60,490 bases of DNA from Chloroflexota bacterium (GTDB lineage: Bacteria > Chloroflexota > Anaerolineae > Anaerolineales > VGOW01), in the NCBI GenBank assembly GCA_016875735.1, contig VGOW01000019.1:1-60490 (forward strand), in the 5' to 3' direction. Position numbers and translations under genes: made by a program. Under the pieces are notes generated by a model. That model did not search any database, was not told where the DNA came from, and was given only the letters and a program-made list of their open reading frames with translations. This document shows positions 1 to 60,490 of the stretch, piece after piece. How positions within the stretch are numbered: the first letter of the stretch is position 1; every line of letters starts with the position of its first letter.

Positions 1-358
1 CGACGGCCAGCAGATTCTCAATCGAGCGGCGCTCGCGCTGATAGTGTTCGTACAATTTTTGGAACTGCTCGCGGTTGATCACCCCTTCGGCAAAATCATT
101 GGCGAGGCGGTTGAGTTTGACTTGCAATCGCTGTAGATATTCTTCGGCCTGCTGGCGCGTGCTGATCGTTTTGCCTTCGGACTCGGGCGCGAGGGGCGCC
201 GTGCCTTGCCGGCCCGGCCTTTTCTCGGACACCGAATGCACCAGCTTGGACTCCGCCGCCGTTGCGGGGGCCGCCGACTCGGCGGGAGACGGCGGCGGTG
301 GGGCGGCCGGTTTGGGCTTGGCTTTGATTCCGATCAGTCGGCGGAATTTATCTTGCAT
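1..358 (-). CDS. Hypothetical protein, 3' part cut by window edge
   Basis: An open frame of at least 119 codons runs off the left edge. It starts with ATG at 358 (MQDKFRRLIGIKAKPKP). Residues 10-75 are a low-complexity Pro/Ala/Ser/Glu-rich linker. From about residue 76 the sequence is a charged, probably coiled-coil helical region (QQAEEYLQRLQVKLNRL, then EQFQKLYEHYQRERRSIEN). The start overlaps the 3' end of the upstream helicase-loader gene by 11 bp, so the two are probably co-transcribed with the replication genes. I recognise no family. The visible part suggests a soluble protein with a helical oligomerisation segment. It was found by reading the frame directly, since no stop codon lies in the window. 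Confidence 0.6.
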   Translation of the reverse strand, partial: MQDKFRRLIGIKAKPKPAAPPPPSPAESAAPATAAESKLVHSVSEKRPGRQGTAPLAPESEGKTISTRQQAEEYLQRLQVKLNRLANDFAEGVINREQFQKLYEHYQRERRSIENLLAV

Positions 359-1814
359 TGCGAGCCTTAGTTGGAGAGCCTCTTGGCACCGAGCCACTTC
401 TCTTATAGCCTCGCGGCGATTTATAACTATCAGTATGTTTTGGAGCAGTGATCACGCATACGCGGCACATGCGATCGTCCAGCAGGCGGCTCTGAAGCCA
501 GTCATCAATCTCATCACGGTAATGATTGGTTGTGATGACTGTCGGGAGCTCATTTACGTATCGGCTATCTATGAGTTGTACTAGTTTCTCCCTGGCCCAT
601 GGCGTCGCGCTTTCAACTTGAAGATCATCGAGAACCAATAGAGGTGCCTGCTTTAGCTCGTTGAATCGTTGATCGTAACGCACATACGAGTCTGGGCTAA
701 ATGTGTAGCGTAGGTGATCAAGCAAATCGGCAAAAGTGACAAAGATAGTGGGGTGCCCCAGCATATCGCGATAGTTTGCGATAGCCGCAGCCAGATGAGT
801 TTTGCCGCAACCCGGCGCGCCGACCAGTATCAGCCACCCCTTTGGCAATTGCGCGAACTCCTTCGAGGCGGTCAGGGCCTCCTCTAATGAGCGAAGGTGC
901 TGAGGCCCGACATTCGATTTGCGCATGTCAAAAGTGGAGAAAGTCTTGTTCCGGTGTTGAGGAAGCGAAGAAATGCTAGTGCGATCCCACTCATCGCGCC
1001 GGAAATCTGGCGAGTTGATCACAACACGATTGACCATATTTCTATCGGAAAGCCGGCTGCGGATTCTGGGATCAAATCGATCCATCTCCACATTTGATGT
1101 GACGACAGTGGGCAGATTGGCGTTGTAACGATGATTGAAGATTTGATAAAGTTTTTCCTGCGCCCACTGGGTGGGGCTTTCAGCGCCCAAATCGTCGATG
1201 ATTAGCAATGGGGCATTTCTAATCTTCTCGAACAATTCATCATAAGGCGTATCTGCTCCAGGTCTAAACGCCGCTCGCAAATGGTCAAGCAGATCCGGGG
1301 CGTTGACGAACATCACCGTTTGGTGGCGGGATATACATGCATTTGCTATCGCGGCGGCCAAATGGGTCTTGCCGCACCCATAGCCGCCCATCAACAAAAG
1401 CCATCCTTTCGGCGATTGGGCAAATTCAAAAGAATCGGAGAAAGCCCGCGCCAGGCTTTTTCGTTGCTCAGGGTTGCTGGCATGCCCATTCACATCAAAA
1501 TTGTCAAAAGTTCGATTGGCTAACGGCCCAAGATTTGAAAGATCAATCTGTCGTTTGGCTTTAGCCGCCTCTATTTCATCGTATCGGCAAGAGCAGACAA
1601 ACAACTTACCAAAACTCGGGTGCTCTATAGGGACGTCCTCGCGAATATATCCGACACCTTGGCAGTACGGACAGTCCGGCGCTCCCGGCCCTGTTTGATC
1701 GCTCCCCGATCTGCTTGTGGCCCGCGCCATAGCGGGAATGGATTCGAGCTTAGCCCTTCCAATCACGGTATCGTTGGCGATCTTTTTCAGAGCTTCTCCG
1801 ACGCTTTCCATCAT
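348..1814 (-). CDS. DnaC/DnaI-type helicase loader with two tandem AAA+ domains
   Basis: 488 residues, about twice the usual DnaC/DnaI length. A Cys cluster (CPYC at 48-51, CSC at 74-76) resembles the zinc-binding N-terminus of DnaI. AAA+ domain 1 has Walker A GGYGCGKT (143-150) and Walker B LLIIDD (203-208). AAA+ domain 2 has GAPGCGKT (332-339) and LLVLDD (392-397). The lead-in is duplicated too: TFDNFD/FAQSPKGW matches TFSTFD/FAQLPKGW. Loaders of this family use ATP to place the replicative helicase on DNA at origins or restart sites. The gene overlaps the DnaD-like gene by 65 bp and lies in the same direction downstream of dnaB, so helicase loading is a safe inference. The intragenic duplication is unusual. 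A shorter start at residue 29 would avoid the overlap, but residues 2-12 look genuinely coding. Confidence 0.85.
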   Translation of the reverse strand: MMESVGEALKKIANDTVIGRAKLESIPAMARATSRSGSDQTGPGAPDCPYCQGVGYIREDVPIEHPSFGKLFVCSCRYDEIEAAKAKRQIDLSNLGPLANRTFDNFDVNGHASNPEQRKSLARAFSDSFEFAQSPKGWLLLMGGYGCGKTHLAAAIANACISRHQTVMFVNAPDLLDHLRAAFRPGADTPYDELFEKIRNAPLLIIDDLGAESPTQWAQEKLYQIFNHRYNANLPTVVTSNVEMDRFDPRIRSRLSDRNMVNRVVINSPDFRRDEWDRTSISSLPQHRNKTFSTFDMRKSNVGPQHLRSLEEALTASKEFAQLPKGWLILVGAPGCGKTHLAAAIANYRDMLGHPTIFVTFADLLDHLRYTFSPDSYVRYDQRFNELKQAPLLVLDDLQVESATPWAREKLVQLIDSRYVNELPTVITTNHYRDEIDDWLQSRLLDDRMCRVCVITAPKHTDSYKSPRGYKRSGSVPRGSPTKARNAR

Positions 1815-2442
1815 CAGCCTTCCCTTCTGTGCGCCACTTCTCTAGAATAGCAAGGATGTATTTCAGAGAGCGCTTGTTGTACTTAACAGCCTCTTGAATC
1901 GCTTCTTCGATCCATTCCGCCGGGTATTCGCCTTCGAAGTCGCGCAGTTCATCGGCGATGAGCGGCGTGAGCGGGCCGATGTTCTGCTCGTAGAGTGTGA
2001 AGGCGTTCGGGCGATCCACCAGCACTTCGACGGGCGTTTCGTCGTCGGGGGCGGGCCGCCACTCGCCCCGAGTCATCGCCTCCACGGCGGCGCGGCCTTT
2101 GGGCGTATTCATAAAGTATAAATCTTCTTTGCCGCTCGCGCTTTCGATCTCGACGTGCAAAAGCGTGCCGCGCGCGGTGGCCCGCTCCAGCGCTTCGTCG
2201 AGCGCGGCTTCGGCCTCGTGCTTGAATTGCGAGAGGCCGCTCATCAACGCGGCGTCGGCCAGCATTTCGGCGCGGCGCACGTAACGGATGTCTCCCTCTT
2301 TGAGCGACAGCCGCCAGAAGCAGTACAGCGTCACCTTCATCTCGCCGAGATGATCGATCTGCGGGGCGAGGTCGGTGAAGAAAAGATTCGGCACCGGGAT
2401 GGTGCGCGTTTTGCTGGAAGGGAAACCGGAGAAGCCTTTCAT
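1750..2442 (-). CDS. DnaD-domain replication initiation protein
   Basis: 230 residues. The N-terminal part (1-100) resembles the winged-helix region of DnaD-like proteins. Residues about 147-205 carry the DnaD/DnaB_2 helical domain, with NAFTLYEQNIGPLTP and the diagnostic YILAILEKW ending. A basic tail (KRRRSSEKDRQRYR) follows. DnaD proteins bind DNA and help load the replicative helicase during initiation and restart. It sits between dnaB and the double-AAA+ loader on the same strand, giving a Firmicutes-like DnaB-DnaD-DnaI set. The gap to dnaB is 40 bp and holds a short run of the AGCGATCAGC-type dispersed repeat. The start ATG has no strong Shine-Dalgarno. The annotation is firm for the C-terminal domain. 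Confidence 0.85.
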   Translation of the reverse strand: MKGFSGFPSSKTRTIPVPNLFFTDLAPQIDHLGEMKVTLYCFWRLSLKEGDIRYVRRAEMLADAALMSGLSQFKHEAEAALDEALERATARGTLLHVEIESASGKEDLYFMNTPKGRAAVEAMTRGEWRPAPDDETPVEVLVDRPNAFTLYEQNIGPLTPLIADELRDFEGEYPAEWIEEAIQEAVKYNKRSLKYILAILEKWRTEGKADDGKRRRSSEKDRQRYRDWKG

Positions 2443-2482
2443 GTCGGCGATTAGCGGTTAGCGATCAGCTGATTGCTGAACG

Positions 2483-3832
2483 CTACTCAAAAGACAAGTG
2501 CCTCGTCTCCGCATCGGCGAACTTCGTCAGCTGTTCGAGAAAGACGAGTTCGACCGATCCGGTGGGGCCGTTACGGTGTTTGGCCACCATGATTTCGGTG
2601 ATGCCCTTCTTCTGCGGGTCTTCATCCCAGTCGTCGGGGTGGTGGAGAAACATGACCACATCCGAATCTTGTTCGATGCTTCCGGACTCGCGCAAGTCGG
2701 AGAGCATAGGCTTCTGCCCCGATCGCTGTTCGACGGCGCGCGACAACTGTGCGGCAGTGAGCACGGGCACGTTGAGCTCGCGCGCTAATGCTTTGAGACT
2801 GCGCGAGATGTGCGACACTTCCTGCACGCGATTCTCAACGCGGAAGTCGCCGGTCATCAACTGCAAGTAATCCACGACGATCAGATCGAGTTTGATTTCG
2901 TTGTTGAGGCGGCGGCACTTGGTTCGCAACTGCAGGGCAGAGATGGCCGGGGTGTCGTCGAGAAAGATGCCGGTGTCGCTGAGGAGGGTGATGGCTTGCG
3001 TGAAACGCGGCCACTCGTCGTCGTCGAGTTTCCCCAGCCGCAAACGCTGTGAGTTGATCCCCGTTTCTTGCGCCACGAGGCGTTGCACGAGCTGCTCGGT
3101 GGACATTTCGAGCGAGAAGACGGCGACGCGTTTTTTGTAAATTTTGGCGGCGTTGAGGGCGACGGACAGAAGCAGACTCGTTTTGCCGCGCCCCGGACGC
3201 CCGGCGAGGATGAGCAGATCCGATGGCTGCATTCCGCCGAGCAGTTTATCCAAATCTTTGAAGCCGGTGGGCACGCCCAGCATCTCGTCGCGGTGATCGT
3301 AGAGATACTGCACGCGGTCGTAATAATCGCTGGCCGCTTGGCGCATGGGGCGCAGTTCGTGCAGGTTGCGGCTTTCGCTCACGCCGTACAGCGCCTTCTC
3401 CGATTCGCCGACGACGGTGTTGATGTCCGTGCCCACGTCGTAGGCCAGTTTGGCGATGTCGGAGGCGGCGCCGATGAGGCGGCGGCGCGTGGCGGCTTCT
3501 TCCACTAGCCGCCCGTAGGCAGGCGCATTGAAAGCAGTGGGGGTGAGGGTGATGAGCCGGGTGAGGTAAGCCGGGCCGCCCACTTCGGCCAGCTGCCCGC
3601 GCCGATCCAACTCCTCTTGCGCGGTGAGCAGATCGATGGGCGTGCGATTGTCGTGCAGACTGGTGAACACGTCCCATATCCACCGATGCTTCACGAGGTA
3701 GAAGTCGGCGGCTTTGAGGAATTGGGCAACGTCGAAGAACGATTCGGGGTCGATGAGCACCGAGCCGATGACGGCCTCTTCGGCTTCGATATTGTGGGGA
3801 GGGGTGGTGAGACCGGCGTGCGTGTCGGCCAC
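2483..3832 (-). CDS. dnaB: Replicative DNA helicase DnaB
   Basis: 449 residues, normal for DnaB. The N-terminal scaffold domain (PPHNIEAEEAVIGSVLIDP, 11-29) is typical. The RecA-like motor has Walker A GRPGRGKT (211-218), where the canonical Met is Arg. It also has FSLEMS and LIVVDYLQLM as Walker B, then LSRAVEQR and SDLRESGSIEQDSDVVMF. It unwinds DNA at the replication fork as a hexamer. The start is GTG at 3832 (MADTHAGLTTPPHN). It is followed by the DnaD and DnaC-like genes, so loader and helicase are linked. A GC-rich hairpin at 3869-3888 separates it from the upstream DUF151 gene, and a possible -10 (TATCAT) lies 16 bp before the start. Confidence 0.97.
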   Translation of the reverse strand: MADTHAGLTTPPHNIEAEEAVIGSVLIDPESFFDVAQFLKAADFYLVKHRWIWDVFTSLHDNRTPIDLLTAQEELDRRGQLAEVGGPAYLTRLITLTPTAFNAPAYGRLVEEAATRRRLIGAASDIAKLAYDVGTDINTVVGESEKALYGVSESRNLHELRPMRQAASDYYDRVQYLYDHRDEMLGVPTGFKDLDKLLGGMQPSDLLILAGRPGRGKTSLLLSVALNAAKIYKKRVAVFSLEMSTEQLVQRLVAQETGINSQRLRLGKLDDDEWPRFTQAITLLSDTGIFLDDTPAISALQLRTKCRRLNNEIKLDLIVVDYLQLMTGDFRVENRVQEVSHISRSLKALARELNVPVLTAAQLSRAVEQRSGQKPMLSDLRESGSIEQDSDVVMFLHHPDDWDEDPQKKGITEIMVAKHRNGPTGSVELVFLEQLTKFADAETRHLSFE

Positions 3833-3963
3833 AGGAAAACGATCCTCGATGATAGACGAATCGCCCCCCGGCGAAGGGGGGCGGTGAGAAGCGGAATTAA
3901 GTCCGGTAGTGGTTCAGCGGAGACGGCATTCCCCCGCGTGGCGGCCGGTTGCGGGAGCCGGAA

Positions 3964-4482
3964 TTAGTTTTCGTCGCCCTTGTCTTTGTCCTGATCACTT
4001 TCGTCGAAGTCGAGCGAGTCCACAAAATCTTTGAAGGCCGAGAGTTGATCCTCGCCCCCCTCTCCGGCCTCTTCCAACTCGGCCTCGGGAGTGATGGCGG
4101 CTTTGTTCATCACTTCGTCGTGAACGTAGATGGGCACTTTGGCCCGCACCGCCAGCGCCAGCGCGTCCGACGAACGCGAGTCGAGTTCGAGCGTTTTGCC
4201 TTTGGTTTCGATGATGATGGTGGCGTAGTAAATATCGGTTTTGAGATCGCTGATCTCCACCCGCACCACTTTGCCGCCCAGCGCGGCGATGACGTTTTTG
4301 AGAATGTCGTGGGTGAGAGGGCGGGCCACTTCCACCTCTTGCAACTCAACGGTGATAGCGTCGGCTTCGCACGGCCCGATCCAGATCGGCAAGTATCGAT
4401 CGCCCTCCGCATCTTTGAGGATCACCACCCGGTGTGTGGACATCAGACTCACGCGAATGCTATCGACAGTGACTTCAACCAT
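3964..4482 (-). CDS. Bifunctional nuclease family protein (DUF151)
   Basis: 172 residues. The DUF151 fold spans about 1-135. Its hallmarks are VILKDAEGDRYLPIWIGPCEA, the helix with RPLTHDILKNVIAALGG, and the closing SRSSDALALAVRAKVPIYV. The C-terminal 35 residues are acidic and low complexity (DSLDFDESDQDKDKGDE). Family members have reported DNase/RNase activity, but their physiological role is poorly defined. A Shine-Dalgarno-like GGGAG precedes the ATG. A possible -10 TAGAAT lies at 4515-4520, so this gene probably heads its own transcript, divergent from the Thr/Pro stalk gene. Confidence 0.9.
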   Translation of the reverse strand: MVEVTVDSIRVSLMSTHRVVILKDAEGDRYLPIWIGPCEADAITVELQEVEVARPLTHDILKNVIAALGGKVVRVEISDLKTDIYYATIIIETKGKTLELDSRSSDALALAVRAKVPIYVHDEVMNKAAITPEAELEEAGEGGEDQLSAFKDFVDSLDFDESDQDKDKGDEN

Positions 4483-4562
4483 TGCCTGCTATCTCCCATT
4501 GGAACTTCGGACGGATTCTAGCATAGTCACATAGGTTTGGAAAGCGGACGAGAGGCCAATGC

Positions 4563-4568
4563 TATAAT
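4563..4568 (+). promoter_or_regulatory. -10 box for the Thr/Pro stalk gene
   Basis: A perfect TATAAT 27 bp before the ATG at 4596. No good -35 hexamer at 17 bp. It lies in the divergent spacer with the DUF151 gene. Confidence 0.5.
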
Positions 4569-4595
4569 CGCCTTTAAGGAATATCGCTTTTTTGG

Positions 4596-5738
4596 ATGTT
4601 TAGCCAATCCACCGAGACATATATTTTGTGGCTGGCGATTGCGCTGGGGCTCGGCGCGATCATCGCCGCGCTGGCCGGGGTTGCCGAACTTTCGCGCGCG
4701 CGCAACCTGCCCTTCTTTCTTCTGCGGCGGCAAGCCATCGAGCGCGGCTGGCGCAACCTCCTCATTGGCATCATATTTTTTTTGATCGGACTCGCGGCCG
4801 GCATTGGCGGCAAACCACTGGTCGAATTCATCGTGCCGCCGACTCTCACCCCCACCATCAGCCCCACCCCGAGCCTCACGCCTACCCTCACTCTCACACC
4901 GACCATCACCCTCACACCGACCCTCACTCTCACGCCTTCGCCCACCCTCATCCCCAGCGAAACGCCCACTCCCGGCTACCCGGCTCAACTCATCACCAAC
5001 ATCCCTGAAGCCACCGTCACTGCAAACCCCGATGCGATCATCGGCCTCATCACGGTGGCCGTCGATCAAACCGAGTCGGGCCAGCCCATCGGCGCGTCGT
5101 TCCAATTCGACGCCTCAACGCTCACCAAACTCGTCGCGCTGTATTCGTACGATAGAATGACCAACGGCGCGCAAACGTCAACCGTGTGGTATCGCGACGG
5201 CATTCCGATTTACATCGACACGGCGCTGTGGCAGGGTGGCACGGGCGGCAGCACAGTGGTGGGCGATGTGTGCCCGCTCGAAGCCTGCCTCTTTTTGCCC
5301 GGCAACTATCGCGTCGCCGTATTCGTCGGCGATCAACTCAAACGCTCGGTGGATTTCACCATTGTGGGCGCTCCGCCGACTCGCACCCCCACTCCGTCGG
5401 ACACGCCCACCGTGACCAACACCCCCACCGCCACTTCCACCTTCACCGCCACCGGGACGGCCACCGCCACTCACACGCGAACGGCCACCCCCACCCGCAC
5501 ACTCACGGCGACCTCCAGCGCCACGTTCACTCGAACGTCCACCTTCACTGCCACTTCAACTCACACGGCCACTGCGACTGCCACCGTCACTTCCACCCGC
5601 GCGCCCACAAACACGCCTTCGGCCACACTCACTCGCACGGCCACCAACACCCTGCGCCCCATCCTGCAAACCGATTACGCCCGCACCGCCATCGCCGCCA
5701 CCGCAACAGCGAAGGGCCGTAGAAAATTACACCATTGA
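4596..5738 (+). CDS. Membrane-anchored Thr/Pro-rich stalk protein
   Basis: 380 residues of unknown function. Two N-terminal membrane segments (about 8-32 and 52-72) are followed by a first Thr/Pro mucin-like stalk (about 80-127, repeats of TPTLTLTP type). A globular beta-rich extracellular domain covers about 140-262 and contains two Cys (DVCPLEACLFLPGNY). A second long Thr/Pro/Ala/Ser stalk (about 265-360) precedes a short basic tail (KGRRKLHH). Such TPT stalks are common in surface proteins of Chloroflexota and are likely glycosylated spacers. The globular domain looks like an Ig-like or ligand-binding fold (VDQTESGQPIGASFQFD). The gene stands alone, between a DUF151 gene on the left and a toxin-antitoxin pair on the other strand. 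Confidence 0.75.
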   Translation: MFSQSTETYILWLAIALGLGAIIAALAGVAELSRARNLPFFLLRRQAIERGWRNLLIGIIFFLIGLAAGIGGKPLVEFIVPPTLTPTISPTPSLTPTLTLTPTITLTPTLTLTPSPTLIPSETPTPGYPAQLITNIPEATVTANPDAIIGLITVAVDQTESGQPIGASFQFDASTLTKLVALYSYDRMTNGAQTSTVWYRDGIPIYIDTALWQGGTGGSTVVGDVCPLEACLFLPGNYRVAVFVGDQLKRSVDFTIVGAPPTRTPTPSDTPTVTNTPTATSTFTATGTATATHTRTATPTRTLTATSSATFTRTSTFTATSTHTATATATVTSTRAPTNTPSATLTRTATNTLRPILQTDYARTAIAATATAKGRRKLHH

Positions 5739-5739
5739 G

Positions 5740-5792
5740 ATCACGGAGCACACAGAAACCAAAATGACTCTTCGTGTTCTCTGTCGACTTGC
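5740..5792. repeat. Dispersed repeat, GAGATCACGGAGCACACAGA type
   Basis: The spacer after the stalk gene carries a run of the ACAGAGAACACGGAG word family. Its first part (ACCATTGAGATCACGGAG) matches the reverse complement of 53733-53754, so the same element occurs at two distant places. Confidence 0.6.
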
Positions 5793-5830
5793 AAGGGGTA
5801 GCTGCCCACTTGAATACTTCTTGGGAATGC

Positions 5831-6214
5831 CTAACTCCTCGAATAAGGTTGTTCCAACCGAAGATTTGGGATAGCGGAATAATGTTTGTGATTGAACGTT
5901 TGCAGCGGCAATTCGAGCGAAATCGCCAACTGGCCGATCGGCGCGTCGATGATTCCCAAACTGTGGCTGAGATGGTGTTGTGCAAATACAGAGATCGCCT
6001 CATCGCACATTTCTGGCGAAGGCCATATCACTCTGTAACCTGCCAACGCCTTCTGTAACCGACGTTGCTCGGCCCGGCTAGCACACCCCTGAATCAGCTC
6101 CATCACCACAAAGCCGGGCAACAAAATTTCCTCGTCCAGTGAGTCTAACCAGCGCACTGCTGGCACATGCTCACGCAAAAGGTCAACCATCACATCAGTG
6201 TCAAGCAGAACCAT
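5831..6214 (-). CDS. PIN-domain ribonuclease toxin, VapC type
   Basis: 127 residues, a typical VapC size. The acidic metal-binding residues of the PIN fold are visible: D5 in LLDTDVMVDLLR, E39 in FVVMELIQG, and D90 in GIIDAPIGQLA. The fourth position is NHKHY instead of the more usual Asp-containing motif, which occurs in some PIN proteins. VapC toxins cleave RNA, often tRNA, when released from their antitoxin. It starts 3 bp after the antitoxin gene, a classic two-gene operon. The product was inferred from motifs and arrangement. Confidence 0.85.
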   Translation of the reverse strand: MVLLDTDVMVDLLREHVPAVRWLDSLDEEILLPGFVVMELIQGCASRAEQRRLQKALAGYRVIWPSPEMCDEAISVFAQHHLSHSLGIIDAPIGQLAISLELPLQTFNHKHYSAIPNLRLEQPYSRS

Positions 6215-6217
6215 CGG

Positions 6218-6472
6218 TTATCTCCGGCGGCGCTGAGCCTGCTCACGGAGGGCGCGGGCAAAAGTCGCGCTGTCACGAATATCGGCGCGGTTTTTCCATA
6301 AGCCAATCAACCCTGACCGGCGCAACTGGCGAGCCATGAGCGGAATGGCCGCCTGCATTTTCGGCTGGGCCAACAGAATCATCTCGACACGCTCGCCCTT
6401 TTTATAGGGCAAGCCAGTCATCGTGATCTCGCCATCTTTTTTGATAACCATATTGAGACGTATCGCTTCCAT
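6218..6472 (-). CDS. Antitoxin of the VapC-type toxin
   Basis: 84 residues from ATG 6472 (MEAIRLNMVIKKDGEITM). AAGGAG at 6483-6488 lies 10 nt upstream and decides this start over an upstream ATG at 6511. The N-terminal half (VIKKDGEITMTGLPYKKGERVEMILL) looks like a small beta-rich DNA-binding domain of the VapB/AbrB kind. The C-terminal half is basic and helical (ADIRDSATFARALREQAQRRRR), as expected for a segment that wraps the toxin. These antitoxins usually repress their own operon. It is followed 3 bp later by the PIN toxin. Confidence 0.75.
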   Translation of the reverse strand: MEAIRLNMVIKKDGEITMTGLPYKKGERVEMILLAQPKMQAAIPLMARQLRRSGLIGLWKNRADIRDSATFARALREQAQRRRR

Positions 6473-6499
6473 ATGATTGTGTCTCCTTGCGATGCGATG

Positions 6500-6505
6500 A
6501 TTATA
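6500..6505 (-). promoter_or_regulatory. -10 box of the toxin-antitoxin operon
   Basis: TATAAT on the minus strand, 27 bp upstream of the antitoxin ATG at 6472, with the Shine-Dalgarno between them. No convincing -35. Confidence 0.5.
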
Positions 6506-6536
6506 ATTCACCCCTCAATCTTCGCAGGTGAATTGC

Positions 6537-7430
6537 TTACAAATGGCTGGCTATCTCCGCCGCTGCTTTGGCGTTATTCTCCAACAGCGCAAGATTCGCT
6601 TTCAGACTCGCCCCGCCCGACATCTCGTTCACCCGCGAAAGCAGAAACGGCGTCACTGCTTTGCCCTTCACACCCTGCGCGTCGGCTTCGGCCAGCGCCC
6701 GCTCAATCGCGCCGTCGATCTCTTCGTGCGGAAGAGCGGCTTCCGCCGGGATCGGATTGGCGATCAGCACTCCGCCCTCCAAACCCATCGCCCACTTGGC
6801 GCGGATCATCGCCGCCGCTTCCGCCGCCGAGTCGGCGCGGGCTTCCAATCGCAGGCCGCTCGAGCGCGAATAAAACGCCGGGAACTCGTCCGCGCTGAAC
6901 CCGATCACCGGCACGCCCGCCGTCTCCAGCCATTCGAGCGTGGCCGGAAGATCGAGAATGGCCTTCGCCCCGGCGCACACAACGGCAACCGACGTGCGAC
7001 TCAGTTCGGGCAGATCGGCGCTCACATCCGTTCGATCTCTGCGATGGACTCCGCCAATGCCGCCGGTGGCGAATACTTTGATCCCCGCCCACGCCGCCGC
7101 GATCATCGTTCCAGCCACCGTCGTCGCCCCGTTCAGTTTTTTCGCTACCGCCATCGGATAATCGCGGCGGCTCACTTTGATCACACCGTCGGCATTGGCA
7201 AGATAATGCAACTCATCATCGGTCAACCCAATCTTCACTTGCCCGCCGATGATGGCGATGGTTGCCGGAGTCGCGCCGTGCTCGCGCACCACTGTTTCCA
7301 TTCGCTGCGCCAACTGCAAATTTTGCGGGCGCGGCAGGCCGTGCGAGATCACGGTTGACTCAAGGGCCACCACCGGCTTGCCCGCCGCCAGCGCGGCAGA
7401 GGCTTCGGGAGAGAAGGAGAGAGAAAGCAT
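6537..7430 (-). CDS. psuG: Pseudouridine-5'-phosphate glycosidase
   Basis: 297 residues, full length. PsuG splits pseudouridine 5'-phosphate into uracil and ribose 5-phosphate in nucleoside catabolism. Recognisable family stretches are KPVVALESTVISHGLPRPQN near the N-terminus, ATIAIIGGQVKIGL, SRRDYP, the GATTVAGTMIAAAWAGI region, FATGGIGGVHR, and the C-terminal GKAVTPFLLSRVNEMSGG. No pseudouridine kinase (psuK) is adjacent. The gene is followed by the VapBC pair. Its 5' side is a run of the GATTTGAAGTTTGGAG-type dispersed repeat (7438-7497). Confidence 0.95.
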   Translation of the reverse strand: MLSLSFSPEASAALAAGKPVVALESTVISHGLPRPQNLQLAQRMETVVREHGATPATIAIIGGQVKIGLTDDELHYLANADGVIKVSRRDYPMAVAKKLNGATTVAGTMIAAAWAGIKVFATGGIGGVHRRDRTDVSADLPELSRTSVAVVCAGAKAILDLPATLEWLETAGVPVIGFSADEFPAFYSRSSGLRLEARADSAAEAAAMIRAKWAMGLEGGVLIANPIPAEAALPHEEIDGAIERALAEADAQGVKGKAVTPFLLSRVNEMSGGASLKANLALLENNAKAAAEIASHL

Positions 7431-7437
7431 GGGGTTT

Positions 7438-7497
7438 GGGATTGCAGATTGCGGATTTGGGAGTTTGAGATTTGAAGTTTGGAGTTTGTGCTTTTAC
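7438..7497. repeat. Dispersed repeat, GAGTTTGAGATTTGAAGTTTGG type
   Basis: Low-complexity word repeat between psuG and the SPFH-like gene. Related runs occur at 11543-11582, 12676-12705, 26903-26962 and 30043-30085. Confidence 0.6.
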
Positions 7498-8921
7498 CCT
7501 TGTATCACTTGCCCGCTAGCGGGCTTCTCGCCGCCCGAGGCCAGGAACTGTTGCAGACGCCAAAGCACGTTGGGGTCCTGCAACAGCCGCGCCATGTCGG
7601 CTTCGCCCATCGCCCCGCCGCCTTTGCGGCTGGTGCTGTTCAACGCTTCGGCAAACTGAATGAGGATCACATCGAGATCGGGCATCGCATCAACCGTCAA
7701 CGGAAGCCCTTGGGTGATGCTCTCGATGAAGTCGAGCCGGGCGACGGCTTTGGCGTATTCCATCAATCGCAATTTGTGCGCTTCGCCTTCGGCCATCGTC
7801 ACCCGCGTTTGCCGCCGCCACTCCGCCGCCCACGCATTCACCCGCTCGTCGAGCACGTCCTGCGGCGTTTCGATGTGCCCCAAACTCACCCACAGCAAAT
7901 CCACGCCCATATCGTTGAAGCGCTTGCGCGTGTCTTTGTGATCGAACATCGCTTTGATTTTCTCGCGCGGGTCTTTCGTTTCGCCTTCGCCGCGAGCGAT
8001 GAGATCGTCGAGCCGCGTGCGGCTGATGTATCCGCGCACATTGTCCGTCACCGAATTCGGCGCCCCCTCCGACCACACCGACGGCCCTTTGGGCCCCACC
8101 GTCTTTCCGTAAGCAATCCGTTTCACCGCCGCCACCGAAAACGGGTACGCTTCCTTTTGCGTGCGCGGCCGGTTGCTCGTGCGCACCCGGAACGACACCT
8201 GCAAGTTCTTCACCTTCACGGCGATGCCATCTTTGGTGAGCGCCTTCACCTCGTCGCGCGTGCGGAACTGATCGCGCAAGTCCACCACCTCGCGCAGCGT
8301 CTCGAAGCGGCGGATGAAGTGCCGCCCCGCGCCCACCACTTTCGACGGCCCGCCCACATGCTCGAACAGCGCCACGTTGCCCGGCGACAGACTCACATAT
8401 CCCGGCCCGCCGATCTTGGCGATGGGGTGATCGTCTACCTTCGCCTCCTTGCCCATCATCGCCTTCGAGTGATCGTCCAACTCGTATCCGCTGGCCTTGA
8501 GATTGATCGTCGGGTAATCCCAGCCGAACATGGCCGCCGTCAGATAACGGTAGGCGGTGTTGAGGTCGGGCAACTCGAAGAGATCGCGCACGTAGTTCGA
8601 GGCCAGCAGAATCGCCAGCACCACGCCCACCAGCGGCGGCAGGGCGTGCCGCAGTGTTTGCGGATGAATGAGCGAAAGGCCGAACACGGCCCACTTCGGC
8701 AGTGTGTTCACGTATTCTTGGAATATCCACCACTGCGTCACTTCTTGCTCGGTGGCGCGGCCCATGAGCGTGAAGATCAGCGCCGCAGTGACGATCACAA
8801 TGGCCCGGCGCTCCGCCCAATGATGATCGCCTTCGAGCAGATCGTAGAACCACTCCAAAAGGCGGAGGGTGATGTCTTTCCGGCTCGGGGCGCGGACGCG
8901 CAGTGATTTGATCTTCTTCAT
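7494..8921 (-). CDS. SPFH/band-7-like membrane protein (second of pair)
   Basis: 475 residues. There are membrane segments at about 39-57 and 93-112 and perhaps one between. The SPFH-like domain follows from about 170 (KIGGPGYVSLSPGNVALFEHVGGPSKVVGAGRHFI, then LTKDGIAVKVKNLQVSFRVRT). After it comes a helical region with WAAEWRRQTRVTMAEGEAHK, as in flotillin/prohibitin-type proteins. The C-terminus is Gly-rich. It is a diverged paralog of the upstream gene, which it overlaps by 4 bp (ATGA), so the two are probably translated together and may form a hetero-oligomer like HflK/HflC. The exact role is unknown. Membrane-scaffold function is inferred from the family. Confidence 0.7.
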   Translation of the reverse strand: MKKIKSLRVRAPSRKDITLRLLEWFYDLLEGDHHWAERRAIVIVTAALIFTLMGRATEQEVTQWWIFQEYVNTLPKWAVFGLSLIHPQTLRHALPPLVGVVLAILLASNYVRDLFELPDLNTAYRYLTAAMFGWDYPTINLKASGYELDDHSKAMMGKEAKVDDHPIAKIGGPGYVSLSPGNVALFEHVGGPSKVVGAGRHFIRRFETLREVVDLRDQFRTRDEVKALTKDGIAVKVKNLQVSFRVRTSNRPRTQKEAYPFSVAAVKRIAYGKTVGPKGPSVWSEGAPNSVTDNVRGYISRTRLDDLIARGEGETKDPREKIKAMFDHKDTRKRFNDMGVDLLWVSLGHIETPQDVLDERVNAWAAEWRRQTRVTMAEGEAHKLRLMEYAKAVARLDFIESITQGLPLTVDAMPDLDVILIQFAEALNSTSRKGGGAMGEADMARLLQDPNVLWRLQQFLASGGEKPASGQVIQG

Positions 8922-10327
8922 GCCGCCTCTCCCGGCTCCTCGTCCGCCGACTCGATGGAAGCCGTCGCGCCCGCGTCTGCGTCTTCGCCCCCTTCGCCGT
9001 TTTCTTCCTCTTCCTCCGCTTCCTCTTCAGCCACAATCTGCGATAGGTCTTCCGACGGCGGTTTGCCGATCATGTGCGCTTCGGCTTTTTCGCCGGGCAG
9101 GCCCACCCAATAGCGCAGGTTCGAGATCTGTTTCATCGTGTCGCTGGAGATCATCATCCGCGTCACCGGGTCGGAGGCCACGCGGTTGAGCACGGCCACA
9201 AACTTTTGCGCGATCTCCCGTTTGCTCGCGCCGCTGGCATCGCCGGTGAACACTTGCTCAAGATATTCGCGGAAGTGCCCCAGCATCTCCGATTGGGCTT
9301 CGGCGCGCGCCTTCTCTTTGATCCGCTCGGCTTCCACATCGGCGTTCGCCAGCGCGGTGAAGGCTTCCTTTTGCCAGCGGGCGGCCCATGCCCGGATGCG
9401 TTGATGGTTCACGCCCTCCGGCAGTTCCAATGCGCCCACGGAGGCGGCGTACACTTTGATCCCGCGCTCTTTCAACAGCGGCGTCTTCTGCACTTGATCG
9501 GTGAGGCGCGTTTGCAGGGCCGACACCGGCGACGACTGCGGGTCGGCGGGGGCAAAGAGATCGTCCAATGTGAGTCGGCTGACCTGATCGCGCAAGTATT
9601 CGGCGGCGACGATGATGGGCAGGTCCACCCATTTGATCAACTCTTGTTTGTCGGTGACGGCGAATCCGTAATAGGCTTTGAAGGCGCTTTCGGGGTTGAA
9701 AGGAAAGGCAGGGGTGATGCGCGCCTGCCCGAGAATGTCATGCTCGTCCTCCGAGTCGCGCGGTGAAACTTGATCGCCCGGATCGAGGGCGAACACCACC
9801 GACACGGTGGTTTTGATTTCGATTCCGTCTTTGGTGAGGGCCTGCGTGTCTTGCGAGTGGGCTTGCTTGCGCAGATCGAAAGTGGCCGCCAGCCGTTCGT
9901 TGGCTTTGGTGAAGACGATGCCCGGCCCGACGGCGCGCGAGAACTGCCGCCCTTTTTCTAAAACGACCGCGCTCGATCCGTCGAGCAGAATCACGCCCGC
10001 GCCCCGGCGTTTGAGCTCTTCGGCGCTGCCCACCAATTCGCCGTCGCGCACGAACACGATGGGGCCGTGCCCACCCGACACATAGGCAAACAAACGGTCG
10101 AGCGCGTTGCGCCGTTCGCGGGCGGTGCGCACCGGCAGAACATACTGCGAGGCCAGCGCCAGCGTGCCGAAGAACAGCATGAACGCGGCCAGCGCATCCA
10201 CCACCCATCCGGCCAGCGTTTCTTTCGGCTGATTCCAATGCAGCAGCGCGTAGAAGATCAGCACGCTGACGACGGGCGTTGCGATCTTGAACCACCGCTG
10301 GCGATAGAATGGGACTCCCGGCTGCAT
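8918..10327 (-). CDS. SPFH/band-7-like membrane protein (first of pair)
   Basis: 469 residues. Two N-terminal membrane spans (about 12-28 and 37-65) are followed by a soluble SPFH-like region (GAGVILLDGSSAVVLEKG, VGPGIVFTKANERL, ALTKDGIEIKTTVSVVFALDP). A helical segment with WAARWQKEAFTALANADVEAE follows. The tail is strongly acidic (about 430-469, Glu-rich). The ATG at 10327 is 8 nt from a TACAAT box, suggesting a leaderless transcript. It overlaps the downstream paralog by 4 bp. Family members organise membrane microdomains or guard proteases. No protease gene is adjacent, so the client is unknown. Confidence 0.7.
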   Translation of the reverse strand: MQPGVPFYRQRWFKIATPVVSVLIFYALLHWNQPKETLAGWVVDALAAFMLFFGTLALASQYVLPVRTARERRNALDRLFAYVSGGHGPIVFVRDGELVGSAEELKRRGAGVILLDGSSAVVLEKGRQFSRAVGPGIVFTKANERLAATFDLRKQAHSQDTQALTKDGIEIKTTVSVVFALDPGDQVSPRDSEDEHDILGQARITPAFPFNPESAFKAYYGFAVTDKQELIKWVDLPIIVAAEYLRDQVSRLTLDDLFAPADPQSSPVSALQTRLTDQVQKTPLLKERGIKVYAASVGALELPEGVNHQRIRAWAARWQKEAFTALANADVEAERIKEKARAEAQSEMLGHFREYLEQVFTGDASGASKREIAQKFVAVLNRVASDPVTRMMISSDTMKQISNLRYWVGLPGEKAEAHMIGKPPSEDLSQIVAEEEAEEEEENGEGGEDADAGATASIESADEEPGEAA

Positions 10328-10335
10328 GGCGTGGG

Positions 10336-10341
10336 ATTGTA
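10336..10341 (-). promoter_or_regulatory. -10 box 8 nt before the SPFH-like gene start
   Basis: TACAAT on the minus strand ends 8 nt before the ATG at 10327. Initiation about 7 nt downstream would leave almost no 5' leader. Confidence 0.5.
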
Positions 10342-10348
10342 CTGCAAA

Positions 10349-13300
10349 TCAGGGCGCGAGGATAATTGCGCCCAGCGGCGTCGGTTCGCCGATTCGCTCA
10401 CCCGCCTCGTTCACCATCCCAACCGAAAGCGTGTACTCGCCGGGGCCGGGCGCGGCCAGCGCGCGCGAATCGATCACCACTTCGCCCGCCCGCCAGCCAG
10501 TCGTCGGTCGAGTCCAGTCCGCCGGTTCGCCGTCGCTCTGACTCACAAGGTTTCCGTCGGCGTCGAGCAAATGCAGAAACACGCGATACGACCCGCTCAT
10601 CTCGCTTTTGGCTTGCCACGCAAGATCAACCGTGATGGCGTTCCCTCCAATCGTTGTGTTGTAGCCGAGCAAAAGGATTGATGATCCGATCTCGGCGTTG
10701 ATCGTGTGCGTGAGCGTCGGCGGATCGAACAGCCGATCCGGCGCGGCGATGTTCAGCGAGAGGAGATCGACTCCGCCGATTCGCCAATGGAAGCCGCCAC
10801 TGGGAAGACTCGCGGGTAAACGGAAGAACACGTATTGCGTGAGCACGTCGTCCTTTTTCCAGCGGGGGGGCAGATACTGCGGCACGACCGGCTCGGTTCG
10901 GGTGTGAACGACGGCTGCCGACGAATCGACGAGCGCAAGTTGCAGAGTCTGTTCGGGCGGGGAATCGGCGGCGGCCTGCCAGCGGAGAGTGAGGCGATAC
11001 GGGTCGCCGGGGGCGGCGGCGGCGCGGTCAGCTTCGGCGGCGATGAGGGCAATACCGTCGAATGAGGCCAGCGGCGCGGCGGGTGGTTCGTTTGTCGCTT
11101 TCTCAATTAAGTATTCGCCAATGCGCTGAACGGAGAGGGCTTGCAGGGTGTCGGCGCGATAGGCGATGGCTTCGAGGTGATACACGCCCGGCGGCGCGCC
11201 GCGCAGAGATTTGAGGAGGTACGAGTCGAGGATGAATTTGTCGGGCGGCCAGAAGTCGGTGCCGGGGAAGAAACGCCAGTCGCGCGGGCGCTCGATGTTC
11301 GTGTCGCTCCACACGAGGCCGAGATCGTCGGTGAGGCGGATGTTCATTCCGTACGGCACGCCGATGGGGTGCCGGGCTTGCCAGACGAGGGTGATTGCGG
11401 ATTGGTGATTGGTAATTGGTGATTGATCGTAGCCGAGAAGGGTGAGTTCGCCGCCGAAGTCGAGGTTGAGCGGGTGTTGTGTGGGCGGCGGGCCGGGGCG
11501 AGGAATGAGGAATGAGACAATGAACAATGAGACAGTGAACAATGCTTCAAACTTCAAATTCCAAAATCCAAAATCCAAAATCTGATGCTGTGTTTGCCGC
11601 CAGCCGCTGATGGCTGATACCCCATAGCCAATGGCGAATAGCCAGCACGCCGCGCTGATCCAGCCTGCCGCTGTGCGAATGGGCGTGGAGGCGAATCGAA
11701 TGTCGAGAGAGTGCTGGCCTGCGGGGAGGCCGAAGGCGATGAGGCCGTGCGGGTCGGTGGGGATGATCTCGATGGATTGCCCGTCGAGAGAAACTTGCCA
11801 GCCGGGAAAGTAGAACGAGCGATAGGTTGCGGTGGTGGGTTGCGAGGCGCTGAGGCGATACGTGTCGCGCGCCGGGCTGGCCGAGAGGTGTTCGACGGTT
11901 GCGCCGGGAGCATCGAGCCGTTCGGGCTCGCGGCCTTCGATGATCTCCCTCTGCATTGCGCTCGTGTCGGGAAACTCTTTCACCCACACCGGCGTGTATT
12001 CGCCGGTCGTCGTGGTGCCCACGAGCAATGGCGGAATCTCGAAGCGGGCGAAGTCGGCGGGGGTGGGGTTGTTCGGGGCGGGTTCGCGGGGGACGAAGAG
12101 GAAGGGGAGAGAGGAGGCAATGAACAATGAGGCAATGAACAATGAGACAATGAACAATGACGAATGACCGCTTCGCGTGACGAATGAGGGCGCGTTGACG
12201 GCTGATTGCTGATTGCTGGCCGCTGGCCGCTGAGGGCTGATGGCTATTCCTGTCAGAGCGGCGGCAAACAGCGAGGCCGGGCCGAGAAAGCGCCAGGGGA
12301 ATGTGGATCGCTGCAACATACCCACGGCATCCCAAACAGGTTTGCTGATGTCGAGGATAAGGAAAGCGCAGATCGCAAACAGCGCGAAGAGGAAAGCGTA
12401 ATCGGCGCGGGCGGCGCGAGTCATCGAGCGCCAACGGAGCCAGCCCCACAGCGCGACGGCGATGGCCGGGAGAGAGAGTGACCGAACGACGGGCGGGTTG
12501 AGCACATCGATGTAAACGGGGAGGCGGGGATAGGCGATCAAGTCCTGCCATTGAAAGAAGTTCTCGCGATAGATCAGGCCGGCGCGAGAGAAGGCGGCGG
12601 TGAATTGAACGAATTGCAGTTCGGCAACGGCGGGCAGCCAAAGGAAGGCGGTGAGGCCGAGGGCTAAAAGAATCACAAAACTCAAATTCCAAATTCCAAA
12701 AAGCCAATGACGAGGGTTGCGCCATTCGCCGGAGTGGAGCAGAGGGGCGGCGAGGGTGTAGAGGCCGAAGAGGGCGAGGAGGGGAAGATATTGCAGGGCC
12801 ATGCCGATGTGCGAGGCGATGAAACCGGCGGTGGCGAGGGCGGCGAGGATGGTGTAGGGGTCAGTGAAGTTTAACCGCAGAGACGCGGAGAGCGCAGGGA
12901 GAATTGGGGGGCTTATGTTTTGGTCGTGCCTTTGAGCCTTCGTGTCTTGGTGGTGAAGCAGAGATCGCCTCAGCGCCCACAGAGCGAGGGGGAAGAAAGC
13001 CAGCGCGAGGTTTTCGGGCAGGCCGCCGCGCACGTGGGCAGTGTAGAGGAGATAGGGGCTGTACACGTAGGCGATAGCGGTAAGGAGGCCGCCGCCCTCA
13101 CCCCCGGCCCCTGTCCCATTCGAGGAGCACAGATCGCGCCCGAGCAAATAGGCAGTGAGGCCGGAAGCCAACAGCGCGGTGATATACGAGGCGCGGAGGG
13201 CGGAGAGCATGGGCAGACCGGCCGAGTGAAAGAGAACGGTGAGGTAGTGCGAGAGGTAGGCGAAGTAATTAAAGATGGGGTAGCCGAACCCGTGCGCGAA

Positions 13301-13474
13301 GTCGGGCGCCCAGCGCGGGAAGAAGATGCCGGCGCGGATGAGGCGATCGAGTTCGACAGCGCGATAGAGGTGGGCGAGCGAATCGTTGCTTCGGGGGATG
13401 CCGCCGTTGAGGTAGGGGAAGGCGGCGGGCAAACAGGCAAGAGCAATGAGAATGTACGGCCACCAACGGCGCAT
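10349..13474 (-). CDS. PTPS-related giant membrane protein with repeat-derived insertions
   Basis: 1041 residues from ATG 13474 (MRRWWPYILIALACLPAAFPYL). The start is supported by a TATAAT box 6 nt upstream. The N-terminal half is a multi-span membrane domain of the 6-pyruvoyl-tetrahydropterin-synthase-related type. It has a GT-C glycosyltransferase-like loop (RSNDSLAHLYRAVELDRLI, FFPRWAPDFAHGFGYPIFNY). The C-terminal half is periplasmic and beta-rich, with two jelly-roll-like repeats (VDLAWQAKSEMSGSYRVFLH and LTLRWQAAADSPPEQTLQLA). A role in surface polysaccharide or glycolipid assembly is inferred from the fold only. At least six segments are translated dispersed repeats, at about residues 114-125, 171-200, 257-266, 408-453, 630-658 and 681-693. 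They read as peptides such as FGFWNLKFEALFTVSLFIVS, yet the frame stays open. Confidence 0.75.
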   Translation of the reverse strand: MRRWWPYILIALACLPAAFPYLNGGIPRSNDSLAHLYRAVELDRLIRAGIFFPRWAPDFAHGFGYPIFNYFAYLSHYLTVLFHSAGLPMLSALRASYITALLASGLTAYLLGRDLCSSNGTGAGGEGGGLLTAIAYVYSPYLLYTAHVRGGLPENLALAFFPLALWALRRSLLHHQDTKAQRHDQNISPPILPALSASLRLNFTDPYTILAALATAGFIASHIGMALQYLPLLALFGLYTLAAPLLHSGEWRNPRHWLFGIWNLSFVILLALGLTAFLWLPAVAELQFVQFTAAFSRAGLIYRENFFQWQDLIAYPRLPVYIDVLNPPVVRSLSLPAIAVALWGWLRWRSMTRAARADYAFLFALFAICAFLILDISKPVWDAVGMLQRSTFPWRFLGPASLFAAALTGIAISPQRPAASNQQSAVNAPSFVTRSGHSSLFIVSLFIASLFIASSLPFLFVPREPAPNNPTPADFARFEIPPLLVGTTTTGEYTPVWVKEFPDTSAMQREIIEGREPERLDAPGATVEHLSASPARDTYRLSASQPTTATYRSFYFPGWQVSLDGQSIEIIPTDPHGLIAFGLPAGQHSLDIRFASTPIRTAAGWISAACWLFAIGYGVSAISGWRQTQHQILDFGFWNLKFEALFTVSLFIVSFLIPRPGPPPTQHPLNLDFGGELTLLGYDQSPITNHQSAITLVWQARHPIGVPYGMNIRLTDDLGLVWSDTNIERPRDWRFFPGTDFWPPDKFILDSYLLKSLRGAPPGVYHLEAIAYRADTLQALSVQRIGEYLIEKATNEPPAAPLASFDGIALIAAEADRAAAAPGDPYRLTLRWQAAADSPPEQTLQLALVDSSAAVVHTRTEPVVPQYLPPRWKKDDVLTQYVFFRLPASLPSGGFHWRIGGVDLLSLNIAAPDRLFDPPTLTHTINAEIGSSILLLGYNTTIGGNAITVDLAWQAKSEMSGSYRVFLHLLDADGNLVSQSDGEPADWTRPTTGWRAGEVVIDSRALAAPGPGEYTLSVGMVNEAGERIGEPTPLGAIILAP
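11395..11430. repeat. Dispersed repeat, GGTGATTGGTAATTGGTGAT type, inside a gene
   Basis: Word repeat in frame inside the PTPS-related gene, translated as SPITNHQSAIT on the minus strand. Confidence 0.6.
11500..11585. repeat. Dispersed repeats (AATGAACAATGAGAC and TTCAAATTCCAAAATCC types) inside a gene
   Basis: Two adjoining word repeats in frame in the PTPS-related gene. They encode FGFWNLKFEAL and FTVSLFIVSFLI on the minus strand. Confidence 0.65.
12116..12250. repeat. Dispersed repeats (AACAATGAGGCAATGAAC and GCTGATTGCTGATTGC types) inside a gene
   Basis: Repeated AATGAACAATGAGAC words are followed by GCTGATTGCTGGCCGCTGGCC words. They are in frame in the PTPS-related gene and translate as SLFIVSLFIASLFIASS and SNQQSAV-like peptides. 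Confidence 0.65.
12875..12962. repeat. Dispersed repeat, CACCAAGACACGAAGGC type, inside a gene
   Basis: Imperfect inverted structure: ACCGCAGAGACGCGGAGAGC at one end, CCTTCGTGTCTTGGTGGTG at the other. Read on the minus strand it encodes HHQDTKAQRHDQ and ALSASLRLNF in frame. Related copies lie at 17279-17363 and 30012-30040. Confidence 0.65.
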
Positions 13475-13480
13475 GGCGGG

Positions 13481-13486
13481 ATTATA
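13481..13486 (-). promoter_or_regulatory. -10 box 6 nt before the PTPS-related gene start
   Basis: A perfect TATAAT on the minus strand, separated from the ATG at 13474 by 6 nt. This fits a leaderless mRNA and supports the chosen start. Confidence 0.55.
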
Positions 13487-13691
13487 CCCTCGGCGAGAGG
13501 CGGCTAACCTGAGCAAGTCGGGCGCAAAGCGGTTATTACAATTGGCACTTGAGACGGGCGGGCACATCCCTTATAGTGGTAAACGGTTTTGTTGGCGCAG
13601 GGAACGGGAGGCAGTTTCATCACGCGAATAGAACTGCCCGGCTTGCTTGCCATGAGCCGGCTTCCTTGCGGCGCAGCGGAGTCAACGCAGA

Positions 13692-14447
13692 ATGAAGGAA
13701 ATCTGCAGGGGGTTGGCCGCAAACTTCTGCGAGTCCCCTTCTTCATATAAGCTGGCTGTGTTCAACGCCGCCATTATTGCGGTTGATATTGCCGCGAGCG
13801 TTGCTCTGGCTTTGCTGCTCATCCGCGTTGAGCCCGCATTCAATGGTTGGCTGTTGGCGGCGGCGCTGGTGGTGATCGGTTTGCTGATCAGCGTGTCCGC
13901 CTCGATGATTGCCACGCGATTCTTCCCCGCGCCGTTCGACAAGATTCAGGCGGCGGTGAGCGAGGCGCAAAGGGGCAATCTGGGAGTCCGGTTGGACGGC
14001 GGGCCGCTGGCCGACGATCAGATCGATCAATTCACCGCCACCGTCAATCAAATGTTAGCCACGCTCGAACAGCGCGCGCACGAAATGCGCTGGCTGTCGC
14101 GCGAGCTGATGCAAGTGCAAGACGATGAGCGGCGGCGCATCGCCCGCGAACTGCACGACGAGGCCGGGCAGAGCATGACGGCGCTGTTGATGCGCTTGAA
14201 GCTGCTGGAGAATTCGCACAGCCTCGAAGAGGTGCGAAAGAGCGCGCAGGAACTGCGCGACCTCACCGCGCACACGCTCGAAGAAATGGGGCGCATCGCC
14301 CTCGAGCTCCGCCCTCCCGCCCTCGACGAGATGGGACTGGATGTCGGCGCGGGCGAAGAACGCCTTCACCTTTTCGAGTTTGTCGGTCGGTTTGCCGTCC
14401 ACTTCGCCGAGATGGACTTCGCCGCCGAGATTCGTCCAGTAGACTAG
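13692..14447 (+). pseudogene. Truncated NarL-type sensor histidine kinase
   Basis: 251 residues. Two membrane spans (about 18-42 and 52-75) lead into a HAMP-like linker. The HisKA_3 dimerisation segment follows, with the phospho-acceptor helix RRRIARELHDEAGQSMTALL (His at about 155) and ALELRPPALDEMGL. The HATPase domain, which should follow directly, is absent. The last 34 residues after DEMGL do not resemble a kinase. On the opposite strand that same DNA (about 14336-14445) reads TNLGGEVHLGEVDGKPTD, which resembles a ketopantoate-reductase-type protein. So a deletion or rearrangement seems to have joined the 5' part of a kinase gene to an antisense piece of another gene. It cannot make a working kinase alone. 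A possible dimeric regulator role is not excluded. Confidence 0.7.
14336..14445 (-). pseudogene. Fragment resembling ketopantoate reductase (PanE/ApbA type)
   Basis: On the minus strand about 37 codons without a start read TNLGGEVHLGEVDGKPTDKL then KVKAFFARADIQSHL. This resembles the mid-protein part of 2-dehydropantoate 2-reductase-family proteins. No flanking homologous sequence was seen. The assignment is by eye and tentative. Confidence 0.35.
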
Positions 14448-14573
14448 TATTCAAATGGCTTTTGCGTAAGTCCTATACAATAAGAGGCTGAGAAGCTATG
14501 CATGTTGTGGAGGTCGATTCCGCATTACGAAAGTGTTACAATCCGCGCACCCTGCCCCTTTGGCCAGCTGAAA

Positions 14574-15752
14574 ATGATCCTCGACTCGATCCTCTCTCAC
14601 TTCAGAGAATCCTTCGGCGGCGAACCGGATTTCGTCGTTCGCTCGCCGGGGCGGGTGAACCTGCTGGGCGAGCACGTGGATTACAACGACGGCTGGGTTC
14701 TGCCCGTTGCCATTGATCGCGCCGTGTATCTCGCCGTCCGCCAATGCGACAGCCCGCTCGTTTCACTCAATGCGCCGGATATGAACGACGGCGCAACGTT
14801 CCGATTAACGGAGACGGCGCAAAAGAAGAACGTCAACGGGCATCCGTTGCCCGATTGGGCGCGGTATCCGGCGGGCGTGGCTCACGTTCTCCGCGAAGCC
14901 GGGTTGGCCGTCACCGGAATGGATGCCGTGTTTGCCTCCGATGTGCCGGTGGGCGCGGGGCTGAGTTCGAGCGCGGCGGTGGAATTGGCTTTCGCCGTCG
15001 CCTGGCGCGAATTGGGCGGCTGGCAGAAAAGCGGGATGGAGTTGGCTCAGTTGTGCCAGCGGGCAGAGAATCAATACGTCGGGGTCAATTGCGGGATCAT
15101 GGATCAGTTTGCCTGCGCCAACGGGCAAGCGGATCGTGCGTTGATCCTCGACTGCCGGACTCTCGATTGGCAGTCGGTTCCCCTGCCGCCCGGCGTTGCC
15201 ATCGTCATTGCCGACACGACGAAGCGCCGCGAGTTGGGCAAGAGCGAATACAACAACCGCCGCGCGGCGTGCGAGGAAGCTGTGCGCGCATTGGCCGCTG
15301 TGCTTCCGAATGTGCGCGCTCTGCGCGATGTGAGCGAGGCCGACTTCGAGCGGCACGCTGATTTGCTCGACCCGGTGACGGCGAAACGCGCGCGGCACGT
15401 CGTCGAAGAATGTGAGCGCACGGTGAAGGCGGCCGAGTCGTTGAGGCGCGGCGACGTGGCCGCGTTCGGAGTGGCAATGAACGAGTCGCACCGCACCCTG
15501 CGCGATCTGTACGAAGTGAGCTGCGCCGAACTCGACGCGATGGTGAGCGCGGCGCAATCGCTCGACGGCTGTTACGGGGCGCGGCTCACGGGCGCGGGCT
15601 TCGGCGGGTGCGCGGTGGCGCTGGCGGACTCGGCAGTGGCCGACAGTTTCAAGCGTGACTTGGCGAAACGATACGAGGCCGCCGCCGGCCTCAAGCCGGA
15701 GATTTACGTGTGCAAGGCGTCGGAGGGGGCGGAAGTGGCGGGGCGAGGATGA
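14574..15752 (+). CDS. galK: Galactokinase
   Basis: 392 residues from ATG 14574. The galactokinase signature GRVNLLGEHVDYNDG is at 26-40. The GHMP ATP-binding motif PVGAGLSSSAAVELAFA and the C-terminal GARLTGAGFGGCAVAL follow. It phosphorylates galactose to galactose 1-phosphate, the first step of the Leloir pathway. An in-frame upstream ATG at 14502 was rejected because the family begins close to the DSILSHFRESFGG segment. No galT or galE is adjacent. The gene follows the broken kinase and converges with the stalk protein gene, 15 bp away. Confidence 0.96.
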   Translation: MILDSILSHFRESFGGEPDFVVRSPGRVNLLGEHVDYNDGWVLPVAIDRAVYLAVRQCDSPLVSLNAPDMNDGATFRLTETAQKKNVNGHPLPDWARYPAGVAHVLREAGLAVTGMDAVFASDVPVGAGLSSSAAVELAFAVAWRELGGWQKSGMELAQLCQRAENQYVGVNCGIMDQFACANGQADRALILDCRTLDWQSVPLPPGVAIVIADTTKRRELGKSEYNNRRAACEEAVRALAAVLPNVRALRDVSEADFERHADLLDPVTAKRARHVVEECERTVKAAESLRRGDVAAFGVAMNESHRTLRDLYEVSCAELDAMVSAAQSLDGCYGARLTGAGFGGCAVALADSAVADSFKRDLAKRYEAAAGLKPEIYVCKASEGAEVAGRG

Positions 15753-15767
15753 CTCAAATGCAGAGAA

Positions 15768-17027
15768 TCATCGCTGACGAACGATGATGGCGGCGGCTAC
15801 GATGCCAGCGGCGATGAGCACAACGGCTAACACGGCGATGGCAATCGCCGCCAGCGTCCAATCCGTTTCGCTGGATTCTTGCGGGATGGGCGTGGGCGAG
15901 GGCGCGAGTTGGATGATGCGCGTGGATTGCGCGCCGAACTGAATCTCGGCGCGGCCGCCCGCCTCGAGATTGAAGGTGACTTTGTCGCCGGTGGTGGGGT
16001 TGTAGCCTGCGGGGAGCGCCGCCGAAACGATGTACGCGCCCGCTGTCAATTTGCCAAAACAGTGCGGCTCGCTCGCGCCGTCAGTGATGTGCGTTTTGCT
16101 GTTGCCAGCAGAGTCCACAACTCGAATCTGCGCCGCGGCGAGCAGTCGTTCACTGCGGTCGAATGCGCCGTTGCCGTTGGTGTCGTCGAACACAGTCACG
16201 CAGGCTTGGCCGGTGGTTGGGTTGTTTGGTGGTTGGGTGGTTAGGGGGTTGGGCGGTTGCGCGGCAACAGTTGGGATGTTGGGTGGTTCGGTGGCGACGA
16301 CCAACGGAGTGGGAGAGGCGGGAGTGGCGGTGAGGTTGGCGACGGGCAACGTAGGTGCGGCGATGATCGGCGCGGGAGTCGTGGTGGGTGTGGGCGCGGT
16401 CTCGAGCACTTGAGCAGAAACAGAATCCCACCACACATCCAAATGATAGCGGCTGTCGCCTTTGTAATTGGCGGCGAGGAAGAGGGTGACTCTGCCGCTC
16501 GCTCCGGCGACGACGTCGAGGGTGAACGGATACCACGTGTCGTGCGGGTTGGCCGTGCCCGACCATTGCACATTGCCCGTCCACCATTCGGCCCCGCCGT
16601 TGGGGTCGGCGCCGATTTGCATTCGCACCGCCACGGCAGAGTCGGAGGGGTTGGGGAAGTCGGGGGTGGAGGCGAAGGCGCGGCCATAGGCGGTGATGCG
16701 AATTCGCGCGCCGGGCGGCGCGGTGATGGTTTGGAAGACTCCGCCGCGCCACGGATCCCAGGCGAGGCCGATGTGCTGCGATTGGCCGCCGCTGTGCACG
16801 AGGGTCGGATTCGATTCGGGCGACCAATCAGGTTTGTAAGCGTAGTTCAGCGAGCCGTTGGCGGGCTTGGGCGTGTCTTCCCACCAGCGGCTCCACGAGG
16901 TGGCGAGGCCGGTACTGTCGAATGACTCAAAGCCGCCGTTGGCGATCAACTCGGTTTGCGCCGAGGCGGGCGAAGGGGCGAGCCAAAGGCAGAGAGCGAT
17001 GGCAAAGAGAGCGCGGATCAATTTCAT
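15768..17027 (-). CDS. Secreted, membrane-anchored protein with CBM-like and SdrD/Cna-B-like domains
   Basis: 419 residues. A signal peptide (1-23, ending PASAQ) is followed by a carbohydrate-binding-like jelly roll (ELIANGGFESFDSTGLATSWSRWWEDTP, about 25-195). A Thr/Pro/Ala/Asn-rich linker follows (about 200-270). Next is a collagen-adhesin-B/SdrD-like domain (ACVTVFDDTNGNGAFDRSE, about 272-365, with a calcium-binding-like DDTNGNGAFD loop). The C-terminal anchor helix spans about 388-416. It is probably exposed on the cell surface. The substrate is unknown. A TAAGAT box 6 nt before the ATG suggests a leaderless transcript. It converges with galK. Confidence 0.75.
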   Translation of the reverse strand: MKLIRALFAIALCLWLAPSPASAQTELIANGGFESFDSTGLATSWSRWWEDTPKPANGSLNYAYKPDWSPESNPTLVHSGGQSQHIGLAWDPWRGGVFQTITAPPGARIRITAYGRAFASTPDFPNPSDSAVAVRMQIGADPNGGAEWWTGNVQWSGTANPHDTWYPFTLDVVAGASGRVTLFLAANYKGDSRYHLDVWWDSVSAQVLETAPTPTTTPAPIIAAPTLPVANLTATPASPTPLVVATEPPNIPTVAAQPPNPLTTQPPNNPTTGQACVTVFDDTNGNGAFDRSERLLAAAQIRVVDSAGNSKTHITDGASEPHCFGKLTAGAYIVSAALPAGYNPTTGDKVTFNLEAGGRAEIQFGAQSTRIIQLAPSPTPIPQESSETDWTLAAIAIAVLAVVLIAAGIVAAAIIVRQR

Positions 17028-17033
17028 GCGCCG

Positions 17034-17039
17034 ATCTTA
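17034..17039 (-). promoter_or_regulatory. -10-like box 6 nt before the CBM-like gene start
   Basis: TGATAAGAT on the minus strand gives an extended -10 (TAAGAT), with 6 nt to the ATG at 17027. Confidence 0.4.
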
Positions 17040-17074
17040 TCACGCCCTCCTTCACAACAAGCAGATCGTGAGGC

Positions 17075-17200
17075 AAGCGCTCTGAGCGGAGGCCCGCGTA
17101 GCGGGCCGTAGTCGAAGAGCGCGATTCTCGCCGCGAAGGCGCATCCTTCGACTGCGCGCGGAACTACGCCGCGCTCCGCTCGGGATGCTTCCGGGATCTA
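17075..17200. repeat. Dispersed imperfect inverted repeat, GTAGTCGAAG / CCTTCGACTGCG type
   Basis: Contains nested inverted words: GCCCGCGTAGCGGGC, GTAGTCGAAGAGCGCG against GCATCCTTCGACTGCGCG, and CGCGCTCCGCTCGGGATGC. It has the look of a mobile palindromic unit. No coding potential. Confidence 0.5.
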
Positions 17201-17233
17201 CTGATAATATGATACACTTGCGGCAGTCTTCCA

Positions 17234-17268
17234 ACGGCCACGGAGCGCCTGCGTGGCCGTTTTGTTTG
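17234..17268 (+). terminator. Terminator-like hairpin in the prfC leader
   Basis: Stem ACGGCCACG (17234-17242) pairs with CGTGGCCGT (17252-17260), loop 9 nt, followed by TTTTGTTT. It lies just after a possible -10 at 17205-17213 and 99 bp before prfC. It could be an attenuator or end a very short RNA. Confidence 0.55.
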
Positions 17269-17278
17269 CGTGAGATCA

Positions 17279-17363
17279 ATACACCACGAAGGCGCGGAGA
17301 CGCGAAGGAACACAAAGATTCTTTCTCGGTGATCCTTTGAGTCTTCGTGACTTGGTGGTTACC
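17279..17363. repeat. Dispersed repeat, CACCACGAAGGCGCGGAGACG / CTTCGTGACTTGGTGG type
   Basis: Same family as 12875-12962, with inverted outer arms. It abuts the prfC start codon and so replaces the region where a ribosome-binding site would be expected. Confidence 0.6.
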
Positions 17364-17366
17364 CTT

Positions 17367-18971
17367 ATGGCATTACCCGAAATTACCCTGCAACCCACCC
17401 TCGCCGAGCAGATCGCCGCGCGGCGCACCCTCGCCATCATCTCGCACCCCGATGCGGGCAAAACGACGCTGACCGAAAAACTGCTGTTGTACGGTAACGC
17501 CATCCACCTCGCCGGGAACGTGCGCGCCCGCCGCAACCAGCGCAGCACCCGCTCCGATTGGATGGCCATCGAGCGCGAACGCGGCATCTCGATCACCTCC
17601 ACCGTTTTGCAGTTCCCGTACAGCGGGCGGGTGATCAATTTGCTCGACACGCCCGGCCACGAAGATTTTTCCGAAGACACCTACCGCACCCTCGCCGCCA
17701 CCGACAGCGCCGTGATGGTGCTCGACGCGGCCAAAGGCATCGAAGCCCAAACGCGCAAACTGTTCGAGGTCTGCAAACAGCGCGGCCTGCCCATCTTCAC
17801 CTTCATCAACAAAATGGATCGACCGGCGCGCGACCCGCTCGATCTGCTCGACGAGATCGAAAAGATTCTGGGAATGCAGGCCATCCCGATGAACTGGCCC
17901 ATCGGCGACGGCCCGAACTTTCGCGGCGTGTGCGACCGCCTCTCGCGCACGGTGCGCCTCTTCGACCGCACCGAGCACAACGCCACCGCCGCCCCCGAAA
18001 CCGCGCTCCCGCTCGACTCGGACTCCCTGCGCTCATTCCTCGGCGAGGCCGAGATCGAAAAACTGGGATCCGATCTGCATTTGCTCGACGGCATGGGCTT
18101 CGAACTTGACCACGAATTGCTTCTGCACGGCGCGCAGACTCCGGTGTACTTCGGGAGCGCGCTCACCAATTTTGGCGTGCGCATGTTTTTGGATGCCTTC
18201 GTGGAAATGGCCCCGATGCCGAGGCCGTACCCCACCGACAACGGCGCCGTCGAGCCGGGTCGCGACGGCTTCTCCGGATTCATTTTCAAGATTCAGGCCA
18301 ACATGAATCCGAATCACCGTGACACGGTGGTGTTTCTGCGGGTGTGCTCGGGCCGCTTCGAGCGCGATATGAGCGTGTATCACGCGCAGAGCGGTAAAAC
18401 GATCCGCTTGCCGCGCCCGTACAAGTTTTTCGCCAACGAGCGCGAAGTGCTCGACGAAGCCTATCCCGGCGACATCATCGGCCTGCCGAGCAACGGGCAG
18501 TTTGCCATCGGCGACACGCTGGCCGAGAGCGGCAAATTCAAGTTCGCGCCCATCCCGCGCTTCCAGCCGGAGCACTTCGCCATTTTGCGCAACAGCGACG
18601 TGAGCAAACAAAAGCAATTCCAAAAAGGGCTGGCGCAACTCGAAACCGAAGGCGCGATGCAAGTGCTGTACGACACCGACGCCTACCGGCGCGACCCGAT
18701 TCTGGCCGTCGTCGGCCAACTGCAATTCGACGTGGTGCGGGCGCGGCTCGAAGCCGAATATTCGGTGGCCACCGCGCTCGAACCGCTGGGCTATCGATTC
18801 TCGCGCTGGGTGGACGGCCCCGCCGACTCCATCGACCGCCTGCCGTGGGGGCACGGCCTCCATCGCCTGCGCGACGATCACAATCGGCTGGTGGCGTTAT
18901 TCAATTCGCAATTCGATCTGGATTATTGCCTGCAAAAATATCCCGAAGTGACTTTCAGAAAGTTCGGGTGA
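17367..18971 (+). CDS. prfC: Peptide chain release factor 3
   Basis: 534 residues from ATG 17367. An upstream in-frame ATG lies in the dispersed repeat and was not used. RF3 is a translational GTPase that recycles RF1/RF2 from the ribosome after peptide release. Motifs: P-loop SHPDAGKTT, switch I ERERGISITS, DTPGHEDFSEDTYR, and NKMDR as G4. The C-terminal domain has EQKQ-like SKQKQFQKGLAQLETEGAMQ and GQLQFDVVRARLEAEY, which mark RF3 rather than EF-G. Its 5' region carries a dispersed repeat and a hairpin with T-run, so expression may be attenuated. No other translation gene is adjacent. Confidence 0.97.
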   Translation: MALPEITLQPTLAEQIAARRTLAIISHPDAGKTTLTEKLLLYGNAIHLAGNVRARRNQRSTRSDWMAIERERGISITSTVLQFPYSGRVINLLDTPGHEDFSEDTYRTLAATDSAVMVLDAAKGIEAQTRKLFEVCKQRGLPIFTFINKMDRPARDPLDLLDEIEKILGMQAIPMNWPIGDGPNFRGVCDRLSRTVRLFDRTEHNATAAPETALPLDSDSLRSFLGEAEIEKLGSDLHLLDGMGFELDHELLLHGAQTPVYFGSALTNFGVRMFLDAFVEMAPMPRPYPTDNGAVEPGRDGFSGFIFKIQANMNPNHRDTVVFLRVCSGRFERDMSVYHAQSGKTIRLPRPYKFFANEREVLDEAYPGDIIGLPSNGQFAIGDTLAESGKFKFAPIPRFQPEHFAILRNSDVSKQKQFQKGLAQLETEGAMQVLYDTDAYRRDPILAVVGQLQFDVVRARLEAEYSVATALEPLGYRFSRWVDGPADSIDRLPWGHGLHRLRDDHNRLVALFNSQFDLDYCLQKYPEVTFRKFG

Positions 18972-19007
18972 GCGGATCGAGCGCGTGACAAATGTCATCT
19001 CTGCAAA

Positions 19008-19145
19008 ATGACATCCGGCGTTGATGGCAACCGCAAAGAGGAGTATTACAGAGGCAGAACCTTACCTCGTGAATATGTTTACCGCAAACGCCGCTGGCAA
19101 ACAAGTCGGCACAGAGCGGAACTGGCATGGTTGGCTGAGACCTGA
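19008..19145 (+). CDS. Possible 45-residue basic ORF or remnant
   Basis: ATG 19008 to TGA 19145. The peptide is very basic and aromatic (RKEEYYRGRTLPREYVYRKR, then RWQTSRHRAELAWLAET). It resembles the end of a DNA- or RNA-binding protein. No Shine-Dalgarno is visible, and the ATG is part of the hairpin at 18992-19014. I cannot name a family. It may be the 3' remnant of a lost gene. Confidence 0.2.
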   Translation: MTSGVDGNRKEEYYRGRTLPREYVYRKRRWQTSRHRAELAWLAET

Positions 19146-19297
19146 AAACATTGCTCGCAACGCGGGCGACGGGCCGGATGCCCACAAAAGGAAGGCTACC
19201 TCAAAACAGCCATCAGCGTCTCACCCTCGCAGCCAGCCAAAGGTGATTAGGGCAGTATCCGACAGCCCACCGGCAATCTTTTTGCGGTAAACAGTGT

Positions 19298-19335
19298 GAC
19301 GGGACTGGCATGGCTAACCAGTCCCGTCTTTTTTT
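19298..19335 (+). terminator. Strong intrinsic terminator
   Basis: Perfect 11-bp stem GACGGGACTGG (19298-19308) with CCAGTCCCGTC (19318-19328), loop 9 nt, then seven T. The T-run is on the plus strand, so it ends transcription coming from prfC or a gene just downstream of it. Confidence 0.85.
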
Positions 19336-20685
19336 CTATCCCCGAAGGATGGCCAGCGCTTCGTCGCGGCGTCGTTCCATTTCCTCTTTTGTCTTCGCTT
19401 CCAAATTCAACCGCACCAGCGGCTCGGTGTTCGAGGCGCGCACGTTGAGATGCCACGTGGGGTACGTCACCGAGAATCCGTCCATCGTGTGCTGATCGCC
19501 GTCGGCGTATTTTTCGGCCAGCCGCTTCAGCGCCGCCTTCGGGTCGGCCACCGTCGAATTGATCTCGCCAGAGATGAAGTATTTGGCTTCCAGCGGTTTG
19601 AGCAGATCGCTCATCTTTACATTTTTCTTCGAGAGCATTTCCATGATGAGCAGTGAGGGGATGATGCCCGAATCGGCGAAGAAGAAATCGCGGAAGTAAT
19701 AATGGCCGGTGACCTCTCCGGCGAAGATGGCGTTTTCGTCGGCCATGCGGCTTTTGATGAAAGCGTGGCCGACTCGTTCCATCAACGGGACGCCGCCAAC
19801 GGCTTCGATCAGATCCACCACCGCCCACGAGGCGCGAACGTCGTACAGCGCTTTGGAGTTCGGATATTTTTCGAGCAGATACTGGCCGAGAATGGCGGTG
19901 AGGTAATCGCCGGAGATGAAGCCGCCGCGATCGTCGATGGCGAAGAAGCGGTCGCCGTCGCCGTCGAAGGCGAAGCCGATGTCGGCGGAGTCGGCGGCCA
20001 CGCGCGCTTGAAGTTCGGCGCGGTTCTCCGGTTGCAACGGATCGAGCCCGTGGTTGGGCAGGTTGCCGTCGGGGTCGAGGTAGAGTCCGGTGAAGTGGAT
20101 CGGGAGTCGGCTGTAAATCTCTTTGAGGATCGGTCCCACCATTCCGTTGCCGGTGTCGGCGATCACCTTCAGTCGGGGCGATTCGCGAATCGCCCTTACG
20201 TCAATGATCGAGAGGACTTTTTGGATGAACTCTTCACGGAAGTCTCGCGGGGTGATGCGCCCTTTGCGAGTCGGCGCGGGGAAGTTTTCGCTCTCGACGA
20301 GGGCGCGCAAATCTTGGATGCCCGCATCGCCGCTGAGGAGGTAGGGCATCTTCTTCACCATCTTGAAGCCGTTGTAGGCTTTAGGGTTGTGCGAGGCGGT
20401 GACCATCATGCCCGGCAGGCCGAGCGTGGCGCAGGCAAAGTAATACTGATCGGTGCTGACCATGCCGATGTCGATCACGTCGGCGCCCTGATCGGTGAGG
20501 CCGCGCGCGACCTCGGCGAAGAGCGAGGGGCCGGAGAGGCGCATGTCGCGCCCGACGACGACGGTGCGCGCGCCGAGAAAGGCGGCGAAGGCGCGGCCAA
20601 TGAGATAGGCGATTGGCTCGTTGAGGTCGGTGGGGTAGATGCCGCGAATGTCGTAGGCCTTGAAGAGGGAGGGGTTGACTTGCAT
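19336..20685 (-). CDS. manB: Phosphomannomutase/phosphoglucomutase
   Basis: 449 residues from ATG 20685, chosen because GGAG lies just upstream and homologs begin at LFKAYDIRGIYP. The enzyme interconverts hexose 6- and 1-phosphates for nucleotide-sugar synthesis. Motifs: active-site phosphoserine loop TASHNPKAYNG (S98), metal-binding FDGDGDRFF, sugar-binding GEVTGHYYF, and phosphate-binding RASNTEPLVRLNLEA. It lies 19 bp downstream of a GPH sugar symporter gene on the same strand, consistent with sugar uptake feeding polysaccharide precursors. Mannose against glucose preference cannot be told from sequence. Confidence 0.93.
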   Translation of the reverse strand: MQVNPSLFKAYDIRGIYPTDLNEPIAYLIGRAFAAFLGARTVVVGRDMRLSGPSLFAEVARGLTDQGADVIDIGMVSTDQYYFACATLGLPGMMVTASHNPKAYNGFKMVKKMPYLLSGDAGIQDLRALVESENFPAPTRKGRITPRDFREEFIQKVLSIIDVRAIRESPRLKVIADTGNGMVGPILKEIYSRLPIHFTGLYLDPDGNLPNHGLDPLQPENRAELQARVAADSADIGFAFDGDGDRFFAIDDRGGFISGDYLTAILGQYLLEKYPNSKALYDVRASWAVVDLIEAVGGVPLMERVGHAFIKSRMADENAIFAGEVTGHYYFRDFFFADSGIIPSLLIMEMLSKKNVKMSDLLKPLEAKYFISGEINSTVADPKAALKRLAEKYADGDQHTMDGFSVTYPTWHLNVRASNTEPLVRLNLEAKTKEEMERRRDEALAILRG

Positions 20686-20704
20686 GATTGTCTCCGAAGA
20701 TTGA

Positions 20705-22084
20705 TCACTGTTGTTTGCGTCTCGCCAACTCCGCTTTGATCTCCGCGTGCCGCGCTTTGGTGATCGGATACAGATAGACAGCGACGAAACTGAGCAGAAG
20801 GATGGCCGCGCCCGCCGGGCCCACAAGGATGCGCAGAGCAAATAGCACGTTCTCCGGTTGAACCGGATCGGGCTGGCCGGGCACGGCTTTGATGTATCCG
20901 GCCAGATCGAGCACCCACCCGGAGATGAACAGCCCCAGCGACAGCCCGAACTTTTGCAGAAGCACGAAGAATCCGTAGAAGACTCCTTCGCGGCGCTGGC
21001 CGGTTTGCAGTTCGTCGAGTTCGATCACGTCGGGCAACATGCTCCACGGGATGAGGTAGCCAACCCCCAGCCCCGCTCCGGCAGTGACGCCCAAAACGAA
21101 GACGAGCGCAACCTGCCCCGGCTGAACGAAAAAGAGCGCGAGCAAAACGATCACGAAAATTGCGCCGCCGATGTAAAACACATTCTTCTTGCCGATGCGT
21201 TCGCTCACCCGCGCCCAGATCAACACCCACACGAACGACGATACTTGAATGCCCAACAGCATAAAGCCGAACAGCCCGGCTTCGATTCCGATCCAGTCGC
21301 GGGCGTAAATGAAAAGATTGTTTTGCACGAACTGGATCGCCAGCCACGAGAAGAGATAAATAGCCGTGACCAAAATGAAGGCGCGGTTGCTGAAGGCGAT
21401 TTTGAGGCCCTCGATGAATCCCGGCCCGTCATCGGCGGAGGAGGCCGCCGACCATTTTTCGCGCACGCCGAAGAACACGGCCATGAATCCGGCAATGCTC
21501 ACCAGCGCCCAAATGCCCACGCTCAGCGCGTTGCCGGTGTATGGATCGTTCTCGAATGCGCCAACGATCTGGGTATGAATGAAAGCAGAGAGCACGCCGC
21601 CGAGAATCGAGAAACTGAAACGGAATGAATTGAGGCTGGTGCGCTCGTCGTAATCCAGACTCAGTTCGGCGGTGAGGGCGGTGTATGGCACGTTGACGAC
21701 GGTAAAGGCTGTGTCGAGCAACAGGGCGATGACGAGGTAATACCAAAACTTGGCCGCCTCGCCGATGGGCGGCACCACCCAATGCAAAAAGAAGAAGAGG
21801 CCAAATGGGATTGCGCCCAGCAGTATCCACGGGCGGCGGCGGCCCATGGCGCTTTTGGTTTTGTCGGTGAGCCAGCCCACCAGTGGATCGTTGACCGAGT
21901 CCCAAACTTTGACGACGAGTAACAGCGTGCCTGCCGGGCCGGGATCGAGTCCGGCAACGTTGATGAGAAAGTTGAGCAGAAAGAATCCGCTGATGGCGCT
22001 GACGATGGCCGGGCCGAGGTCGCCGGCGCCGAAGGCCAGTTTGGTGAAGAAAGGAATCTTTTCGGTTTGGGGAGCAGTGGTCAT
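20705..22084 (-). CDS. GPH-family (glycoside-pentoside-hexuronide) cation symporter
   Basis: 459 residues from ATG 22084, with about 12 membrane spans. Family marks near the N-terminus are FFTKLAFGAGDLGPAIVSA, VWDSVNDPLVGWLTDKTKS and MGRRRPWILLGAIPFG. Later ones are TALTAELSLDYDERTSLN and GVGYLIPWSMLPDVIELDEL. These transporters import sugars or glycosides with Na+ or H+. It overlaps the LLM oxidoreductase gene by 4 bp (ATGA) and precedes manB, so the three form an operon. The substrate is not predictable. Confidence 0.9.
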   Translation of the reverse strand: MTTAPQTEKIPFFTKLAFGAGDLGPAIVSAISGFFLLNFLINVAGLDPGPAGTLLLVVKVWDSVNDPLVGWLTDKTKSAMGRRRPWILLGAIPFGLFFFLHWVVPPIGEAAKFWYYLVIALLLDTAFTVVNVPYTALTAELSLDYDERTSLNSFRFSFSILGGVLSAFIHTQIVGAFENDPYTGNALSVGIWALVSIAGFMAVFFGVREKWSAASSADDGPGFIEGLKIAFSNRAFILVTAIYLFSWLAIQFVQNNLFIYARDWIGIEAGLFGFMLLGIQVSSFVWVLIWARVSERIGKKNVFYIGGAIFVIVLLALFFVQPGQVALVFVLGVTAGAGLGVGYLIPWSMLPDVIELDELQTGQRREGVFYGFFVLLQKFGLSLGLFISGWVLDLAGYIKAVPGQPDPVQPENVLFALRILVGPAGAAILLLSFVAVYLYPITKARHAEIKAELARRKQQ

Positions 22085-23115
22085 GATTGGCCTTTGAGTG
22101 TTCGGATGCCTTCCGCCGCCTTCTTCCAATTCTCTTCATTCTCGCTGGCGGTGAAGGGGAGGTAGATCATGATCCGGTCAGCGAGGCCGTCGTATTTGGC
22201 GCGCAGCTTTGCGCCGATGTCGTCCCACGTTCCTTCGACGATGAACTCGGCCAGCATGTCATCGGTGAGGAGTTTGGGCATGTCGGCCCAGCTGCCTTTG
22301 GCGGCCAACGCGCTCAACTGCTCGGCCTGCGCCTCCCAGCCGTGCAGATTCATCACCGAATGATAGGTGGGCGTGGAAGCATAGAAGGCCACTTGCGAGC
22401 GCATCGACTCGCGCATCGCCGCTCGCTCCGAGTCGGCGCCGCCGACGGCGACGAAGGCGGGCGCTTCCACCACCACATCGCTCCGCTTGCGCCCGGCTTT
22501 GGCCGCTCCGGCTTCGATGTTCGGCACGACGACTTCGGCGAGGTAGCGGCGCGTGTGGTAGGGATGCGAATGGAAACCGTCGGCGGCCTCCCCGGCGAGT
22601 TTGATGAGCGGCGCATTGACTCCGGCGATGTAGATCGGAATGTTGGGGTGTCGGATCGGGCCGGGATTGAAGAAGGGAGTCATCAGAGTCAGTTTGTAAT
22701 GCTCGCCGCGAAAGTTGAGCCGCTCGCCGGTTTGCCACGCGCCCCAAATGGCGCGGAGCGCGGCGATGAAGTCGCGCAGTTTGCTCACCGGCGACTCGGG
22801 CCAGGCCATGCCGAAGCGCCGTTCGATGTGCGGCTTCACTTGCGTGCCCAGCCCAAGAATGAACCGCCCGCCCGACAGCGCGGCGAGATCCCACGAGGTG
22901 TGCGCCACCGTCATCGGACTGCGGGCGAAGGCGATGGCGACCGCCGTGCCGAGTTGAATGCGCGAGGTGTGCTCGGCGGCGATGGCGAGAGGCAGAAACG
23001 GATCGTGCTGTGTTTCGGTGGTGAAGAGGCCATCCGCGCCGAGGGCTTCGGCGCGGCGGGCGAGGGTGTGGACTTCGGAGAGGGAGGCAGGGGCGAGGGC
23101 GATGTCAAATTTCAT
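22081..23115 (-). CDS. LLM-class F420-dependent oxidoreductase
   Basis: 344 residues from ATG 23115 (MKFDIALAPASLSEV). A luciferase-like TIM barrel: ADGLFTTETQHDPFLPLAIA, TSRIQLGTAVAIAFARSPMT, LAALSGGRFILGLGTQVKPHIERRFG, and PIYIAGVNAPLIKLAGEAADGFHSHP. The closest sub-type I recognise is the F420-dependent group of actinobacteria and Chloroflexota (TIGR03617-like). Such enzymes reduce or oxidise small organic substrates with coenzyme F420 or FMN. No substrate can be assigned. It heads the operon with the GPH symporter and manB. Upstream is a CACAGATGAACACAG-type dispersed repeat. Confidence 0.85.
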   Translation of the reverse strand: MKFDIALAPASLSEVHTLARRAEALGADGLFTTETQHDPFLPLAIAAEHTSRIQLGTAVAIAFARSPMTVAHTSWDLAALSGGRFILGLGTQVKPHIERRFGMAWPESPVSKLRDFIAALRAIWGAWQTGERLNFRGEHYKLTLMTPFFNPGPIRHPNIPIYIAGVNAPLIKLAGEAADGFHSHPYHTRRYLAEVVVPNIEAGAAKAGRKRSDVVVEAPAFVAVGGADSERAAMRESMRSQVAFYASTPTYHSVMNLHGWEAQAEQLSALAAKGSWADMPKLLTDDMLAEFIVEGTWDDIGAKLRAKYDGLADRIMIYLPFTASENEENWKKAAEGIRTLKGQS

Positions 23116-23127
23116 TTTCGGCTGTTT

Positions 23128-23200
23128 GGCACACAGATTCACACAGATGAACACAGGCCGGAAGATATGTGTATATCTGTGTTCATCTGTGTGCAGAAAT
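23128..23200. repeat. Dispersed inverted repeat, CACACAGATGAACACAG type
   Basis: ACACAGATTCACACAGATGAACACAG faces CTGTGTTCATCTGTGTGCAG across a short centre with ATGTGTATAT, forming a long imperfect palindrome just upstream of the LLM gene. Confidence 0.65.
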
Positions 23201-23659
23201 GATTCGTCGTTCCATCCCGATCTCAGGCTGGATTAATATCCTTCGTTTTCGTTGCGATTGGTGATGACGTCGTAGCCGAGATGCGAAGATTTGGCAACAT
23301 GGTAACTCGAGCCAACCGCCTTTGGCGCGTGACGAAAACTTGCGCCAGATTCGCCAGGTCGGTCGTAAGCAATGGAAGGAAGAGAGCGGCTATCATCGTC
23401 GGTCACTCGCCGAGACGAGTATGTTTCGATTCAAGATAATTTTCGGCATGCAGTTGAGCGCCCGCCGACTTGAAACTCAAAAGGCGCAATTTGGCGTTCG
23501 CTGTCGTGCGCTTAACCAGATGACTCATTTGGGAATGCCTCAGTCGGTCAAAGTTTGCTAACTCATATGACTTGCTGGCCAGAGGCTTGTCTTTTGTCAT
23601 TCTTTATGCACCAACGCCGTTCTATGTTGGAAGTTGCGCTTAGGGTGAGGAAAATGAAA

Positions 23660-23682
23660 GAGGCCGCGCACAGCGCGGCCTC
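23660..23682 (-). terminator. Hairpin terminator of the nitroreductase gene
   Basis: Perfect 10-bp stem GAGGCCGCGC/GCGCGGCCTC with a 3-nt loop, 14 bp after the minus-strand stop at 23697, followed on that strand by TTTCATTTT. Confidence 0.7.
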
Positions 23683-23696
23683 TCGTTGACTTTGCG

Positions 23697-24254
23697 CTAT
23701 TCCATCCACGTCGTCCGGTCGTCGAACGAGGGGCGGGAAGGCGCTGACGGCTCGGCCAGCGGATAGCCGATGTGAATGAAGGCGATGAGATGTTGATCGG
23801 GCGCGAAGCCGAGAAAGGTTTTGATGTCGGCGTCGGCGGCGTTGGCTCCGGTGTGCCATTTGGCGGCCAGGCCCAGCGCGTACGCGGCGAGCAACATGTT
23901 CTGCACGGCGGCCGAGGCCGCGCTCACGTTTTCGATCTCGATCACTTTCGATTCGCCGGGCTTGTCCACACCGACGGCGATGAGCGCCGGCGAGCGCAGG
24001 GCTTTATTGCGGGCGGCGGCCACTGCTTCGGGGGCGGCGTTCGGATCGCGCTTTTTGAGCGAGGCGGCCATCACATCGGCCAAACGGTCGAGCGCGGATC
24101 CGGTGAGCACGACGAAACGCCACGGCCGGACTCGGTAGTGATTCGGGGCCTGCGCCCCCGCCGCGAGAATCTTTTCGATCAACGGGCGGGGGATCGGATC
24201 CGGTTTGACTTTGCCGATGGATTGGCGAGAGTGGATGGCTTCGAAAACGTCCAC
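23697..24254 (-). CDS. Nitroreductase-family oxidoreductase
   Basis: 185 residues with the usual FMN-binding pattern: AIHSRQSIGKVKPDPIPRPLIEKIL at the N-terminus, GAQAPNHYRVRPWRFVVLTG, a helical middle, and the AAVQNMLLAAYALGLAAKW helix followed by LGFAPDQHLIAFIHIGYP. It reduces nitro compounds, quinones or related substrates with NAD(P)H. The physiological substrate is unknown. It starts 4 bp after the end of the FTR1 gene, so it may be co-transcribed with iron uptake and be linked to iron or redox stress. A hairpin terminator follows. Confidence 0.9.
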   Translation of the reverse strand: MDVFEAIHSRQSIGKVKPDPIPRPLIEKILAAGAQAPNHYRVRPWRFVVLTGSALDRLADVMAASLKKRDPNAAPEAVAAARNKALRSPALIAVGVDKPGESKVIEIENVSAASAAVQNMLLAAYALGLAAKWHTGANAADADIKTFLGFAPDQHLIAFIHIGYPLAEPSAPSRPSFDDRTTWME

Positions 24255-24258
24255 AGTT

Positions 24259-25092
24259 TTATTCGGCGGGCACGGCCACTTGCTTTGCTGTCAGCCGCGC
24301 TGTCCACCAGCGCACTGCGCCGAGCGTGACCAGCCAATAGCCGATGTACGAAAGCACTTCGACGAGAGACGGCGCGGGCGTGTAGCCGACGAGGGTGCGC
24401 AGGAATTGCCCGGCCACCGATTCTTTGCTGATGATGGCGCTGGTGTTCCAAACGTCGGCAATGATCTCCGGCAACACTCCCACTTCTTGAAATTCGTGGA
24501 TGCCGTGCATGAACAGCCCGGCGGCGAAGACGAGCAGAAGCAGGCTGGTGACATCGAAGAAGAGGCGCACGTCGAGCCGCACGGTTGAAGCATAAATGAG
24601 ACAGCCGATCACAACGGCGATGGTCAATCCCAGAATCGCGCCGACCAACGTATCGAGGGCAGTGGTCTGAAAGGCGGTCGCCCCGAGAAACAGCGCCGTC
24701 TCCACCCCCTCGCGGAAGACGGACAGGAAGGTGAGGGCAAACAATCCCCAGTCCGCGCCGCGAGTCACGGCTTTGCGCACGTCGCTTTCGAGGGATGTTT
24801 TGAATTGGCTGGCCTGTGAGCGCATCCAAAAGATCATCCATGTGAGCACACCCACCGCCAGTATCATCGTCGTGCCTTCGAACAGTTTCTCGGCGTTGCC
24901 TTCGAGTTTCGCGCCCACCGCTGTGATGCCCACCGCCAACGCGGCGCTCAACCCAACGGCGACCAGCACTCCAGCCCAGGCCATCCGGCTGTATTGCATT
25001 TGGCCGATCCGCCGCAGATACCCGAATACGATGCCGACGATGAGCGCGGCCTCGAGGCCTTCGCGCAGGGTGAGCAATAACGATACGAACAT
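24259..25092 (-). CDS. FTR1-family iron permease
   Basis: 277 residues from ATG 25092 (MFVSLLLTLREGLEAALIVG). About seven membrane helices. Both REXXE iron-binding motifs are present: REGLE (10-14) and REGVE (127-131). The family imports oxidised ferric iron. No separate periplasmic EfeO or peroxidase EfeB was seen, so this is a stand-alone permease. The gene is divergent from a DtxR-type regulator, with palindromic sites in the shared 108-bp spacer. Iron-dependent repression is therefore likely, by inference. Confidence 0.93.
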   Translation of the reverse strand: MFVSLLLTLREGLEAALIVGIVFGYLRRIGQMQYSRMAWAGVLVAVGLSAALAVGITAVGAKLEGNAEKLFEGTTMILAVGVLTWMIFWMRSQASQFKTSLESDVRKAVTRGADWGLFALTFLSVFREGVETALFLGATAFQTTALDTLVGAILGLTIAVVIGCLIYASTVRLDVRLFFDVTSLLLLVFAAGLFMHGIHEFQEVGVLPEIIADVWNTSAIISKESVAGQFLRTLVGYTPAPSLVEVLSYIGYWLVTLGAVRWWTARLTAKQVAVPAE

Positions 25093-25124
25093 TCTTCTAC
25101 ATTCCTTCCTTGATTGCAAAGTGT

Positions 25125-25151
25125 TATTACGGTAATATTATCGAGAATAAT
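25125..25151. promoter_or_regulatory. Candidate operator between FTR1 permease and DtxR-type regulator
   Basis: Perfect palindrome TATTAC-G-GTAATA (25125-25137), immediately followed by ATTAT-CGAGA-ATAAT (25137-25151). It lies 33 bp upstream of the FTR1 start and 50-76 bp upstream of the regulator start. This AT-rich paired palindrome is placed as expected for a metal-dependent repressor site. Confidence 0.5.
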
Positions 25152-25200
25152 CTTTTATATCAAGGCGGCGCAGTTAATCCGGCGCGTTTTTGAGGTCAAT

Positions 25201-25968
25201 TTGGAAGTTAACCGCAGTCAACAAAAGGGGCTGTGCGGGCTGGCAACGCAAGATTCGGCGCTCCCGCTCAACGGAGTCGGCGCCAACGGCGAAACGGCGG
25301 AGTCGATCACCCATGCCCGCCGCGAATACCTCGCCGAAATTTACCGCCTCCAATCGTCAACCGATGAGCCGGTGACGACGACGGCGGTTGCCGTGCGGCT
25401 CGAAGTGTCGCCGCCAGCGGTGGTGCGGATGATTCGCCGCCTCTCGCTAGAAGGCTATTTGCGCCGCCAGCCGTACAAAGGCGTGCGGCTCACGCCCGAA
25501 GGCGAACGCGAGGCGCTCAAATCCATTCGCCGTCACCGACTGCTCGAAGCCTTTCTCGTGACGGTGATGAAGTTCGGGTGGGATGAGGTGCATGAACACG
25601 CGCACGGGATGGAGTCGGTGATCAACGAGCAATTCGAGGATCGGATGGATGAGTTGGCGGGCTACCCGAAGCGGTGCCCGCATGGCGATCCGATTCCCAG
25701 CAAAGACGGGCAGATGCCGGCGATCAACGACGTGAGTCTGGCCGCCACGCCATTGGGCACCGAGGGAGTCATCCGGCGCATTCGCAATCACACACCTGAC
25801 AAACTTCGCTATCTTGCCGAGCACCAACTTGTGCCCGGCGCGGCCATCACCCTGCTCAACCGCGCGCCGTTCAACGGCCCGGTGCGGCTGAAAGCGCCCA
25901 ACGGCGAGCACGTTTTGGGCGCGGAGATGGCGAACGACTTATTTATCGAGATTGGGAGAGGGGCGTGA
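25201..25968 (+). CDS. DtxR/MntR-family metal-dependent transcriptional regulator
   Basis: 255 residues if it starts at TTG 25201, which has GAGG about 8 nt upstream. The frame is open back to an ATG at 25114, but that region is the operator. Domain order: winged helix (ITHARREYLAEIYRL, TTTAVAVRLEVSPPAVVRMIRRLSLEG), the iron-dependent dimerisation domain (RHRLLEAFLVTVMKFGWDEVHEHAHGME and DELAGYPKRCPHGDPIP), then a FeoA/SH3-like C-terminal domain (NRAPFNGPVRLKAPNGE). Metal ligands expected of the family (Glu, His in HEHAH, Cys/His in RCPHG) are present. It probably represses the divergent FTR1 gene when iron or manganese is plentiful. Confidence 0.88.
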   Translation: MEVNRSQQKGLCGLATQDSALPLNGVGANGETAESITHARREYLAEIYRLQSSTDEPVTTTAVAVRLEVSPPAVVRMIRRLSLEGYLRRQPYKGVRLTPEGEREALKSIRRHRLLEAFLVTVMKFGWDEVHEHAHGMESVINEQFEDRMDELAGYPKRCPHGDPIPSKDGQMPAINDVSLAATPLGTEGVIRRIRNHTPDKLRYLAEHQLVPGAAITLLNRAPFNGPVRLKAPNGEHVLGAEMANDLFIEIGRGA

Positions 25969-25976
25969 TTTTTCGT

Positions 25977-26095
25977 CAACGGATTTAGCGGATGTAAACG
26001 GATTTGCTTTTGATATGCGCAGAGGCCGAGATTCACCAGAATCCCGGCCTTTGTTTCTTCTCATCGGTTCAATCCGTTTCATCCGTTGACAAACA
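25977..26095. repeat. Dispersed inverted repeat, TCAACGGAT / ATCCGTTGA type
   Basis: Outer arms TCAACGGATTTAGCGGATG (25977 on) and CAATCCGTTTCATCCGTTGA (ending about 26091) are imperfect inverted repeats. They enclose the terminator hairpin at 26024-26060. Confidence 0.65.
26024..26060 (+). terminator. Terminator after the DtxR-type gene
   Basis: Stem GGCCGAGATTC (26024-26034) with GAATCCCGGCC (26039-26049), one mismatch, 4-nt loop, then TTTGTTTCTTC. It is nested inside the dispersed inverted repeat. Confidence 0.7.
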
Positions 26096-26098
26096 AAC

Positions 26099-26884
26099 TC
26101 AACCGTAAATGTCCGGCCGCCGATCCTCGAACACCGGTATCCTCTTCCGCACCTCGTCCACCATTCCGAGATCGATCTCGGCGTGCAGGAGCGCCGGGCC
26201 ACTGCCGCCCTCCACCACCGCCTCGCCCCACGGATCGATCACGGCCGACTGGCCGTCGAATCGCTCGCCGTTCGATTCGCCCACACGATTGACGGCGACG
26301 ACGAACATTTGATTCTCAATCGCCCGCGCGCGAATGAGCGTTTGCCAATGAGCCGAACGGCGCGCAGGCCACTCGGCCGGCAGGATCACCATCTTCGATC
26401 CGGCCAATGCGTATTTGCGGAACAACTCGGTGAAACGCAAATCGTAGCAGATCGCCAAGCCGGTCTTTCCCCAATCGGCCTCCGTCGTCACCGACTCTTC
26501 GCCGGGAGCCAGCCACTGATCCTCGTTCATCAATCGGAAGAGGTGCAGTTTGCGATAGACCGCGCGCTGATTGCCGTCTGCGTCGAACAGCGCCAGCGTG
26601 TTGTAGGCTTCGCCGTTGCGGGCTTCGAGGATCGATCCGGCGATGGCGATGCGGAACTCGTGGGCGAGATCGGAAAGATGGGTGAACATGCCTTCGCCCA
26701 GCGGCGAGGCATACATCCGCCAGTTTTCGAGATCGTAGCCCGTGCTCCACAGTTCGGGGAAGACAATGAGCGACGATCCGTTGTGCGAGGCTTCGGCAGT
26801 CCATTCACGCGTGCGCTCGAAATTAGCTTCGGGGTCGCCGAGGGCAATATCCATTTGGCCGAGGGAGAGGCGAAGGGTGGGCAT
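26099..26884 (-). CDS. Carbon-nitrogen hydrolase (nitrilase superfamily)
   Basis: 261 residues. The Glu-Lys-Cys triad is visible: E44 in LIVFPELWSTGY, K112 in YRKLHLF, and C146 in LAICYDLRF. The C-terminal ARAIENQMFVVAVNRVG and GQSAVIDPWGEAV complete the fold. The PELWSTGY and RKLHLF pattern is close to omega-amidase and related amidohydrolases that act on alpha-keto acid amides, but the exact substrate cannot be fixed. It is divergent from the Big_5/propeller gene. The spacer before it holds a GAGTTTGAGTTGG-type word repeat. Confidence 0.9.
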   Translation of the reverse strand: MPTLRLSLGQMDIALGDPEANFERTREWTAEASHNGSSLIVFPELWSTGYDLENWRMYASPLGEGMFTHLSDLAHEFRIAIAGSILEARNGEAYNTLALFDADGNQRAVYRKLHLFRLMNEDQWLAPGEESVTTEADWGKTGLAICYDLRFTELFRKYALAGSKMVILPAEWPARRSAHWQTLIRARAIENQMFVVAVNRVGESNGERFDGQSAVIDPWGEAVVEGGSGPALLHAEIDLGMVDEVRKRIPVFEDRRPDIYG

Positions 26885-26902
26885 GGGGTTCCTCCGTTAA
26901 GT

Positions 26903-26962
26903 TGGAATTCGAGTTTGAGTTGGTTCTATTCGCAAACTCCAACTCTAACTCCCAACTCACGC
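26903..26962. repeat. Dispersed repeat, GGAATTCGAGTTTGAGTTGG / CCAACTCTAACTCCCAACTC type
   Basis: Word repeat with inverted halves in the spacer before the Big_5/propeller gene. If translated it would give MEFEFELVLFANSNSNSQL, which is why the upstream ATG at 26902 was not taken as the start. Confidence 0.65.
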
Positions 26963-26964
26963 AT

Positions 26965-26970
26965 TATAAT
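26965..26970 (+). promoter_or_regulatory. -10 box 6 nt before the Big_5/propeller gene
   Basis: A perfect TATAAT, 6 nt before the proposed GTG start at 26977, fitting a leaderless mRNA. Confidence 0.55.
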
Positions 26971-26976
26971 CGCATC

Positions 26977-28368
26977 GTGTATCGCTATCATCGCCCGTCA
27001 CTGCCGTGGCCGCGATTGATTCTGATCGGCGCGGCGGCGCTCACCGCTGCCATCGGCGGCTTCCTGCTCTTCGGGTTGCCCAAAGCCAGCGCCCTCTCGC
27101 CGCAGGGCAACAGCGTTTCGTCGCTCGCGCCCATCGCCATCACCTTCAATATGCCAATGGATCACGACTCGGTCGAGAGCCGCATTCGCATCGAGCCGCA
27201 AACGCCGGGCGCGTTCGAATGGTCGGGCGAGACCGTTCGCTTTGCGCCCGCCGACAAATGGCCGGCCGGGATCGTGCGCGTGTCGGTGCTGTCGGGCGCG
27301 CGCAGTGAGCGCGGCCTGCCCGTGCTTTTCGATTCGAGTTGGGACTTCACCGTGAGCGCGGCGAGCATCGCCTTCCTTTGGCGGACGGGCGGTGCGGCCA
27401 ACATTGCGACACTGCCGATCACCGGCGGGGAGCCGACTCCGATTACCGACGAGCGTTTCGGCGTGGATGCATTCGCCATCGGCCCCGACGGCACGGAGTT
27501 TGTGTACGCCGCCCTGCGGGACGACGGCGGGGCCGACCTCAAACGCGCGGGCCGAGACGGCGGCGGCGTCACTGGCCTCCTCGATTGCCCCAGTGATCGC
27601 TGCACCGCCCCAACCTTTTCGCCCGATGGCACACTCGTCGCCTTCGAGCGTCATCCGGTCAATCGACTCGATCAACCTTCCGTCGAAGTGATCGATCTCG
27701 GTGACGGGCACATCATCTTCCCCAGCGGCGATCTCACGCACATCACCCGCTTTCCGTCGTTCGCCCCCGACGGGCGTTTGGGGTTTATCGATCTCAGCGC
27801 GCAGACGATTTTGATTTATGATTTCGCCAGCGGCGCGTCGAAGGCCATTGCCAGCGCCTCGGGCGAGATGGGCGCGTGGTCGCCCGACGGGCAGTCTCTC
27901 GTGTTCCCGGAGATCACCACCGCGCCGCCGCCCACCACCGCGCCGGGCACGCCCGCGCCCGCGCTGCAGATCGACACGTTCTTCAGCCATCTGCGGCGCG
28001 TCTCGGTGAATGAGATCGGCTCGGATGATCTGTCGGGCGCGAGGGCGGTGGAAGACGCCGCGCCGGTTTATTCGCCTGCGGGCGACCGGCTGGCCTTTGC
28101 CCGCAAAGCGTTGGAGCAAGAGTCGTGGACTCCGGGCCGGCAGTTGTGGGTGATGCGCGCCGACGGATCGAATGCGCGTGCGCTCACCGACGACCCGCTA
28201 TATAATCACAGCGGCTTCGTGTGGAGCCCCGATGGCGGGCTGATGGTGTATGTGCGATTCGACGCGACCGACCCGGCGAGCACAACGGAGATATGGATGA
28301 TGACTGCTGACGGCTCTGGCGCTCAACAATTGGCGGCGGGGGGCTATTCGCCCAAATGGCTGCCCTAA
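26977..28368 (+). CDS. Membrane-anchored Big_5 plus TolB-like beta-propeller protein
   Basis: 463 residues from GTG 26977. One N-terminal membrane anchor (about 13-34) is followed by a bacterial Ig-like Big_5 domain (about 45-127: ITFNMPMDHDSVESRIRIEP, GETVRFAPADKWPAG). A PD40/WD40-like six-bladed propeller follows (about 135-463), with repeated SPDGTLVAFE, SPDGQSLVFPE, SPAGDRLAFARK and SPDGGLMVYVR strands. It probably sits outside the membrane and may sense or bind cell-wall or metal-related ligands. The role is unknown. It has a paralog at 30904-32259. Its end overlaps the redoxin gene by 13 bp. Confidence 0.75.
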   Translation: MYRYHRPSLPWPRLILIGAAALTAAIGGFLLFGLPKASALSPQGNSVSSLAPIAITFNMPMDHDSVESRIRIEPQTPGAFEWSGETVRFAPADKWPAGIVRVSVLSGARSERGLPVLFDSSWDFTVSAASIAFLWRTGGAANIATLPITGGEPTPITDERFGVDAFAIGPDGTEFVYAALRDDGGADLKRAGRDGGGVTGLLDCPSDRCTAPTFSPDGTLVAFERHPVNRLDQPSVEVIDLGDGHIIFPSGDLTHITRFPSFAPDGRLGFIDLSAQTILIYDFASGASKAIASASGEMGAWSPDGQSLVFPEITTAPPPTTAPGTPAPALQIDTFFSHLRRVSVNEIGSDDLSGARAVEDAAPVYSPAGDRLAFARKALEQESWTPGRQLWVMRADGSNARALTDDPLYNHSGFVWSPDGGLMVYVRFDATDPASTTEIWMMTADGSGAQQLAAGGYSPKWLP

Positions 28369-28892
28369 CTTCCGAACTGCTCAACATGCCCGCGCCCGAT
28401 TTCTCTCTGCCGATCATCGGCGGCGGCGGGCGCCAGCTTCTTTCCGATCTGCGCGGGCACATCGTCGTCGTTCACTTTTGGTCGGCGGAGTGCCCGTGGA
28501 GCCGGAGGGCCGATCTGGTGATCGTGTATCGGCAGGCGAAGTGGGAGAAGCTCAACGTGCGCGTGCTGGGGGTGGTGAGCAACGCCAACGAGCCGGAGAG
28601 CGAGATCCGCTACGAAGCCGAACTGCGGCGCATCAAATACCCATTGGTTCACGATTACGCGCAGGATGTTGCCGCCACGTACCGCGTGCAAATGACCCCG
28701 CATTTCCTCGTGCTGGATCAGCGCGGCGTAGTGCGCTACACCGGCGCGCTGGACGACGCCTCTGCATCCAACCGTTTGCCCAAAACGATCCACCTCGATA
28801 AAGCGGTGAACGCCGTGCTGGCCGGCCAGCCGCCCAACCCTGCCGTCACCCGCGCTTACGGCTCGCCCATTGTGCGAAGGGTGACATCATAA
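28356..28892 (+). CDS. AhpC/TSA-family redoxin (thioredoxin-fold)
   Basis: 178 residues. Thioredoxin fold with PAPDFSLPIIGGGGRQLLSDLRGH, then VVVHFWSAECPWSRR. The active site keeps one Cys (SAECPWS, C46), with Ser in place of the second Cys, and the cis-Pro is in VQMTPHFLVLD. A one-Cys peroxiredoxin- or ResA-like role is possible. No signal peptide was seen. The ATG overlaps the end of the propeller gene by 13 bp, so the two are translationally coupled. It lies just upstream of a DUF318 permease, so a redox function linked to metal handling is plausible but inferred. Confidence 0.85.
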   Translation: MAALTSELLNMPAPDFSLPIIGGGGRQLLSDLRGHIVVVHFWSAECPWSRRADLVIVYRQAKWEKLNVRVLGVVSNANEPESEIRYEAELRRIKYPLVHDYAQDVAATYRVQMTPHFLVLDQRGVVRYTGALDDASASNRLPKTIHLDKAVNAVLAGQPPNPAVTRAYGSPIVRRVTS

Positions 28893-28932
28893 CGATTCGG
28901 TGAGAAACTCCCCTCACCCACGAGCGCGTGAG

Positions 28933-28938
28933 TATAAT
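28933..28938 (+). promoter_or_regulatory. -10 box 7 nt before the DUF318 permease start
   Basis: A perfect TATAAT, 7 nt before ATG 28946. It fits a leaderless mRNA and argues against the upstream GTG at 28928. Confidence 0.55.
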
Positions 28939-28945
28939 GCGAGTA

Positions 28946-30007
28946 ATGGCACGACTCGCTCGCCCGCTCCTCATTTTTGGGTTTGCCTTTGCCCTCGTCG
29001 CTGTGTGGCTGGCGGTCACATTCGTTTCGGCGAGTAACGGCGGCCCGCTATCGGGGGCCATCGACCGGCTCTCCACCTTCACCACCATCTTTCTCGGCAT
29101 CTTCATCGAAGCTGGGCCGTTTCTGCTTTTGGGCACACTGGCTTCGGGCCTCGTCGAAGTCTTCTTTAACAAAGACGATCTCAACCGCCTCATCCCGCGC
29201 AACCCGCTGGCCGGAGCGATTGTGGGCGGAATGATGGGGCTGTTCTTCCCGGTGTGCGAGTGCGGCGTGGTGCCGCTCACCCGCCGCCTCTTCCGAAAAG
29301 GCCTGCCGCTCTCGGTGGGCGTTTCGTTTTTGCTGGCCGCGCCGGTGCTCAACCCCATCGTCATCGCCAGCACCGCCGCCGCCTTCGGAGTCGGCCCGGT
29401 GCTGTATTTGCGGCTCGGCCTCAGTTTGCTCATCGCTGTCATCACCGGCCTCATCTTCGCCGCACAGACTCATCCCGAACAACTGCTCAACCCAAACGCC
29501 CGGGCGCAGATCAGCGGCGCAAGCCTCGACTCCCCTCCCCCATCGGTGACTTTTCCGATGGGGAAGGGGTCGGGAGTGGGGGCGATGGCCTCCCTCCGCT
29601 CCGGTCTGCCGCGAGTCATGAGCATTGCCGCCGACGAATTCTTCGAGATGGGGCGATACCTCATTGTCGGCGCACTGCTGGCCGCGCTGATGCAAACCGC
29701 CGTGCCGCAAACGGCGCTGTTGGCTGTGAGCGCCGGGCCGGTTGTTTCCGTGCTGGCCATGATCGCGCTGGCGGTCATCCTTTCGGTATGCTCCACTGTC
29801 GATGCCTTCATTGCCCTGGCCTTTGCCAACACGTTCACCATTGGCTCGGTGTTGGCCTTCCTCGTCTTCGGCCCAATGGTGGACATCAAAAGTGTCATCA
29901 TGTTTTCGCGCGTGTTCCAACGGAAGGCGGTGGCCTATCTCATCATCCTGCCGTTAGCCATGACGATTCTGTTCGCAGTGTTTATGAACTTCAACACAGC
30001 ATGGTAG
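28946..30007 (+). CDS. DUF318-family (YraQ-like) permease
   Basis: 353 residues from ATG 28946, with about eight membrane spans in two blocks. The conserved Cys motif FFPVCECGVVPLTRRL (C104, C106) lies in the first block, and SFLLAAPVLNPIV follows. The second block begins at about 217 (LRSGLPRVMSIAADEFFEMG). Family members are predicted permeases for metals or small anions. This one is paired with the DUF1980/TIGR03943 protein, its usual partner. Residues about 194-214 (SLDSPPPSVTFPMGKGSG) are a translated palindromic element (29529-29583) in the loop between the blocks. The frame is kept. Confidence 0.88.
   Translation: MARLARPLLIFGFAFALVAVWLAVTFVSASNGGPLSGAIDRLSTFTTIFLGIFIEAGPFLLLGTLASGLVEVFFNKDDLNRLIPRNPLAGAIVGGMMGLFFPVCECGVVPLTRRLFRKGLPLSVGVSFLLAAPVLNPIVIASTAAAFGVGPVLYLRLGLSLLIAVITGLIFAAQTHPEQLLNPNARAQISGASLDSPPPSVTFPMGKGSGVGAMASLRSGLPRVMSIAADEFFEMGRYLIVGALLAALMQTAVPQTALLAVSAGPVVSVLAMIALAVILSVCSTVDAFIALAFANTFTIGSVLAFLVFGPMVDIKSVIMFSRVFQRKAVAYLIILPLAMTILFAVFMNFNTAW
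29529..29583. repeat. CCCATCGGTGA palindromic element inside the permease gene
   Basis: Core CCCATCGGTGACTTTTCCGATGGGG flanked by C-rich and G-rich arms. In frame in the cytoplasmic or periplasmic loop of the permease. Sister copies at 30839-30903 and (inverted) 57848-57911. Confidence 0.75.
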
Positions 30008-30011
30008 CCAT

Positions 30012-30085
30012 TTACCACAAAGACACGAAGACGCAAAGCCTCGAAGTTTTGGAGTTTGAGATTTGGAGCTGGGAGTTCGCAGTTT
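30012..30085. repeat. Dispersed repeats (ACCACAAAGACACGAAGACGC and GAGTTTGAGATTTGG types)
   Basis: Two word families side by side in the spacer between permease and partner gene. They run up to the start codon at 30089. Confidence 0.6.
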
Positions 30086-30088
30086 AGC

Positions 30089-30838
30089 ATGTCCCCTCGC
30101 CTCTATCGCACCCTGCAAGCCCTCATCCTCGCCGCGCTTGGCATCTTTCTTCTGCAAAAAATTTGGTCGGGCACGCTGTATTGGTACATCAGCAACCGCT
30201 TCCTCGCCCTCACCGTGTTCGCCGCCATTGGCTTCCTCGTCCTCGCGCAGAACATTCTGCCGCGCCGCCGCCCCGCTGCCGCGCCTGTCGATCCTGATCA
30301 TCACGATCATGATCACGATCACGGCGAGGTCGCCCCCGCGTGGGGATTGCTGATCGTGGCCCTGCCTGTGCTTCTCGGCCTGCTCATCCCGGCCAAACCA
30401 TTGGGGGCCGCCGCCATCGCCAACAAAGGCGTGAACACCTCCGCGCCGTTGGCGGCCAGCCGCGAAGCCGTGCGCCTCGACATTGCTCCCACCGACCGCA
30501 ACATCCTCGATTGGATCCGCGCCGTCAATTACGCCGCCGATCCGGTTTCACTCAACGGCTTGCCCGCCGATGTGATCGGCTTCGTGTATCACGACAGCCG
30601 GTTGGGTAACGACGAATTTCTCGCCGCGCGATTCACGCTCAACTGTTGCGTGGCCGATGCGTCGGCGTTGGGGGTGGTGGTGCAGTGGCCGGGGGCGGCG
30701 TCGCTGGCGGGCAACAGTTGGGTGCGCGTGCGCGGCGCGGTCGAAGCCTCCACCCTCGACGGCCAGCGCATCCCGTTCATCAAAGCCGAGTCGGTCGAGT
30801 CGGTGGCCGAGCCATCACAGCCGTATTTGTATCCGTGA
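30089..30838 (+). CDS. TIGR03943/DUF1980 permease partner protein
   Basis: 249 residues from ATG 30089. Two or three membrane spans occupy the N-terminal third (about 4-26, 31-53 and 83-103). A His/Asp-rich cytosolic loop (DPDHHDHDHDHGE, about 68-80) probably binds metal. The soluble C-terminal domain (about 130-249) has FVYHDSRLGNDEFLAARFTLNC, NCCVADASALGVVV and GNSWVRVRGAVE, typical of this family. It is normally encoded next to a DUF318 permease, as here. The His-rich loop supports a metal (zinc, copper) link. An upstream frame extension encoded by a dispersed repeat was not included. Confidence 0.85.
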   Translation: MSPRLYRTLQALILAALGIFLLQKIWSGTLYWYISNRFLALTVFAAIGFLVLAQNILPRRRPAAAPVDPDHHDHDHDHGEVAPAWGLLIVALPVLLGLLIPAKPLGAAAIANKGVNTSAPLAASREAVRLDIAPTDRNILDWIRAVNYAADPVSLNGLPADVIGFVYHDSRLGNDEFLAARFTLNCCVADASALGVVVQWPGAASLAGNSWVRVRGAVEASTLDGQRIPFIKAESVESVAEPSQPYLYP

Positions 30839-30903
30839 CCCCCTCCCCACCCCCCTCCCCCATCGGTGATTGCGCCGATGGGGGAGGGGGGTGGGGGCGT
30901 GCC
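30839..30903. repeat. CCCATCGGTGA palindromic element in a spacer
   Basis: CCCCCATCGGTGATTGCGCCGATGGGGG with extended C/G-rich arms fills nearly the whole gap between the TIGR03943 gene and the next start codon at 30904. Confidence 0.75.
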
Positions 30904-32259
30904 ATGAAACTCGATCGATTCGATTTGGTTGTGTGGAGCACGCTCGCCGTCATCGGCGCGGCGCTCGCGGCAGTGTTGTTCATCGGCGATCGGGTGGGGG
31001 CGCGAGTCGTCGGCGTCACACCGGAGTCGGGCGCGGTGAGCGCAACGGGCCGCATCGGGATCGAGTTTGCTCAACCGATGGACACGGCCAGCGTCGAGTC
31101 ATCATTTGCTATCGAGCCATCGATTCCCGGATCGATCACGTGGGATGATAAAACGATGTGGTTCGCGCCGGGCGAGCCGTTGGCGCGCGGAGCCGAATAC
31201 ACGGCGCGAGTGCGCGCGGGCGCGTTGAGCGCGAGCGGCCAGCGCGTTCAGCATGATGTGGTGTGGCGGTTCACCGCGCGCGAGCCGATGATCGTCGTCA
31301 TCGCTCCGGCCAACGAGAGCCGCGAGTTGTGGGCAGTGACGCTCGACGGCGAACGCAGGCCGCTCACCGGCACGGGCGGCCGGGTGTACGATTTTGCCGT
31401 TGCGCCCGACGGCGAAACGATTGCCTACAGTGTTGCCAACGAGTCGAATGGGATCGATGTATGGTTGATGAATCGTGACGGATCGAATCAGCGAGTGGCC
31501 GCCGACTGCGCCGCCGACCGTTGCACCGCGCCCAACTGGTCGCCCGACGGGCGCCGTCTTGCCTACAGCCGCGAGAACGCCGGGCTGCAACCCGGAGCGC
31601 CGCACGGCCCGCCGCGCGCGTGGATACTCGATCTCGCCGTTGGGCAAACCACCGCCGTGTATGCCGACTCGCAAATGCTGGGGCACAGCCCGTCGTGGTC
31701 GCCCGATGGCCGCCGCATCGCCTCATTCGACGGGAGCATCGGCGGCATTCGCGTGCTCGATCTGGGAACGGGCGAGACGATGATCCTGCAATCGCAAATG
31801 GGGTTGATGGGCGCGTGGTCGCCCGATGGGCGGGCGATGCTGTACAACGATCTCACCATCTCCGGTGAACAGCCGCGAGTCAAAATGTTCTTCGCCAATT
31901 TTGAGTCGAAGGACATCGCCCCTGCGTTCGAGAGCGGGCTGGAGGGCGCCGATTACGGAGCGCCCGTATGGTCGCCCGACGGCGACTGGATTGCCGCCGG
32001 ACTCAAAGATTCGCTCAGCGGGCTCGGCAGTCAATTGTGGATCATGCGCCCCGATGGCAGTGATGGCCGCCCTGTGGCCGACGATCCGCAATACACCTAC
32101 GGCGCGTATCGTTGGGATGCGTGGAGCGAGTCGCTCCTCTTCCAGCGATTCGAACTGGGGCAACCGTTTGCCAACCCCGAAATTTTTGTGTGGTCATCCG
32201 CCGACGACTCCACGCGGCTCATTGCCGAAGACGCAACCATGCCCGCGTGGCTGCCGTAA
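30904..32259 (+). CDS. Membrane-anchored Big_5 plus TolB-like beta-propeller protein (paralog)
   Basis: 451 residues from ATG 30904. Membrane anchor at about 8-29. Big_5-like domain at about 38-117 (IGIEFAQPMDTASVESSFAIE, DDKTMWFAPGEPL). PD40 propeller at about 120-451 with SPDGRRLAYSREN, SPDGRRIASFDGS, SPDGRAMLYNDL and SPDGDWIAAGLKD blades. It shares domain order and motifs (CAADRCTAPNWSPDG against CPSDRCTAPTFSPDG) with the protein at 26977-28368, so the two arose by duplication and flank the redoxin/permease genes. The function is unknown. It follows a palindromic element directly. Confidence 0.75.
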   Translation: MKLDRFDLVVWSTLAVIGAALAAVLFIGDRVGARVVGVTPESGAVSATGRIGIEFAQPMDTASVESSFAIEPSIPGSITWDDKTMWFAPGEPLARGAEYTARVRAGALSASGQRVQHDVVWRFTAREPMIVVIAPANESRELWAVTLDGERRPLTGTGGRVYDFAVAPDGETIAYSVANESNGIDVWLMNRDGSNQRVAADCAADRCTAPNWSPDGRRLAYSRENAGLQPGAPHGPPRAWILDLAVGQTTAVYADSQMLGHSPSWSPDGRRIASFDGSIGGIRVLDLGTGETMILQSQMGLMGAWSPDGRAMLYNDLTISGEQPRVKMFFANFESKDIAPAFESGLEGADYGAPVWSPDGDWIAAGLKDSLSGLGSQLWIMRPDGSDGRPVADDPQYTYGAYRWDAWSESLLFQRFELGQPFANPEIFVWSSADDSTRLIAEDATMPAWLP

Positions 32260-32272
32260 CCCCGCCCTCTTG

Positions 32273-32278
32273 TATAAT
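32273..32278 (+). promoter_or_regulatory. -10 box 9 nt before the small His-rich gene
   Basis: A perfect TATAAT, 9 nt before ATG 32288. It leaves a leader of two or three nucleotides at most. Confidence 0.5.
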
Positions 32279-32287
32279 TTCCTCACC

Positions 32288-32617
32288 ATGCGCCAAGCGG
32301 CAATGGCGCTCAGCGCCTTCCTCGCAGTCTTCATTGCCTTTGCCCAGCCCGGGGTGTGTCCGTGCTGGCTCATGCCCGACCCCGCGCACCAACATCCGCA
32401 CGTGGGCGCCAACCCCGACGAACCGCACTCTCACGGCTACCTCTTCGATCTGTTTCAGGCGCAAACGGTGGCCGCCGCGCCGCTCACACTCGTCCCGGCC
32501 AGCATCGTCACTGCATTGCAAGCGGCCAGCGAGCTGTGGCGGCCACTGCACACCCTTTCGCTCCCGGCCAACGGTTGGTCGTTTGCGCCCCCGGTGCCGC
32601 CGCCGCGAGTTGGATAG
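32288..32617 (+). CDS. Small exported Cys/His-rich protein
   Basis: 109 residues. The signal peptide MRQAAMALSAFLAVFIAFAQ is followed by PGVCPCWLMPDPAHQHPHVG and DEPHSHGYLFDLFQ. The Cys-Pro-Cys and clustered His residues are good ligands for copper or zinc. The C-terminal half is Ala/Pro-rich. I know no family. It lies between the second propeller gene and a copper-resistance-like pair and has its own -10. An exported metal-binding peptide is the best guess. An AGCGATCAGCCATTAGCC-type word repeat follows it (32620-32660). Confidence 0.65.
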   Translation: MRQAAMALSAFLAVFIAFAQPGVCPCWLMPDPAHQHPHVGANPDEPHSHGYLFDLFQAQTVAAAPLTLVPASIVTALQAASELWRPLHTLSLPANGWSFAPPVPPPRVG

Positions 32618-32619
32618 CC

Positions 32620-32660
32620 ATGAGCAGTTAGCGATCAGCCATTAGCCACCAGCAATCAGC
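32620..32660. repeat. Dispersed repeat, AGTTAGCGATCAGCCATTAGCC type
   Basis: Word repeat in the spacer. Related runs lie at 2450-2486, 12196-12246 and 43466-43500. The Shine-Dalgarno AAGGAG of the next gene sits at its end. Confidence 0.6.
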
Positions 32661-32673
32661 AAAGGAGTCTTTC

Positions 32674-33582
32674 ATGTCTCGCAACATTGCGCGCAGTATT
32701 GGCGCGTTAACACTACTGGCACTGTTTCTCACCCCGCTCGCCGCTTTGGCTCACGAGGAAACGACGGCGGGGAATTACGTCATCGAATACGGCTGGGTGA
32801 ATGAGCCGCCCGTTGCCGGAGAGGCCAACGCCCTCGTGATCAACTTCAGCGCCAAGCCCGAAGAGCACGGCCACGGCGACGTGTCGGGCACGATCAGCCT
32901 CGTCGCCCCCGCCGACAACAGCGCGGCGCAGGGCGACCGCCTCGAAGTGACCATCGCCGTTGAAGGCATCGACGAGCACGACGCCGAGTCTCTGCACTGG
33001 CATCTATACGCCGACGACGAAGAGTTGATCATGCTGCCCCTCAGCCAAACGACGGCAACCGTCACCGGCTTGAGCAACGGCGAACACACGATCAAAGTCG
33101 CCATCGCCGGATCGGATCATTCCGAGATCGGCGAACCGGCGCAGGCCAAGATCACCGTGGAAGGATCATTGGCGATGGGCGAGCCGATGGTGGAAGGGGT
33201 AGAGGCGGGGGGAATGGATCACAGTTCCGGCATCCAAGTTGATGTCTCCGCGTTGAAAGTTGAAATGATCTACGGCGGGCAAACCACCGCGCTCACCCTG
33301 CAACCGCTGGAGGGCGGCAACCCCGGCCACTTCACTGCCCCGTTCACGCCGGAGCGCCCCGGCGTGCATACGCTTCGTCTCACCGGCAAACTCTCCGGCG
33401 ATATGGGCGAGACGGATGTGGATGTCACCGTTGCGCCCGAAGAAGTGGCGCCGTCGCCCGAGTCGCTGGCCGCCGCCTCCAGCGCATCGGCAGGCATCCC
33501 GGTTTGGGTGTACGTCGTCGGCGGTGTTGTGATCGTGGCCGTCGTTGCCGTGGGCGTCTTCGCGCTCGGGCGCAAGAAGTAA
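32674..33582 (+). CDS. Periplasmic, C-terminally anchored protein of the copper gene cluster
   Basis: 302 residues. Signal peptide (1-26, ending PLAALA), so the mature N-terminus is HEETTAGNYV, a His-first terminus like that of copper-binding CopC/YcnI proteins. There are two or three beta-sandwich domains (about 27-165 and 180-255). A His-rich stretch (EEHGHGDVSG) and DHSSGIQVDVSALKVEMIYG follow. A Pro/Ser linker leads to one C-terminal span (about 276-297) with a GRKK stop. AAGGAG precedes the ATG at 32674. It is followed by a CopC-CopD-cytochrome fusion, so a copper-binding or delivery role is likely but not shown. Confidence 0.7.
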   Translation: MSRNIARSIGALTLLALFLTPLAALAHEETTAGNYVIEYGWVNEPPVAGEANALVINFSAKPEEHGHGDVSGTISLVAPADNSAAQGDRLEVTIAVEGIDEHDAESLHWHLYADDEELIMLPLSQTTATVTGLSNGEHTIKVAIAGSDHSEIGEPAQAKITVEGSLAMGEPMVEGVEAGGMDHSSGIQVDVSALKVEMIYGGQTTALTLQPLEGGNPGHFTAPFTPERPGVHTLRLTGKLSGDMGETDVDVTVAPEEVAPSPESLAAASSASAGIPVWVYVVGGVVIVAVVAVGVFALGRKK

Positions 33583-33590
33583 CGCTTTCT

Positions 33591-33659
33591 GCAACGCTTT
33601 CTGTAGTGGCGATTTCAATCGCCTTTTTGCCCGGGCGACTGAAGTCGCCACTACAAACT
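33591..33659. repeat. Palindromic element, GTAGTGGCGATTTCAATCGCC type
   Basis: GTAGTGGCGATTTCAATCGCC faces GGCGACTGAAGTCGCCACTAC across TTTTTGCCCG. It is a 21-bp imperfect inverted repeat that itself contains smaller palindromes. It fills the gap before the CopC-CopD fusion. Confidence 0.7.
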
Positions 33660-33662
33660 TTT

Positions 33663-35849
33663 ATGAAATTTAGACTCGCCGCCATTCTCATTGCTCTCGG
33701 CCTCGCGCTCGCGCTGGCTCTGCCGGTGTTCGCCCACGCTTCGCTTCTGCGCTCCATCCCCGAAGCCAACGCCGCCCTCGACCGCGCCCCCGCGCAGATC
33801 GAGCTGTTCTTCAGCGAAGCGCTCGAACCCTCCTTCAGCTCCATCGTCGTGATCGACTCGAACGGCGCGCAAATGGACAACTTCGACTCCCGAGTCGATC
33901 CTGCCGACGCCACGCGGCTCACGGTCACCCTGCGTTCTTTGCCCGATGGCGTGTACACCGTTTCGTGGCAAGTGCTTTCGGCAGTGGACGGGCATTCCAC
34001 CGCTGGGGCGTTCCCCTTTGCCGTGGGCGACGTGGATGCCGCCGCGCTGGCTAACGCCGAGCGGGCCAGCAAACAGATCAAACTCTCACTCGGCGAAATC
34101 GTGAGCCGCTGGCTGATGTATCTTTCGGCCACCGCGCTCGCTGGCGGCGCGTTGTTCGTGCGCATCGTGTGGCAGCCGACGATCGAGTCGTCGGCCTCCG
34201 AAGTGGAATCGGCAGCCTTCGGTTCGTTGTGGCGGCGGCTCGCCTCCATCGGCATCATCATCTTCGTCATCGCCAATCTTATCGCTCTCCTCATCCATGC
34301 CGGGCAAGCCTCCGGCGCGGAGATCGCCGCGCCGTGGAGCGATGCCGCAAGCAGTGTGCTGTTCAACACGCGCTTCGGGGCGCTGTGGATCGCCCGCATT
34401 GCTCTCGCCTTTGCCCTCGCCGGATTGTTGAGCGAGACTCGCGCGGCGCGCGAACAATGGATTGCCTTCGGCCTCTCGCTGTTGATTCTGCTGACGATCA
34501 GTCTCGGCAGTCACGCCGCCGCCGATCCCCAACCCGCTCTCCCTGTGGCCGCCGATTGGATTCACCTTGCCGCCGCCTCGGTGTGGGTGGGCGGCCTCAC
34601 TCACTTCGTCGCCGCGATGTGGGGACTGCGCCGATTCGATTCATCGGCCCGAACTCAAATCACGGCCCGACTCATCCCGCGCTTCTCGGCGCTGGCTCTC
34701 ATCGGCGTGGGCGCGCTCACCCTCACCGGGCTTTACGCAACGGCTCTGCGCGTTGGCTCGCTGGAGGCGCTCAACTCCACCGTGTACGGGCAGACATTGA
34801 TTGCCAAACTGATTCTCATCGTGCCGATGGTTGGGATCGGCGCGGTAAATCTTTTGGGCGTCACTCCGGCCATGAAAAAAGCCGCCGCCGCTCGAAGCAC
34901 AACGCCGCTCGTCGAGCGTTTCCGAAACATTGTCACCAGTGAATTGACTATCGGCGCGGCGCTGTTTCTCAGTGTCGGCGTCCTCACCTCTCTGCCTCCC
35001 GCGCGAACGACGGCGGGGGATCCGGTGATCGCTCAATCGGCCAACGTTGACGATCTCCGCCTCGATCTCGAAATCACGCCGGGGCGCGTGGGCATCAACA
35101 CGTTTACGTTGGCCGTCGCTTCGGGCGGCCAGCCGGTGCTGGAGGCCAAAGAGGCGCTGCTGCGCTTCACGCCTGCTTCAGGCAAACTGCCGCCCAGCGA
35201 AACGCCGCTGGCGGCGGCGGGCGATGGCCGCTATAGTGTCAAAGGCTCGTACCTCAGCCTGCCCGACGATTGGCAAGTGATGGCCGTGGTGCGGCGCGAG
35301 GGGATGTTCGATGCGTTTGCGATCTTCAATATGAACGTGGGGGCGAGCGCGAAAGCGCAGAGTTACCCGTGGCATCGAGTGGCGGGGGCGCTGCTGCTTC
35401 TCGGCGCGTTGGCTTATTTGTTTGCCTTCAGCACATTGGGGCGAACGTGGAATCAACTTGCCGCTTGGGGGCTGGCTCCGGCGCTGGCGCTGGCGGTTGC
35501 CAGCGTGGTCACATTCAATCGCGCGCCGCCCGTTCAAGCGGCGGGGTTGGTCAATCCCATCCCGCCTAATGCCGCGTCGGTCGCCGCAGGCAAAGCGATC
35601 TATGAATCGAAATGCCTGCCGTGTCACGGCGAAACGGGCAAAGGCGATGGCCCGGTGGGGCTGACCATGAGTCCGCGCCCCGCCGATTTGTCGCTTCACG
35701 CCGTGCTCGGCGTTCACTCCGATGGGCAGTTGTTTTTATGGATCACCGACGGTTTTCCCGGATCGGTCATGCCCGCCTTCCGCGCCGCATTGGCCGAAGA
35801 GGAACGATGGCATGTGGTCAACTATGTTCGCACACTGGCTCCTAAATGA
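33663..35849 (+). CDS. CopC-CopD-cytochrome c fusion protein
   Basis: 728 residues from ATG 33663. The signal peptide ends at PVFA. The mature protein begins HASLLRSIPEANAAL, the CopC copper-binding terminus (H25), and CopC ends near DGHSTAGAFPFAVG (H111). Eight or so membrane spans of a CopD domain follow (about 150-440), with ADWIHLAAASVWVGGLTHF and RFSALALIGVGALTLTGLYA. Then come a YtkA-like extracellular beta domain (about 470-570) and two more spans. The C-terminal cytochrome c domain has CLPCH at 651-655 and a likely axial Met in SVMPAF (703). CopC and CopD handle periplasmic copper and its transfer across the membrane. The joined cytochrome suggests redox coupling, such as Cu(I)/Cu(II) change or delivery to an oxidase. 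Confidence 0.88.
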   Translation: MKFRLAAILIALGLALALALPVFAHASLLRSIPEANAALDRAPAQIELFFSEALEPSFSSIVVIDSNGAQMDNFDSRVDPADATRLTVTLRSLPDGVYTVSWQVLSAVDGHSTAGAFPFAVGDVDAAALANAERASKQIKLSLGEIVSRWLMYLSATALAGGALFVRIVWQPTIESSASEVESAAFGSLWRRLASIGIIIFVIANLIALLIHAGQASGAEIAAPWSDAASSVLFNTRFGALWIARIALAFALAGLLSETRAAREQWIAFGLSLLILLTISLGSHAAADPQPALPVAADWIHLAAASVWVGGLTHFVAAMWGLRRFDSSARTQITARLIPRFSALALIGVGALTLTGLYATALRVGSLEALNSTVYGQTLIAKLILIVPMVGIGAVNLLGVTPAMKKAAAARSTTPLVERFRNIVTSELTIGAALFLSVGVLTSLPPARTTAGDPVIAQSANVDDLRLDLEITPGRVGINTFTLAVASGGQPVLEAKEALLRFTPASGKLPPSETPLAAAGDGRYSVKGSYLSLPDDWQVMAVVRREGMFDAFAIFNMNVGASAKAQSYPWHRVAGALLLLGALAYLFAFSTLGRTWNQLAAWGLAPALALAVASVVTFNRAPPVQAAGLVNPIPPNAASVAAGKAIYESKCLPCHGETGKGDGPVGLTMSPRPADLSLHAVLGVHSDGQLFLWITDGFPGSVMPAFRAALAEEERWHVVNYVRTLAPK

Positions 35850-36012
35850 GCCGATCCCGGCGCATCGCCCGCTGTTGCACGCCGCTCCGAGCGTGTGGCA
35901 TGTGATCGTTTCGGTAGCGGGAATCATCATTGTGGTGTGCATCATCTTTTTGCTTGCCCGGCCCGATAGAAAGCACGACACCTACGAAAGGGAAGACAAT
36001 GAAAACATTTAG
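35824..36012 (+). CDS. Small single-span membrane protein
   Basis: 62 residues from ATG 35824. The helix VWHVIVSVAGIIIVVCIIFLLA is followed by a charged tail (RPDRKHDTYEREDNENI). It overlaps the end of the CopC-CopD fusion by 26 bp and the start of the lipoprotein gene by 14 bp. Tight packing in an operon supports it being real. It may be a small accessory subunit of the copper or cytochrome protein. No family was recognised. The exact start is uncertain because another ATG lies at 35812. Confidence 0.5.
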   Translation: MFAHWLLNEPIPAHRPLLHAAPSVWHVIVSVAGIIIVVCIIFLLARPDRKHDTYEREDNENI

Positions 36013-37078
36013 ATTGCTGGCAATCGGGCTTGCCCTCTCGGCGTGCTCCATCGAAATCTCCGACCCAACAGCGGCGGCCACCGCCGCCAGCCAATTGCCC
36101 GGCGCCACCCCCGCGCCCACCCGCGCCCCCACCCTTGCCGCGCCCGCGTGGGAAACACTCGGCCTCACCGGATCGCTGATCTACACACAGGGCGCGCAGG
36201 GGATCAAGAGACTCGACCTCGCCACAGGGAACATCGACTCGGTGTTCACCCCGCCCGAAGATGCATGGCTCACCGCCGCCGCCGTTTCGCCAGACGGCAA
36301 AACGTTGGTGATGGCTTATGCGCCGCCGCCGCCGGCCGGAGAAGTGCAGCTCGGCTACACCAGCCTCTATCAATTCTCCATCGGCAGTGACCCCGCCGCC
36401 GCGCCCGAACCGCTCATCACTCGCAACGATCCGCAGGAATCCTATTTCACTCCGGCGTGGTCGCCCGATGGGCAATACATCTATTACGCCCACTTCATCC
36501 CCGTGCGCGGCTCCGGCGGCAACACATTCAAATACACCCTTGAGCGGATCCGATATTCGCAGGGAGGCCGCCCCGACATCCTCATCGAAGATTCCATTTG
36601 GCCGCGCCTCTCCGCCGACGGAACGAAACTGGCCTATCTCAAATTCGACACCGAGAACTTCAATCAGGAACTTTATATGGCCGACGCCGACGGCAAAAAC
36701 GGCTCGCCGGTTCTGCCGCCGGGCGAGTTTCCGTCGGTGGATGCGCAGTTCTTTTCGCCCGATGGAAAGAGCATCATCTTCAATGCCGTAGGCGAGGGCC
36801 GCTCGCCCGCGCTCTCTTGGCTCGACCGACTCACGGGCGCGCAAATCGCCGAAGCGCACAACGTGCCCTCCGATTGGTGGAGCGTGACACTGGGCGAGAG
36901 CAAAGCCACCCGCCTCACCGAAATTTACGACATGAGCATGTACGGCAACTTTTCGCCCGACGGGCAATATATTGCCTTCACCAGCGCCACCGGCATGCAC
37001 CTCATGAAACCCGATGGCAGCGGCCTCACGCCGCTCGCGCCCATTGATGCGCCGGGAACGGTGGAGTGGGCGCCATGA
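35999..37078 (+). CDS. TolB-like beta-propeller lipoprotein
   Basis: 359 residues from ATG 35999. It has a lipoprotein signal peptide with a lipobox (LALSAC, Cys at about 15). A Thr/Ala/Pro-rich spacer (about 22-50) follows. PD40-type blades come after: VSPDGKTLVMAYAPP, WSPDGQYIYYAHF, LSADGTKLAYLKF, FSPDGKSIIFNAVG and FSPDGQYIAFTSAT. It is a membrane-attached outer-face propeller, perhaps related to the two Big_5 propeller proteins upstream. It overlaps the Clp-RF2 fusion gene by 4 bp (ATGA), so the two are translationally coupled. The role is unknown. Confidence 0.78.
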   Translation: MKTFRLLAIGLALSACSIEISDPTAAATAASQLPGATPAPTRAPTLAAPAWETLGLTGSLIYTQGAQGIKRLDLATGNIDSVFTPPEDAWLTAAAVSPDGKTLVMAYAPPPPAGEVQLGYTSLYQFSIGSDPAAAPEPLITRNDPQESYFTPAWSPDGQYIYYAHFIPVRGSGGNTFKYTLERIRYSQGGRPDILIEDSIWPRLSADGTKLAYLKFDTENFNQELYMADADGKNGSPVLPPGEFPSVDAQFFSPDGKSIIFNAVGEGRSPALSWLDRLTGAQIAEAHNVPSDWWSVTLGESKATRLTEIYDMSMYGNFSPDGQYIAFTSATGMHLMKPDGSGLTPLAPIDAPGTVEWAP

Positions 37079-39981
37079 CCTCCCCTTCCCCCGACTCCCT
37101 CCGCGCGCACCTTTCCAACTTCGCCCAAAACATCACCGAGCGCGCGCAGGCCGGCGGCCAGCCCAGCATCTATTTCCGCGATTCTGAAATCGATCAAATT
37201 CTGCAAGCCCTCGCCTCGCCGCTCAAAGGCCGCGTCGTGGTCATCGGCCCGGCGCGCGTGGGCAAAAGCGCCGTCCTGCAATCGGTGGCGGCGCGGATTC
37301 TCAGCGGCGAGTGCCCGCCCGAACTGGCAGGCAAAGAGGTGTGGCGGCTCACCCCCAATGGCCTGCCCGGCCTCTCGGCGCGCGGCAACTGGCAAGCCGC
37401 GCTCGATCAATTGATGAGCGAATGGTCGAAACACCCGGAGGTCATTCTATACTTCGACGAGATCACTCGCGCCGCCCGACTCGGAAGCTTCGACGACGAC
37501 GAGGGCGGGATCACGCCGGATGTCGCCACCGTGTTGGCCGCCTCCTTCAAACGACTGCCCGGCCTGTGCCTCGCCGAAGCCAACGATTACACGTGGCGGC
37601 GTTTTGCCGATTCGTACGCCGACTACGAACAGCTCTTCCTTCCCGTGCGCGTCGAAGAACCCGACTCGGCGCAGGCGCGGCAGATCATCCATCGCGTCGC
37701 CGAAGACCTCAGCATCCTGCACGGCATCCCCATCGCCGAAGCCGCCATCGAGCGCGCGTTCGATCTCAGCCAGCGCTACTCGCTCGACCGCGCCCAGCCC
37801 GGCAAAACCATCGACGTTCTGCGCGACACGCTGGCCGTAGCCAAAACCGGCGGCGCGCAGCTGATCGCCGACGACGTAACTCGCCGCTTCGGCGAGCAGA
37901 GCGGCCTGCCGCGTATGCTGCTCGACGACACGGTGCCCTTCAACGAAGACGAGGTGCTCAAGTTTTTCCGCGCCCGAGTCCTCGCCCAAGATCAAGCCGT
38001 CGAGGCCATCGTACAATCGCTCAGCCTGCTCAAAGCGCGGGTGAACAACCCGCTGAGGCCAATGGGGGTTTTTCTGTTTCTCGGGCCCACTGGCGTGGGC
38101 AAAACCGAACTGGCCCGCACCCTCGCCGAATACCTCTACAGCAACCGTGACCGCATCGTGCGCTTCAACATGGGCGACTACGCTCACCCGCACCAACACA
38201 CCGAACTGTTTGGCAACCCCTACGCCACCGACGCCATCTATCGCCGCGGGCAACTCACCAACCGCCTCGCGGGCAAAATATTCTCGGTGCTCGTGCTCGA
38301 CGAATTCGAGAAGGCGCACCCCTTCATCTATCAGCGCTTCCTGCAGTTGTTCGACGAAGGCATTCTCATCAACGGCAACGACGAAACGGTGAACCTGCGC
38401 AACTCCATTATCATCCTCACCTCGAACTTCGGCGCGCAGTTGATGCAGCAAGAAAAACTCGGCTTCAAGCAGGGCGAAACAATGGAAGCCCGCGAGAAGC
38501 GCGTGCTCTCCGAAACCGAAGACTACTTTACCCCCGAATTCATGAACCGCATCGACGCGGTGTGCATCTTCCACCCGCTGAGCCGCGCGGTGATGGCCGA
38601 CATCGCCCGCCGCGAGATCGGTGACTTGCTCAAACGTGACGGCCTCACCCGCCGAAACTTCGAAGCCGAGATCGCCGACGAAGTGATCGAGCAAGTGGTG
38701 GCGCTCGGCTACAGCGCCCGTTACGGCGCGCGCTACCTCAAACGGCAGATCGAAAAGACGATCACCTATCCGCTCGCCCGCGAGATCAACGCCATGAAGC
38801 CCGAGGCCTCCGGCGGCTCGATCCGACTCTACATGCGGCACGGGCGCATTCATTCGGGATACTACCCGCCCGCCGCCGAACCGGCGGCTCAGCCCGCCCC
38901 CGCTCTCCGCAGTGAGCCGACTCTGACTCTGATCGAGATCCGCGAAGCCCTGCCCATTCTCGCCGCGCGCGTGGAAGCGCTGGAAGAATTGCACGGCTTC
39001 GCCGAAGCGCAGGCCGAACGCGCGGCCATTCTTTCCGAAATGTCCGATGTGGGCTTTTGGAATGATCAATCATCGGCGCGGCGAAAACTCGACGCGTATC
39101 AGCGCGCCTCGGGCACGGTGGAAATGCTCAACAGTCTGCGGAACGCGCTCGACGCGCTGACCGATGGGGCGCAATCGGAGTCGGCCTCTCTTGAGTCGTT
39201 GGCGCGCCCGTATCGCTATCTGCTCAACGAACTGCCGCGCATCGAGTTCACTTCATGGCTCAGCGGCCCGCGCGATTCGCGCGGCGCGTATCTGCGCATC
39301 GGAGTCAAACACAAGAGCGCGGCGGCGCGGCAGTGGGCAGGCGCGCTGGCGAAAATGTATCTCGGTTGGGCGCGCCAGCGCGGGTTTGCGGCCAGCCTGC
39401 TCGGCGAAGACCTTTCGCTCGAGGGGCGCAGTTTTTCGGTGATGATGGTGGTGAGCGGGTTCGGCGCGTATGGGTTGTTGCAGGGGGAGACGGGCGCGCA
39501 CAAACTGGTGCAGACGGTGAAGGCCGCCGGGCAAGAGTCGCTTCAGCGCATCGGCGCCAACGTAAGTGTTCTGCCCGAACTCGACGACGACGATCTGCCG
39601 CCGCCGCCCCCCAACTTGGAAGTGAGCGTAAAAGAAATCAACCGGGGCGGACTCATCATCCCGCGACTCACGGCGCAGGCGGCGATCCGCCACCCCGCCA
39701 CCGACCATCGACTCACCCTCGCCAGCAACCTGCCGCCCGACGATCTGGCCGCCGAAGCGACTCGGATTCTGTGGACGGAGGCCTTCCTCGACGGCGAAGG
39801 CGAATCGCGCCCGGCGCCGCCGCCCGGCGGCATCGTGCGCACCTACGCCCGATCAACCAAAGAGAAGGGCGTGCATGATCATCGCACCGGCCAACGCACC
39901 ATCAAAGTCAAGCAGGTGCTCGACGGCGAAGCGCTGCAGGAATTTCTGAACGAGGGGTTGAAACAGAGAAGCGGGGTGTGA
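37075..39981 (+). CDS. ClpB-like double AAA+ ATPase fused to a GGQ-less RF2-like module
   Basis: 968 residues from ATG 37075 (ATGA overlap with the lipoprotein gene). A GTG at 37066 is also possible. The first AAA+ domain has Walker A GPARVGKS (58-65) and Walker B VILYFDE (123-129), and ends in a ClpB-D1-like LFLPVRVEEPDSAQARQII region. The second is complete: Walker A GPTGVGKT (337-344), FLFLGPTG lead, an aromatic pore-loop-like GNPYATDA, VLVLDEFEKAHP, sensor-1 TSN (449-451), NRID Arg finger (491-492) and sensor-2 GAR (551-553). There is no Clp N-domain or middle domain. From about 617 the sequence follows release factor 2: SDVGFWNDQSSARRKL, LAKMYLGWARQRGF, FGAYGLLQGETGAHKLVQTV, VLPELDDDD and the closing VRTYARSTKEKGVHDHRTG. 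The GGQ peptidyl-hydrolase loop is replaced by INRGGLIIPRLTAQAAI. Binding to the ribosomal A site without hydrolysis, coupled to an unfoldase, is the inference. Confidence 0.85.
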   Translation: MTSPSPDSLRAHLSNFAQNITERAQAGGQPSIYFRDSEIDQILQALASPLKGRVVVIGPARVGKSAVLQSVAARILSGECPPELAGKEVWRLTPNGLPGLSARGNWQAALDQLMSEWSKHPEVILYFDEITRAARLGSFDDDEGGITPDVATVLAASFKRLPGLCLAEANDYTWRRFADSYADYEQLFLPVRVEEPDSAQARQIIHRVAEDLSILHGIPIAEAAIERAFDLSQRYSLDRAQPGKTIDVLRDTLAVAKTGGAQLIADDVTRRFGEQSGLPRMLLDDTVPFNEDEVLKFFRARVLAQDQAVEAIVQSLSLLKARVNNPLRPMGVFLFLGPTGVGKTELARTLAEYLYSNRDRIVRFNMGDYAHPHQHTELFGNPYATDAIYRRGQLTNRLAGKIFSVLVLDEFEKAHPFIYQRFLQLFDEGILINGNDETVNLRNSIIILTSNFGAQLMQQEKLGFKQGETMEAREKRVLSETEDYFTPEFMNRIDAVCIFHPLSRAVMADIARREIGDLLKRDGLTRRNFEAEIADEVIEQVVALGYSARYGARYLKRQIEKTITYPLAREINAMKPEASGGSIRLYMRHGRIHSGYYPPAAEPAAQPAPALRSEPTLTLIEIREALPILAARVEALEELHGFAEAQAERAAILSEMSDVGFWNDQSSARRKLDAYQRASGTVEMLNSLRNALDALTDGAQSESASLESLARPYRYLLNELPRIEFTSWLSGPRDSRGAYLRIGVKHKSAAARQWAGALAKMYLGWARQRGFAASLLGEDLSLEGRSFSVMMVVSGFGAYGLLQGETGAHKLVQTVKAAGQESLQRIGANVSVLPELDDDDLPPPPPNLEVSVKEINRGGLIIPRLTAQAAIRHPATDHRLTLASNLPPDDLAAEATRILWTEAFLDGEGESRPAPPPGGIVRTYARSTKEKGVHDHRTGQRTIKVKQVLDGEALQEFLNEGLKQRSGV

Positions 39982-39985
39982 GAGG

Positions 39986-41149
39986 CTATCGCGCCTTGCC
40001 CCTGAGCACCTGCACCTTTTCGCGGAGCGACTGGAAATACTCGCTCTCGGTGATCTCGGCCACCTGACTCTGCTTTTTGGTCTCGTCGATCACGATCTTC
40101 AATTCCTGAATCTGCTGTTTGAGCTGCCGCTCGCGGATATAGGCTTCGAGCGCCACCGTGGCTAGAGCCGACAGCGACTCGACCATCTTTTGCAGAGCCT
40201 TGTCGAACGAAATCACACGGCCATCTTCGCGGTCTTTGGCATTGATCAATTGCAGGATGCCAATGACGTAGCCCGAATGATTTTTGAGCGGAATGGTGAG
40301 GAAGGACTTCGAGCGATAGTTGTTGGCTTTGTCGAAAGCGCGCGCGCCGGAGAAGTCGAACCCTTCCACTTCGTAGGCATCGGCGATGTTCACCGACTCG
40401 GCGGTGAGCGCGGCGTGAGCGGCCACGTTGTGATGATTTGGCTCGCCTGTGTCGGGTTGATACATGGATAGGGGGGCGAAGGCGATCTTCTTGCGAGTGG
40501 CGCCGCCGAGCGCGATGCCCAGCGTGTCGTTGCGCATGATCTCGAACCGCAGCTGGTCGTCGTCGGTGCGAAGGTAGAGTGTGCCGCCGTCGGCGTTGGA
40601 GAGTGTTTTGGCGTCCAGCAGAATCATTTCCAGCAATCGGTCGAAATCCTTCTCGGCTGAAAGCGCCACGCCGAGCGGGATGATCAATTCCAGCAATTCA
40701 TCGGCCCGCTCTTTTTCGGTGGACACTTGGTGGAACTGGGCTTGCTCGTTGTCGCGCAGGCGCTTTTTGTCGAGGCTGGCGCCCACCCGCGCTTTGAGCA
40801 GAACCGGGTTGATGGGTTTGGTGAGGTAATCTTCGGCGCCGAGTTCGATGCTGCGCACGATGCTCTCGGTGTCTTCGAGCGCCGAGACCACCACCACCGG
40901 GATGTGGCGCAAGTCGGGGTCGTCTCTCATGCGCGCCAGCACTTCGAAGCCGGTCATCTCCGGCATCATCAAATCGAGCAGTACGACATCGAACGGGCGC
41001 ATGATGAGCATGGCCAGCGCCTGCCGCCCGTTTTCGGCGGTAGCCACCAGGCGCCCTTCGCGTTTGAGGTAGCGCGTGAGGAGATCACGATTCATTTCGT
41101 GATCGTCAACGACAAGCACCGTGCCGGGTTCGACTGCCATCATGGGCAT
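39986..41149 (-). CDS. Response regulator with GAF domain and C-terminal coiled coil
   Basis: 387 residues from ATG 41149. The N-terminal receiver domain (about 8-125) has VLVVDDHEMNRDLL, phospho-acceptor D59 (VVLLDLMMPEMTGFE), VVVVSALED and K111 (LTKPINP). A GAF-type sensor domain (about 165-335) includes GGTLYLRTDDDQLRFEIM and FLTIPLKNHSGYVIGILQLINAK. A long coiled coil follows (about 345-380). The GAF part resembles those preceding phosphodiesterase or cyclase domains, but no output enzyme is present, so it may act by protein contacts. It converges with the Clp-RF2 gene (4-bp gap). Confidence 0.87.
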   Translation of the reverse strand: MPMMAVEPGTVLVVDDHEMNRDLLTRYLKREGRLVATAENGRQALAMLIMRPFDVVLLDLMMPEMTGFEVLARMRDDPDLRHIPVVVVSALEDTESIVRSIELGAEDYLTKPINPVLLKARVGASLDKKRLRDNEQAQFHQVSTEKERADELLELIIPLGVALSAEKDFDRLLEMILLDAKTLSNADGGTLYLRTDDDQLRFEIMRNDTLGIALGGATRKKIAFAPLSMYQPDTGEPNHHNVAAHAALTAESVNIADAYEVEGFDFSGARAFDKANNYRSKSFLTIPLKNHSGYVIGILQLINAKDREDGRVISFDKALQKMVESLSALATVALEAYIRERQLKQQIQELKIVIDETKKQSQVAEITESEYFQSLREKVQVLRGKAR

Positions 41150-41236
41150 TCTACTCGTTTGAGTGAAGGCCAAAGAGATCAATAAGATTGCAGAACGATG
41201 CGAAACTGCGCGGCAAACGCATTCGTGCCGGGGGAT

Positions 41237-42469
41237 TCACTGCCCCGCTAATTTATATACCGCGCCGCCGTGATCGACCACATACAGCTCGCCCTCCCCA
41301 TCCTCGCCGAACGAACTGATGTTGAGTCCCGTTTGCATGAAGAGGTTGGAGTCCCAGCCGCCGGATTCATTGGGCACAAGACTCCAAATGAAGCCGGAGC
41401 AATAGTCGCCGTAGAAATAGACGCCGTTGAGCGCGGGCAGAGCTGCTCCCCGATACACAAAGCCGCCCGTCACCGAACAGCCGCCCTCGGCGTGCGAATA
41501 CTCGGCGGCCGGCCCGGCCAGCCCGGCGGCGTCGCCAAAGGTGGAATAGCGGTGCGTGCCTTCGAGGATGTTCCAGCCGAAGTTTGGCCCGGCGGCGGGC
41601 AGTGGCGCGCGCACCACATCGATCTCTTCCCATTCGCCTTGCCCCACATCGCCGACGAACAGATCGCCGCTGAGCCGGTCGAACGAGAATCGCCACGGGT
41701 TGCGCAAACCCATCGCCCAAATTTCAGGCCGTGCGCCCGGCTCGTTTACATTCAGCCTCAGCATTTTGCCGAGCAGAACATTGGGGTTCTGCCCGTTGCC
41801 GTAGGGGTCGCCCGCGTCGCCGCCGTCGCCCATGCCGATGTACAGCAAACCGTCGGGGCCGAACACGATTCCGCCGCCGTTGTGATTGCGAAACGGCTGT
41901 TCAATCGTGAGCAGAATCTCAGCCGAGACGGGGTCAGCATGGTCGGGGTCGGCAGAGACGGTGTAGCGGGCAACGACGGTGCCGCCGCGCCGGTCGGTAT
42001 AGTTCACGAAGAAATTTCCGTTGGCGGCGTAATTCGGATGAAAAGCCAATCCGAGCAATCCCTGCTCGTTGGCGTTGCTGCCCACGATGCGTTCGATGTC
42101 GAGGAACGGCTCTTCGCGCAGAGCGCCGCCCGCAACGATTCGAATGCGCCCCGGCTGTTCGATGATGAAGAGGCGATCATCTCCGGCGTGAGTGATCAAT
42201 GTGGGGCGGCGGAGTCCGCTGACGAGCGGGGCGAGCGCGCAACACTGCGGATCGGGTGGGGGCACGAGTGTGGGAAGGGGAGCCGAAGTCTCGGTGGGCG
42301 CCGACGATTCGGTGGGCGGGGGAGCATCGGTGGCGGGGGGAACGGTGGGCGCGAGTGCGGCTGTGGGCGCGGGCGCGGTGACGGAGTCCACCGGGGTCGG
42401 CGTGAGGGATGAAGGCAGGGCGCAGGCGAGAATCAAGGCGGCGAGAATGAGCAATCGCAATCGGCTCAC
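41237..42469 (-). CDS. Secreted PQQ-dependent sugar dehydrogenase-type protein
   Basis: 410 residues from GTG 42469, in GTGA overlap with the upstream acetyltransferase gene. A lipoprotein-like signal (LLILAALILACALPS) is followed by a Thr/Pro/Ala stalk (about 22-70). Then comes a six-bladed propeller of the soluble glucose/aldose dehydrogenase (GSDH/YliI) type: PTLITHAGDDRLFIIEQPGRIRI, NEQGLLGLAFHPNYAANGNFFVNYTD, NHNGGGIVFGPDGLLYIGMGDGG, GLRNPWRFSFDRLSGDLFVGDVGQ and SVTGGFVYRG. These oxidise aldose sugars on the cell surface using PQQ. No PQQ synthesis gene is in the window. Confidence 0.9.
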   Translation of the reverse strand: MSRLRLLILAALILACALPSSLTPTPVDSVTAPAPTAALAPTVPPATDAPPPTESSAPTETSAPLPTLVPPPDPQCCALAPLVSGLRRPTLITHAGDDRLFIIEQPGRIRIVAGGALREEPFLDIERIVGSNANEQGLLGLAFHPNYAANGNFFVNYTDRRGGTVVARYTVSADPDHADPVSAEILLTIEQPFRNHNGGGIVFGPDGLLYIGMGDGGDAGDPYGNGQNPNVLLGKMLRLNVNEPGARPEIWAMGLRNPWRFSFDRLSGDLFVGDVGQGEWEEIDVVRAPLPAAGPNFGWNILEGTHRYSTFGDAAGLAGPAAEYSHAEGGCSVTGGFVYRGAALPALNGVYFYGDYCSGFIWSLVPNESGGWDSNLFMQTGLNISSFGEDGEGELYVVDHGGAVYKLAGQ

Positions 42470-43458
42470 GATATTTCTTTCTGCATCCAAACGAGGGTCT
42501 GCATCGGTTGGAAGCCGAACTCTTTGAGCGCGGCTTCGGCGGGTTCGTCGTCGGCGGGGTGATCGATTCGCACCGTCCACGGCCGGTGGCCGAGCCGACG
42601 GAGGGCGGAGGCGAGCAGGGGGCGGTCGAGCCGCCCGCTCCATTGGGGGTGAATGACGAAGGCGAGGTGATCGGCGGAGGCGTAGCCGGTTTCGATGACG
42701 AATGCTCCGGCGAGCGCGCCGGTGGAGTCGTCGAGCGCGATCCAGCGGCGCGAGTCGTTGCCGATGAAAAAGTCGGCCAGCGAGCGCAGTGAGCGCCAGA
42801 AGGAGGGCCGCCAGTCGTTTTCGTCGAGGGGCTTCAGCCAACTGAATCCGGCCGGGCGCAGTTCGCGCACGAAGGCGAATTCATTTTGCCAGTCGTCGCG
42901 CCGCGAGGGGCGGATCTCGATGCCGGGCAGGGAGAAGTCGAGGGGCTCGCGGCGGCCTGTGCGCTCCCATGTGGTGCGGGTGGCCACGTCGTGGAAGCCG
43001 AGGGCGCGGTAGAGATCGTGAGCGCCGGTGTTGTGGCGATGCACTTGCAGAAGCACGCGCCGCGCGCCGCTGGATTCGGCCAAGCGCATGGCGGCATCGG
43101 TGAGAGCGGTGGCGATGCCTTTGCGGCGATGATCGGGGTGAACGGCCACGTTGGCGATGAGCCAGGCGCGGCGGTCGAACTCGGCGGCTTGGGTACTCAC
43201 GTTGCCCACCACTTTGACGTCTTCAATCCACACGAAGCCCAATTGCCAGTTGGGCGCCACCGAGCCCAACAGCCAAAGCAATGGGCCGGTGCGCGAGAGG
43301 CTTTCCATCTCGCGCACTGCGCCGCGCCCGGAGTAGTCGAGCGTGTCGCCGAAGCACAGTTCCATCAGCGCGGCGATGCTGGAAAGATCGCGCCGCAGAT
43401 CGACGGGGCGCAGGCCCTGATTGCTGTCGGCGTTGAGGTGGAGTGCTCCGGCGGACAT
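42466..43458 (-). CDS. GNAT-family N-acetyltransferase (double-domain)
   Basis: 330 residues from ATG 43458. The first GNAT domain (about 15-165) has the acetyl-CoA motif VAVHPDHRRKGIATALTDAAMRLA and HNTGAHDLYRALGFHDV. The second half (about 180-330) is a weaker GNAT-like domain (LAFVIHPQWSGRLDRPLLASALRRL), giving the pseudo-dimer layout seen in MshD-like proteins. The substrate is unknown. It overlaps the start of the sugar dehydrogenase gene by 4 bp. A TATACT box lies about 45 bp upstream, with a GATTGCGAATTGTTGATCGC-type word repeat between. Confidence 0.85.
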   Translation of the reverse strand: MSAGALHLNADSNQGLRPVDLRRDLSSIAALMELCFGDTLDYSGRGAVREMESLSRTGPLLWLLGSVAPNWQLGFVWIEDVKVVGNVSTQAAEFDRRAWLIANVAVHPDHRRKGIATALTDAAMRLAESSGARRVLLQVHRHNTGAHDLYRALGFHDVATRTTWERTGRREPLDFSLPGIEIRPSRRDDWQNEFAFVRELRPAGFSWLKPLDENDWRPSFWRSLRSLADFFIGNDSRRWIALDDSTGALAGAFVIETGYASADHLAFVIHPQWSGRLDRPLLASALRRLGHRPWTVRIDHPADDEPAEAALKEFGFQPMQTLVWMQKEIS

Positions 43459-43465
43459 TGGGGGT

Positions 43466-43500
43466 TGCAGATTGCGAATTGTTGATCGCTGATTGCTTTC
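43466..43500. repeat. Dispersed repeat, GCAGATTGCGAATTGTTGATCGC type
   Basis: Word repeat in the 5' leader of the GNAT gene. Same family as 2450-2486, 12196-12246 and 32620-32660. Confidence 0.5.
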
Positions 43501-43514
43501 AGAGTATAGCGCAG

Positions 43515-43546
43515 AAAAATAATTCCGCCGGAGGTTTCTCCGGCGG
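43515..43546 (-). terminator. Terminator of the sigma factor gene
   Basis: Perfect 9-bp stem CCGCCGGAG (43525-43533) with CTCCGGCGG (43538-43546) and a 4-nt loop, followed on the minus strand by AATTATTTTT. It starts 10 bp after the rpoD stop. Confidence 0.85.
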
Positions 43547-43555
43547 TTGGGTTGC

Positions 43556-44746
43556 TCAGGTGAGATAATCGCGCAGTTGCCTGCTTCGGCGGGGGTGGCG
43601 GAGGCGGCGAAGGGCGCGGCCTTCGATTTGGCGGATGCGCTCGCGGGTGAGGCCGAACTTCTGCCCCACTTCTTCGAGGGTATAGGCCCGCCCGTTTTGC
43701 AGGCCGAAGCGCAGGCGAAGGATGCGCGCCTCGCGCGGCGGGAGGGTCGAGAGAACGGCCTCGACTTTTTCGCGGAGCAGGGTGTTGAGGGCGCTCTGCG
43801 TGGGCGACAGCGCGTTTTCGTCCTCGACGAACGAGCCGAATTCTTCATCGTCGTCTTCGCCCACCGGGCGTTCGAGCGAGAGCGGCTGCCACGATACTTT
43901 GAGCATCCATTGAACTTTGCGCGGCTCACAGCGGAGTTCACCGGCGATCTCTTCCATCGTGGGGCGGCGACCCAATTCCTGCTCCAGAGTCCGGGCGGTT
44001 TTGTAGAGTCGGCGGATGCGGTCGCTCATGTGCACGGGCACGCGAATGGTGCGGCCCTGATCGGCGATGGCGCGGGTGATGGTCTGCCGGATCCACCACG
44101 TGGCATAGGTGCTGAATCGGTATCCGCGCCGGTAGTCGAATTTTTCCACCGCTTTCATCAGTCCGAGATTGCCTTCTTGAATGAGATCGAGGAAGGGCAC
44201 GCCCCGGCACATATATTTTTTGGCAATTGAAACCACGAGGCGGGTGTTGGCTTTGATGAGGTGCTCGCGGGCGAGGCGGCCATCTTCGATGTGGCTGGCG
44301 AGCATCTCGCGAGTCTTGGGGCGGGTTTTGGGGCCCATGGTGCGCAGCCGTTCGTCGGCCAAAAGGCCGCGCTCCAGCCGCTTCGCCAAATCCACTTCCT
44401 GTTCGGTGGTGAGCAGTGGCACGCGCGCCATTTCTTTGAGGTACAACCCCACCGTGTCATCGGATGAAATGGTGGAGAGGTCGAACTCGTCTTCGCCGAT
44501 TCGGCGCGGGCGGCGGCGCAACTTGCTGTGCCGCTCGCGCATCTCGATGCCCGCATCTTGCATGGAAGCGAACAAGTCTACCAACTGCTCCTCTTCTATG
44601 CCGGGGTAGGCCTGCGCCACATCATCGGCGGTGAGGTACCCCTGCACGCTGGCCTTTTCCCTCAGTGCGCCCGCCAATTTGGGCCGGCCGTTCCCTTTTA
44701 TCAAACCGTTCCCGCTCTTCCGCTTATAATTGTTCATCGCAACCAT
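43556..44746 (-). CDS. rpoD: RNA polymerase primary sigma factor (RpoD/SigA type)
   Basis: 396 residues. Regions in order: 1.2 ([30 protein letters not shown]), 2 ([51 protein letters not shown]), 3 ([33 protein letters not shown]), and 4 ([49 protein letters not shown]). Region 1.1 is reduced, as in many group 1-2 factors outside Proteobacteria. It probably directs housekeeping promoters with TATAAT boxes such as those seen here. GGGAG precedes the ATG. It lies 37 bp downstream of yceD and is followed by a strong terminator, so the two form one transcript. Confidence 0.95.
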
Positions 44747-44783
44747 CCCTTCGCTCCCAACATCGAGCCAATTACCAGTAACG

Positions 44784-45323
44784 TTACTTGTCGAGCAATT
44801 TCTTCAACACTGCGAAACGGGGATTGATCTCTTCCTTCTCACAATTACACGGCCCTTCGTTCCAGTCCTGCCCGCAATTGGGGCACAGCCCTTTGCAATC
44901 GGGGCGGCACAGGGCCCGCATGGGCGCCGAAAGCAGCATCAATTCGCGCATTAACGGCGCAAGATCCAAAAAACCCGTCTCGGCAATCACGTGCTCCGAA
45001 GACGGGTCGGGGGGATAATCGTACAGTTGTTTGATGTCGGCGGTGAGAACTTGCGGGAATTCGGTGAGGCAACGAACACACTCGGCAGGGTGCTCGCCCG
45101 AAAAACGTCCCTGCACATAAACTCCCTGCGGTGTGCGGGTAAAATTCGCCGCGCCGCGAAAGTTGGCAAGGTTTAGATCGTCGGCCACCTCGAGCAACGG
45201 CGCCTCGAAGTCCATCCGGCGGCTATAGCCGACGTTTTCTTTGAGCAGGAACCCGACGTTCAGCCGCAAAACGTCTCGACGAGTTTTGTACAGGGCAGTC
45301 TCTCTGAGAAAGGGATCGTCCAC
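44784..45323 (-). CDS. DUF177/YceD-family protein
   Basis: 179 residues. The family is tied to 23S rRNA accumulation and ribosome assembly. Features: the middle CVRCLTEF motif and the C-terminal [21 protein letters not shown] cluster, which looks like a zinc-binding site. In most bacteria yceD is followed by rpmF (ribosomal protein L32). Here the next gene is rpoD and no L32 frame was found in the gap. A good sigma-70-type promoter lies just upstream. Its co-transcription with rpoD may link ribosome supply and RNA polymerase. Confidence 0.88.
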
Positions 45324-45347
45324 AAAATTGCCCGGAAAACTGCGTGC

Positions 45348-45376
45348 ATTGTAGCACTTTACAGATCGCTAGTCAA
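45348..45376 (-). promoter_or_regulatory. Sigma-70-type promoter of the yceD-rpoD operon
   Basis: Minus strand: -35 TTGACT (45371-45376), 17-bp spacer, -10 TACAAT (45348-45353). Start expected near 45341, 18 nt before the yceD ATG at 45323. The best consensus promoter in the window. Confidence 0.8.
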
Positions 45377-45486
45377 GGATTCCGTGTAAACTCAATACAT
45401 AAAAAGTGAAAAGACTCACCAGTACCCGAACGAATGGAAATACCGCAGAAAACAGCCAATATGCGGGAGACGCGAATACATAAAAC

Positions 45487-46089
45487 ATGACTGCGAAACT
45501 GATCATTGCCTCGAACAATGCGGGAAAAATAAAAGAAATTGCGGAAATTCTGGGAGATTTGCCGCTCGACTGCCTTTCACTGAAGGAGGCCGGAATCTCG
45601 CAGGAAGTCGTCGAGACGGGCGACACTTATGCCGCCAACGCTTTGCTCAAAGCCATTGCCGCTTGCCGGGAGGCCAACCTCCCTACGCTCGGCGACGATT
45701 CGGGGTTGGAGGTGGACGCGCTGGGAGGCCGGCCCGGTTTGTATTCGGCTCGATACGCCGGGCCAAACGCCGGAAACGCCGAGCGTTGGGCGAAACTGCT
45801 ATCCGAATTGAAAGATGTGGAGTGGGAAAAACGAACGGCCCGCTTCCGCTGCGCCGTTGCGCTGGCCGCGCCGGGCCGCGAGCCTCAAGTTGTTGAGGGA
45901 GCGTGCGAGGGCATCATCGCCTTCGCGCCGCGAGGCAGTGGCGGCTTCGGTTACGACCCGCTCTTCTTTATGCCCGATCACAACTGCACGATGGCCGAGC
46001 TGCCCAAAGAGGTGAAGAACCGGGTGAGCCATCGGGCGAGGGCATTGCAAAAAGCAAAGATGTTGCTGATGGAATGGCTGCGCGAATGA
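45487..46089 (+). CDS. rdgB: XTP/dITP diphosphatase (HAM1 family)
   Basis: 200 residues, full length. Family marks: IIASNNAGKIKEIAEIL near the N-terminus, ETGDTYAANALLKA, LGDDSGLEVDALGGRPGLYSARYAG, GSGGFGYDPLFFMP, and the terminal VSHRARALQKAK. It hydrolyses inosine and xanthosine triphosphates to monophosphates and so keeps deaminated purines out of DNA and RNA. It is divergent from yceD, with a 163-bp AT-richer spacer that holds the yceD promoter. A minus-strand hydrolase gene converges on it 16 bp downstream. Confidence 0.96.
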   Translation: MTAKLIIASNNAGKIKEIAEILGDLPLDCLSLKEAGISQEVVETGDTYAANALLKAIAACREANLPTLGDDSGLEVDALGGRPGLYSARYAGPNAGNAERWAKLLSELKDVEWEKRTARFRCAVALAAPGREPQVVEGACEGIIAFAPRGSGGFGYDPLFFMPDHNCTMAELPKEVKNRVSHRARALQKAKMLLMEWLRE

Positions 46090-46105
46090 ACGCTCCTCTC
46101 CGCTT

Positions 46106-46855
46106 TCACTCCAGCCCCGCCACAAATTTCCTCATCGCCTCTGTCACCTCATCTGCCTGCTCCAGCATCACCATATGCCCTGCGCCGGGAAACAACCGCA
46201 GCTGTGCGCCCGGAATCTGCTCGGCCAAGTAGCGCGAGTATTTCTCCGGCGTCATTTTGTCGTCGGCGCCCCCGATCACCAACGTTGGGGTTTTGATCTG
46301 GCTCACGCGATCCCTCACGTCGAACACATTGCACGCCGCGTAATCGGAAGCCAGCACTTCCGGGTTTGCTTGCAGCAATCGCTTGCGCGCCTCGTCGAGG
46401 ATGACTGCGGGCGTGCCCGCCCCAAAGCACCACTCGATGATCAGATTCAGTGTGCCCTCGCGATCAACTTTCAACCGCTCGACGATGCGCGGATTCACTT
46501 TAAGCCGCGCGCCCGTGCCCACCAGCACCATGCCTGCCAACCGGTCGGCGTATTCCAGCGCGAATAGTTGGGCAATCGCTCCGCCCATCGAGTGGCCGGC
46601 CACCACTGCTTTGTCGATCTTCAATTCATCAAACCATCGCGCGATGGCCGCCGCAAACTCGGCCACACTGCCGCACGACTCTCCGCCGCTCTGTCCGTGC
46701 CCCGGCAGATCAACGGCCAGCACTCGCATCTCGGCGTGATGCCGCAATTGGCGCGGCCAACTCATGTGCGTTCCGCCCGCGCCGTGAATCAGCGCCAGCG
46801 GATATTTGCTGACGCCTTTGGACTCGGTGAAGAAAATCGGGCCGCGTTTGGGCAT
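46106..46855 (-). CDS. Alpha/beta hydrolase
   Basis: 249 residues. Oxyanion HG motif (LALIHGAGGTHMSW), nucleophile elbow GHSMGG (S89), acid in IGGADDKMTP (D near 201) and catalytic His in GAGHMVMLEQ (near 229). The closest types are esterase-like or haloalkane-dehalogenase-like hydrolases. No substrate can be named. It has no signal peptide, so it is cytosolic. Its ATG overlaps the stop of the upstream LysM protein gene by 1 bp (TAATG), so they are translationally coupled. Confidence 0.9.
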   Translation of the reverse strand: MPKRGPIFFTESKGVSKYPLALIHGAGGTHMSWPRQLRHHAEMRVLAVDLPGHGQSGGESCGSVAEFAAAIARWFDELKIDKAVVAGHSMGGAIAQLFALEYADRLAGMVLVGTGARLKVNPRIVERLKVDREGTLNLIIEWCFGAGTPAVILDEARKRLLQANPEVLASDYAACNVFDVRDRVSQIKTPTLVIGGADDKMTPEKYSRYLAEQIPGAQLRLFPGAGHMVMLEQADEVTEAMRKFVAGLE

Positions 46856-47520
46856 TACGGGATCACCAAAACCTGGCCGACCCGCAGCAGGTTGGGGTCT
46901 TTGATTTTGTTGGCGACGACCAACGCATTCACCGTCACCCCGAAACGAGCCACGATCCGCGACAGCGTGTCGCCCGGTTTCACCGTGTGCGTCCGGGTCG
47001 TTGACGGAGTCGGCGCAATCGACGCGCCGCCGGTTGTGTCGGAGACGCCCGGCAGAATAAAGTTGGCGGACTCACCAGTCGCGGTCAAATTGTTCGTCAC
47101 CGAGAATTCACCCTTCCCCAAATAACTCACCGCCACTTTTCCATCGCTCGTGACGGATTGGCGAGCGCCCGCGCCGCTTGCGGCCAACGCCACCAACGCC
47201 GATTTGGCGATGCCGCCCAACTTCTTGCCTGTGTGGGTGTAGGGCTGAATCTCTTGCAAGTCGGCGATCTCGTAAACGATGATCTTGTTTGCGTTGCCGT
47301 TCAACCGTTTGCCGCTTTCGGTTTCGCAGGCGTCGCCGATTCCGTCGTGGTTGCTGTCTTCCTGTCCGGGGTTCGCAACCGACGGGCAGTTGTCAATCGG
47401 ATTCGCAATCCCGTCGCCGTCGGTGTCGGCCAGCGCACGAGCCGCGCCGACGGGCGTGAACGCCGCGAAGGCGCTCACGAGCAATGCCGCAAAGATCCGT
47501 CGAGTAATTTTGGAAAACAT
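46855..47520 (-). CDS. Secreted protein with calcium-binding TSP3-like repeat and LysM domain
   Basis: 221 residues from ATG 47520, preceded by AGGAGAG. Signal peptide (1-30, ending ARALA). A thrombospondin-type-3-like calcium loop region (DTDGDGIANPIDNCPSVANP then DSNHDGIGDACE, about 31-65) is followed by a basic, possibly beta-rich middle (about 70-150) with KLGGIAKSALVALA. A C-terminal LysM domain (HTVKPGDTLSRIVARFGVTV to LLRVGQVLVIP, about 175-221) should bind peptidoglycan or other glucosaminyl polymers. It is coupled to the hydrolase gene. The middle region belongs to no family I know. Confidence 0.8.
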   Translation of the reverse strand: MFSKITRRIFAALLVSAFAAFTPVGAARALADTDGDGIANPIDNCPSVANPGQEDSNHDGIGDACETESGKRLNGNANKIIVYEIADLQEIQPYTHTGKKLGGIAKSALVALAASGAGARQSVTSDGKVAVSYLGKGEFSVTNNLTATGESANFILPGVSDTTGGASIAPTPSTTRTHTVKPGDTLSRIVARFGVTVNALVVANKIKDPNLLRVGQVLVIP

Positions 47521-47558
47521 GTTTCTCTCCTCTCGTTGCGAACGCAGAGCATGTTCGA

Positions 47559-48485
47559 TCACGCCCCACCCTTCGTTGCCAGCCAGCGCTCCGCCGAAAT
47601 GGCCGCTTGGCAACCTTGCCCCGCCGACGACACGGCTTGCCGATAAATCGGGTCCTGCGCCTCGCCCGCCGCAAACACGCCCTCCACCGACGTTTGCATC
47701 AATCTATCGGTGACGATGAAACTGTTCTCGTCCATCGCCAACTGCCCCGCGAACAATTGCGTGTTGGGAAAGTGGCCGATGAACACAAACACGCCGTCGG
47801 CTCTCAGGGACTCCGCCTTCCCTGTTCGCACATTTTTCACCCTCACCTCTTGCACCGCGCCATCGCCTCTGATCTCCTCGATCACCGTCTCCCACACAAA
47901 CTCGATCTTCGGATTCTCATTGACGCACGCTTTGAGAAACTCACCGGCTCGCAATGACTCGCGGCGATGGACGACGCGCACCCGCTCGGCGTATTTGGTG
48001 AGAAACAAACTTTCCTGCAGTGCCGAATCGCCGCCGCCCACCACCAGCGCCTCTTTGCCTTTGAAAAAGAAGCCGTCGCACGTGGCGCAATACGACACGC
48101 CCCGCCCGATGAATTCCTCTTCGCCGGGGATGCCCAGCCGTTTGGCCGACGCGCCCGTGGCCACGATCACCGCTTTCGCCCGGCGCTCGGCGATATACGT
48201 TCTGACGACAAACGGCGAGCCGTGAGCAAAATCCACTTCGGTTACCGAACTGTATTCGAACCGCGCCCCAAACTTCTCGGCTTGCGCTTTCATCTTGTCG
48301 GCCAATTCGGGGCCGAGGATGGAATCGAAGCCGGGATAGTTTTCGACTTCGCTGGTGATGGCGATCTGCCCGCCGAGTTCGTTGCCGGTGATGACCAACG
48401 GGCTGAGGTTGGCCCGCGCCGCATACAGCGCGGCGGTCAGCCCTGCCGGGCCAGCGCCGATGATGATGAGAGACTCTTCTTCCAT
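47559..48485 (-). CDS. trxB: Thioredoxin reductase
   Basis: 308 residues. FAD-binding [15 protein letters not shown] at the N-terminus, redox pair CATC (C133, C136) in [19 protein letters not shown]-binding [19 protein letters not shown] with HRRESLRA, and [26 protein letters not shown] near the end. The usual GDV/GDC of the FAD-binding end is GEA here, a small change. It keeps thioredoxin reduced using NADPH. No thioredoxin gene is adjacent, though a redoxin lies far upstream. It is followed by the LysM gene on the same strand. Confidence 0.95.
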
Positions 48486-48638
48486 AAGGGATCAGCGCTC
48501 TTGATTGAATTCAAGAAATCTGAGTTGACTGCCCACGAATACGGAACGAGTGAACGAATGGCTTGCAGCCTGCGGGGAATTCGTTTATTCGTTGACAGGC
48601 TTCTCTGAGATTATGCCACAGAGGAAGATTGGGGGGAA

Positions 48639-48884
48639 CTACTTTTCGTCGGGGTGTTTGAATCCGGCTTGCTCGGCGATGATGTTGAGCAAAGTGACCG
48701 TTGCGCCGCGGGGGCGATAGATTCCCTTTTCCCACTCGGAGACGGTTTGCTGGCGGACGCCGAGTCGGTCGGCGAAGGTTTGCTGAGTCATGCCCAAAAA
48801 GGCGCGCAGGGCTTTCATGCGGGCGGCGTCCCACTGACGGCGGGCTTTGGGGGGAATGCGGCGCTTGGGCACGGCAGTCGGCAT
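48639..48884 (-). CDS. XRE-family helix-turn-helix regulator
   Basis: 81 residues. The HTH_3 fold occupies about 22-75: MKALRAFLGMTQQTFADRLGVRQQTVSEWEKG with the recognition helix in VRQQTVSEWE. The N-terminus is basic (PKRRIPPKARRQWDAAR). It is short enough to be a simple DNA-binding repressor, or the antitoxin of a pair, but no partner toxin is adjacent. A TACAAT box ends 8 nt before the ATG. The adjoining upstream gene is a sensor kinase on the same strand. Confidence 0.87.
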   Translation of the reverse strand: MPTAVPKRRIPPKARRQWDAARMKALRAFLGMTQQTFADRLGVRQQTVSEWEKGIYRPRGATVTLLNIIAEQAGFKHPDEK

Positions 48885-48892
48885 AACCGACG

Positions 48893-48898
48893 ATTGTA
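48893..48898 (-). promoter_or_regulatory. -10 box 8 nt before the XRE gene start
   Basis: TACAAT on the minus strand, 8 nt from the ATG at 48884, fitting a leaderless or near-leaderless mRNA. Confidence 0.45.
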
Positions 48899-48927
48899 TT
48901 CGAACTCAGAAAACGGGCAAATCGGAA

Positions 48928-50679
48928 TCACGCGCCCAACTTCTCGCGCGCTTCATCGGTGAGGGGAACGAGAACGGTGATCTTGGTACCCCGGCCCGGC
49001 GCGGAGTCCAAATGGAGGACGCCGTTTACCAGCTCGGTGCGTTCGCGCATGTTGACCATGCCCAGACTGCCGCGCGTCTCGTACGATCCGGTGACTGCGC
49101 CTACGTCGAAGCCCACGCCGTCATCGTGAATCTCCAGCGCGCAAATTTCGGGCGCGATCAATTTGATGCGCACCCAAATGTGTTCGGCTTCGGCGTGCTT
49201 GCGCGCATTGCCCACCGCCTCTTCGGCAATGTAAAAGAGCACGCCCTGCGCGTGAACGTCCAACTTTTCGGCGGCTTCGGGCTGGGCCTCGACGATGACG
49301 TTGAGGTTGTAGTTCTCTTTCATCTTGTCGGCCAGCGATTCGAGCGCCGCGCCGAGCCCCTGAGTCTCCAGCACCAACGGGCGCAGGGTGAACAGCATAT
49401 GCCGAATCTCTTTGGTGGTGCGCCGCGCCAGTTCTTCCACTTTGTAGAGTTCTTTGGTGGCGTTCTTTGGATCGCGCTCAAGCAGGCGGCGGATGTAGTT
49501 GGCGCGCATGGCGATGGCGGCCACCGATTGGGTGGGGCCGTCGTGCAGATCGCGAGCCAGTTTCTTGCGCGCGTCCTCTTCCACTTCCACAATGCGCTCT
49601 TTCTCTTGCACAAGTTTTTGATACAGTTTGGCGTTTTGCAAAGCGATGATGGTGTGCTTGCAGATGGCTTCCAGCAGTTCGATGTGATCGAGATCGAAGA
49701 AGTCGGGGCGGGGGTGAGCAAACAGCATCACGCCGTAAGTATCCAACCCCGATTGGAGGGGGATGGCCATGATGGTTCGGCAGGCGCGCAAGGCAACCAC
49801 TGCGCCGAGTTCCGGGTCGCGGAAGGGTTCGGCCGACAGCATGGCTTCGCCGTGATTGATGGCTTCGGCCAGCACGCCGCGCTTTGCGGCCAGGGACACT
49901 TTTTGATCGGGGTTGGTGAAGCGGCGCGAGGTGGCTACGCGGAGCATTCCATCGCGGAACAGCAACGCGGCGCTCACCATTTGTGAGGCGGCGCCCCTGG
50001 TGTCCGAGACCACGGCGGTGCTGCGGTCGAGGGCGGCGTCGAGCACGCGCTCGTAGTTGGTAGTCACGCTCACGAGCGAGGCCATGTCGTAAATGGCGCG
50101 GGCCTGCTCGCGCACGTGTTTGATGCGTTTCTCTTCGGCATCGCGTTCGGCGTGAGTGCGTTTGATGGCGGCGATCTTGATCTGCTCGCTCAACAGGCCG
50201 GTGAGCAGGGCGCCGCCGAGCAGAAGCGCGATCTCTGGGAGGAGAGCCAGCAAGCGAGTTTGATCGGCTTGGCCGAAAGCGTACAACTGCCCGATGTTTG
50301 CGGCGGAGATGATGACGGCCACAAAGGCTCCGGTGAGCCAGTGGTAGCGGAGCGCGGCGGTGAGCGCCGGGAAGGCGGCCGCCCACAGAGCAATGTCCGG
50401 CGGCCAGCCCATCGCCCAATACACGGCAATAGCGAAGATGCTATCCGCCACTATCGTCACCGGCGCAATGAAATTGATCCCTGCTTGGGCGATCAGCAAA
50501 AGCGCGACGATGATGTCGTAAACGGCGAAGAGGCCGAAGGCGGCGAGGGCGGCGGTGTTGCCGAGAGGGCGTTGAGGGTTGTTGATGAAGTGATAGGCGA
50601 CGAGACTGCCCAAGAGAATCCAGCGCAGGAAGAACAATGACCAGTCGGCCTGCAAGACGCTTCGAGTCGCGCGTTTCAT
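48928..50679 (-). CDS. NarL-type sensor histidine kinase with GAF domain
   Basis: 583 residues. Six or so membrane spans (1-167) are followed by a coiled linker and a GAF domain (about 200-355, IMAIPLQSGLDTYGVMLFAHP). The HisKA_3 segment has RKKLARDLHDGPTQSVAAIA (H379). The HATPase is complete: VLFYIAEEAVGNARKHAEAE, LEIHDDGVGFDV, GSLGMVNMRERTELVNG and SAPGRGTKITVLVPL. It phosphorylates a LuxR/NarL-type response regulator, but none is adjacent. It lies 31 bp downstream of the cyclic-nucleotide-type kinase gene on the same strand, so both may feed one pathway. Confidence 0.93.
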   Translation of the reverse strand: MKRATRSVLQADWSLFFLRWILLGSLVAYHFINNPQRPLGNTAALAAFGLFAVYDIIVALLLIAQAGINFIAPVTIVADSIFAIAVYWAMGWPPDIALWAAAFPALTAALRYHWLTGAFVAVIISAANIGQLYAFGQADQTRLLALLPEIALLLGGALLTGLLSEQIKIAAIKRTHAERDAEEKRIKHVREQARAIYDMASLVSVTTNYERVLDAALDRSTAVVSDTRGAASQMVSAALLFRDGMLRVATSRRFTNPDQKVSLAAKRGVLAEAINHGEAMLSAEPFRDPELGAVVALRACRTIMAIPLQSGLDTYGVMLFAHPRPDFFDLDHIELLEAICKHTIIALQNAKLYQKLVQEKERIVEVEEDARKKLARDLHDGPTQSVAAIAMRANYIRRLLERDPKNATKELYKVEELARRTTKEIRHMLFTLRPLVLETQGLGAALESLADKMKENYNLNVIVEAQPEAAEKLDVHAQGVLFYIAEEAVGNARKHAEAEHIWVRIKLIAPEICALEIHDDGVGFDVGAVTGSYETRGSLGMVNMRERTELVNGVLHLDSAPGRGTKITVLVPLTDEAREKLGA

Positions 50680-50710
50680 AACGGTGGGACGGCAGGTTCG
50701 CGGGAATCGT

Positions 50711-51937
50711 TTACGCCGCAGGCGGGTTCAACGGCAATTGCAGATAGAACGTGCTGCCGGGAAAGTGTGTTTCGTCGTGGCCGGCGCTTTCGACCCAAAT
50801 TTTGCCGCCGTGCGCGCGCGCCACGCCGCGCGCAATAGCCAACCCCAACCCCGGGCCGCCGCCTTTGAATGCCGTTTTGCTGGAGGAGTGCAATGCCACC
50901 GATCCCACCTGATAAAACTTTTCGAAGATCAATTCCTGATGCTCGGAATCGAGTCCGATGCCGGTGTCTTTGATGCTCACCTCGACGCCTGGCCGATCCC
51001 GTTCCATTTTCACCGGGCGGGTGCGGATGGTGATTTGGCCGCCGTCGGGCGTGTATTTAATGGCATTCATGATGAGATGATAGAGAGCCTTCTGCACCAG
51101 CGTGGGGTCGGCGTTGATCATGGGGGTGTCCTCGGCGTGCTCGACGGAGGCGGCGATGTTGCGCTCGGCGAAGCCTTTGCTGAAATCGTGCACGACTTCG
51201 TTGACCACGCTGCGGATGGGCACCGGCGAGGGCACGATGCGCAGGGTGTCGTTGTCGATGCGGGTCACGTCGAGCATCATGTTCACGATTTCGTGCATCC
51301 GCTCCGCGCCTTTGTTGATCCCGTCCATGATCTCGGCGATGGCCGCGTTGTCTTTCATCTGCGGCAGGGATTTCATCACGTTGACGTAGCCTTTGAGCAC
51401 AGTGAGAGGGGTGCGTAGTTCGTGCGCGGCCACTTGAATGAATTCCAGTTTATTGCGGTCGAGCACGCGCAGGAGTTTGTTGGTGCGCTGGAGGTCTTGA
51501 ATCGCCATTTGATCGTTGGCGCGCATGCGGCTGAGGGTGGTGCGAATGATGCTGAGGGCCATACGCGGGCTGCGGCGGAGCATGGACTCGAAATCGCTCT
51601 TGCCCATCTCCAGCACCGTGCATTCGGTGACGGCGCGCACGGTGGCGGCGCGCGGCGCGTTTTGGATGAGGGCCATCTCGCCCACGAAGTCGCCCGGCCC
51701 GGCGTTGCGCAGCACCCGCTCGCTCTCGTGATCGCTGATCTTCTTGGTGATCACTGCCTGCCCGTCGGCGACGATGTAAAAGACTTCCTCGAAGGCGCCT
51801 TCCCGGCAGAGGATGTGCCCTTCGGGATACGAGGTGAGGTGAGTCAATTTTGCCAGATCGCTCAACTCGTCGTCGGTCAGGCCGTCGAATGTTTGTTTGA
51901 GGATGGCGATCTTGTCGATGATGTGAGTGTCGGGCAT
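50711..51937 (-). CDS. Soluble histidine kinase with cyclic-nucleotide-binding sensor domain
   Basis: 408 residues from ATG 51937. An N-terminal cNMP/Crp-type domain (about 8-130: GHILCREGAFEEVFYIVADGQAVI and PGDFVGEMALIQNAPRAATVRA) contains the GEMALI...PRAATV phosphate-binding cassette. A helical linker follows, then HisKA (FIQVAAHELRTPLTVLKGYV, H172) and HATPase (ALYHLIMNAIKYTPDGG, DTGIGLDSEHQELIFEKFYQ, GGGPGLGLAIARGVARAHGG). There are no membrane spans, so it is a cytosolic kinase perhaps tuned by cAMP or cGMP. This domain pairing is uncommon. A TATACT box lies 10 nt before the ATG. Confidence 0.92.
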   Translation of the reverse strand: MPDTHIIDKIAILKQTFDGLTDDELSDLAKLTHLTSYPEGHILCREGAFEEVFYIVADGQAVITKKISDHESERVLRNAGPGDFVGEMALIQNAPRAATVRAVTECTVLEMGKSDFESMLRRSPRMALSIIRTTLSRMRANDQMAIQDLQRTNKLLRVLDRNKLEFIQVAAHELRTPLTVLKGYVNVMKSLPQMKDNAAIAEIMDGINKGAERMHEIVNMMLDVTRIDNDTLRIVPSPVPIRSVVNEVVHDFSKGFAERNIAASVEHAEDTPMINADPTLVQKALYHLIMNAIKYTPDGGQITIRTRPVKMERDRPGVEVSIKDTGIGLDSEHQELIFEKFYQVGSVALHSSSKTAFKGGGPGLGLAIARGVARAHGGKIWVESAGHDETHFPGSTFYLQLPLNPPAA

Positions 51938-51947
51938 AGAAGGCCAC

Positions 51948-51953
51948 AGTATA
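51948..51953 (-). promoter_or_regulatory. -10-like box before the cNMP-type kinase
   Basis: TATACT on the minus strand, 10 nt from the ATG at 51937, leaving a leader of only a few nucleotides. Confidence 0.45.
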
Positions 51954-52044
51954 GCCGCGAGCGCGGCGGCGAGCAAACTTGGCCGAAGTATAACGCAGAT
52001 TGCGGGCTGCCTCGGATACAGGATTGTTGTAAAATTATCTCAGC

Positions 52045-52081
52045 GCGCAGGACGGCCAATGCTTTCACGGCCTCCCTGCGC
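52045..52081 (+). other. Leader hairpin upstream of the DUF3105 gene
   Basis: GCGCAGG (52045-52051) pairs with CCTGCGC (52075-52081), with an inner GGCC/GGCC stem (52054-52057 with 52069-52072) and an 11-nt loop. No T-run, so not a terminator. It could be an RNA control element. A possible -10 TAAAAT lies just upstream near 52030. Confidence 0.4.
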
Positions 52082-52106
52082 TTCATTCTCTCTGCGAGGA
52101 CACTCG

Positions 52107-52721
52107 ATGACCAAAAGAAAATTGGCGCGTGAGAACGCGCTCGCTCAACAGCAACGGCAGGCCATGATCCGAAACGCCGCCATCGCCGTCGTCGCCATTT
52201 TCGTCCTCGGCGGCGGACTCTGGTACGTGATCGGCGAAACACGGAAGGGCGAACAAGACAAGCTGCGCCCCGACACCAACCCCAACGAACAAGTCATCGC
52301 CGACGAAGGGCGCGGCCACGTCGCCGAAGGGACAACCGTGAACTATCAGCATTACCCGCCGTCGTCGGGCCAGCACTTTGAGAGGACTGCGCCCTACGGC
52401 TTTTACGAGGAAGCCGTCGCCGATGGATTCTGGCTCCACAATTTGGAGCACGGCGACATCGTGATCCTTTACAACTGCCCCAACGGGTGCGCCGACCTGC
52501 AAGACAAGATTCGCGCCCTCCTCCAAAACGCGCCTCAGCGCCGATGCAATTTGGTGCGACTGCTTGCCCTGCCGTATTCCAAAGGGATGGCGACTCCGAT
52601 CTCGGCGCTGGCCTGGGGCCGCCAACTCGACCTCGCCGAATTCGACGAAGAGGCCATCCTCAATTTCTACAAGCGCTACGAAGATCGCGGCCCCGAACTT
52701 TTGCCCTGCCCCGGTACGTGA
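52107..52721 (+). CDS. DUF3105 membrane-anchored protein
   Basis: 204 residues from ATG 52107 with GCGAGGA upstream. A charged N-terminus (TKRKLARENALAQQQRQ) and one membrane span (about 22-42) lead into the DUF3105 outer domain: YQHYPPSSGQHFERTAPYGFYEE, WLHNLEHGDIVILYNCPNGCADL and SALAWGRQLDLAEFDEEAILNFYKRYEDRGPE. Family members are widespread in Actinobacteria and Chloroflexota. The function is unknown, though conserved His and Cys hint at metal or cofactor binding. It overlaps a possible GTG start of the dus gene, so the two are probably co-transcribed. Confidence 0.9.
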   Translation: MTKRKLARENALAQQQRQAMIRNAAIAVVAIFVLGGGLWYVIGETRKGEQDKLRPDTNPNEQVIADEGRGHVAEGTTVNYQHYPPSSGQHFERTAPYGFYEEAVADGFWLHNLEHGDIVILYNCPNGCADLQDKIRALLQNAPQRRCNLVRLLALPYSKGMATPISALAWGRQLDLAEFDEEAILNFYKRYEDRGPELLPCPGT

Positions 52722-52723
52722 GC

Positions 52724-53743
52724 ATGATCCAGCAATTCTCCGTCCGGCACATCCCCATCTTCGGCGACGCCATCCTCTCGCCGATGGACGGATTCTCGGA
52801 CATGCCCTTTCGCCTGATCTGCCGCGAACTCGGCTCGGCCATGAGTTACACCGAGTTCGTGTCGGTGGATGAACTGTCGCACAACGTCAAACGCGCGCAC
52901 CGCAAACTCCAATTCGATCCATCGGAACGCCCGATGACCTTTCAGCTGTACGGCCACGACGAAGATCGACTCGTGGAGGCCGCCTCTCGCGTGGAGCAGT
53001 TGGGCCCGGACATCATTGATCTCAATATGGGCTGTTGGGTGAACAGCATTTCGAATCGCGGCGCGGGGGCGGGGCTTCTGCGCGAACCGGCAAAGATCGC
53101 CCGCATCTTCACCCGGCTCACTCAGACTCTCCGTGTTCCGGTCACGGGGAAGATTCGGCTGGGGTGGGAGGCGGCGGCGCGCAACTATCTCGAAGTGGCG
53201 CGTGTGCTCGAAGAGAGCGGCGCGTCGCTCATTGCCGTGCATGGGCGGACGAAGGCGCAGGGCTACAGAGGCGAAGCGGACTGGGAGGCGATTGGCGAGG
53301 TGAAGGCCGCCGTGAGAATTCCGGTGGTGGGCAGTGGCGATGTCAAAACGGTTGCGGACATCGAACGGATGAAGCGCCGCGCCGGAGTCGATGCGGTGAT
53401 GATCGGCCGGGCGGCCATCGGCAACCCGTGGATCTTCGCCCGCAAAGAACGGAACGAGGTGGCGCGGGGAGAAATCGTTGCGCTGATGAGGCGGCATCTC
53501 GCTCTCAATGTTGGCTTCTACGGTGAAGAGGGCGGAGTCGTTCTCTTCCGCAAGCACGCCGCGCGCTACATCCCCGAAGATGCCGCGAGCCGATCCTTCC
53601 GCATTGCCATGCTCACCGTCAAGAGCCGCGCCGAACTTGACATCCTCATCGCTCGATACGAAGCCGGAGAGTCATTCACCACAGAGAACACTGAGCGCAC
53701 AGAGATTCCTGAAGCATCTTTGGTTGCTCAGTGGTCTCCGTGA
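52724..53743 (+). CDS. tRNA-dihydrouridine synthase (first copy)
   Basis: 339 residues from ATG 52724, aligned with the start of its paralog (GTG 52718 is possible). FMN-binding TIM barrel: SPMDGFSDMPFRLICRELG, TFQLYGHDED, DIIDLNMGCW, then VTGKIRLGW, LIAVHGRTKAQGY, PVVGSGDV and DAVMIGRAAIGNPW. It reduces uridine in tRNA. The usual GCP after LNMG is GCW here, followed by VNSISNRGAGAGLL where the catalytic Cys loop (CPxxxV) normally lies, so that loop has lost the standard Cys-Pro context. The last 23 residues (FTTENTERTEIPEASLVAQW) are encoded by a dispersed repeat. A 286-bp block is identical to the next gene. Confidence 0.9.
   Translation: MIQQFSVRHIPIFGDAILSPMDGFSDMPFRLICRELGSAMSYTEFVSVDELSHNVKRAHRKLQFDPSERPMTFQLYGHDEDRLVEAASRVEQLGPDIIDLNMGCWVNSISNRGAGAGLLREPAKIARIFTRLTQTLRVPVTGKIRLGWEAAARNYLEVARVLEESGASLIAVHGRTKAQGYRGEADWEAIGEVKAAVRIPVVGSGDVKTVADIERMKRRAGVDAVMIGRAAIGNPWIFARKERNEVARGEIVALMRRHLALNVGFYGEEGGVVLFRKHAARYIPEDAASRSFRIAMLTVKSRAELDILIARYEAGESFTTENTERTEIPEASLVAQWSP
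53059..53344 (+). repeat. 286-bp tract identical to 54093-54378 (copy 1)
   Basis: Direct repeat within the two dus genes at an offset of 1034 bp, read as 286 of 286 bases identical and ending abruptly on both sides. This points to gene conversion. Confidence 0.95.
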
Positions 53744-53754
53744 TCTCGATGGTG
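53676..53754. repeat. Dispersed repeat, CACCACAGAGAACACTGAGC / GCTCAGTGGTCTCCGTGATC type
   Basis: Inverted outer words (ACACTGAGC and GCTCAGTGG). It supplies the 3' end of the first dus gene and reaches the start region of the second. Its right half matches the reverse complement of 5742-5760. Confidence 0.7.
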
Positions 53755-53757
53755 AAC

Positions 53758-54720
53758 ATGGCGCCAAGTTTCTACGTTCGCGACATTCCGGTGTGCGGCG
53801 ATGCGATCCTCGCCCCGATGTCCGGCTATTCCGATCTGCCGTTCCGCTCCATCTGCCGCGAACTCGGCTCGGCCATGAGTTACACCGAGTTCGTGCCCGC
53901 GCCGGGAATCATTCACGGGGCCGAAGCGGTAATGCGCCGACTGATGTTCACTCCCGCCGAGCGCCCGGTCGTGTTTCAGATTTTCGGCGCGGATGAGATC
54001 ACGCTCGCCGAAGCCGCGCGGCGCATTGAGCCGTTGCAGCCGGACATCATTGACGTGAACATGGGATGCTACGCTGACGATGTTGCTTTGCACGGCGCGG
54101 GGGCGGGGCTTCTGCGCGAACCGGCAAAGATCGCCCGCATCTTCACCCGGCTCACTCAGACTCTCCGTGTTCCGGTCACGGGGAAGATTCGGCTGGGGTG
54201 GGAGGCGGCGGCGCGCAACTATCTCGAAGTGGCGCGTGTGCTCGAAGAGAGCGGCGCGTCGCTCATTGCCGTGCATGGGCGGACGAAGGCGCAGGGCTAC
54301 AGAGGCGAAGCGGACTGGGAGGCGATTGGCGAGGTGAAGGCCGCCGTGAGAATTCCGGTGGTGGGCAGTGGCGATGTCCGATCCCCCGCCGACATCGAGC
54401 GCATGAAAAACCACACCGGAGTCGACGCCGTCATGATCGGCCGGGCGGCCATCGGCAACCCGTGGATATTCGCCCGCCGCGAACGGCGCGACGTTTCGTT
54501 CGGTGAAGTGGCGGCGATGATGCGCCAGCATCTTTCGCTGGCGTTGGAATTCTACGGGGCGGAGCGCGGCTTCATACTCTTCCGCCGCCACGCGCACAAA
54601 TACATCTTCGCCGTGCCCATGGCCGACGCTCTGCGGAACGCGCTGGCCAACGCGCGGACGGCGGAAGAGGTGATGGAGATGGTTGAAGAATATCAGGCAA
54701 AGTTAGAAGTAACCGCGTAA
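53758..54720 (+). CDS. tRNA-dihydrouridine synthase (second copy)
   Basis: 320 residues from ATG 53758. An ATG at 53749 is inside a dispersed repeat and less likely. The fold is as in the first copy: APMSGYSDLPFRSICRELG, VFQIFGADE, DIIDVNMGCY, VTGKIRLGW, VHGRTKAQGYRG, GSGDV and GRAAIGNPW. After GC the loop reads YADDVALHGAGAGLL, also without Cys-Pro. Outside the identical block (54093-54378) the two proteins are clearly diverged. Two complete copies in a row suggest division of tRNA targets or redundancy. It is followed 10 bp later by the restriction-modification genes. Confidence 0.9.
   Translation: MAPSFYVRDIPVCGDAILAPMSGYSDLPFRSICRELGSAMSYTEFVPAPGIIHGAEAVMRRLMFTPAERPVVFQIFGADEITLAEAARRIEPLQPDIIDVNMGCYADDVALHGAGAGLLREPAKIARIFTRLTQTLRVPVTGKIRLGWEAAARNYLEVARVLEESGASLIAVHGRTKAQGYRGEADWEAIGEVKAAVRIPVVGSGDVRSPADIERMKNHTGVDAVMIGRAAIGNPWIFARRERRDVSFGEVAAMMRQHLSLALEFYGAERGFILFRRHAHKYIFAVPMADALRNALANARTAEEVMEMVEEYQAKLEVTA
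54093..54378 (+). repeat. 286-bp tract identical to 53059-53344 (copy 2)
   Basis: Second half of the direct repeat inside the tandem dus genes. Confidence 0.95.
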
Positions 54721-54730
54721 AATAGTAGTG

Positions 54731-56254
54731 ATGAAAACACGTGTTGTTGCCTCGCAGATCATATTGCCCCTCCTTGAAGCAACGCCCTCACCAACATACG
54801 AGGCCAAGATACGCGACGCTTATGCCAATGACGGCGCCACGTCTTGTGAGGCGCGTATAGCACTCGAATTCAAATACGCGCATCTGCTAACACCTACTGA
54901 CGAATTCAATCGCAAACTGGTCAGTTATCAAGCGAACAAAGAAGCCCGTCTCCACAACTGGCTGAAATACAAGGAAGGTTTCTCTGCTCAATTGGTGGAG
55001 AATTTGTTGAGCAAGTTCGGCATTGGGCCCGGGCAAAAAATACTGGAACCTTTTGCTGGATCGGCTACAACACTGCTGGTGGCAAAAGAACTTGGCATAG
55101 ACGCCATAGGAGTCGAGATTCTGCCGGTCTGCCATCTGGCGTGGGAGGCAAAATCCAAGTATCGGGAATACAACCTGAACGAGTTGCGACGGGTGCTCAA
55201 ATGGGCAAAAGAAACGGTACCCGGCCAATCCACTACTGCGTTTCCCCACATCACAATCACCGAGTCCGCCTTTTCGCCCGAACAAGAAGCGAATCTCATG
55301 TGGTACGCAGAACAGTTTGAGTCGTTGGACTTGAGCGAACAGACTCGCTTGCTGCTTCAGTTGATATTGATGTCCATTTTGGAAGACATCAGTTACACGC
55401 GAAAGGACGGCCAATATTTGCGTTGGGACTCGCGCGCAGTCAAAGCACAAGGAAGAGATGCGCGGAGAGAGGCACAGGGCAAGCCACCATTCAAGACCTT
55501 TGACAAAGGAAAGATTCTCGATGCCAAAGAGGCTTTCATAACAGCTCTCCATCAAGCGATCTGTGACATAGAGGCGATGCAATCCAACGGCGAACTACTC
55601 AGTCACCAAGAATTGATTCAGGGCACCATTTTGGAAACACTGCCGAAAATGGAGGGTGGGCAGTTCGACGCTGTAATCACTTCGCCTCCTTACTGCAATC
55701 GTTACGACTATACGCGGACGTATGCACTGGAGTTGGCATTTGTGGGCGCAGATGAAAAAGCGATACGACACCTGCGGCAAGAGCTGCTTAGCTGCACCGT
55801 CGAGAATCACTCGAAACTTGAGCGGCTTGAAAGATTTTACTCATCCATCAATCGTTCAGTTGATTTTCAAGTGATAGTAGATGTGGTAAGCAGCAATGCC
55901 GCGTTGCAGGAAGTCTTCGCTTCGATACAGACGCGCGGGGCGCGGGGCGAGCTAAACAACAAAGGTGTCATTCGCATGGTGGAGGGCTACTTCACCGAAC
56001 TGGCCTTTGTAATCTTCGAGTTATATCGCGTATGCCGTGCTGGGGCGCAGGTGGCAATCGTCAACGACAATGTTCGATATGGAGGCGAAATCATCCCTGT
56101 GGATTTGTTGATGACCGATCTCGCCGCTGATTTCGGCTTTTCTCCTGAAGCCGTATATGTCCTGCCGCAACGCAAAGGCAACAGCAGTCAACAGATGGGC
56201 AAATATGGACGGGAGGCAAATAGAAAGAGTATTACGATCTGGGCAAAACATTGA
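54731..56254 (+). CDS. DNA methyltransferase of a type II restriction-modification system
   Basis: 507 residues from ATG 54731 (GTG 54728 is possible). The SAM-binding motif LEPFAGSATTLLVAKELG (105-122) precedes the catalytic TSPPY (317-321, in DAVITSPPYCNRYDYTR). SPPY is typical of N4-cytosine methyltransferases, though some N6-adenine enzymes share it. A large helical insert (about 140-300) lies between them and may hold target recognition. Base and codon use are less GC-rich than the neighbours, a sign of transfer. It is followed 3 bp later by the endonuclease gene, so it protects the host from that enzyme. Confidence 0.88.
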   Translation: MKTRVVASQIILPLLEATPSPTYEAKIRDAYANDGATSCEARIALEFKYAHLLTPTDEFNRKLVSYQANKEARLHNWLKYKEGFSAQLVENLLSKFGIGPGQKILEPFAGSATTLLVAKELGIDAIGVEILPVCHLAWEAKSKYREYNLNELRRVLKWAKETVPGQSTTAFPHITITESAFSPEQEANLMWYAEQFESLDLSEQTRLLLQLILMSILEDISYTRKDGQYLRWDSRAVKAQGRDARREAQGKPPFKTFDKGKILDAKEAFITALHQAICDIEAMQSNGELLSHQELIQGTILETLPKMEGGQFDAVITSPPYCNRYDYTRTYALELAFVGADEKAIRHLRQELLSCTVENHSKLERLERFYSSINRSVDFQVIVDVVSSNAALQEVFASIQTRGARGELNNKGVIRMVEGYFTELAFVIFELYRVCRAGAQVAIVNDNVRYGGEIIPVDLLMTDLAADFGFSPEAVYVLPQRKGNSSQQMGKYGREANRKSITIWAKH

Positions 56255-56257
56255 ACT

Positions 56258-57472
56258 ATGTCGCCACGAAGAATCCGCGAATCAAGCCCCAACCTTTTCA
56301 ATGCAGATCCGCTCCCTGATTTTGCCAGCACGCAAGGCGAGATTCGGCGCGCTGTTCAACGCAATGCTATACAACGGGGCCAATTCTTCGCCATCAACCT
56401 CGCAAGACTCGGATTTGATCAGATACTGAACCAGATTGATTTGCTGGCTCAGAATAGCGATGGTGAGGCATGGCGAGAAAATGCTGAACATCTGGGCATC
56501 GACGTAACCGCACTCGATATCCTGGATAATATCCCGGTTCGCTATCCTTACTATTTCTGTGACCCTGCCTATTTGATCCAAAGCTCCTCATTGGTAGCTT
56601 ACTATCGCAATGTAGCAATGGTCTCTGCTAAGGTTATGAGGAGCATCGGTCTCGACACAGCACCTCATGAGGCCGGTCAGCCAATCATGCAAGAGAGAGC
56701 CGAACAGATTGCCAACTATTTCAACAGTACAGTAAGTGCTCTTATTGCCGCTAACCCCTCATTGGTCACCGAACGGCGACATCTTGAGATGGTTTTTGCT
56801 AATCTGGGCGAAAGTATCGGGGGCTCATGGCGAAACGAAGTTGGAAGGCTGTCGTATGTGGAAGTCATAGGAGGACTGGTAAGGCATTTACACAAGAAAG
56901 GCTGTCTCGCAGCCATTGCCTATGACTTGAAAGGCTCCTTAGTTATCGACGATGAAGAAGAACTCGTATCACGGGACAATCGCTTAGGGGATAGTGATGA
57001 GTTCCCAGCACAGTTAGAAGAAGTCGAGAACAAACGCGTCGTTTACAAAACCGTATTTCTCCGCAACGGAAACGAACTTCGGCTTAATCGGCAGATTACA
57101 TGGAACGATAGCCAGGGAAAAGAGTACAAGATCGGCCCGGACTTGTCCGCCTTTGCAGGCAACGAATCTCTTACATGGGGTGGTGAGCTTAAAGGTGGCG
57201 CGGATCCTGCCGGGTCTGACGAGCACTGGAAGACGGCCAAAAGTGCTTTTGACCGGATCATTGAGGCTTCAGACAAAACAGACAGACCTGCGCCCAAGTT
57301 GTCTTTCATCGCTACCATTTTAGTGGATCGTGTGGCCCGAGAAGCCGCAATCTGGATTGGGCAGGGAAAACTCACTTCTGTTTACAATCTGACACAGATT
57401 ACTGAAAGATTAGAAAAGCGCGAGGCTTTCTTCCAAGAGATTGCTGGCTTTCTGGGTTGCGAAGCGGAGTGA
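56258..57472 (+). CDS. Putative type II restriction endonuclease (PD-(D/E)XK)
   Basis: 404 residues, directly after the methyltransferase gene. A PD-(D/E)XK-like active site is visible: PD at 294-295 (KIGPDLSAFAGNE) and E-L-K at 310-312 (TWGGELKGGADPAGSDEHWK). The ELKGGADPAG stretch resembles XcyI/XamI-type endonucleases, but I cannot fix the subfamily or target sequence. The N-terminal 280 residues are helical and probably form the DNA-recognition and dimer parts. It is less GC-rich than the chromosome around it. It ends in a GTGA overlap with the next chromosomal gene, so the island was inserted very tightly. Confidence 0.8.
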   Translation: MSPRRIRESSPNLFNADPLPDFASTQGEIRRAVQRNAIQRGQFFAINLARLGFDQILNQIDLLAQNSDGEAWRENAEHLGIDVTALDILDNIPVRYPYYFCDPAYLIQSSSLVAYYRNVAMVSAKVMRSIGLDTAPHEAGQPIMQERAEQIANYFNSTVSALIAANPSLVTERRHLEMVFANLGESIGGSWRNEVGRLSYVEVIGGLVRHLHKKGCLAAIAYDLKGSLVIDDEEELVSRDNRLGDSDEFPAQLEEVENKRVVYKTVFLRNGNELRLNRQITWNDSQGKEYKIGPDLSAFAGNESLTWGGELKGGADPAGSDEHWKTAKSAFDRIIEASDKTDRPAPKLSFIATILVDRVAREAAIWIGQGKLTSVYNLTQITERLEKREAFFQEIAGFLGCEAE

Positions 57473-58647
57473 GTAACTCTTCTCGTCTCTCCCTCTTCGC
57501 CGTTTCGCCTCCCGGCCTCGAACACATCACTCGCGCCGAACTGTTCGCGCTCGGCATCAACCATCCGGTCGCCGTGCCCGGCGGCGTTGAGTTCAGCGGC
57601 TACCTCACGCACCTCTATCGCGTCAACCTGTGGTCGCGCACGGCCAGCCGCGTGATCGCGCGCGTCGGCGAGTTCGAGGCCAAAGGCTTCGACGAACTGC
57701 GCCGCAAGGCCGCCGACCTTGCGTGGGAAAAATTTCTGCGCCCCGACACAAAAGTTGAAGTCCGCGCCACGTGCCACAAAAGCAAACTGTATCACTCGGA
57801 CGCGGTGGCCGAGCGAGTGGCGGAAGCAATCGCAGATCGGATCGGAACCCCCGCCCCGACCCCGCCCCCATTGGGGAAGTCACCGATGGGGGCGGGGCAA
57901 GGGGCGGGGGTTGTCGTTCGCCTCGATCACGATCACTGCACCCTCAGCCTCGACTCCTCCGGCGCGCACCTTCATCAGCGCGGCTATCGTTTGCAAACTG
58001 CCAAAGCCCCCCTGCGCGAAACGCTCGCCGCCGCGCTCCTCCTCCATGCCCAATATGATCCGGCGCAGCCGCTCCTCGATCCGTTCTGCGGCTCCGGCAC
58101 GTTCGCCATCGAGGCCGCGCTCATCGCCCGCAACATCGCGCCCGGCCTCCGCCGCCGCTTTGCCTTCATCCATTGGGTTAACTTCGACACGCAGGAATGG
58201 GGCGAGCAGTTGAAGAAAGCGCGAGCGGAGATTGACGACTCGACTCCGATCATCTTTGCTTCGGATCGGGATGAGGGCGCGATTGAGGCCGCTCGCGCCA
58301 ACGCCGAACGCGCCGGGGTGGCCGACTCGATTCAGTTCCGCGCTTGCGCCGTCTCTTCTATCGAGCCGCCTTCCGCGCCCGGACTCGTGATCGCCAACCT
58401 GCCCTACGGCAAGCGGGTGGGCAGTGATGCGCGAAACGTGTGCGCGCAATTTGGAAAGGTCGCGCGAGAAAAATGCGCGGGGTGGAGAGTCGGTGTCATC
58501 GCCGGGAGTCTTGCCCTCGCCAAACAAACGCGGCTCCCTTTCGGAGAGCCGCTGTGGATCGAGAATGGAGGGTTGCGCGTGCCGTTTCTCGTCACCCCTC
58601 CGCAAACGCCTTCGACTCCCGAATCGCGCGCGGCACATCCACGATGA
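57469..58647 (+). CDS. THUMP-domain RNA methyltransferase (RlmL/UPF0020 family)
   Basis: 392 residues from GTG 57469 (GTGA overlap). N-terminal ferredoxin-like and THUMP domain (about 1-165: FAVSPPGLEHITRAELFALG, SRTASRVIARVGEFEAKGFDEL, VRATCHKSKLYHSDAVAERV). The methyltransferase domain has RETLAAALLLHAQYDP, LLDPFCGSGTFAIEAALIARNIAPG and catalytic IANLPYGKR (NLPY in place of NPPY). It makes N2-methylguanosine or a similar mark in rRNA or tRNA. Residues about 128-147 (TPAPTPPPLGKSPMGAGQGA) are a translated CCCATCGGTGA palindromic element. The 3' end overlaps the convergent MFS gene by 56 bp. Confidence 0.9.
   Translation: MSNSSRLSLFAVSPPGLEHITRAELFALGINHPVAVPGGVEFSGYLTHLYRVNLWSRTASRVIARVGEFEAKGFDELRRKAADLAWEKFLRPDTKVEVRATCHKSKLYHSDAVAERVAEAIADRIGTPAPTPPPLGKSPMGAGQGAGVVVRLDHDHCTLSLDSSGAHLHQRGYRLQTAKAPLRETLAAALLLHAQYDPAQPLLDPFCGSGTFAIEAALIARNIAPGLRRRFAFIHWVNFDTQEWGEQLKKARAEIDDSTPIIFASDRDEGAIEAARANAERAGVADSIQFRACAVSSIEPPSAPGLVIANLPYGKRVGSDARNVCAQFGKVAREKCAGWRVGVIAGSLALAKQTRLPFGEPLWIENGGLRVPFLVTPPQTPSTPESRAAHPR
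57848..57911. repeat. CCCATCGGTGA palindromic element inside the RNA methyltransferase gene
   Basis: Inverted relative to the copies at 29529 and 30839: CCCCCATTGGGGAAGTCACCGATGGGGG with C- and G-rich arms. In frame in the THUMP region. Confidence 0.75.
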
Positions 58648-60031
58648 AAATCAACAACCCGAGCCCGACCACAAAATAAAAGATCAGCGAAAGGATGGCC
58701 GGGCGCATGTTGCCCAGCCACTGATTCACCAGCCCGAACACCAGCGGCCCCGTCCACGATGTGCCGCGTTCGCTCACTTCGTAAATGGCGAAGAACTCCG
58801 CCTCTTTGCCCGTCGGAATCATCTGCGCGAAAATGCTGCGGCTGATGGCCTGCGTGCCGCCCATCACCAGCGCAATGCACGCGCCCAACAGCCAGAACTC
58901 GAATTCGCGCTGGGGCATGCCGAGAATCGGCGCGTCGCTTTTCATTCCGGCATACGCATAGATCACCACCCCCGCCCAAACCACCAGCCCGCCCACCAGC
59001 GCATTGCGCCCGCCGATGCGGCCGGCTAGCCAGCCGAAGGCCAGCGCCCCGCCGAAGGCCACGAATTGAATCATCAGAATCACCGCGCTCAACGTCCCCG
59101 TTTCTAATCCGAGTCCGCCGCGCGCCACTTCGGCGGCGGCAAACACCGACGCGACGGCGATCACGGTTTGGATGCCATCGTTGTAAAGCAGGTAGGCCAG
59201 CAGAAAACGGATCGTGTGCGGATATTGGCTTGCCTGCCCGAACGTCTTCCACAATTGTTTGAAGCCAATGGTCAAATACGATTCGCCAGCCGGAAGGGGC
59301 CTCACCGCGTGGCGTGACCGCAGGGTGGCAAAGGTGATGAGCGAGAATCCGAACCACCACACCCCTGCCGAAGCCAAATTGATCCGCGCCGCCAACCCGC
59401 CGTCAACGCCGAGTTTGTCGCGCATCAAATAGAAGGCAATGTTGAAAACGAGCAACAGCCCGCCGCCGAGATAGCCCATGGCCCAGCCGAACGACGACAC
59501 GCTGTCGCGCTTATCTTCGGTGGCGATGTCGGGCAGGTAGGCGTTGTAAAACACCATCGCCGCGCCGAAAGCCAAGTTGGCGATCACAAACAGAATGCCG
59601 CCGAGCTGCCACGTGGCGGCGGTGATGAAAAACATGGCTATGGTTGACAGCGAGCCGATGAGCGCGAATGTTTGCATCATGCGCTTTCGCAGGTGCGAGT
59701 AGTCGGCGATAGCCCCCAGAATGGGCAGAAACAAAACCTGCAGCCCCACCGACAGCGACACGGCGTACGGAAGGTATGAGTCCGGCGCAATCGGAATCCC
59801 GAAGAACGACGCCGTCAGCGACGAGAGGGTTTTCGTCTGCTCGCTCCATTCAACGCCGTGCCGGGCGAGAAACTCGGCCTTCGCCACCGTCGTCGCCAGG
59901 CTGGCGAGGTACGGCCCCAAAAACACCGTGCCCACTGTAGTGCTGAATGCCGAGATGGCCCAATCGTACATTGCCCAACCGCGAATCTCGCGTTTGTCGT
60001 TGGGTTGAACCGCGAGCGCCGCTTCTGCCAT
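58592..60031 (-). CDS. MFS transporter (UMF1/Atg22-like)
   Basis: 479 residues from ATG 60031 with GGGAGG upstream. About 12 membrane spans. Family marks: REIRGWAMYDWAISAFSTTVGTVFLGPYL at the N-terminus, GAIADYSHLRKRMMQTFALIG, MVFYNAYLPDIATEDKRDSVSSFGWAMGYLGGG, FLLAYLLYNDGIQTVI, and GGTQAISRSIFAQMIPTGKEAEFFAIYEVSERGTSWTGPL. In yeast Atg22 exports amino acids from the vacuole. Bacterial substrates are unknown. Its 3' end overlaps the RNA methyltransferase gene by 56 bp on the opposite strand. Confidence 0.92.
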   Translation of the reverse strand: MAEAALAVQPNDKREIRGWAMYDWAISAFSTTVGTVFLGPYLASLATTVAKAEFLARHGVEWSEQTKTLSSLTASFFGIPIAPDSYLPYAVSLSVGLQVLFLPILGAIADYSHLRKRMMQTFALIGSLSTIAMFFITAATWQLGGILFVIANLAFGAAMVFYNAYLPDIATEDKRDSVSSFGWAMGYLGGGLLLVFNIAFYLMRDKLGVDGGLAARINLASAGVWWFGFSLITFATLRSRHAVRPLPAGESYLTIGFKQLWKTFGQASQYPHTIRFLLAYLLYNDGIQTVIAVASVFAAAEVARGGLGLETGTLSAVILMIQFVAFGGALAFGWLAGRIGGRNALVGGLVVWAGVVIYAYAGMKSDAPILGMPQREFEFWLLGACIALVMGGTQAISRSIFAQMIPTGKEAEFFAIYEVSERGTSWTGPLVFGLVNQWLGNMRPAILSLIFYFVVGLGLLIFIVDVPRAIRESKAFAEG

Positions 60032-60059
60032 GATCCGCCTCCCAAAAAAGAATGCCCGT

Positions 60060-60065
60060 ACTATA
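60060..60065 (-). promoter_or_regulatory. -10-like box for the MFS gene
   Basis: TATAGT on the minus strand, 28 bp before the ATG at 60031. No clear -35. Confidence 0.35.
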
Positions 60066-60100
60066 CCACATCTCTCAGAACGCAACTGCCGCCCTCATTG

Positions 60101-60365
60101 TTAGGGCAATCGCATCAAAAGTGGGGTAAAACAAGGCTATCTAGGAAAAGAGGAGATAGCCATGGACAACAAGAAGCCGATAGAAATGATTGAAGAATAT
60201 TTTGGCAAGGTGAAGGACCCTCGCAAGGAGCGAACCAAAGACCATAAACTGATCGATATTATTACGATTGCGATCTGTGGGGTCATCTGTGGAGCGGAAG
60301 GCTGGACGGATATCGAATTATTTGGGAAAAGTAAACGAGCCTGGCTGAAGACCTTTTTGGAACTA
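60101..60365 (+). mobile_element. Left end of a truncated ISAs1-type insertion sequence
   Basis: From about 60101 (TTAGGGCAATCGCATC, the probable outer end) to the point where transposase similarity stops near 60365. No right end is in the window. The breakpoint is judged from the protein. Confidence 0.5.
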
Positions 60366-60488
60366 TACTTCACGCGGGCACAAACTGCGCTTTTGAAAAC
60401 AGTTGAAAACGCAAGGTCAGCAATGAATGTAAAGCGGCGCGATGAGTGGTGGGCATCTCTTGCAGGCAGGTCTCAATCGCGGTCTTGA
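60162..60488 (+). pseudogene. ISAs1-family transposase fragment
   Basis: 108 codons from ATG 60162 with GAGGAG just upstream. The first 67 residues are the standard N-terminus of ISAs1 transposases: MIEEYFGKVKDPRKERTKDH, KLIDIITIAICGVICGAEGW and TDIELFGKSKRAWLKTFLEL. The expected LPNGIPSHDTFGR continuation and the whole DDE domain are missing. After position 60365 the frame continues as unrelated residues (YFTRAQTALLKTVENA) to a stop at 60488. The element is therefore broken by a deletion or a second insertion and cannot move by itself. Confidence 0.8.
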
Positions 60489-60490
60489 AA

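What the first reader, a model, noticed from the sequence alone, without database searches (positions are those of the whole stretch)
37075..39981. ClpB-like unfoldase fused to a release-factor-2-like module without GGQ
The sequence shows two AAA+ domains (the second with Walker A/B, sensor 1, Arg finger and sensor 2 intact), with no Clp N- or M-domain. They are followed by about 350 residues that track RF2 from its helical N-terminus to its C-terminal VRTYARSTKEKGVHDHRTG, with the GGQ loop replaced by INRGGLIIPRLTAQ. RF2 without GGQ can in principle occupy the ribosomal A site but not free the peptide. A Clp-type motor on the same chain suggests a ribosome-rescue or nascent-chain-extraction machine. 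It is coupled by ATGA to a TolB-like lipoprotein gene. I cannot check whether this architecture has been described.
Basis: partly seen in the sequence, partly recalled or inferred. Interest (0 to 1): 0.88.

Follow-up and report, generated by a model that had tools for sequence, protein, structure and literature searches.

The report
Clp motor fused to dead release factor
This bacterial gene joins a ClpC-like protein-unfolding motor to a copy of the translation release factor RF2 that has lost both its stop-codon reader and its peptide-releasing site, and the same undescribed fusion is conserved in several bacterial phyla, which suggests the old release factor was turned into a built-in targeting arm for a protein-remodelling or protein-degrading machine.

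Summary
Window 37075-39981 (+) encodes one 968-residue protein: two AAA+ modules without Clp N- or M-domain, then about 350 residues with the full fold of release factor 2. It is no assembly join. The same fusion occurs in close relatives, other Chloroflexota families and isolates such as Herpetosiphon and Corallococcus; a 69-row alignment spans seven or more phyla. I found no description of it in the papers I could search.

The interpretation needs correcting. GGQ is lost, but so are the stop-codon-reading elements (SPF loop, alpha5 tip, stacking His), and many relatives have lost the whole GGQ domain, so A-site docking is not implied. The motor is closer to ClpC than ClpB: it keeps the [LIV]GF tripeptide that docks ClpC/ClpA/ClpX on ClpP, at the same place and predicted flexible. 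D2 catalytic residues are invariant (69/69); D1 is mostly dead and the canonical D2 pore loop GYVG is gone. The link to the TolB-like gene is not conserved.

Best reading (0.4): a ClpP-competent ClpC-type ATPase whose RF2-derived tail is a built-in targeting or adaptor arm, perhaps for ribosomes. Ribosome binding is untested. Functional claims are inference from sequence and predicted structure.

The parts
37075..39981 (+). whole gene: ClpC-type double AAA+ / RF2-like fusion, 968 aa (alternative GTG start at 37066)
   Evidence: model pLDDT 90.2
37117..37854 (+). AAA+ module 1 (D1, residues 15-260): Walker A intact; Walker B DE present here but its Glu is lost in 66 of 69 aligned rows; canonical [YF]RG pore loop absent (SARG)
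37927..38574 (+). AAA+ module 2 (D2 large domain, residues 285-500): all catalytic residues invariant in the family; pore loop GYVG replaced (FGNPYATDA)
38458..38466 (+). LGF tripeptide (462-464) at the position of the ClpA IGL / ClpC LGF ClpP-docking loop; model residues 461-464 have pLDDT under 50
   Evidence: motif described in PMC8745299 and PMC12521514
38578..38871 (+). ClpB/ClpC-type D2-small domain (502-599)
38872..38925 (+). low-confidence Ala/Pro-rich linker between motor and RF2-like module (600-617)
38926..39255 (+). RF2 domain 1-like helical bundle (618-727)
39277..39588 (+). RF2 domain 2-like (735-838, PCRF core): keeps invariant G795, E805, G807, H809
39514..39549 (+). degenerate stop-codon-reading loop (SPF...HTS of RF2 replaced, residues 814-825)
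39610..39798 (+). remnant of RF2 domain 3 (846-908); absent in many relatives
39646..39654 (+). GGL (858-860) in place of GGQ
39832..39978 (+). RF2 domain 4-like C-terminus (920-968): invariant R922, Y924, D935, G951

Best explanation
A ClpC-type AAA+ ATPase, able to dock on ClpP, that carries its own adaptor: an RF2-derived C-terminal module that has lost stop-codon reading and peptidyl-tRNA hydrolysis and was kept as a binding arm. Proposed cycle: the RF2-like arm holds a partner (best guess: the ribosome's factor-binding region or a protein that normally contacts RF2); D2 hydrolyses ATP, with D1 mostly a nucleotide-binding assembly ring; the held protein is pulled or remodelled and, when the [LIV]GF loops engage ClpP, degraded. 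Shown: the fusion, the RF2 fold (predicted), loss of both RF2 active sites, D2 catalytic conservation, conservation of the GF tripeptide, ClpP in the genome. Inferred: hexamer, ClpP docking, threading, the identity of the partner, any ribosome contact.
For: The fusion is one clade: its AAA part is separated from ClpA/B/C of the same order and E. coli by a branch of length 1.19 with SH-aLRT 100, and its C-terminal part from RF1+RF2 by a branch with support 99. D2 Walker A, Walker B, sensor 1, Arg finger and sensor 2 are 69/69. [LIVM]GF at the ClpA/ClpC docking-loop position: G 68/69, F 63/69, L/I/V/M 58/69 before it, in a loop otherwise variable and modelled as disordered; the genome's own Clp paralogue L123 has LGF at the same place, E. 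coli ClpB and the Anaerolineae ClpB-like controls do not. Full-length model: Foldseek's best hit is ClpC-ClpP, and ClpC and ClpB chains fill the top of the list; VIA best is ClpC of MecA/ClpC/ClpP, Z 32.9, 560 residues, rmsd 5.7. ClpP present in all 8 genomes tested. RF2 chassis under selection: G795, E805, G807, H809, R922, Y924, D935, G951 are invariant and identical to E. coli RF2 G185, E195, G197, H199, R324, Y326, D335, G351. The genome has separate canonical RF2 and RF1, so this is not the cell's terminator.
Against: No interaction was tested. The canonical pore-loop aromatics are altered: D2 GYVG is lost throughout, and the D1 aromatic is absent in the window clade, although 67 of 69 rows keep some aromatic in one of the two loops by a loose criterion, so processive threading is uncertain. 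The RF2 module hangs from the D2 side that faces ClpP and could hinder docking. The GF tripeptide could be an ancestral remnant or bind something else. ClpP is nearly universal, so its presence is weak support. No conserved neighbouring gene points to a pathway.
Confidence: 0.4

Rival explanations
1. RF2-tail exaptation without ClpP and without the ribosome: the module became an RNA- or protein-binding or oligomer-stabilising domain, as in plastid PrfB3, and the AAA+ ring is a remodelling (disaggregase-like or non-threading) ATPase.
For: SPF and GGQ both lost, as in PrfB3, which lost both and binds petB 3'UTR (PMC5897788). Many relatives have lost domain 3 entirely. D2 pore loop non-canonical and D1 Walker B Glu lost in 66 of 69 rows. 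Several relatives (pseudomonadotal, acidobacterial and others) carry a predicted N-terminal membrane anchor, which fits poorly with a free A-site factor.
Against: Strong conservation of the ClpP-docking tripeptide would then be unexplained; the whole RF2 fold including domain 1 is kept.
Confidence: 0.3
2. Ribosome rescue or nascent-chain extraction: the dead RF2 module occupies the A site of stalled ribosomes and the motor extracts the nascent chain, mRNA or a factor.
For: RF2 fold matched by ribosome-bound RF2 structures (5mdw Z 28.0, 6ost Z 25.7); domain 1, domain 2 core and domain 4 retained. A eukaryotic analogy: Vms1, a release-factor-superfamily protein of unrelated fold, works with the AAA+ Cdc48 (PMC6514570).
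Against: Residues equivalent to those that contact the stop codon are lost: alpha5 tip G137 2/47 and E140 5/47, SPF 0-1/47, stacking His H214 0/47 (RF1 contacts listed in PMC3974865). GGQ domain missing in many members. No translation gene linked. Six copies per hexamer are awkward for one A site (inference).
Confidence: 0.2
3. Degradation of termination machinery: the RF2 mimic recruits RF2 partners (such as PrmC, RF3 or the uL11 stalk) or competes with RF2 to regulate termination under stress.
For: Retained RF2 fold with both active tips removed would suit a decoy.
Against: PrmC recognises the GGQ domain (established knowledge), which is eroded or absent here; no genetic link.
Confidence: 0.08
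4. Artefact: two genes fused by assembly error or chance similarity.
For: None found.
Against: Fusion in many independent genomes including named isolates; PCRF E=3e-17; fold match Z 28.0.
Confidence: 0.01

Closest known systems
ClpC (partner of ClpP; S. aureus MecA/ClpC/ClpP, PMC12521514; M. tuberculosis ClpC1)
   Same: Two AAA+ modules; D2 catalytic set; [LIV]GF-type docking loop at the same position; best structural match of the motor
   Different: No N-domain or M-domain; D1 mostly without Walker B Glu; D2 GYVG pore loop replaced; C-terminal RF2-like module; outside the canonical clade
ClpB/Hsp104 disaggregase
   Same: Best NCBIfam score of the AAA part (329.9 bits), ClpB_D2-small domain
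   Different: No M-domain, far below ClpB cut-off (1232), carries the GF tripeptide ClpB lacks
Bacterial release factor RF2 (prfB)
   Same: Fold of domains 1, 2 and 4, remnant of 3; eight family-invariant residues identical in E. coli RF2
   Different: SPF, alpha5 tip, stacking His and GGQ all lost; fused to a motor; outside the RF1/RF2 clade
Plastid PrfB3 (PMC5897788)
   Same: RF2 relative that lost SPF and GGQ and took a non-termination role
   Different: Stand-alone, no AAA+ motor; sequence relation not tested here
Vms1/ANKZF1 with Cdc48 (PMC6514570)
   Same: A release-factor-superfamily protein working with an AAA+ unfoldase
   Different: Eukaryotic, unrelated RF fold (aeRF1 type), partner by interaction not fusion

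Membership tests
Class I release factor RF2 | RF2 fold (PCRF core, domains 1, 2, 4) | tested here: met
   Pfam PCRF 3e-17; 5mdw Z 28.0, 328 residues, rmsd 4.3
Class I release factor RF2 | GGQ catalytic motif | tested here: not met
   GGL in the window; glutamine absent family-wide bar one chance VGQ; domain 3 missing in many
Class I release factor RF2 | stop-codon reading (SPF, alpha5 tip, stacking His) | tested here: not met
Class I release factor RF2 | NCBIfam prfB cut-off 370 bits | tested here: not met
   102 bits; the genome's own RF2 scores 483.7
ClpC/ClpA-type ClpP-partner ATPase | two AAA+ modules with catalytic D2 | tested here: met
ClpC/ClpA-type ClpP-partner ATPase | [LIV]-G-[FL] ClpP-docking loop | tested here: met
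   motif definition PMC8745299
ClpC/ClpA-type ClpP-partner ATPase | GYVG D2 pore loop | tested here: not met
ClpC/ClpA-type ClpP-partner ATPase | Clp N-domain | tested here: not met
   no Clp_N match
ClpC/ClpA-type ClpP-partner ATPase | position inside the canonical ClpA/B/C clade | tested here: not met
ClpC/ClpA-type ClpP-partner ATPase | physical docking and stimulation of ClpP | not testable with these tools
   needs purified proteins
ClpB disaggregase | M-domain | tested here: not met
   D1-D2 spacing 279 vs 395 in EcClpB
ClpB disaggregase | NCBIfam ClpB cut-off 1232 bits | tested here: not met
   329.9 bits
Ribosome rescue factor | binding to stalled ribosomes | not testable with these tools
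   needs ribosome binding assays
Anti-phage defence system | dedicated match in PADLOC or conserved defence neighbours | tested here: inconclusive
   only generic AAA+ hits (DolB 110 bits) over the D2 motor; no conserved neighbour

The most novel reading that the evidence does not exclude
A widespread, undescribed class of bacterial AAA+ machines in which a Clp-type protease ATPase is targeted to ribosomes or termination complexes by a catalytically dead and codon-blind release factor on the same chain: a bacterial one-chain counterpart of the eukaryotic pairing of a release-factor-like protein with Cdc48.
Probability: 0.22. Interest if true: 0.92.

Novelty: new variant of a known kind. Interest (0 to 1): 0.7.

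Why it matters
It shows that an RF2-like protein was fused to a Clp-type motor and kept over deep bacterial evolution after losing both functions that define a release factor. If the tail still finds ribosomes or RF2 partners, it would be a direct physical link between translation and Clp proteolysis in bacteria. If it does not, it is a clear case of a translation factor re-used as a protein-targeting domain. The family occurs in named isolates (Herpetosiphon giganteus, Corallococcus, Pyxidicoccus, Archangium, Lysobacter, Ulvibacterium), so it can be tested.

Tried and rejected
Viral contigs: 2 pattern matches, no relative. Plasmids: no record covers 80% of a family protein; hits of about 60% are the AAA part, annotated as ClpA where annotated. 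Operon partner: none conserved across 80 loci; the TolB-like (PD40) gene is adjacent only in the window, lies about 1.5 kb upstream in the congener G002, and is not detected at the other loci searched. Defence: only generic AAA matches. Literature: searches for PCRF with AAA, Clp or fusion found no description; Burroughs and Aravind 2019 does not contain the words PCRF or ClpB. These cover only open-licence papers. The C-terminal tree places the family outside RF1+RF2 rather than inside RF2, so 'derived from RF2' rests on profile scores (RF2 102 bits vs RF1 40). The first control parsing failed and was replaced.
Full report
1. The observation. Window 37075-39981 (+) is a single open frame of 968 residues beginning at ATG 37075, overlapping the stop of the preceding gene as ATGA; a GTG start at 37066 is also possible. 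Pfam finds a ClpC/ClpB-type double AAA+ (AAA_16 and AAA_lid_9 in D1; AAA_2 and ClpB_D2-small in D2) and then a PCRF domain at E=3e-17 over 648-813, but no RF-1 (GGQ) domain. Against PDB sequences the C-terminal 373 residues match E. coli RF2 almost from end to end, E=1.6e-20. Clp N-domain and M-domain are absent.

2. Not an artefact. The same fusion was found at 71, 66, 57 and 54% identity in other genomes of the genus and order, in another family of the class, one member being a single-contig genome, and, by a scan of GTDB contigs with a D2 alignment, in Chloroflexota (including Herpetosiphon giganteus DSM 589), Myxococcota (Corallococcus, Myxococcus, Pyxidicoccus, Archangium, Hyalangium), Planctomycetota, Acidobacteriota, Armatimonadota, Bacteroidota (Ulvibacterium marinum), Pseudomonadota (Hyphomicrobium, Lysobacter) and MAGs labelled Eisenbacteria and Krumholzibacteriota. 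75 of the 80 loci have an RF2-like C-terminal match in the same frame; the exceptions are L064 and L100 (frames ending soon after D2), L081 (200 residues after D2) and L083 and L101 (about 400 residues that do not match the profile). The list was cut at 80 of 470 relatives, so frequency is a lower bound. Distribution is patchy: about 16 of 400 Chloroflexota species genomes show a long single-frame match by my reading, 6 of 298 of the class at a strict threshold, and one genome of the same genus (G003, 92% complete) had only Clp-paralogue-strength matches. The 69-row alignment A5 contains at least one duplicate pair (L024 and L033 are the same contig).

3. The motor. In A5 all D2 catalytic positions tested (Walker A K343/T344, Walker B D409/E410, sensor 1 N451, Arg finger R492, sensor 2 R553) are 69/69. 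D1 keeps its Walker A lysine (69/69), but the Walker B Glu is present in only 3 of 69 (the window protein is one of the three), so D1 probably binds but mostly does not hydrolyse ATP. The D2 pore-loop motif GYVG, present in the ClpA, ClpB and ClpC controls (GYI in two), is replaced in the whole family. Two patterns are seen: members with an N-terminal extension keep a D1 loop of the type AGxxY[IF]G, and the window-type members lose it but have an aromatic in D2 at FGxP[YWH]. By the criterion used, 67 of 69 keep an aromatic in one or the other; the D2 criterion is loose (any aromatic within eight positions), so this is only suggestive. One-ring threading is therefore possible, not shown.

4. 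The ClpP clue. At the place of the ClpA IGL loop and the ClpC LGF loop the family has [LIVM]GF: G463 in 68/69, F464 in 63/69, L/I/V/M at 462 in 58/69, while the flanking positions are variable. E. coli ClpB and the Anaerolineae ClpB-like controls L010, L015 and L019 lack it; the genome's own Clp paralogues L123 and L124 have it. The AlphaFold model (mean pLDDT 90.2) is disordered at 461-464, as expected of these loops, which are flexible and dock [LIV]-G-[FL] into ClpP pockets; mutation of this motif abolishes the ClpC-ClpP interaction (PMC8745299, PMC12521514). ClpP is present in all eight genomes tested. Foldseek's best full-length match is a ClpC-ClpP model, with ClpC and ClpB chains filling the list, and VIA gives ClpC of MecA/ClpC/ClpP, Z 32.9, 560 residues, rmsd 5.7. 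In the AAA tree the family and ClpA/B/C are separated by a branch of 1.19 with SH-aLRT 100; it is not inside any canonical Clp group.

5. The RF2-like module. Its model (pLDDT 94.3) fits pre-accommodated RF2 (5mdw) with Z 28.0, 328 residues, rmsd 4.3, and free RF2 of E. coli and Thermus with Z about 25. GGQ is GGL; the catalytic glutamine is absent family-wide except one chance VGQ; many members lack domain 3 altogether. Residues equivalent to those that read the stop codon are lost as well: G137 2/47, E140 5/47 at the alpha5 tip, SPF 0-1/47, stacking His H214 0/47 (RF1 contacts from PMC3974865). What is invariant in the family is a set of RF2 residues outside these tips: G185, E195, G197, H199, R324, Y326, D335 and G351 in E. 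coli numbering. Whether these are only structural I could not tell. The tree separates the family from RF1+RF2 (support 99), without resolving whether it arose within RF2. The genome has its own intact RF2 and RF1.

6. Surroundings. The upstream gene is a PD40 (TolB-like) protein and the downstream ones are a response regulator with GAF, a glucose/sorbosone dehydrogenase and a GNAT protein on the other strand. In the congener G002 the PD40 gene lies about 1.5 kb upstream of the fusion and is not coupled; only general synteny is shared. No neighbour is conserved across 80 loci. Several members, among them Hyphomicrobium and Lysobacter, have a predicted N-terminal membrane anchor, and an Armatimonadetes member has HEAT repeats; the window protein has neither. 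The variable N-terminus and constant motor plus tail fit a machine placed in different cell locations (inference).

7. Mechanism. The best-supported reading is a ClpP-competent ClpC-type ATPase with a built-in RF2-derived adaptor. The alternatives are a non-ribosomal exaptation as in PrfB3, which also lost SPF and GGQ (PMC5897788), and ribosome rescue as first proposed. Sequence and predicted structure cannot separate these; the experiments listed would. No function has been shown.

8. Novelty. No paper held here describes the architecture, but the library covers open-licence papers only and automatic domain databases may list it. Both halves are known kinds; the combination, the double loss of RF2 functions and the breadth of conservation are, as far as I could find, undescribed.

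Noticed in passing
L075 (CAMAWH010000018.1): Contig titled Klebsiella pneumoniae MaH-04nov19-8 carries a member that groups with Myxococcota in the tree; probably a mislabelled MAG.
   Followed up: partly
window 33504-35849 (+): CopC, CopD and cytochrome c domains in one 781-residue protein.
   Followed up: no
L083, L101 (Planctomycetota): About 400 residues follow D2 but do not match the RF2-like profile; either diverged or another module.
   Followed up: no
L061 residues 1-215, and L063, L069, L070, L073, L074, L077: Long-form Chloroflexota members have an N-terminal domain of about 200 residues; L061's has no Pfam match.
   Followed up: no
L053, L062, L068: Very long open frames (430-720 aa) upstream of D1; could be stop-less high-GC frames or real extra domains.
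   Followed up: no
G006:C406:6-194 and other short prfB-like matches: Separate short release-factor-like fragments in several genomes (72-175 aa frames), perhaps ArfB-type proteins or contig-edge pieces.
   Followed up: no
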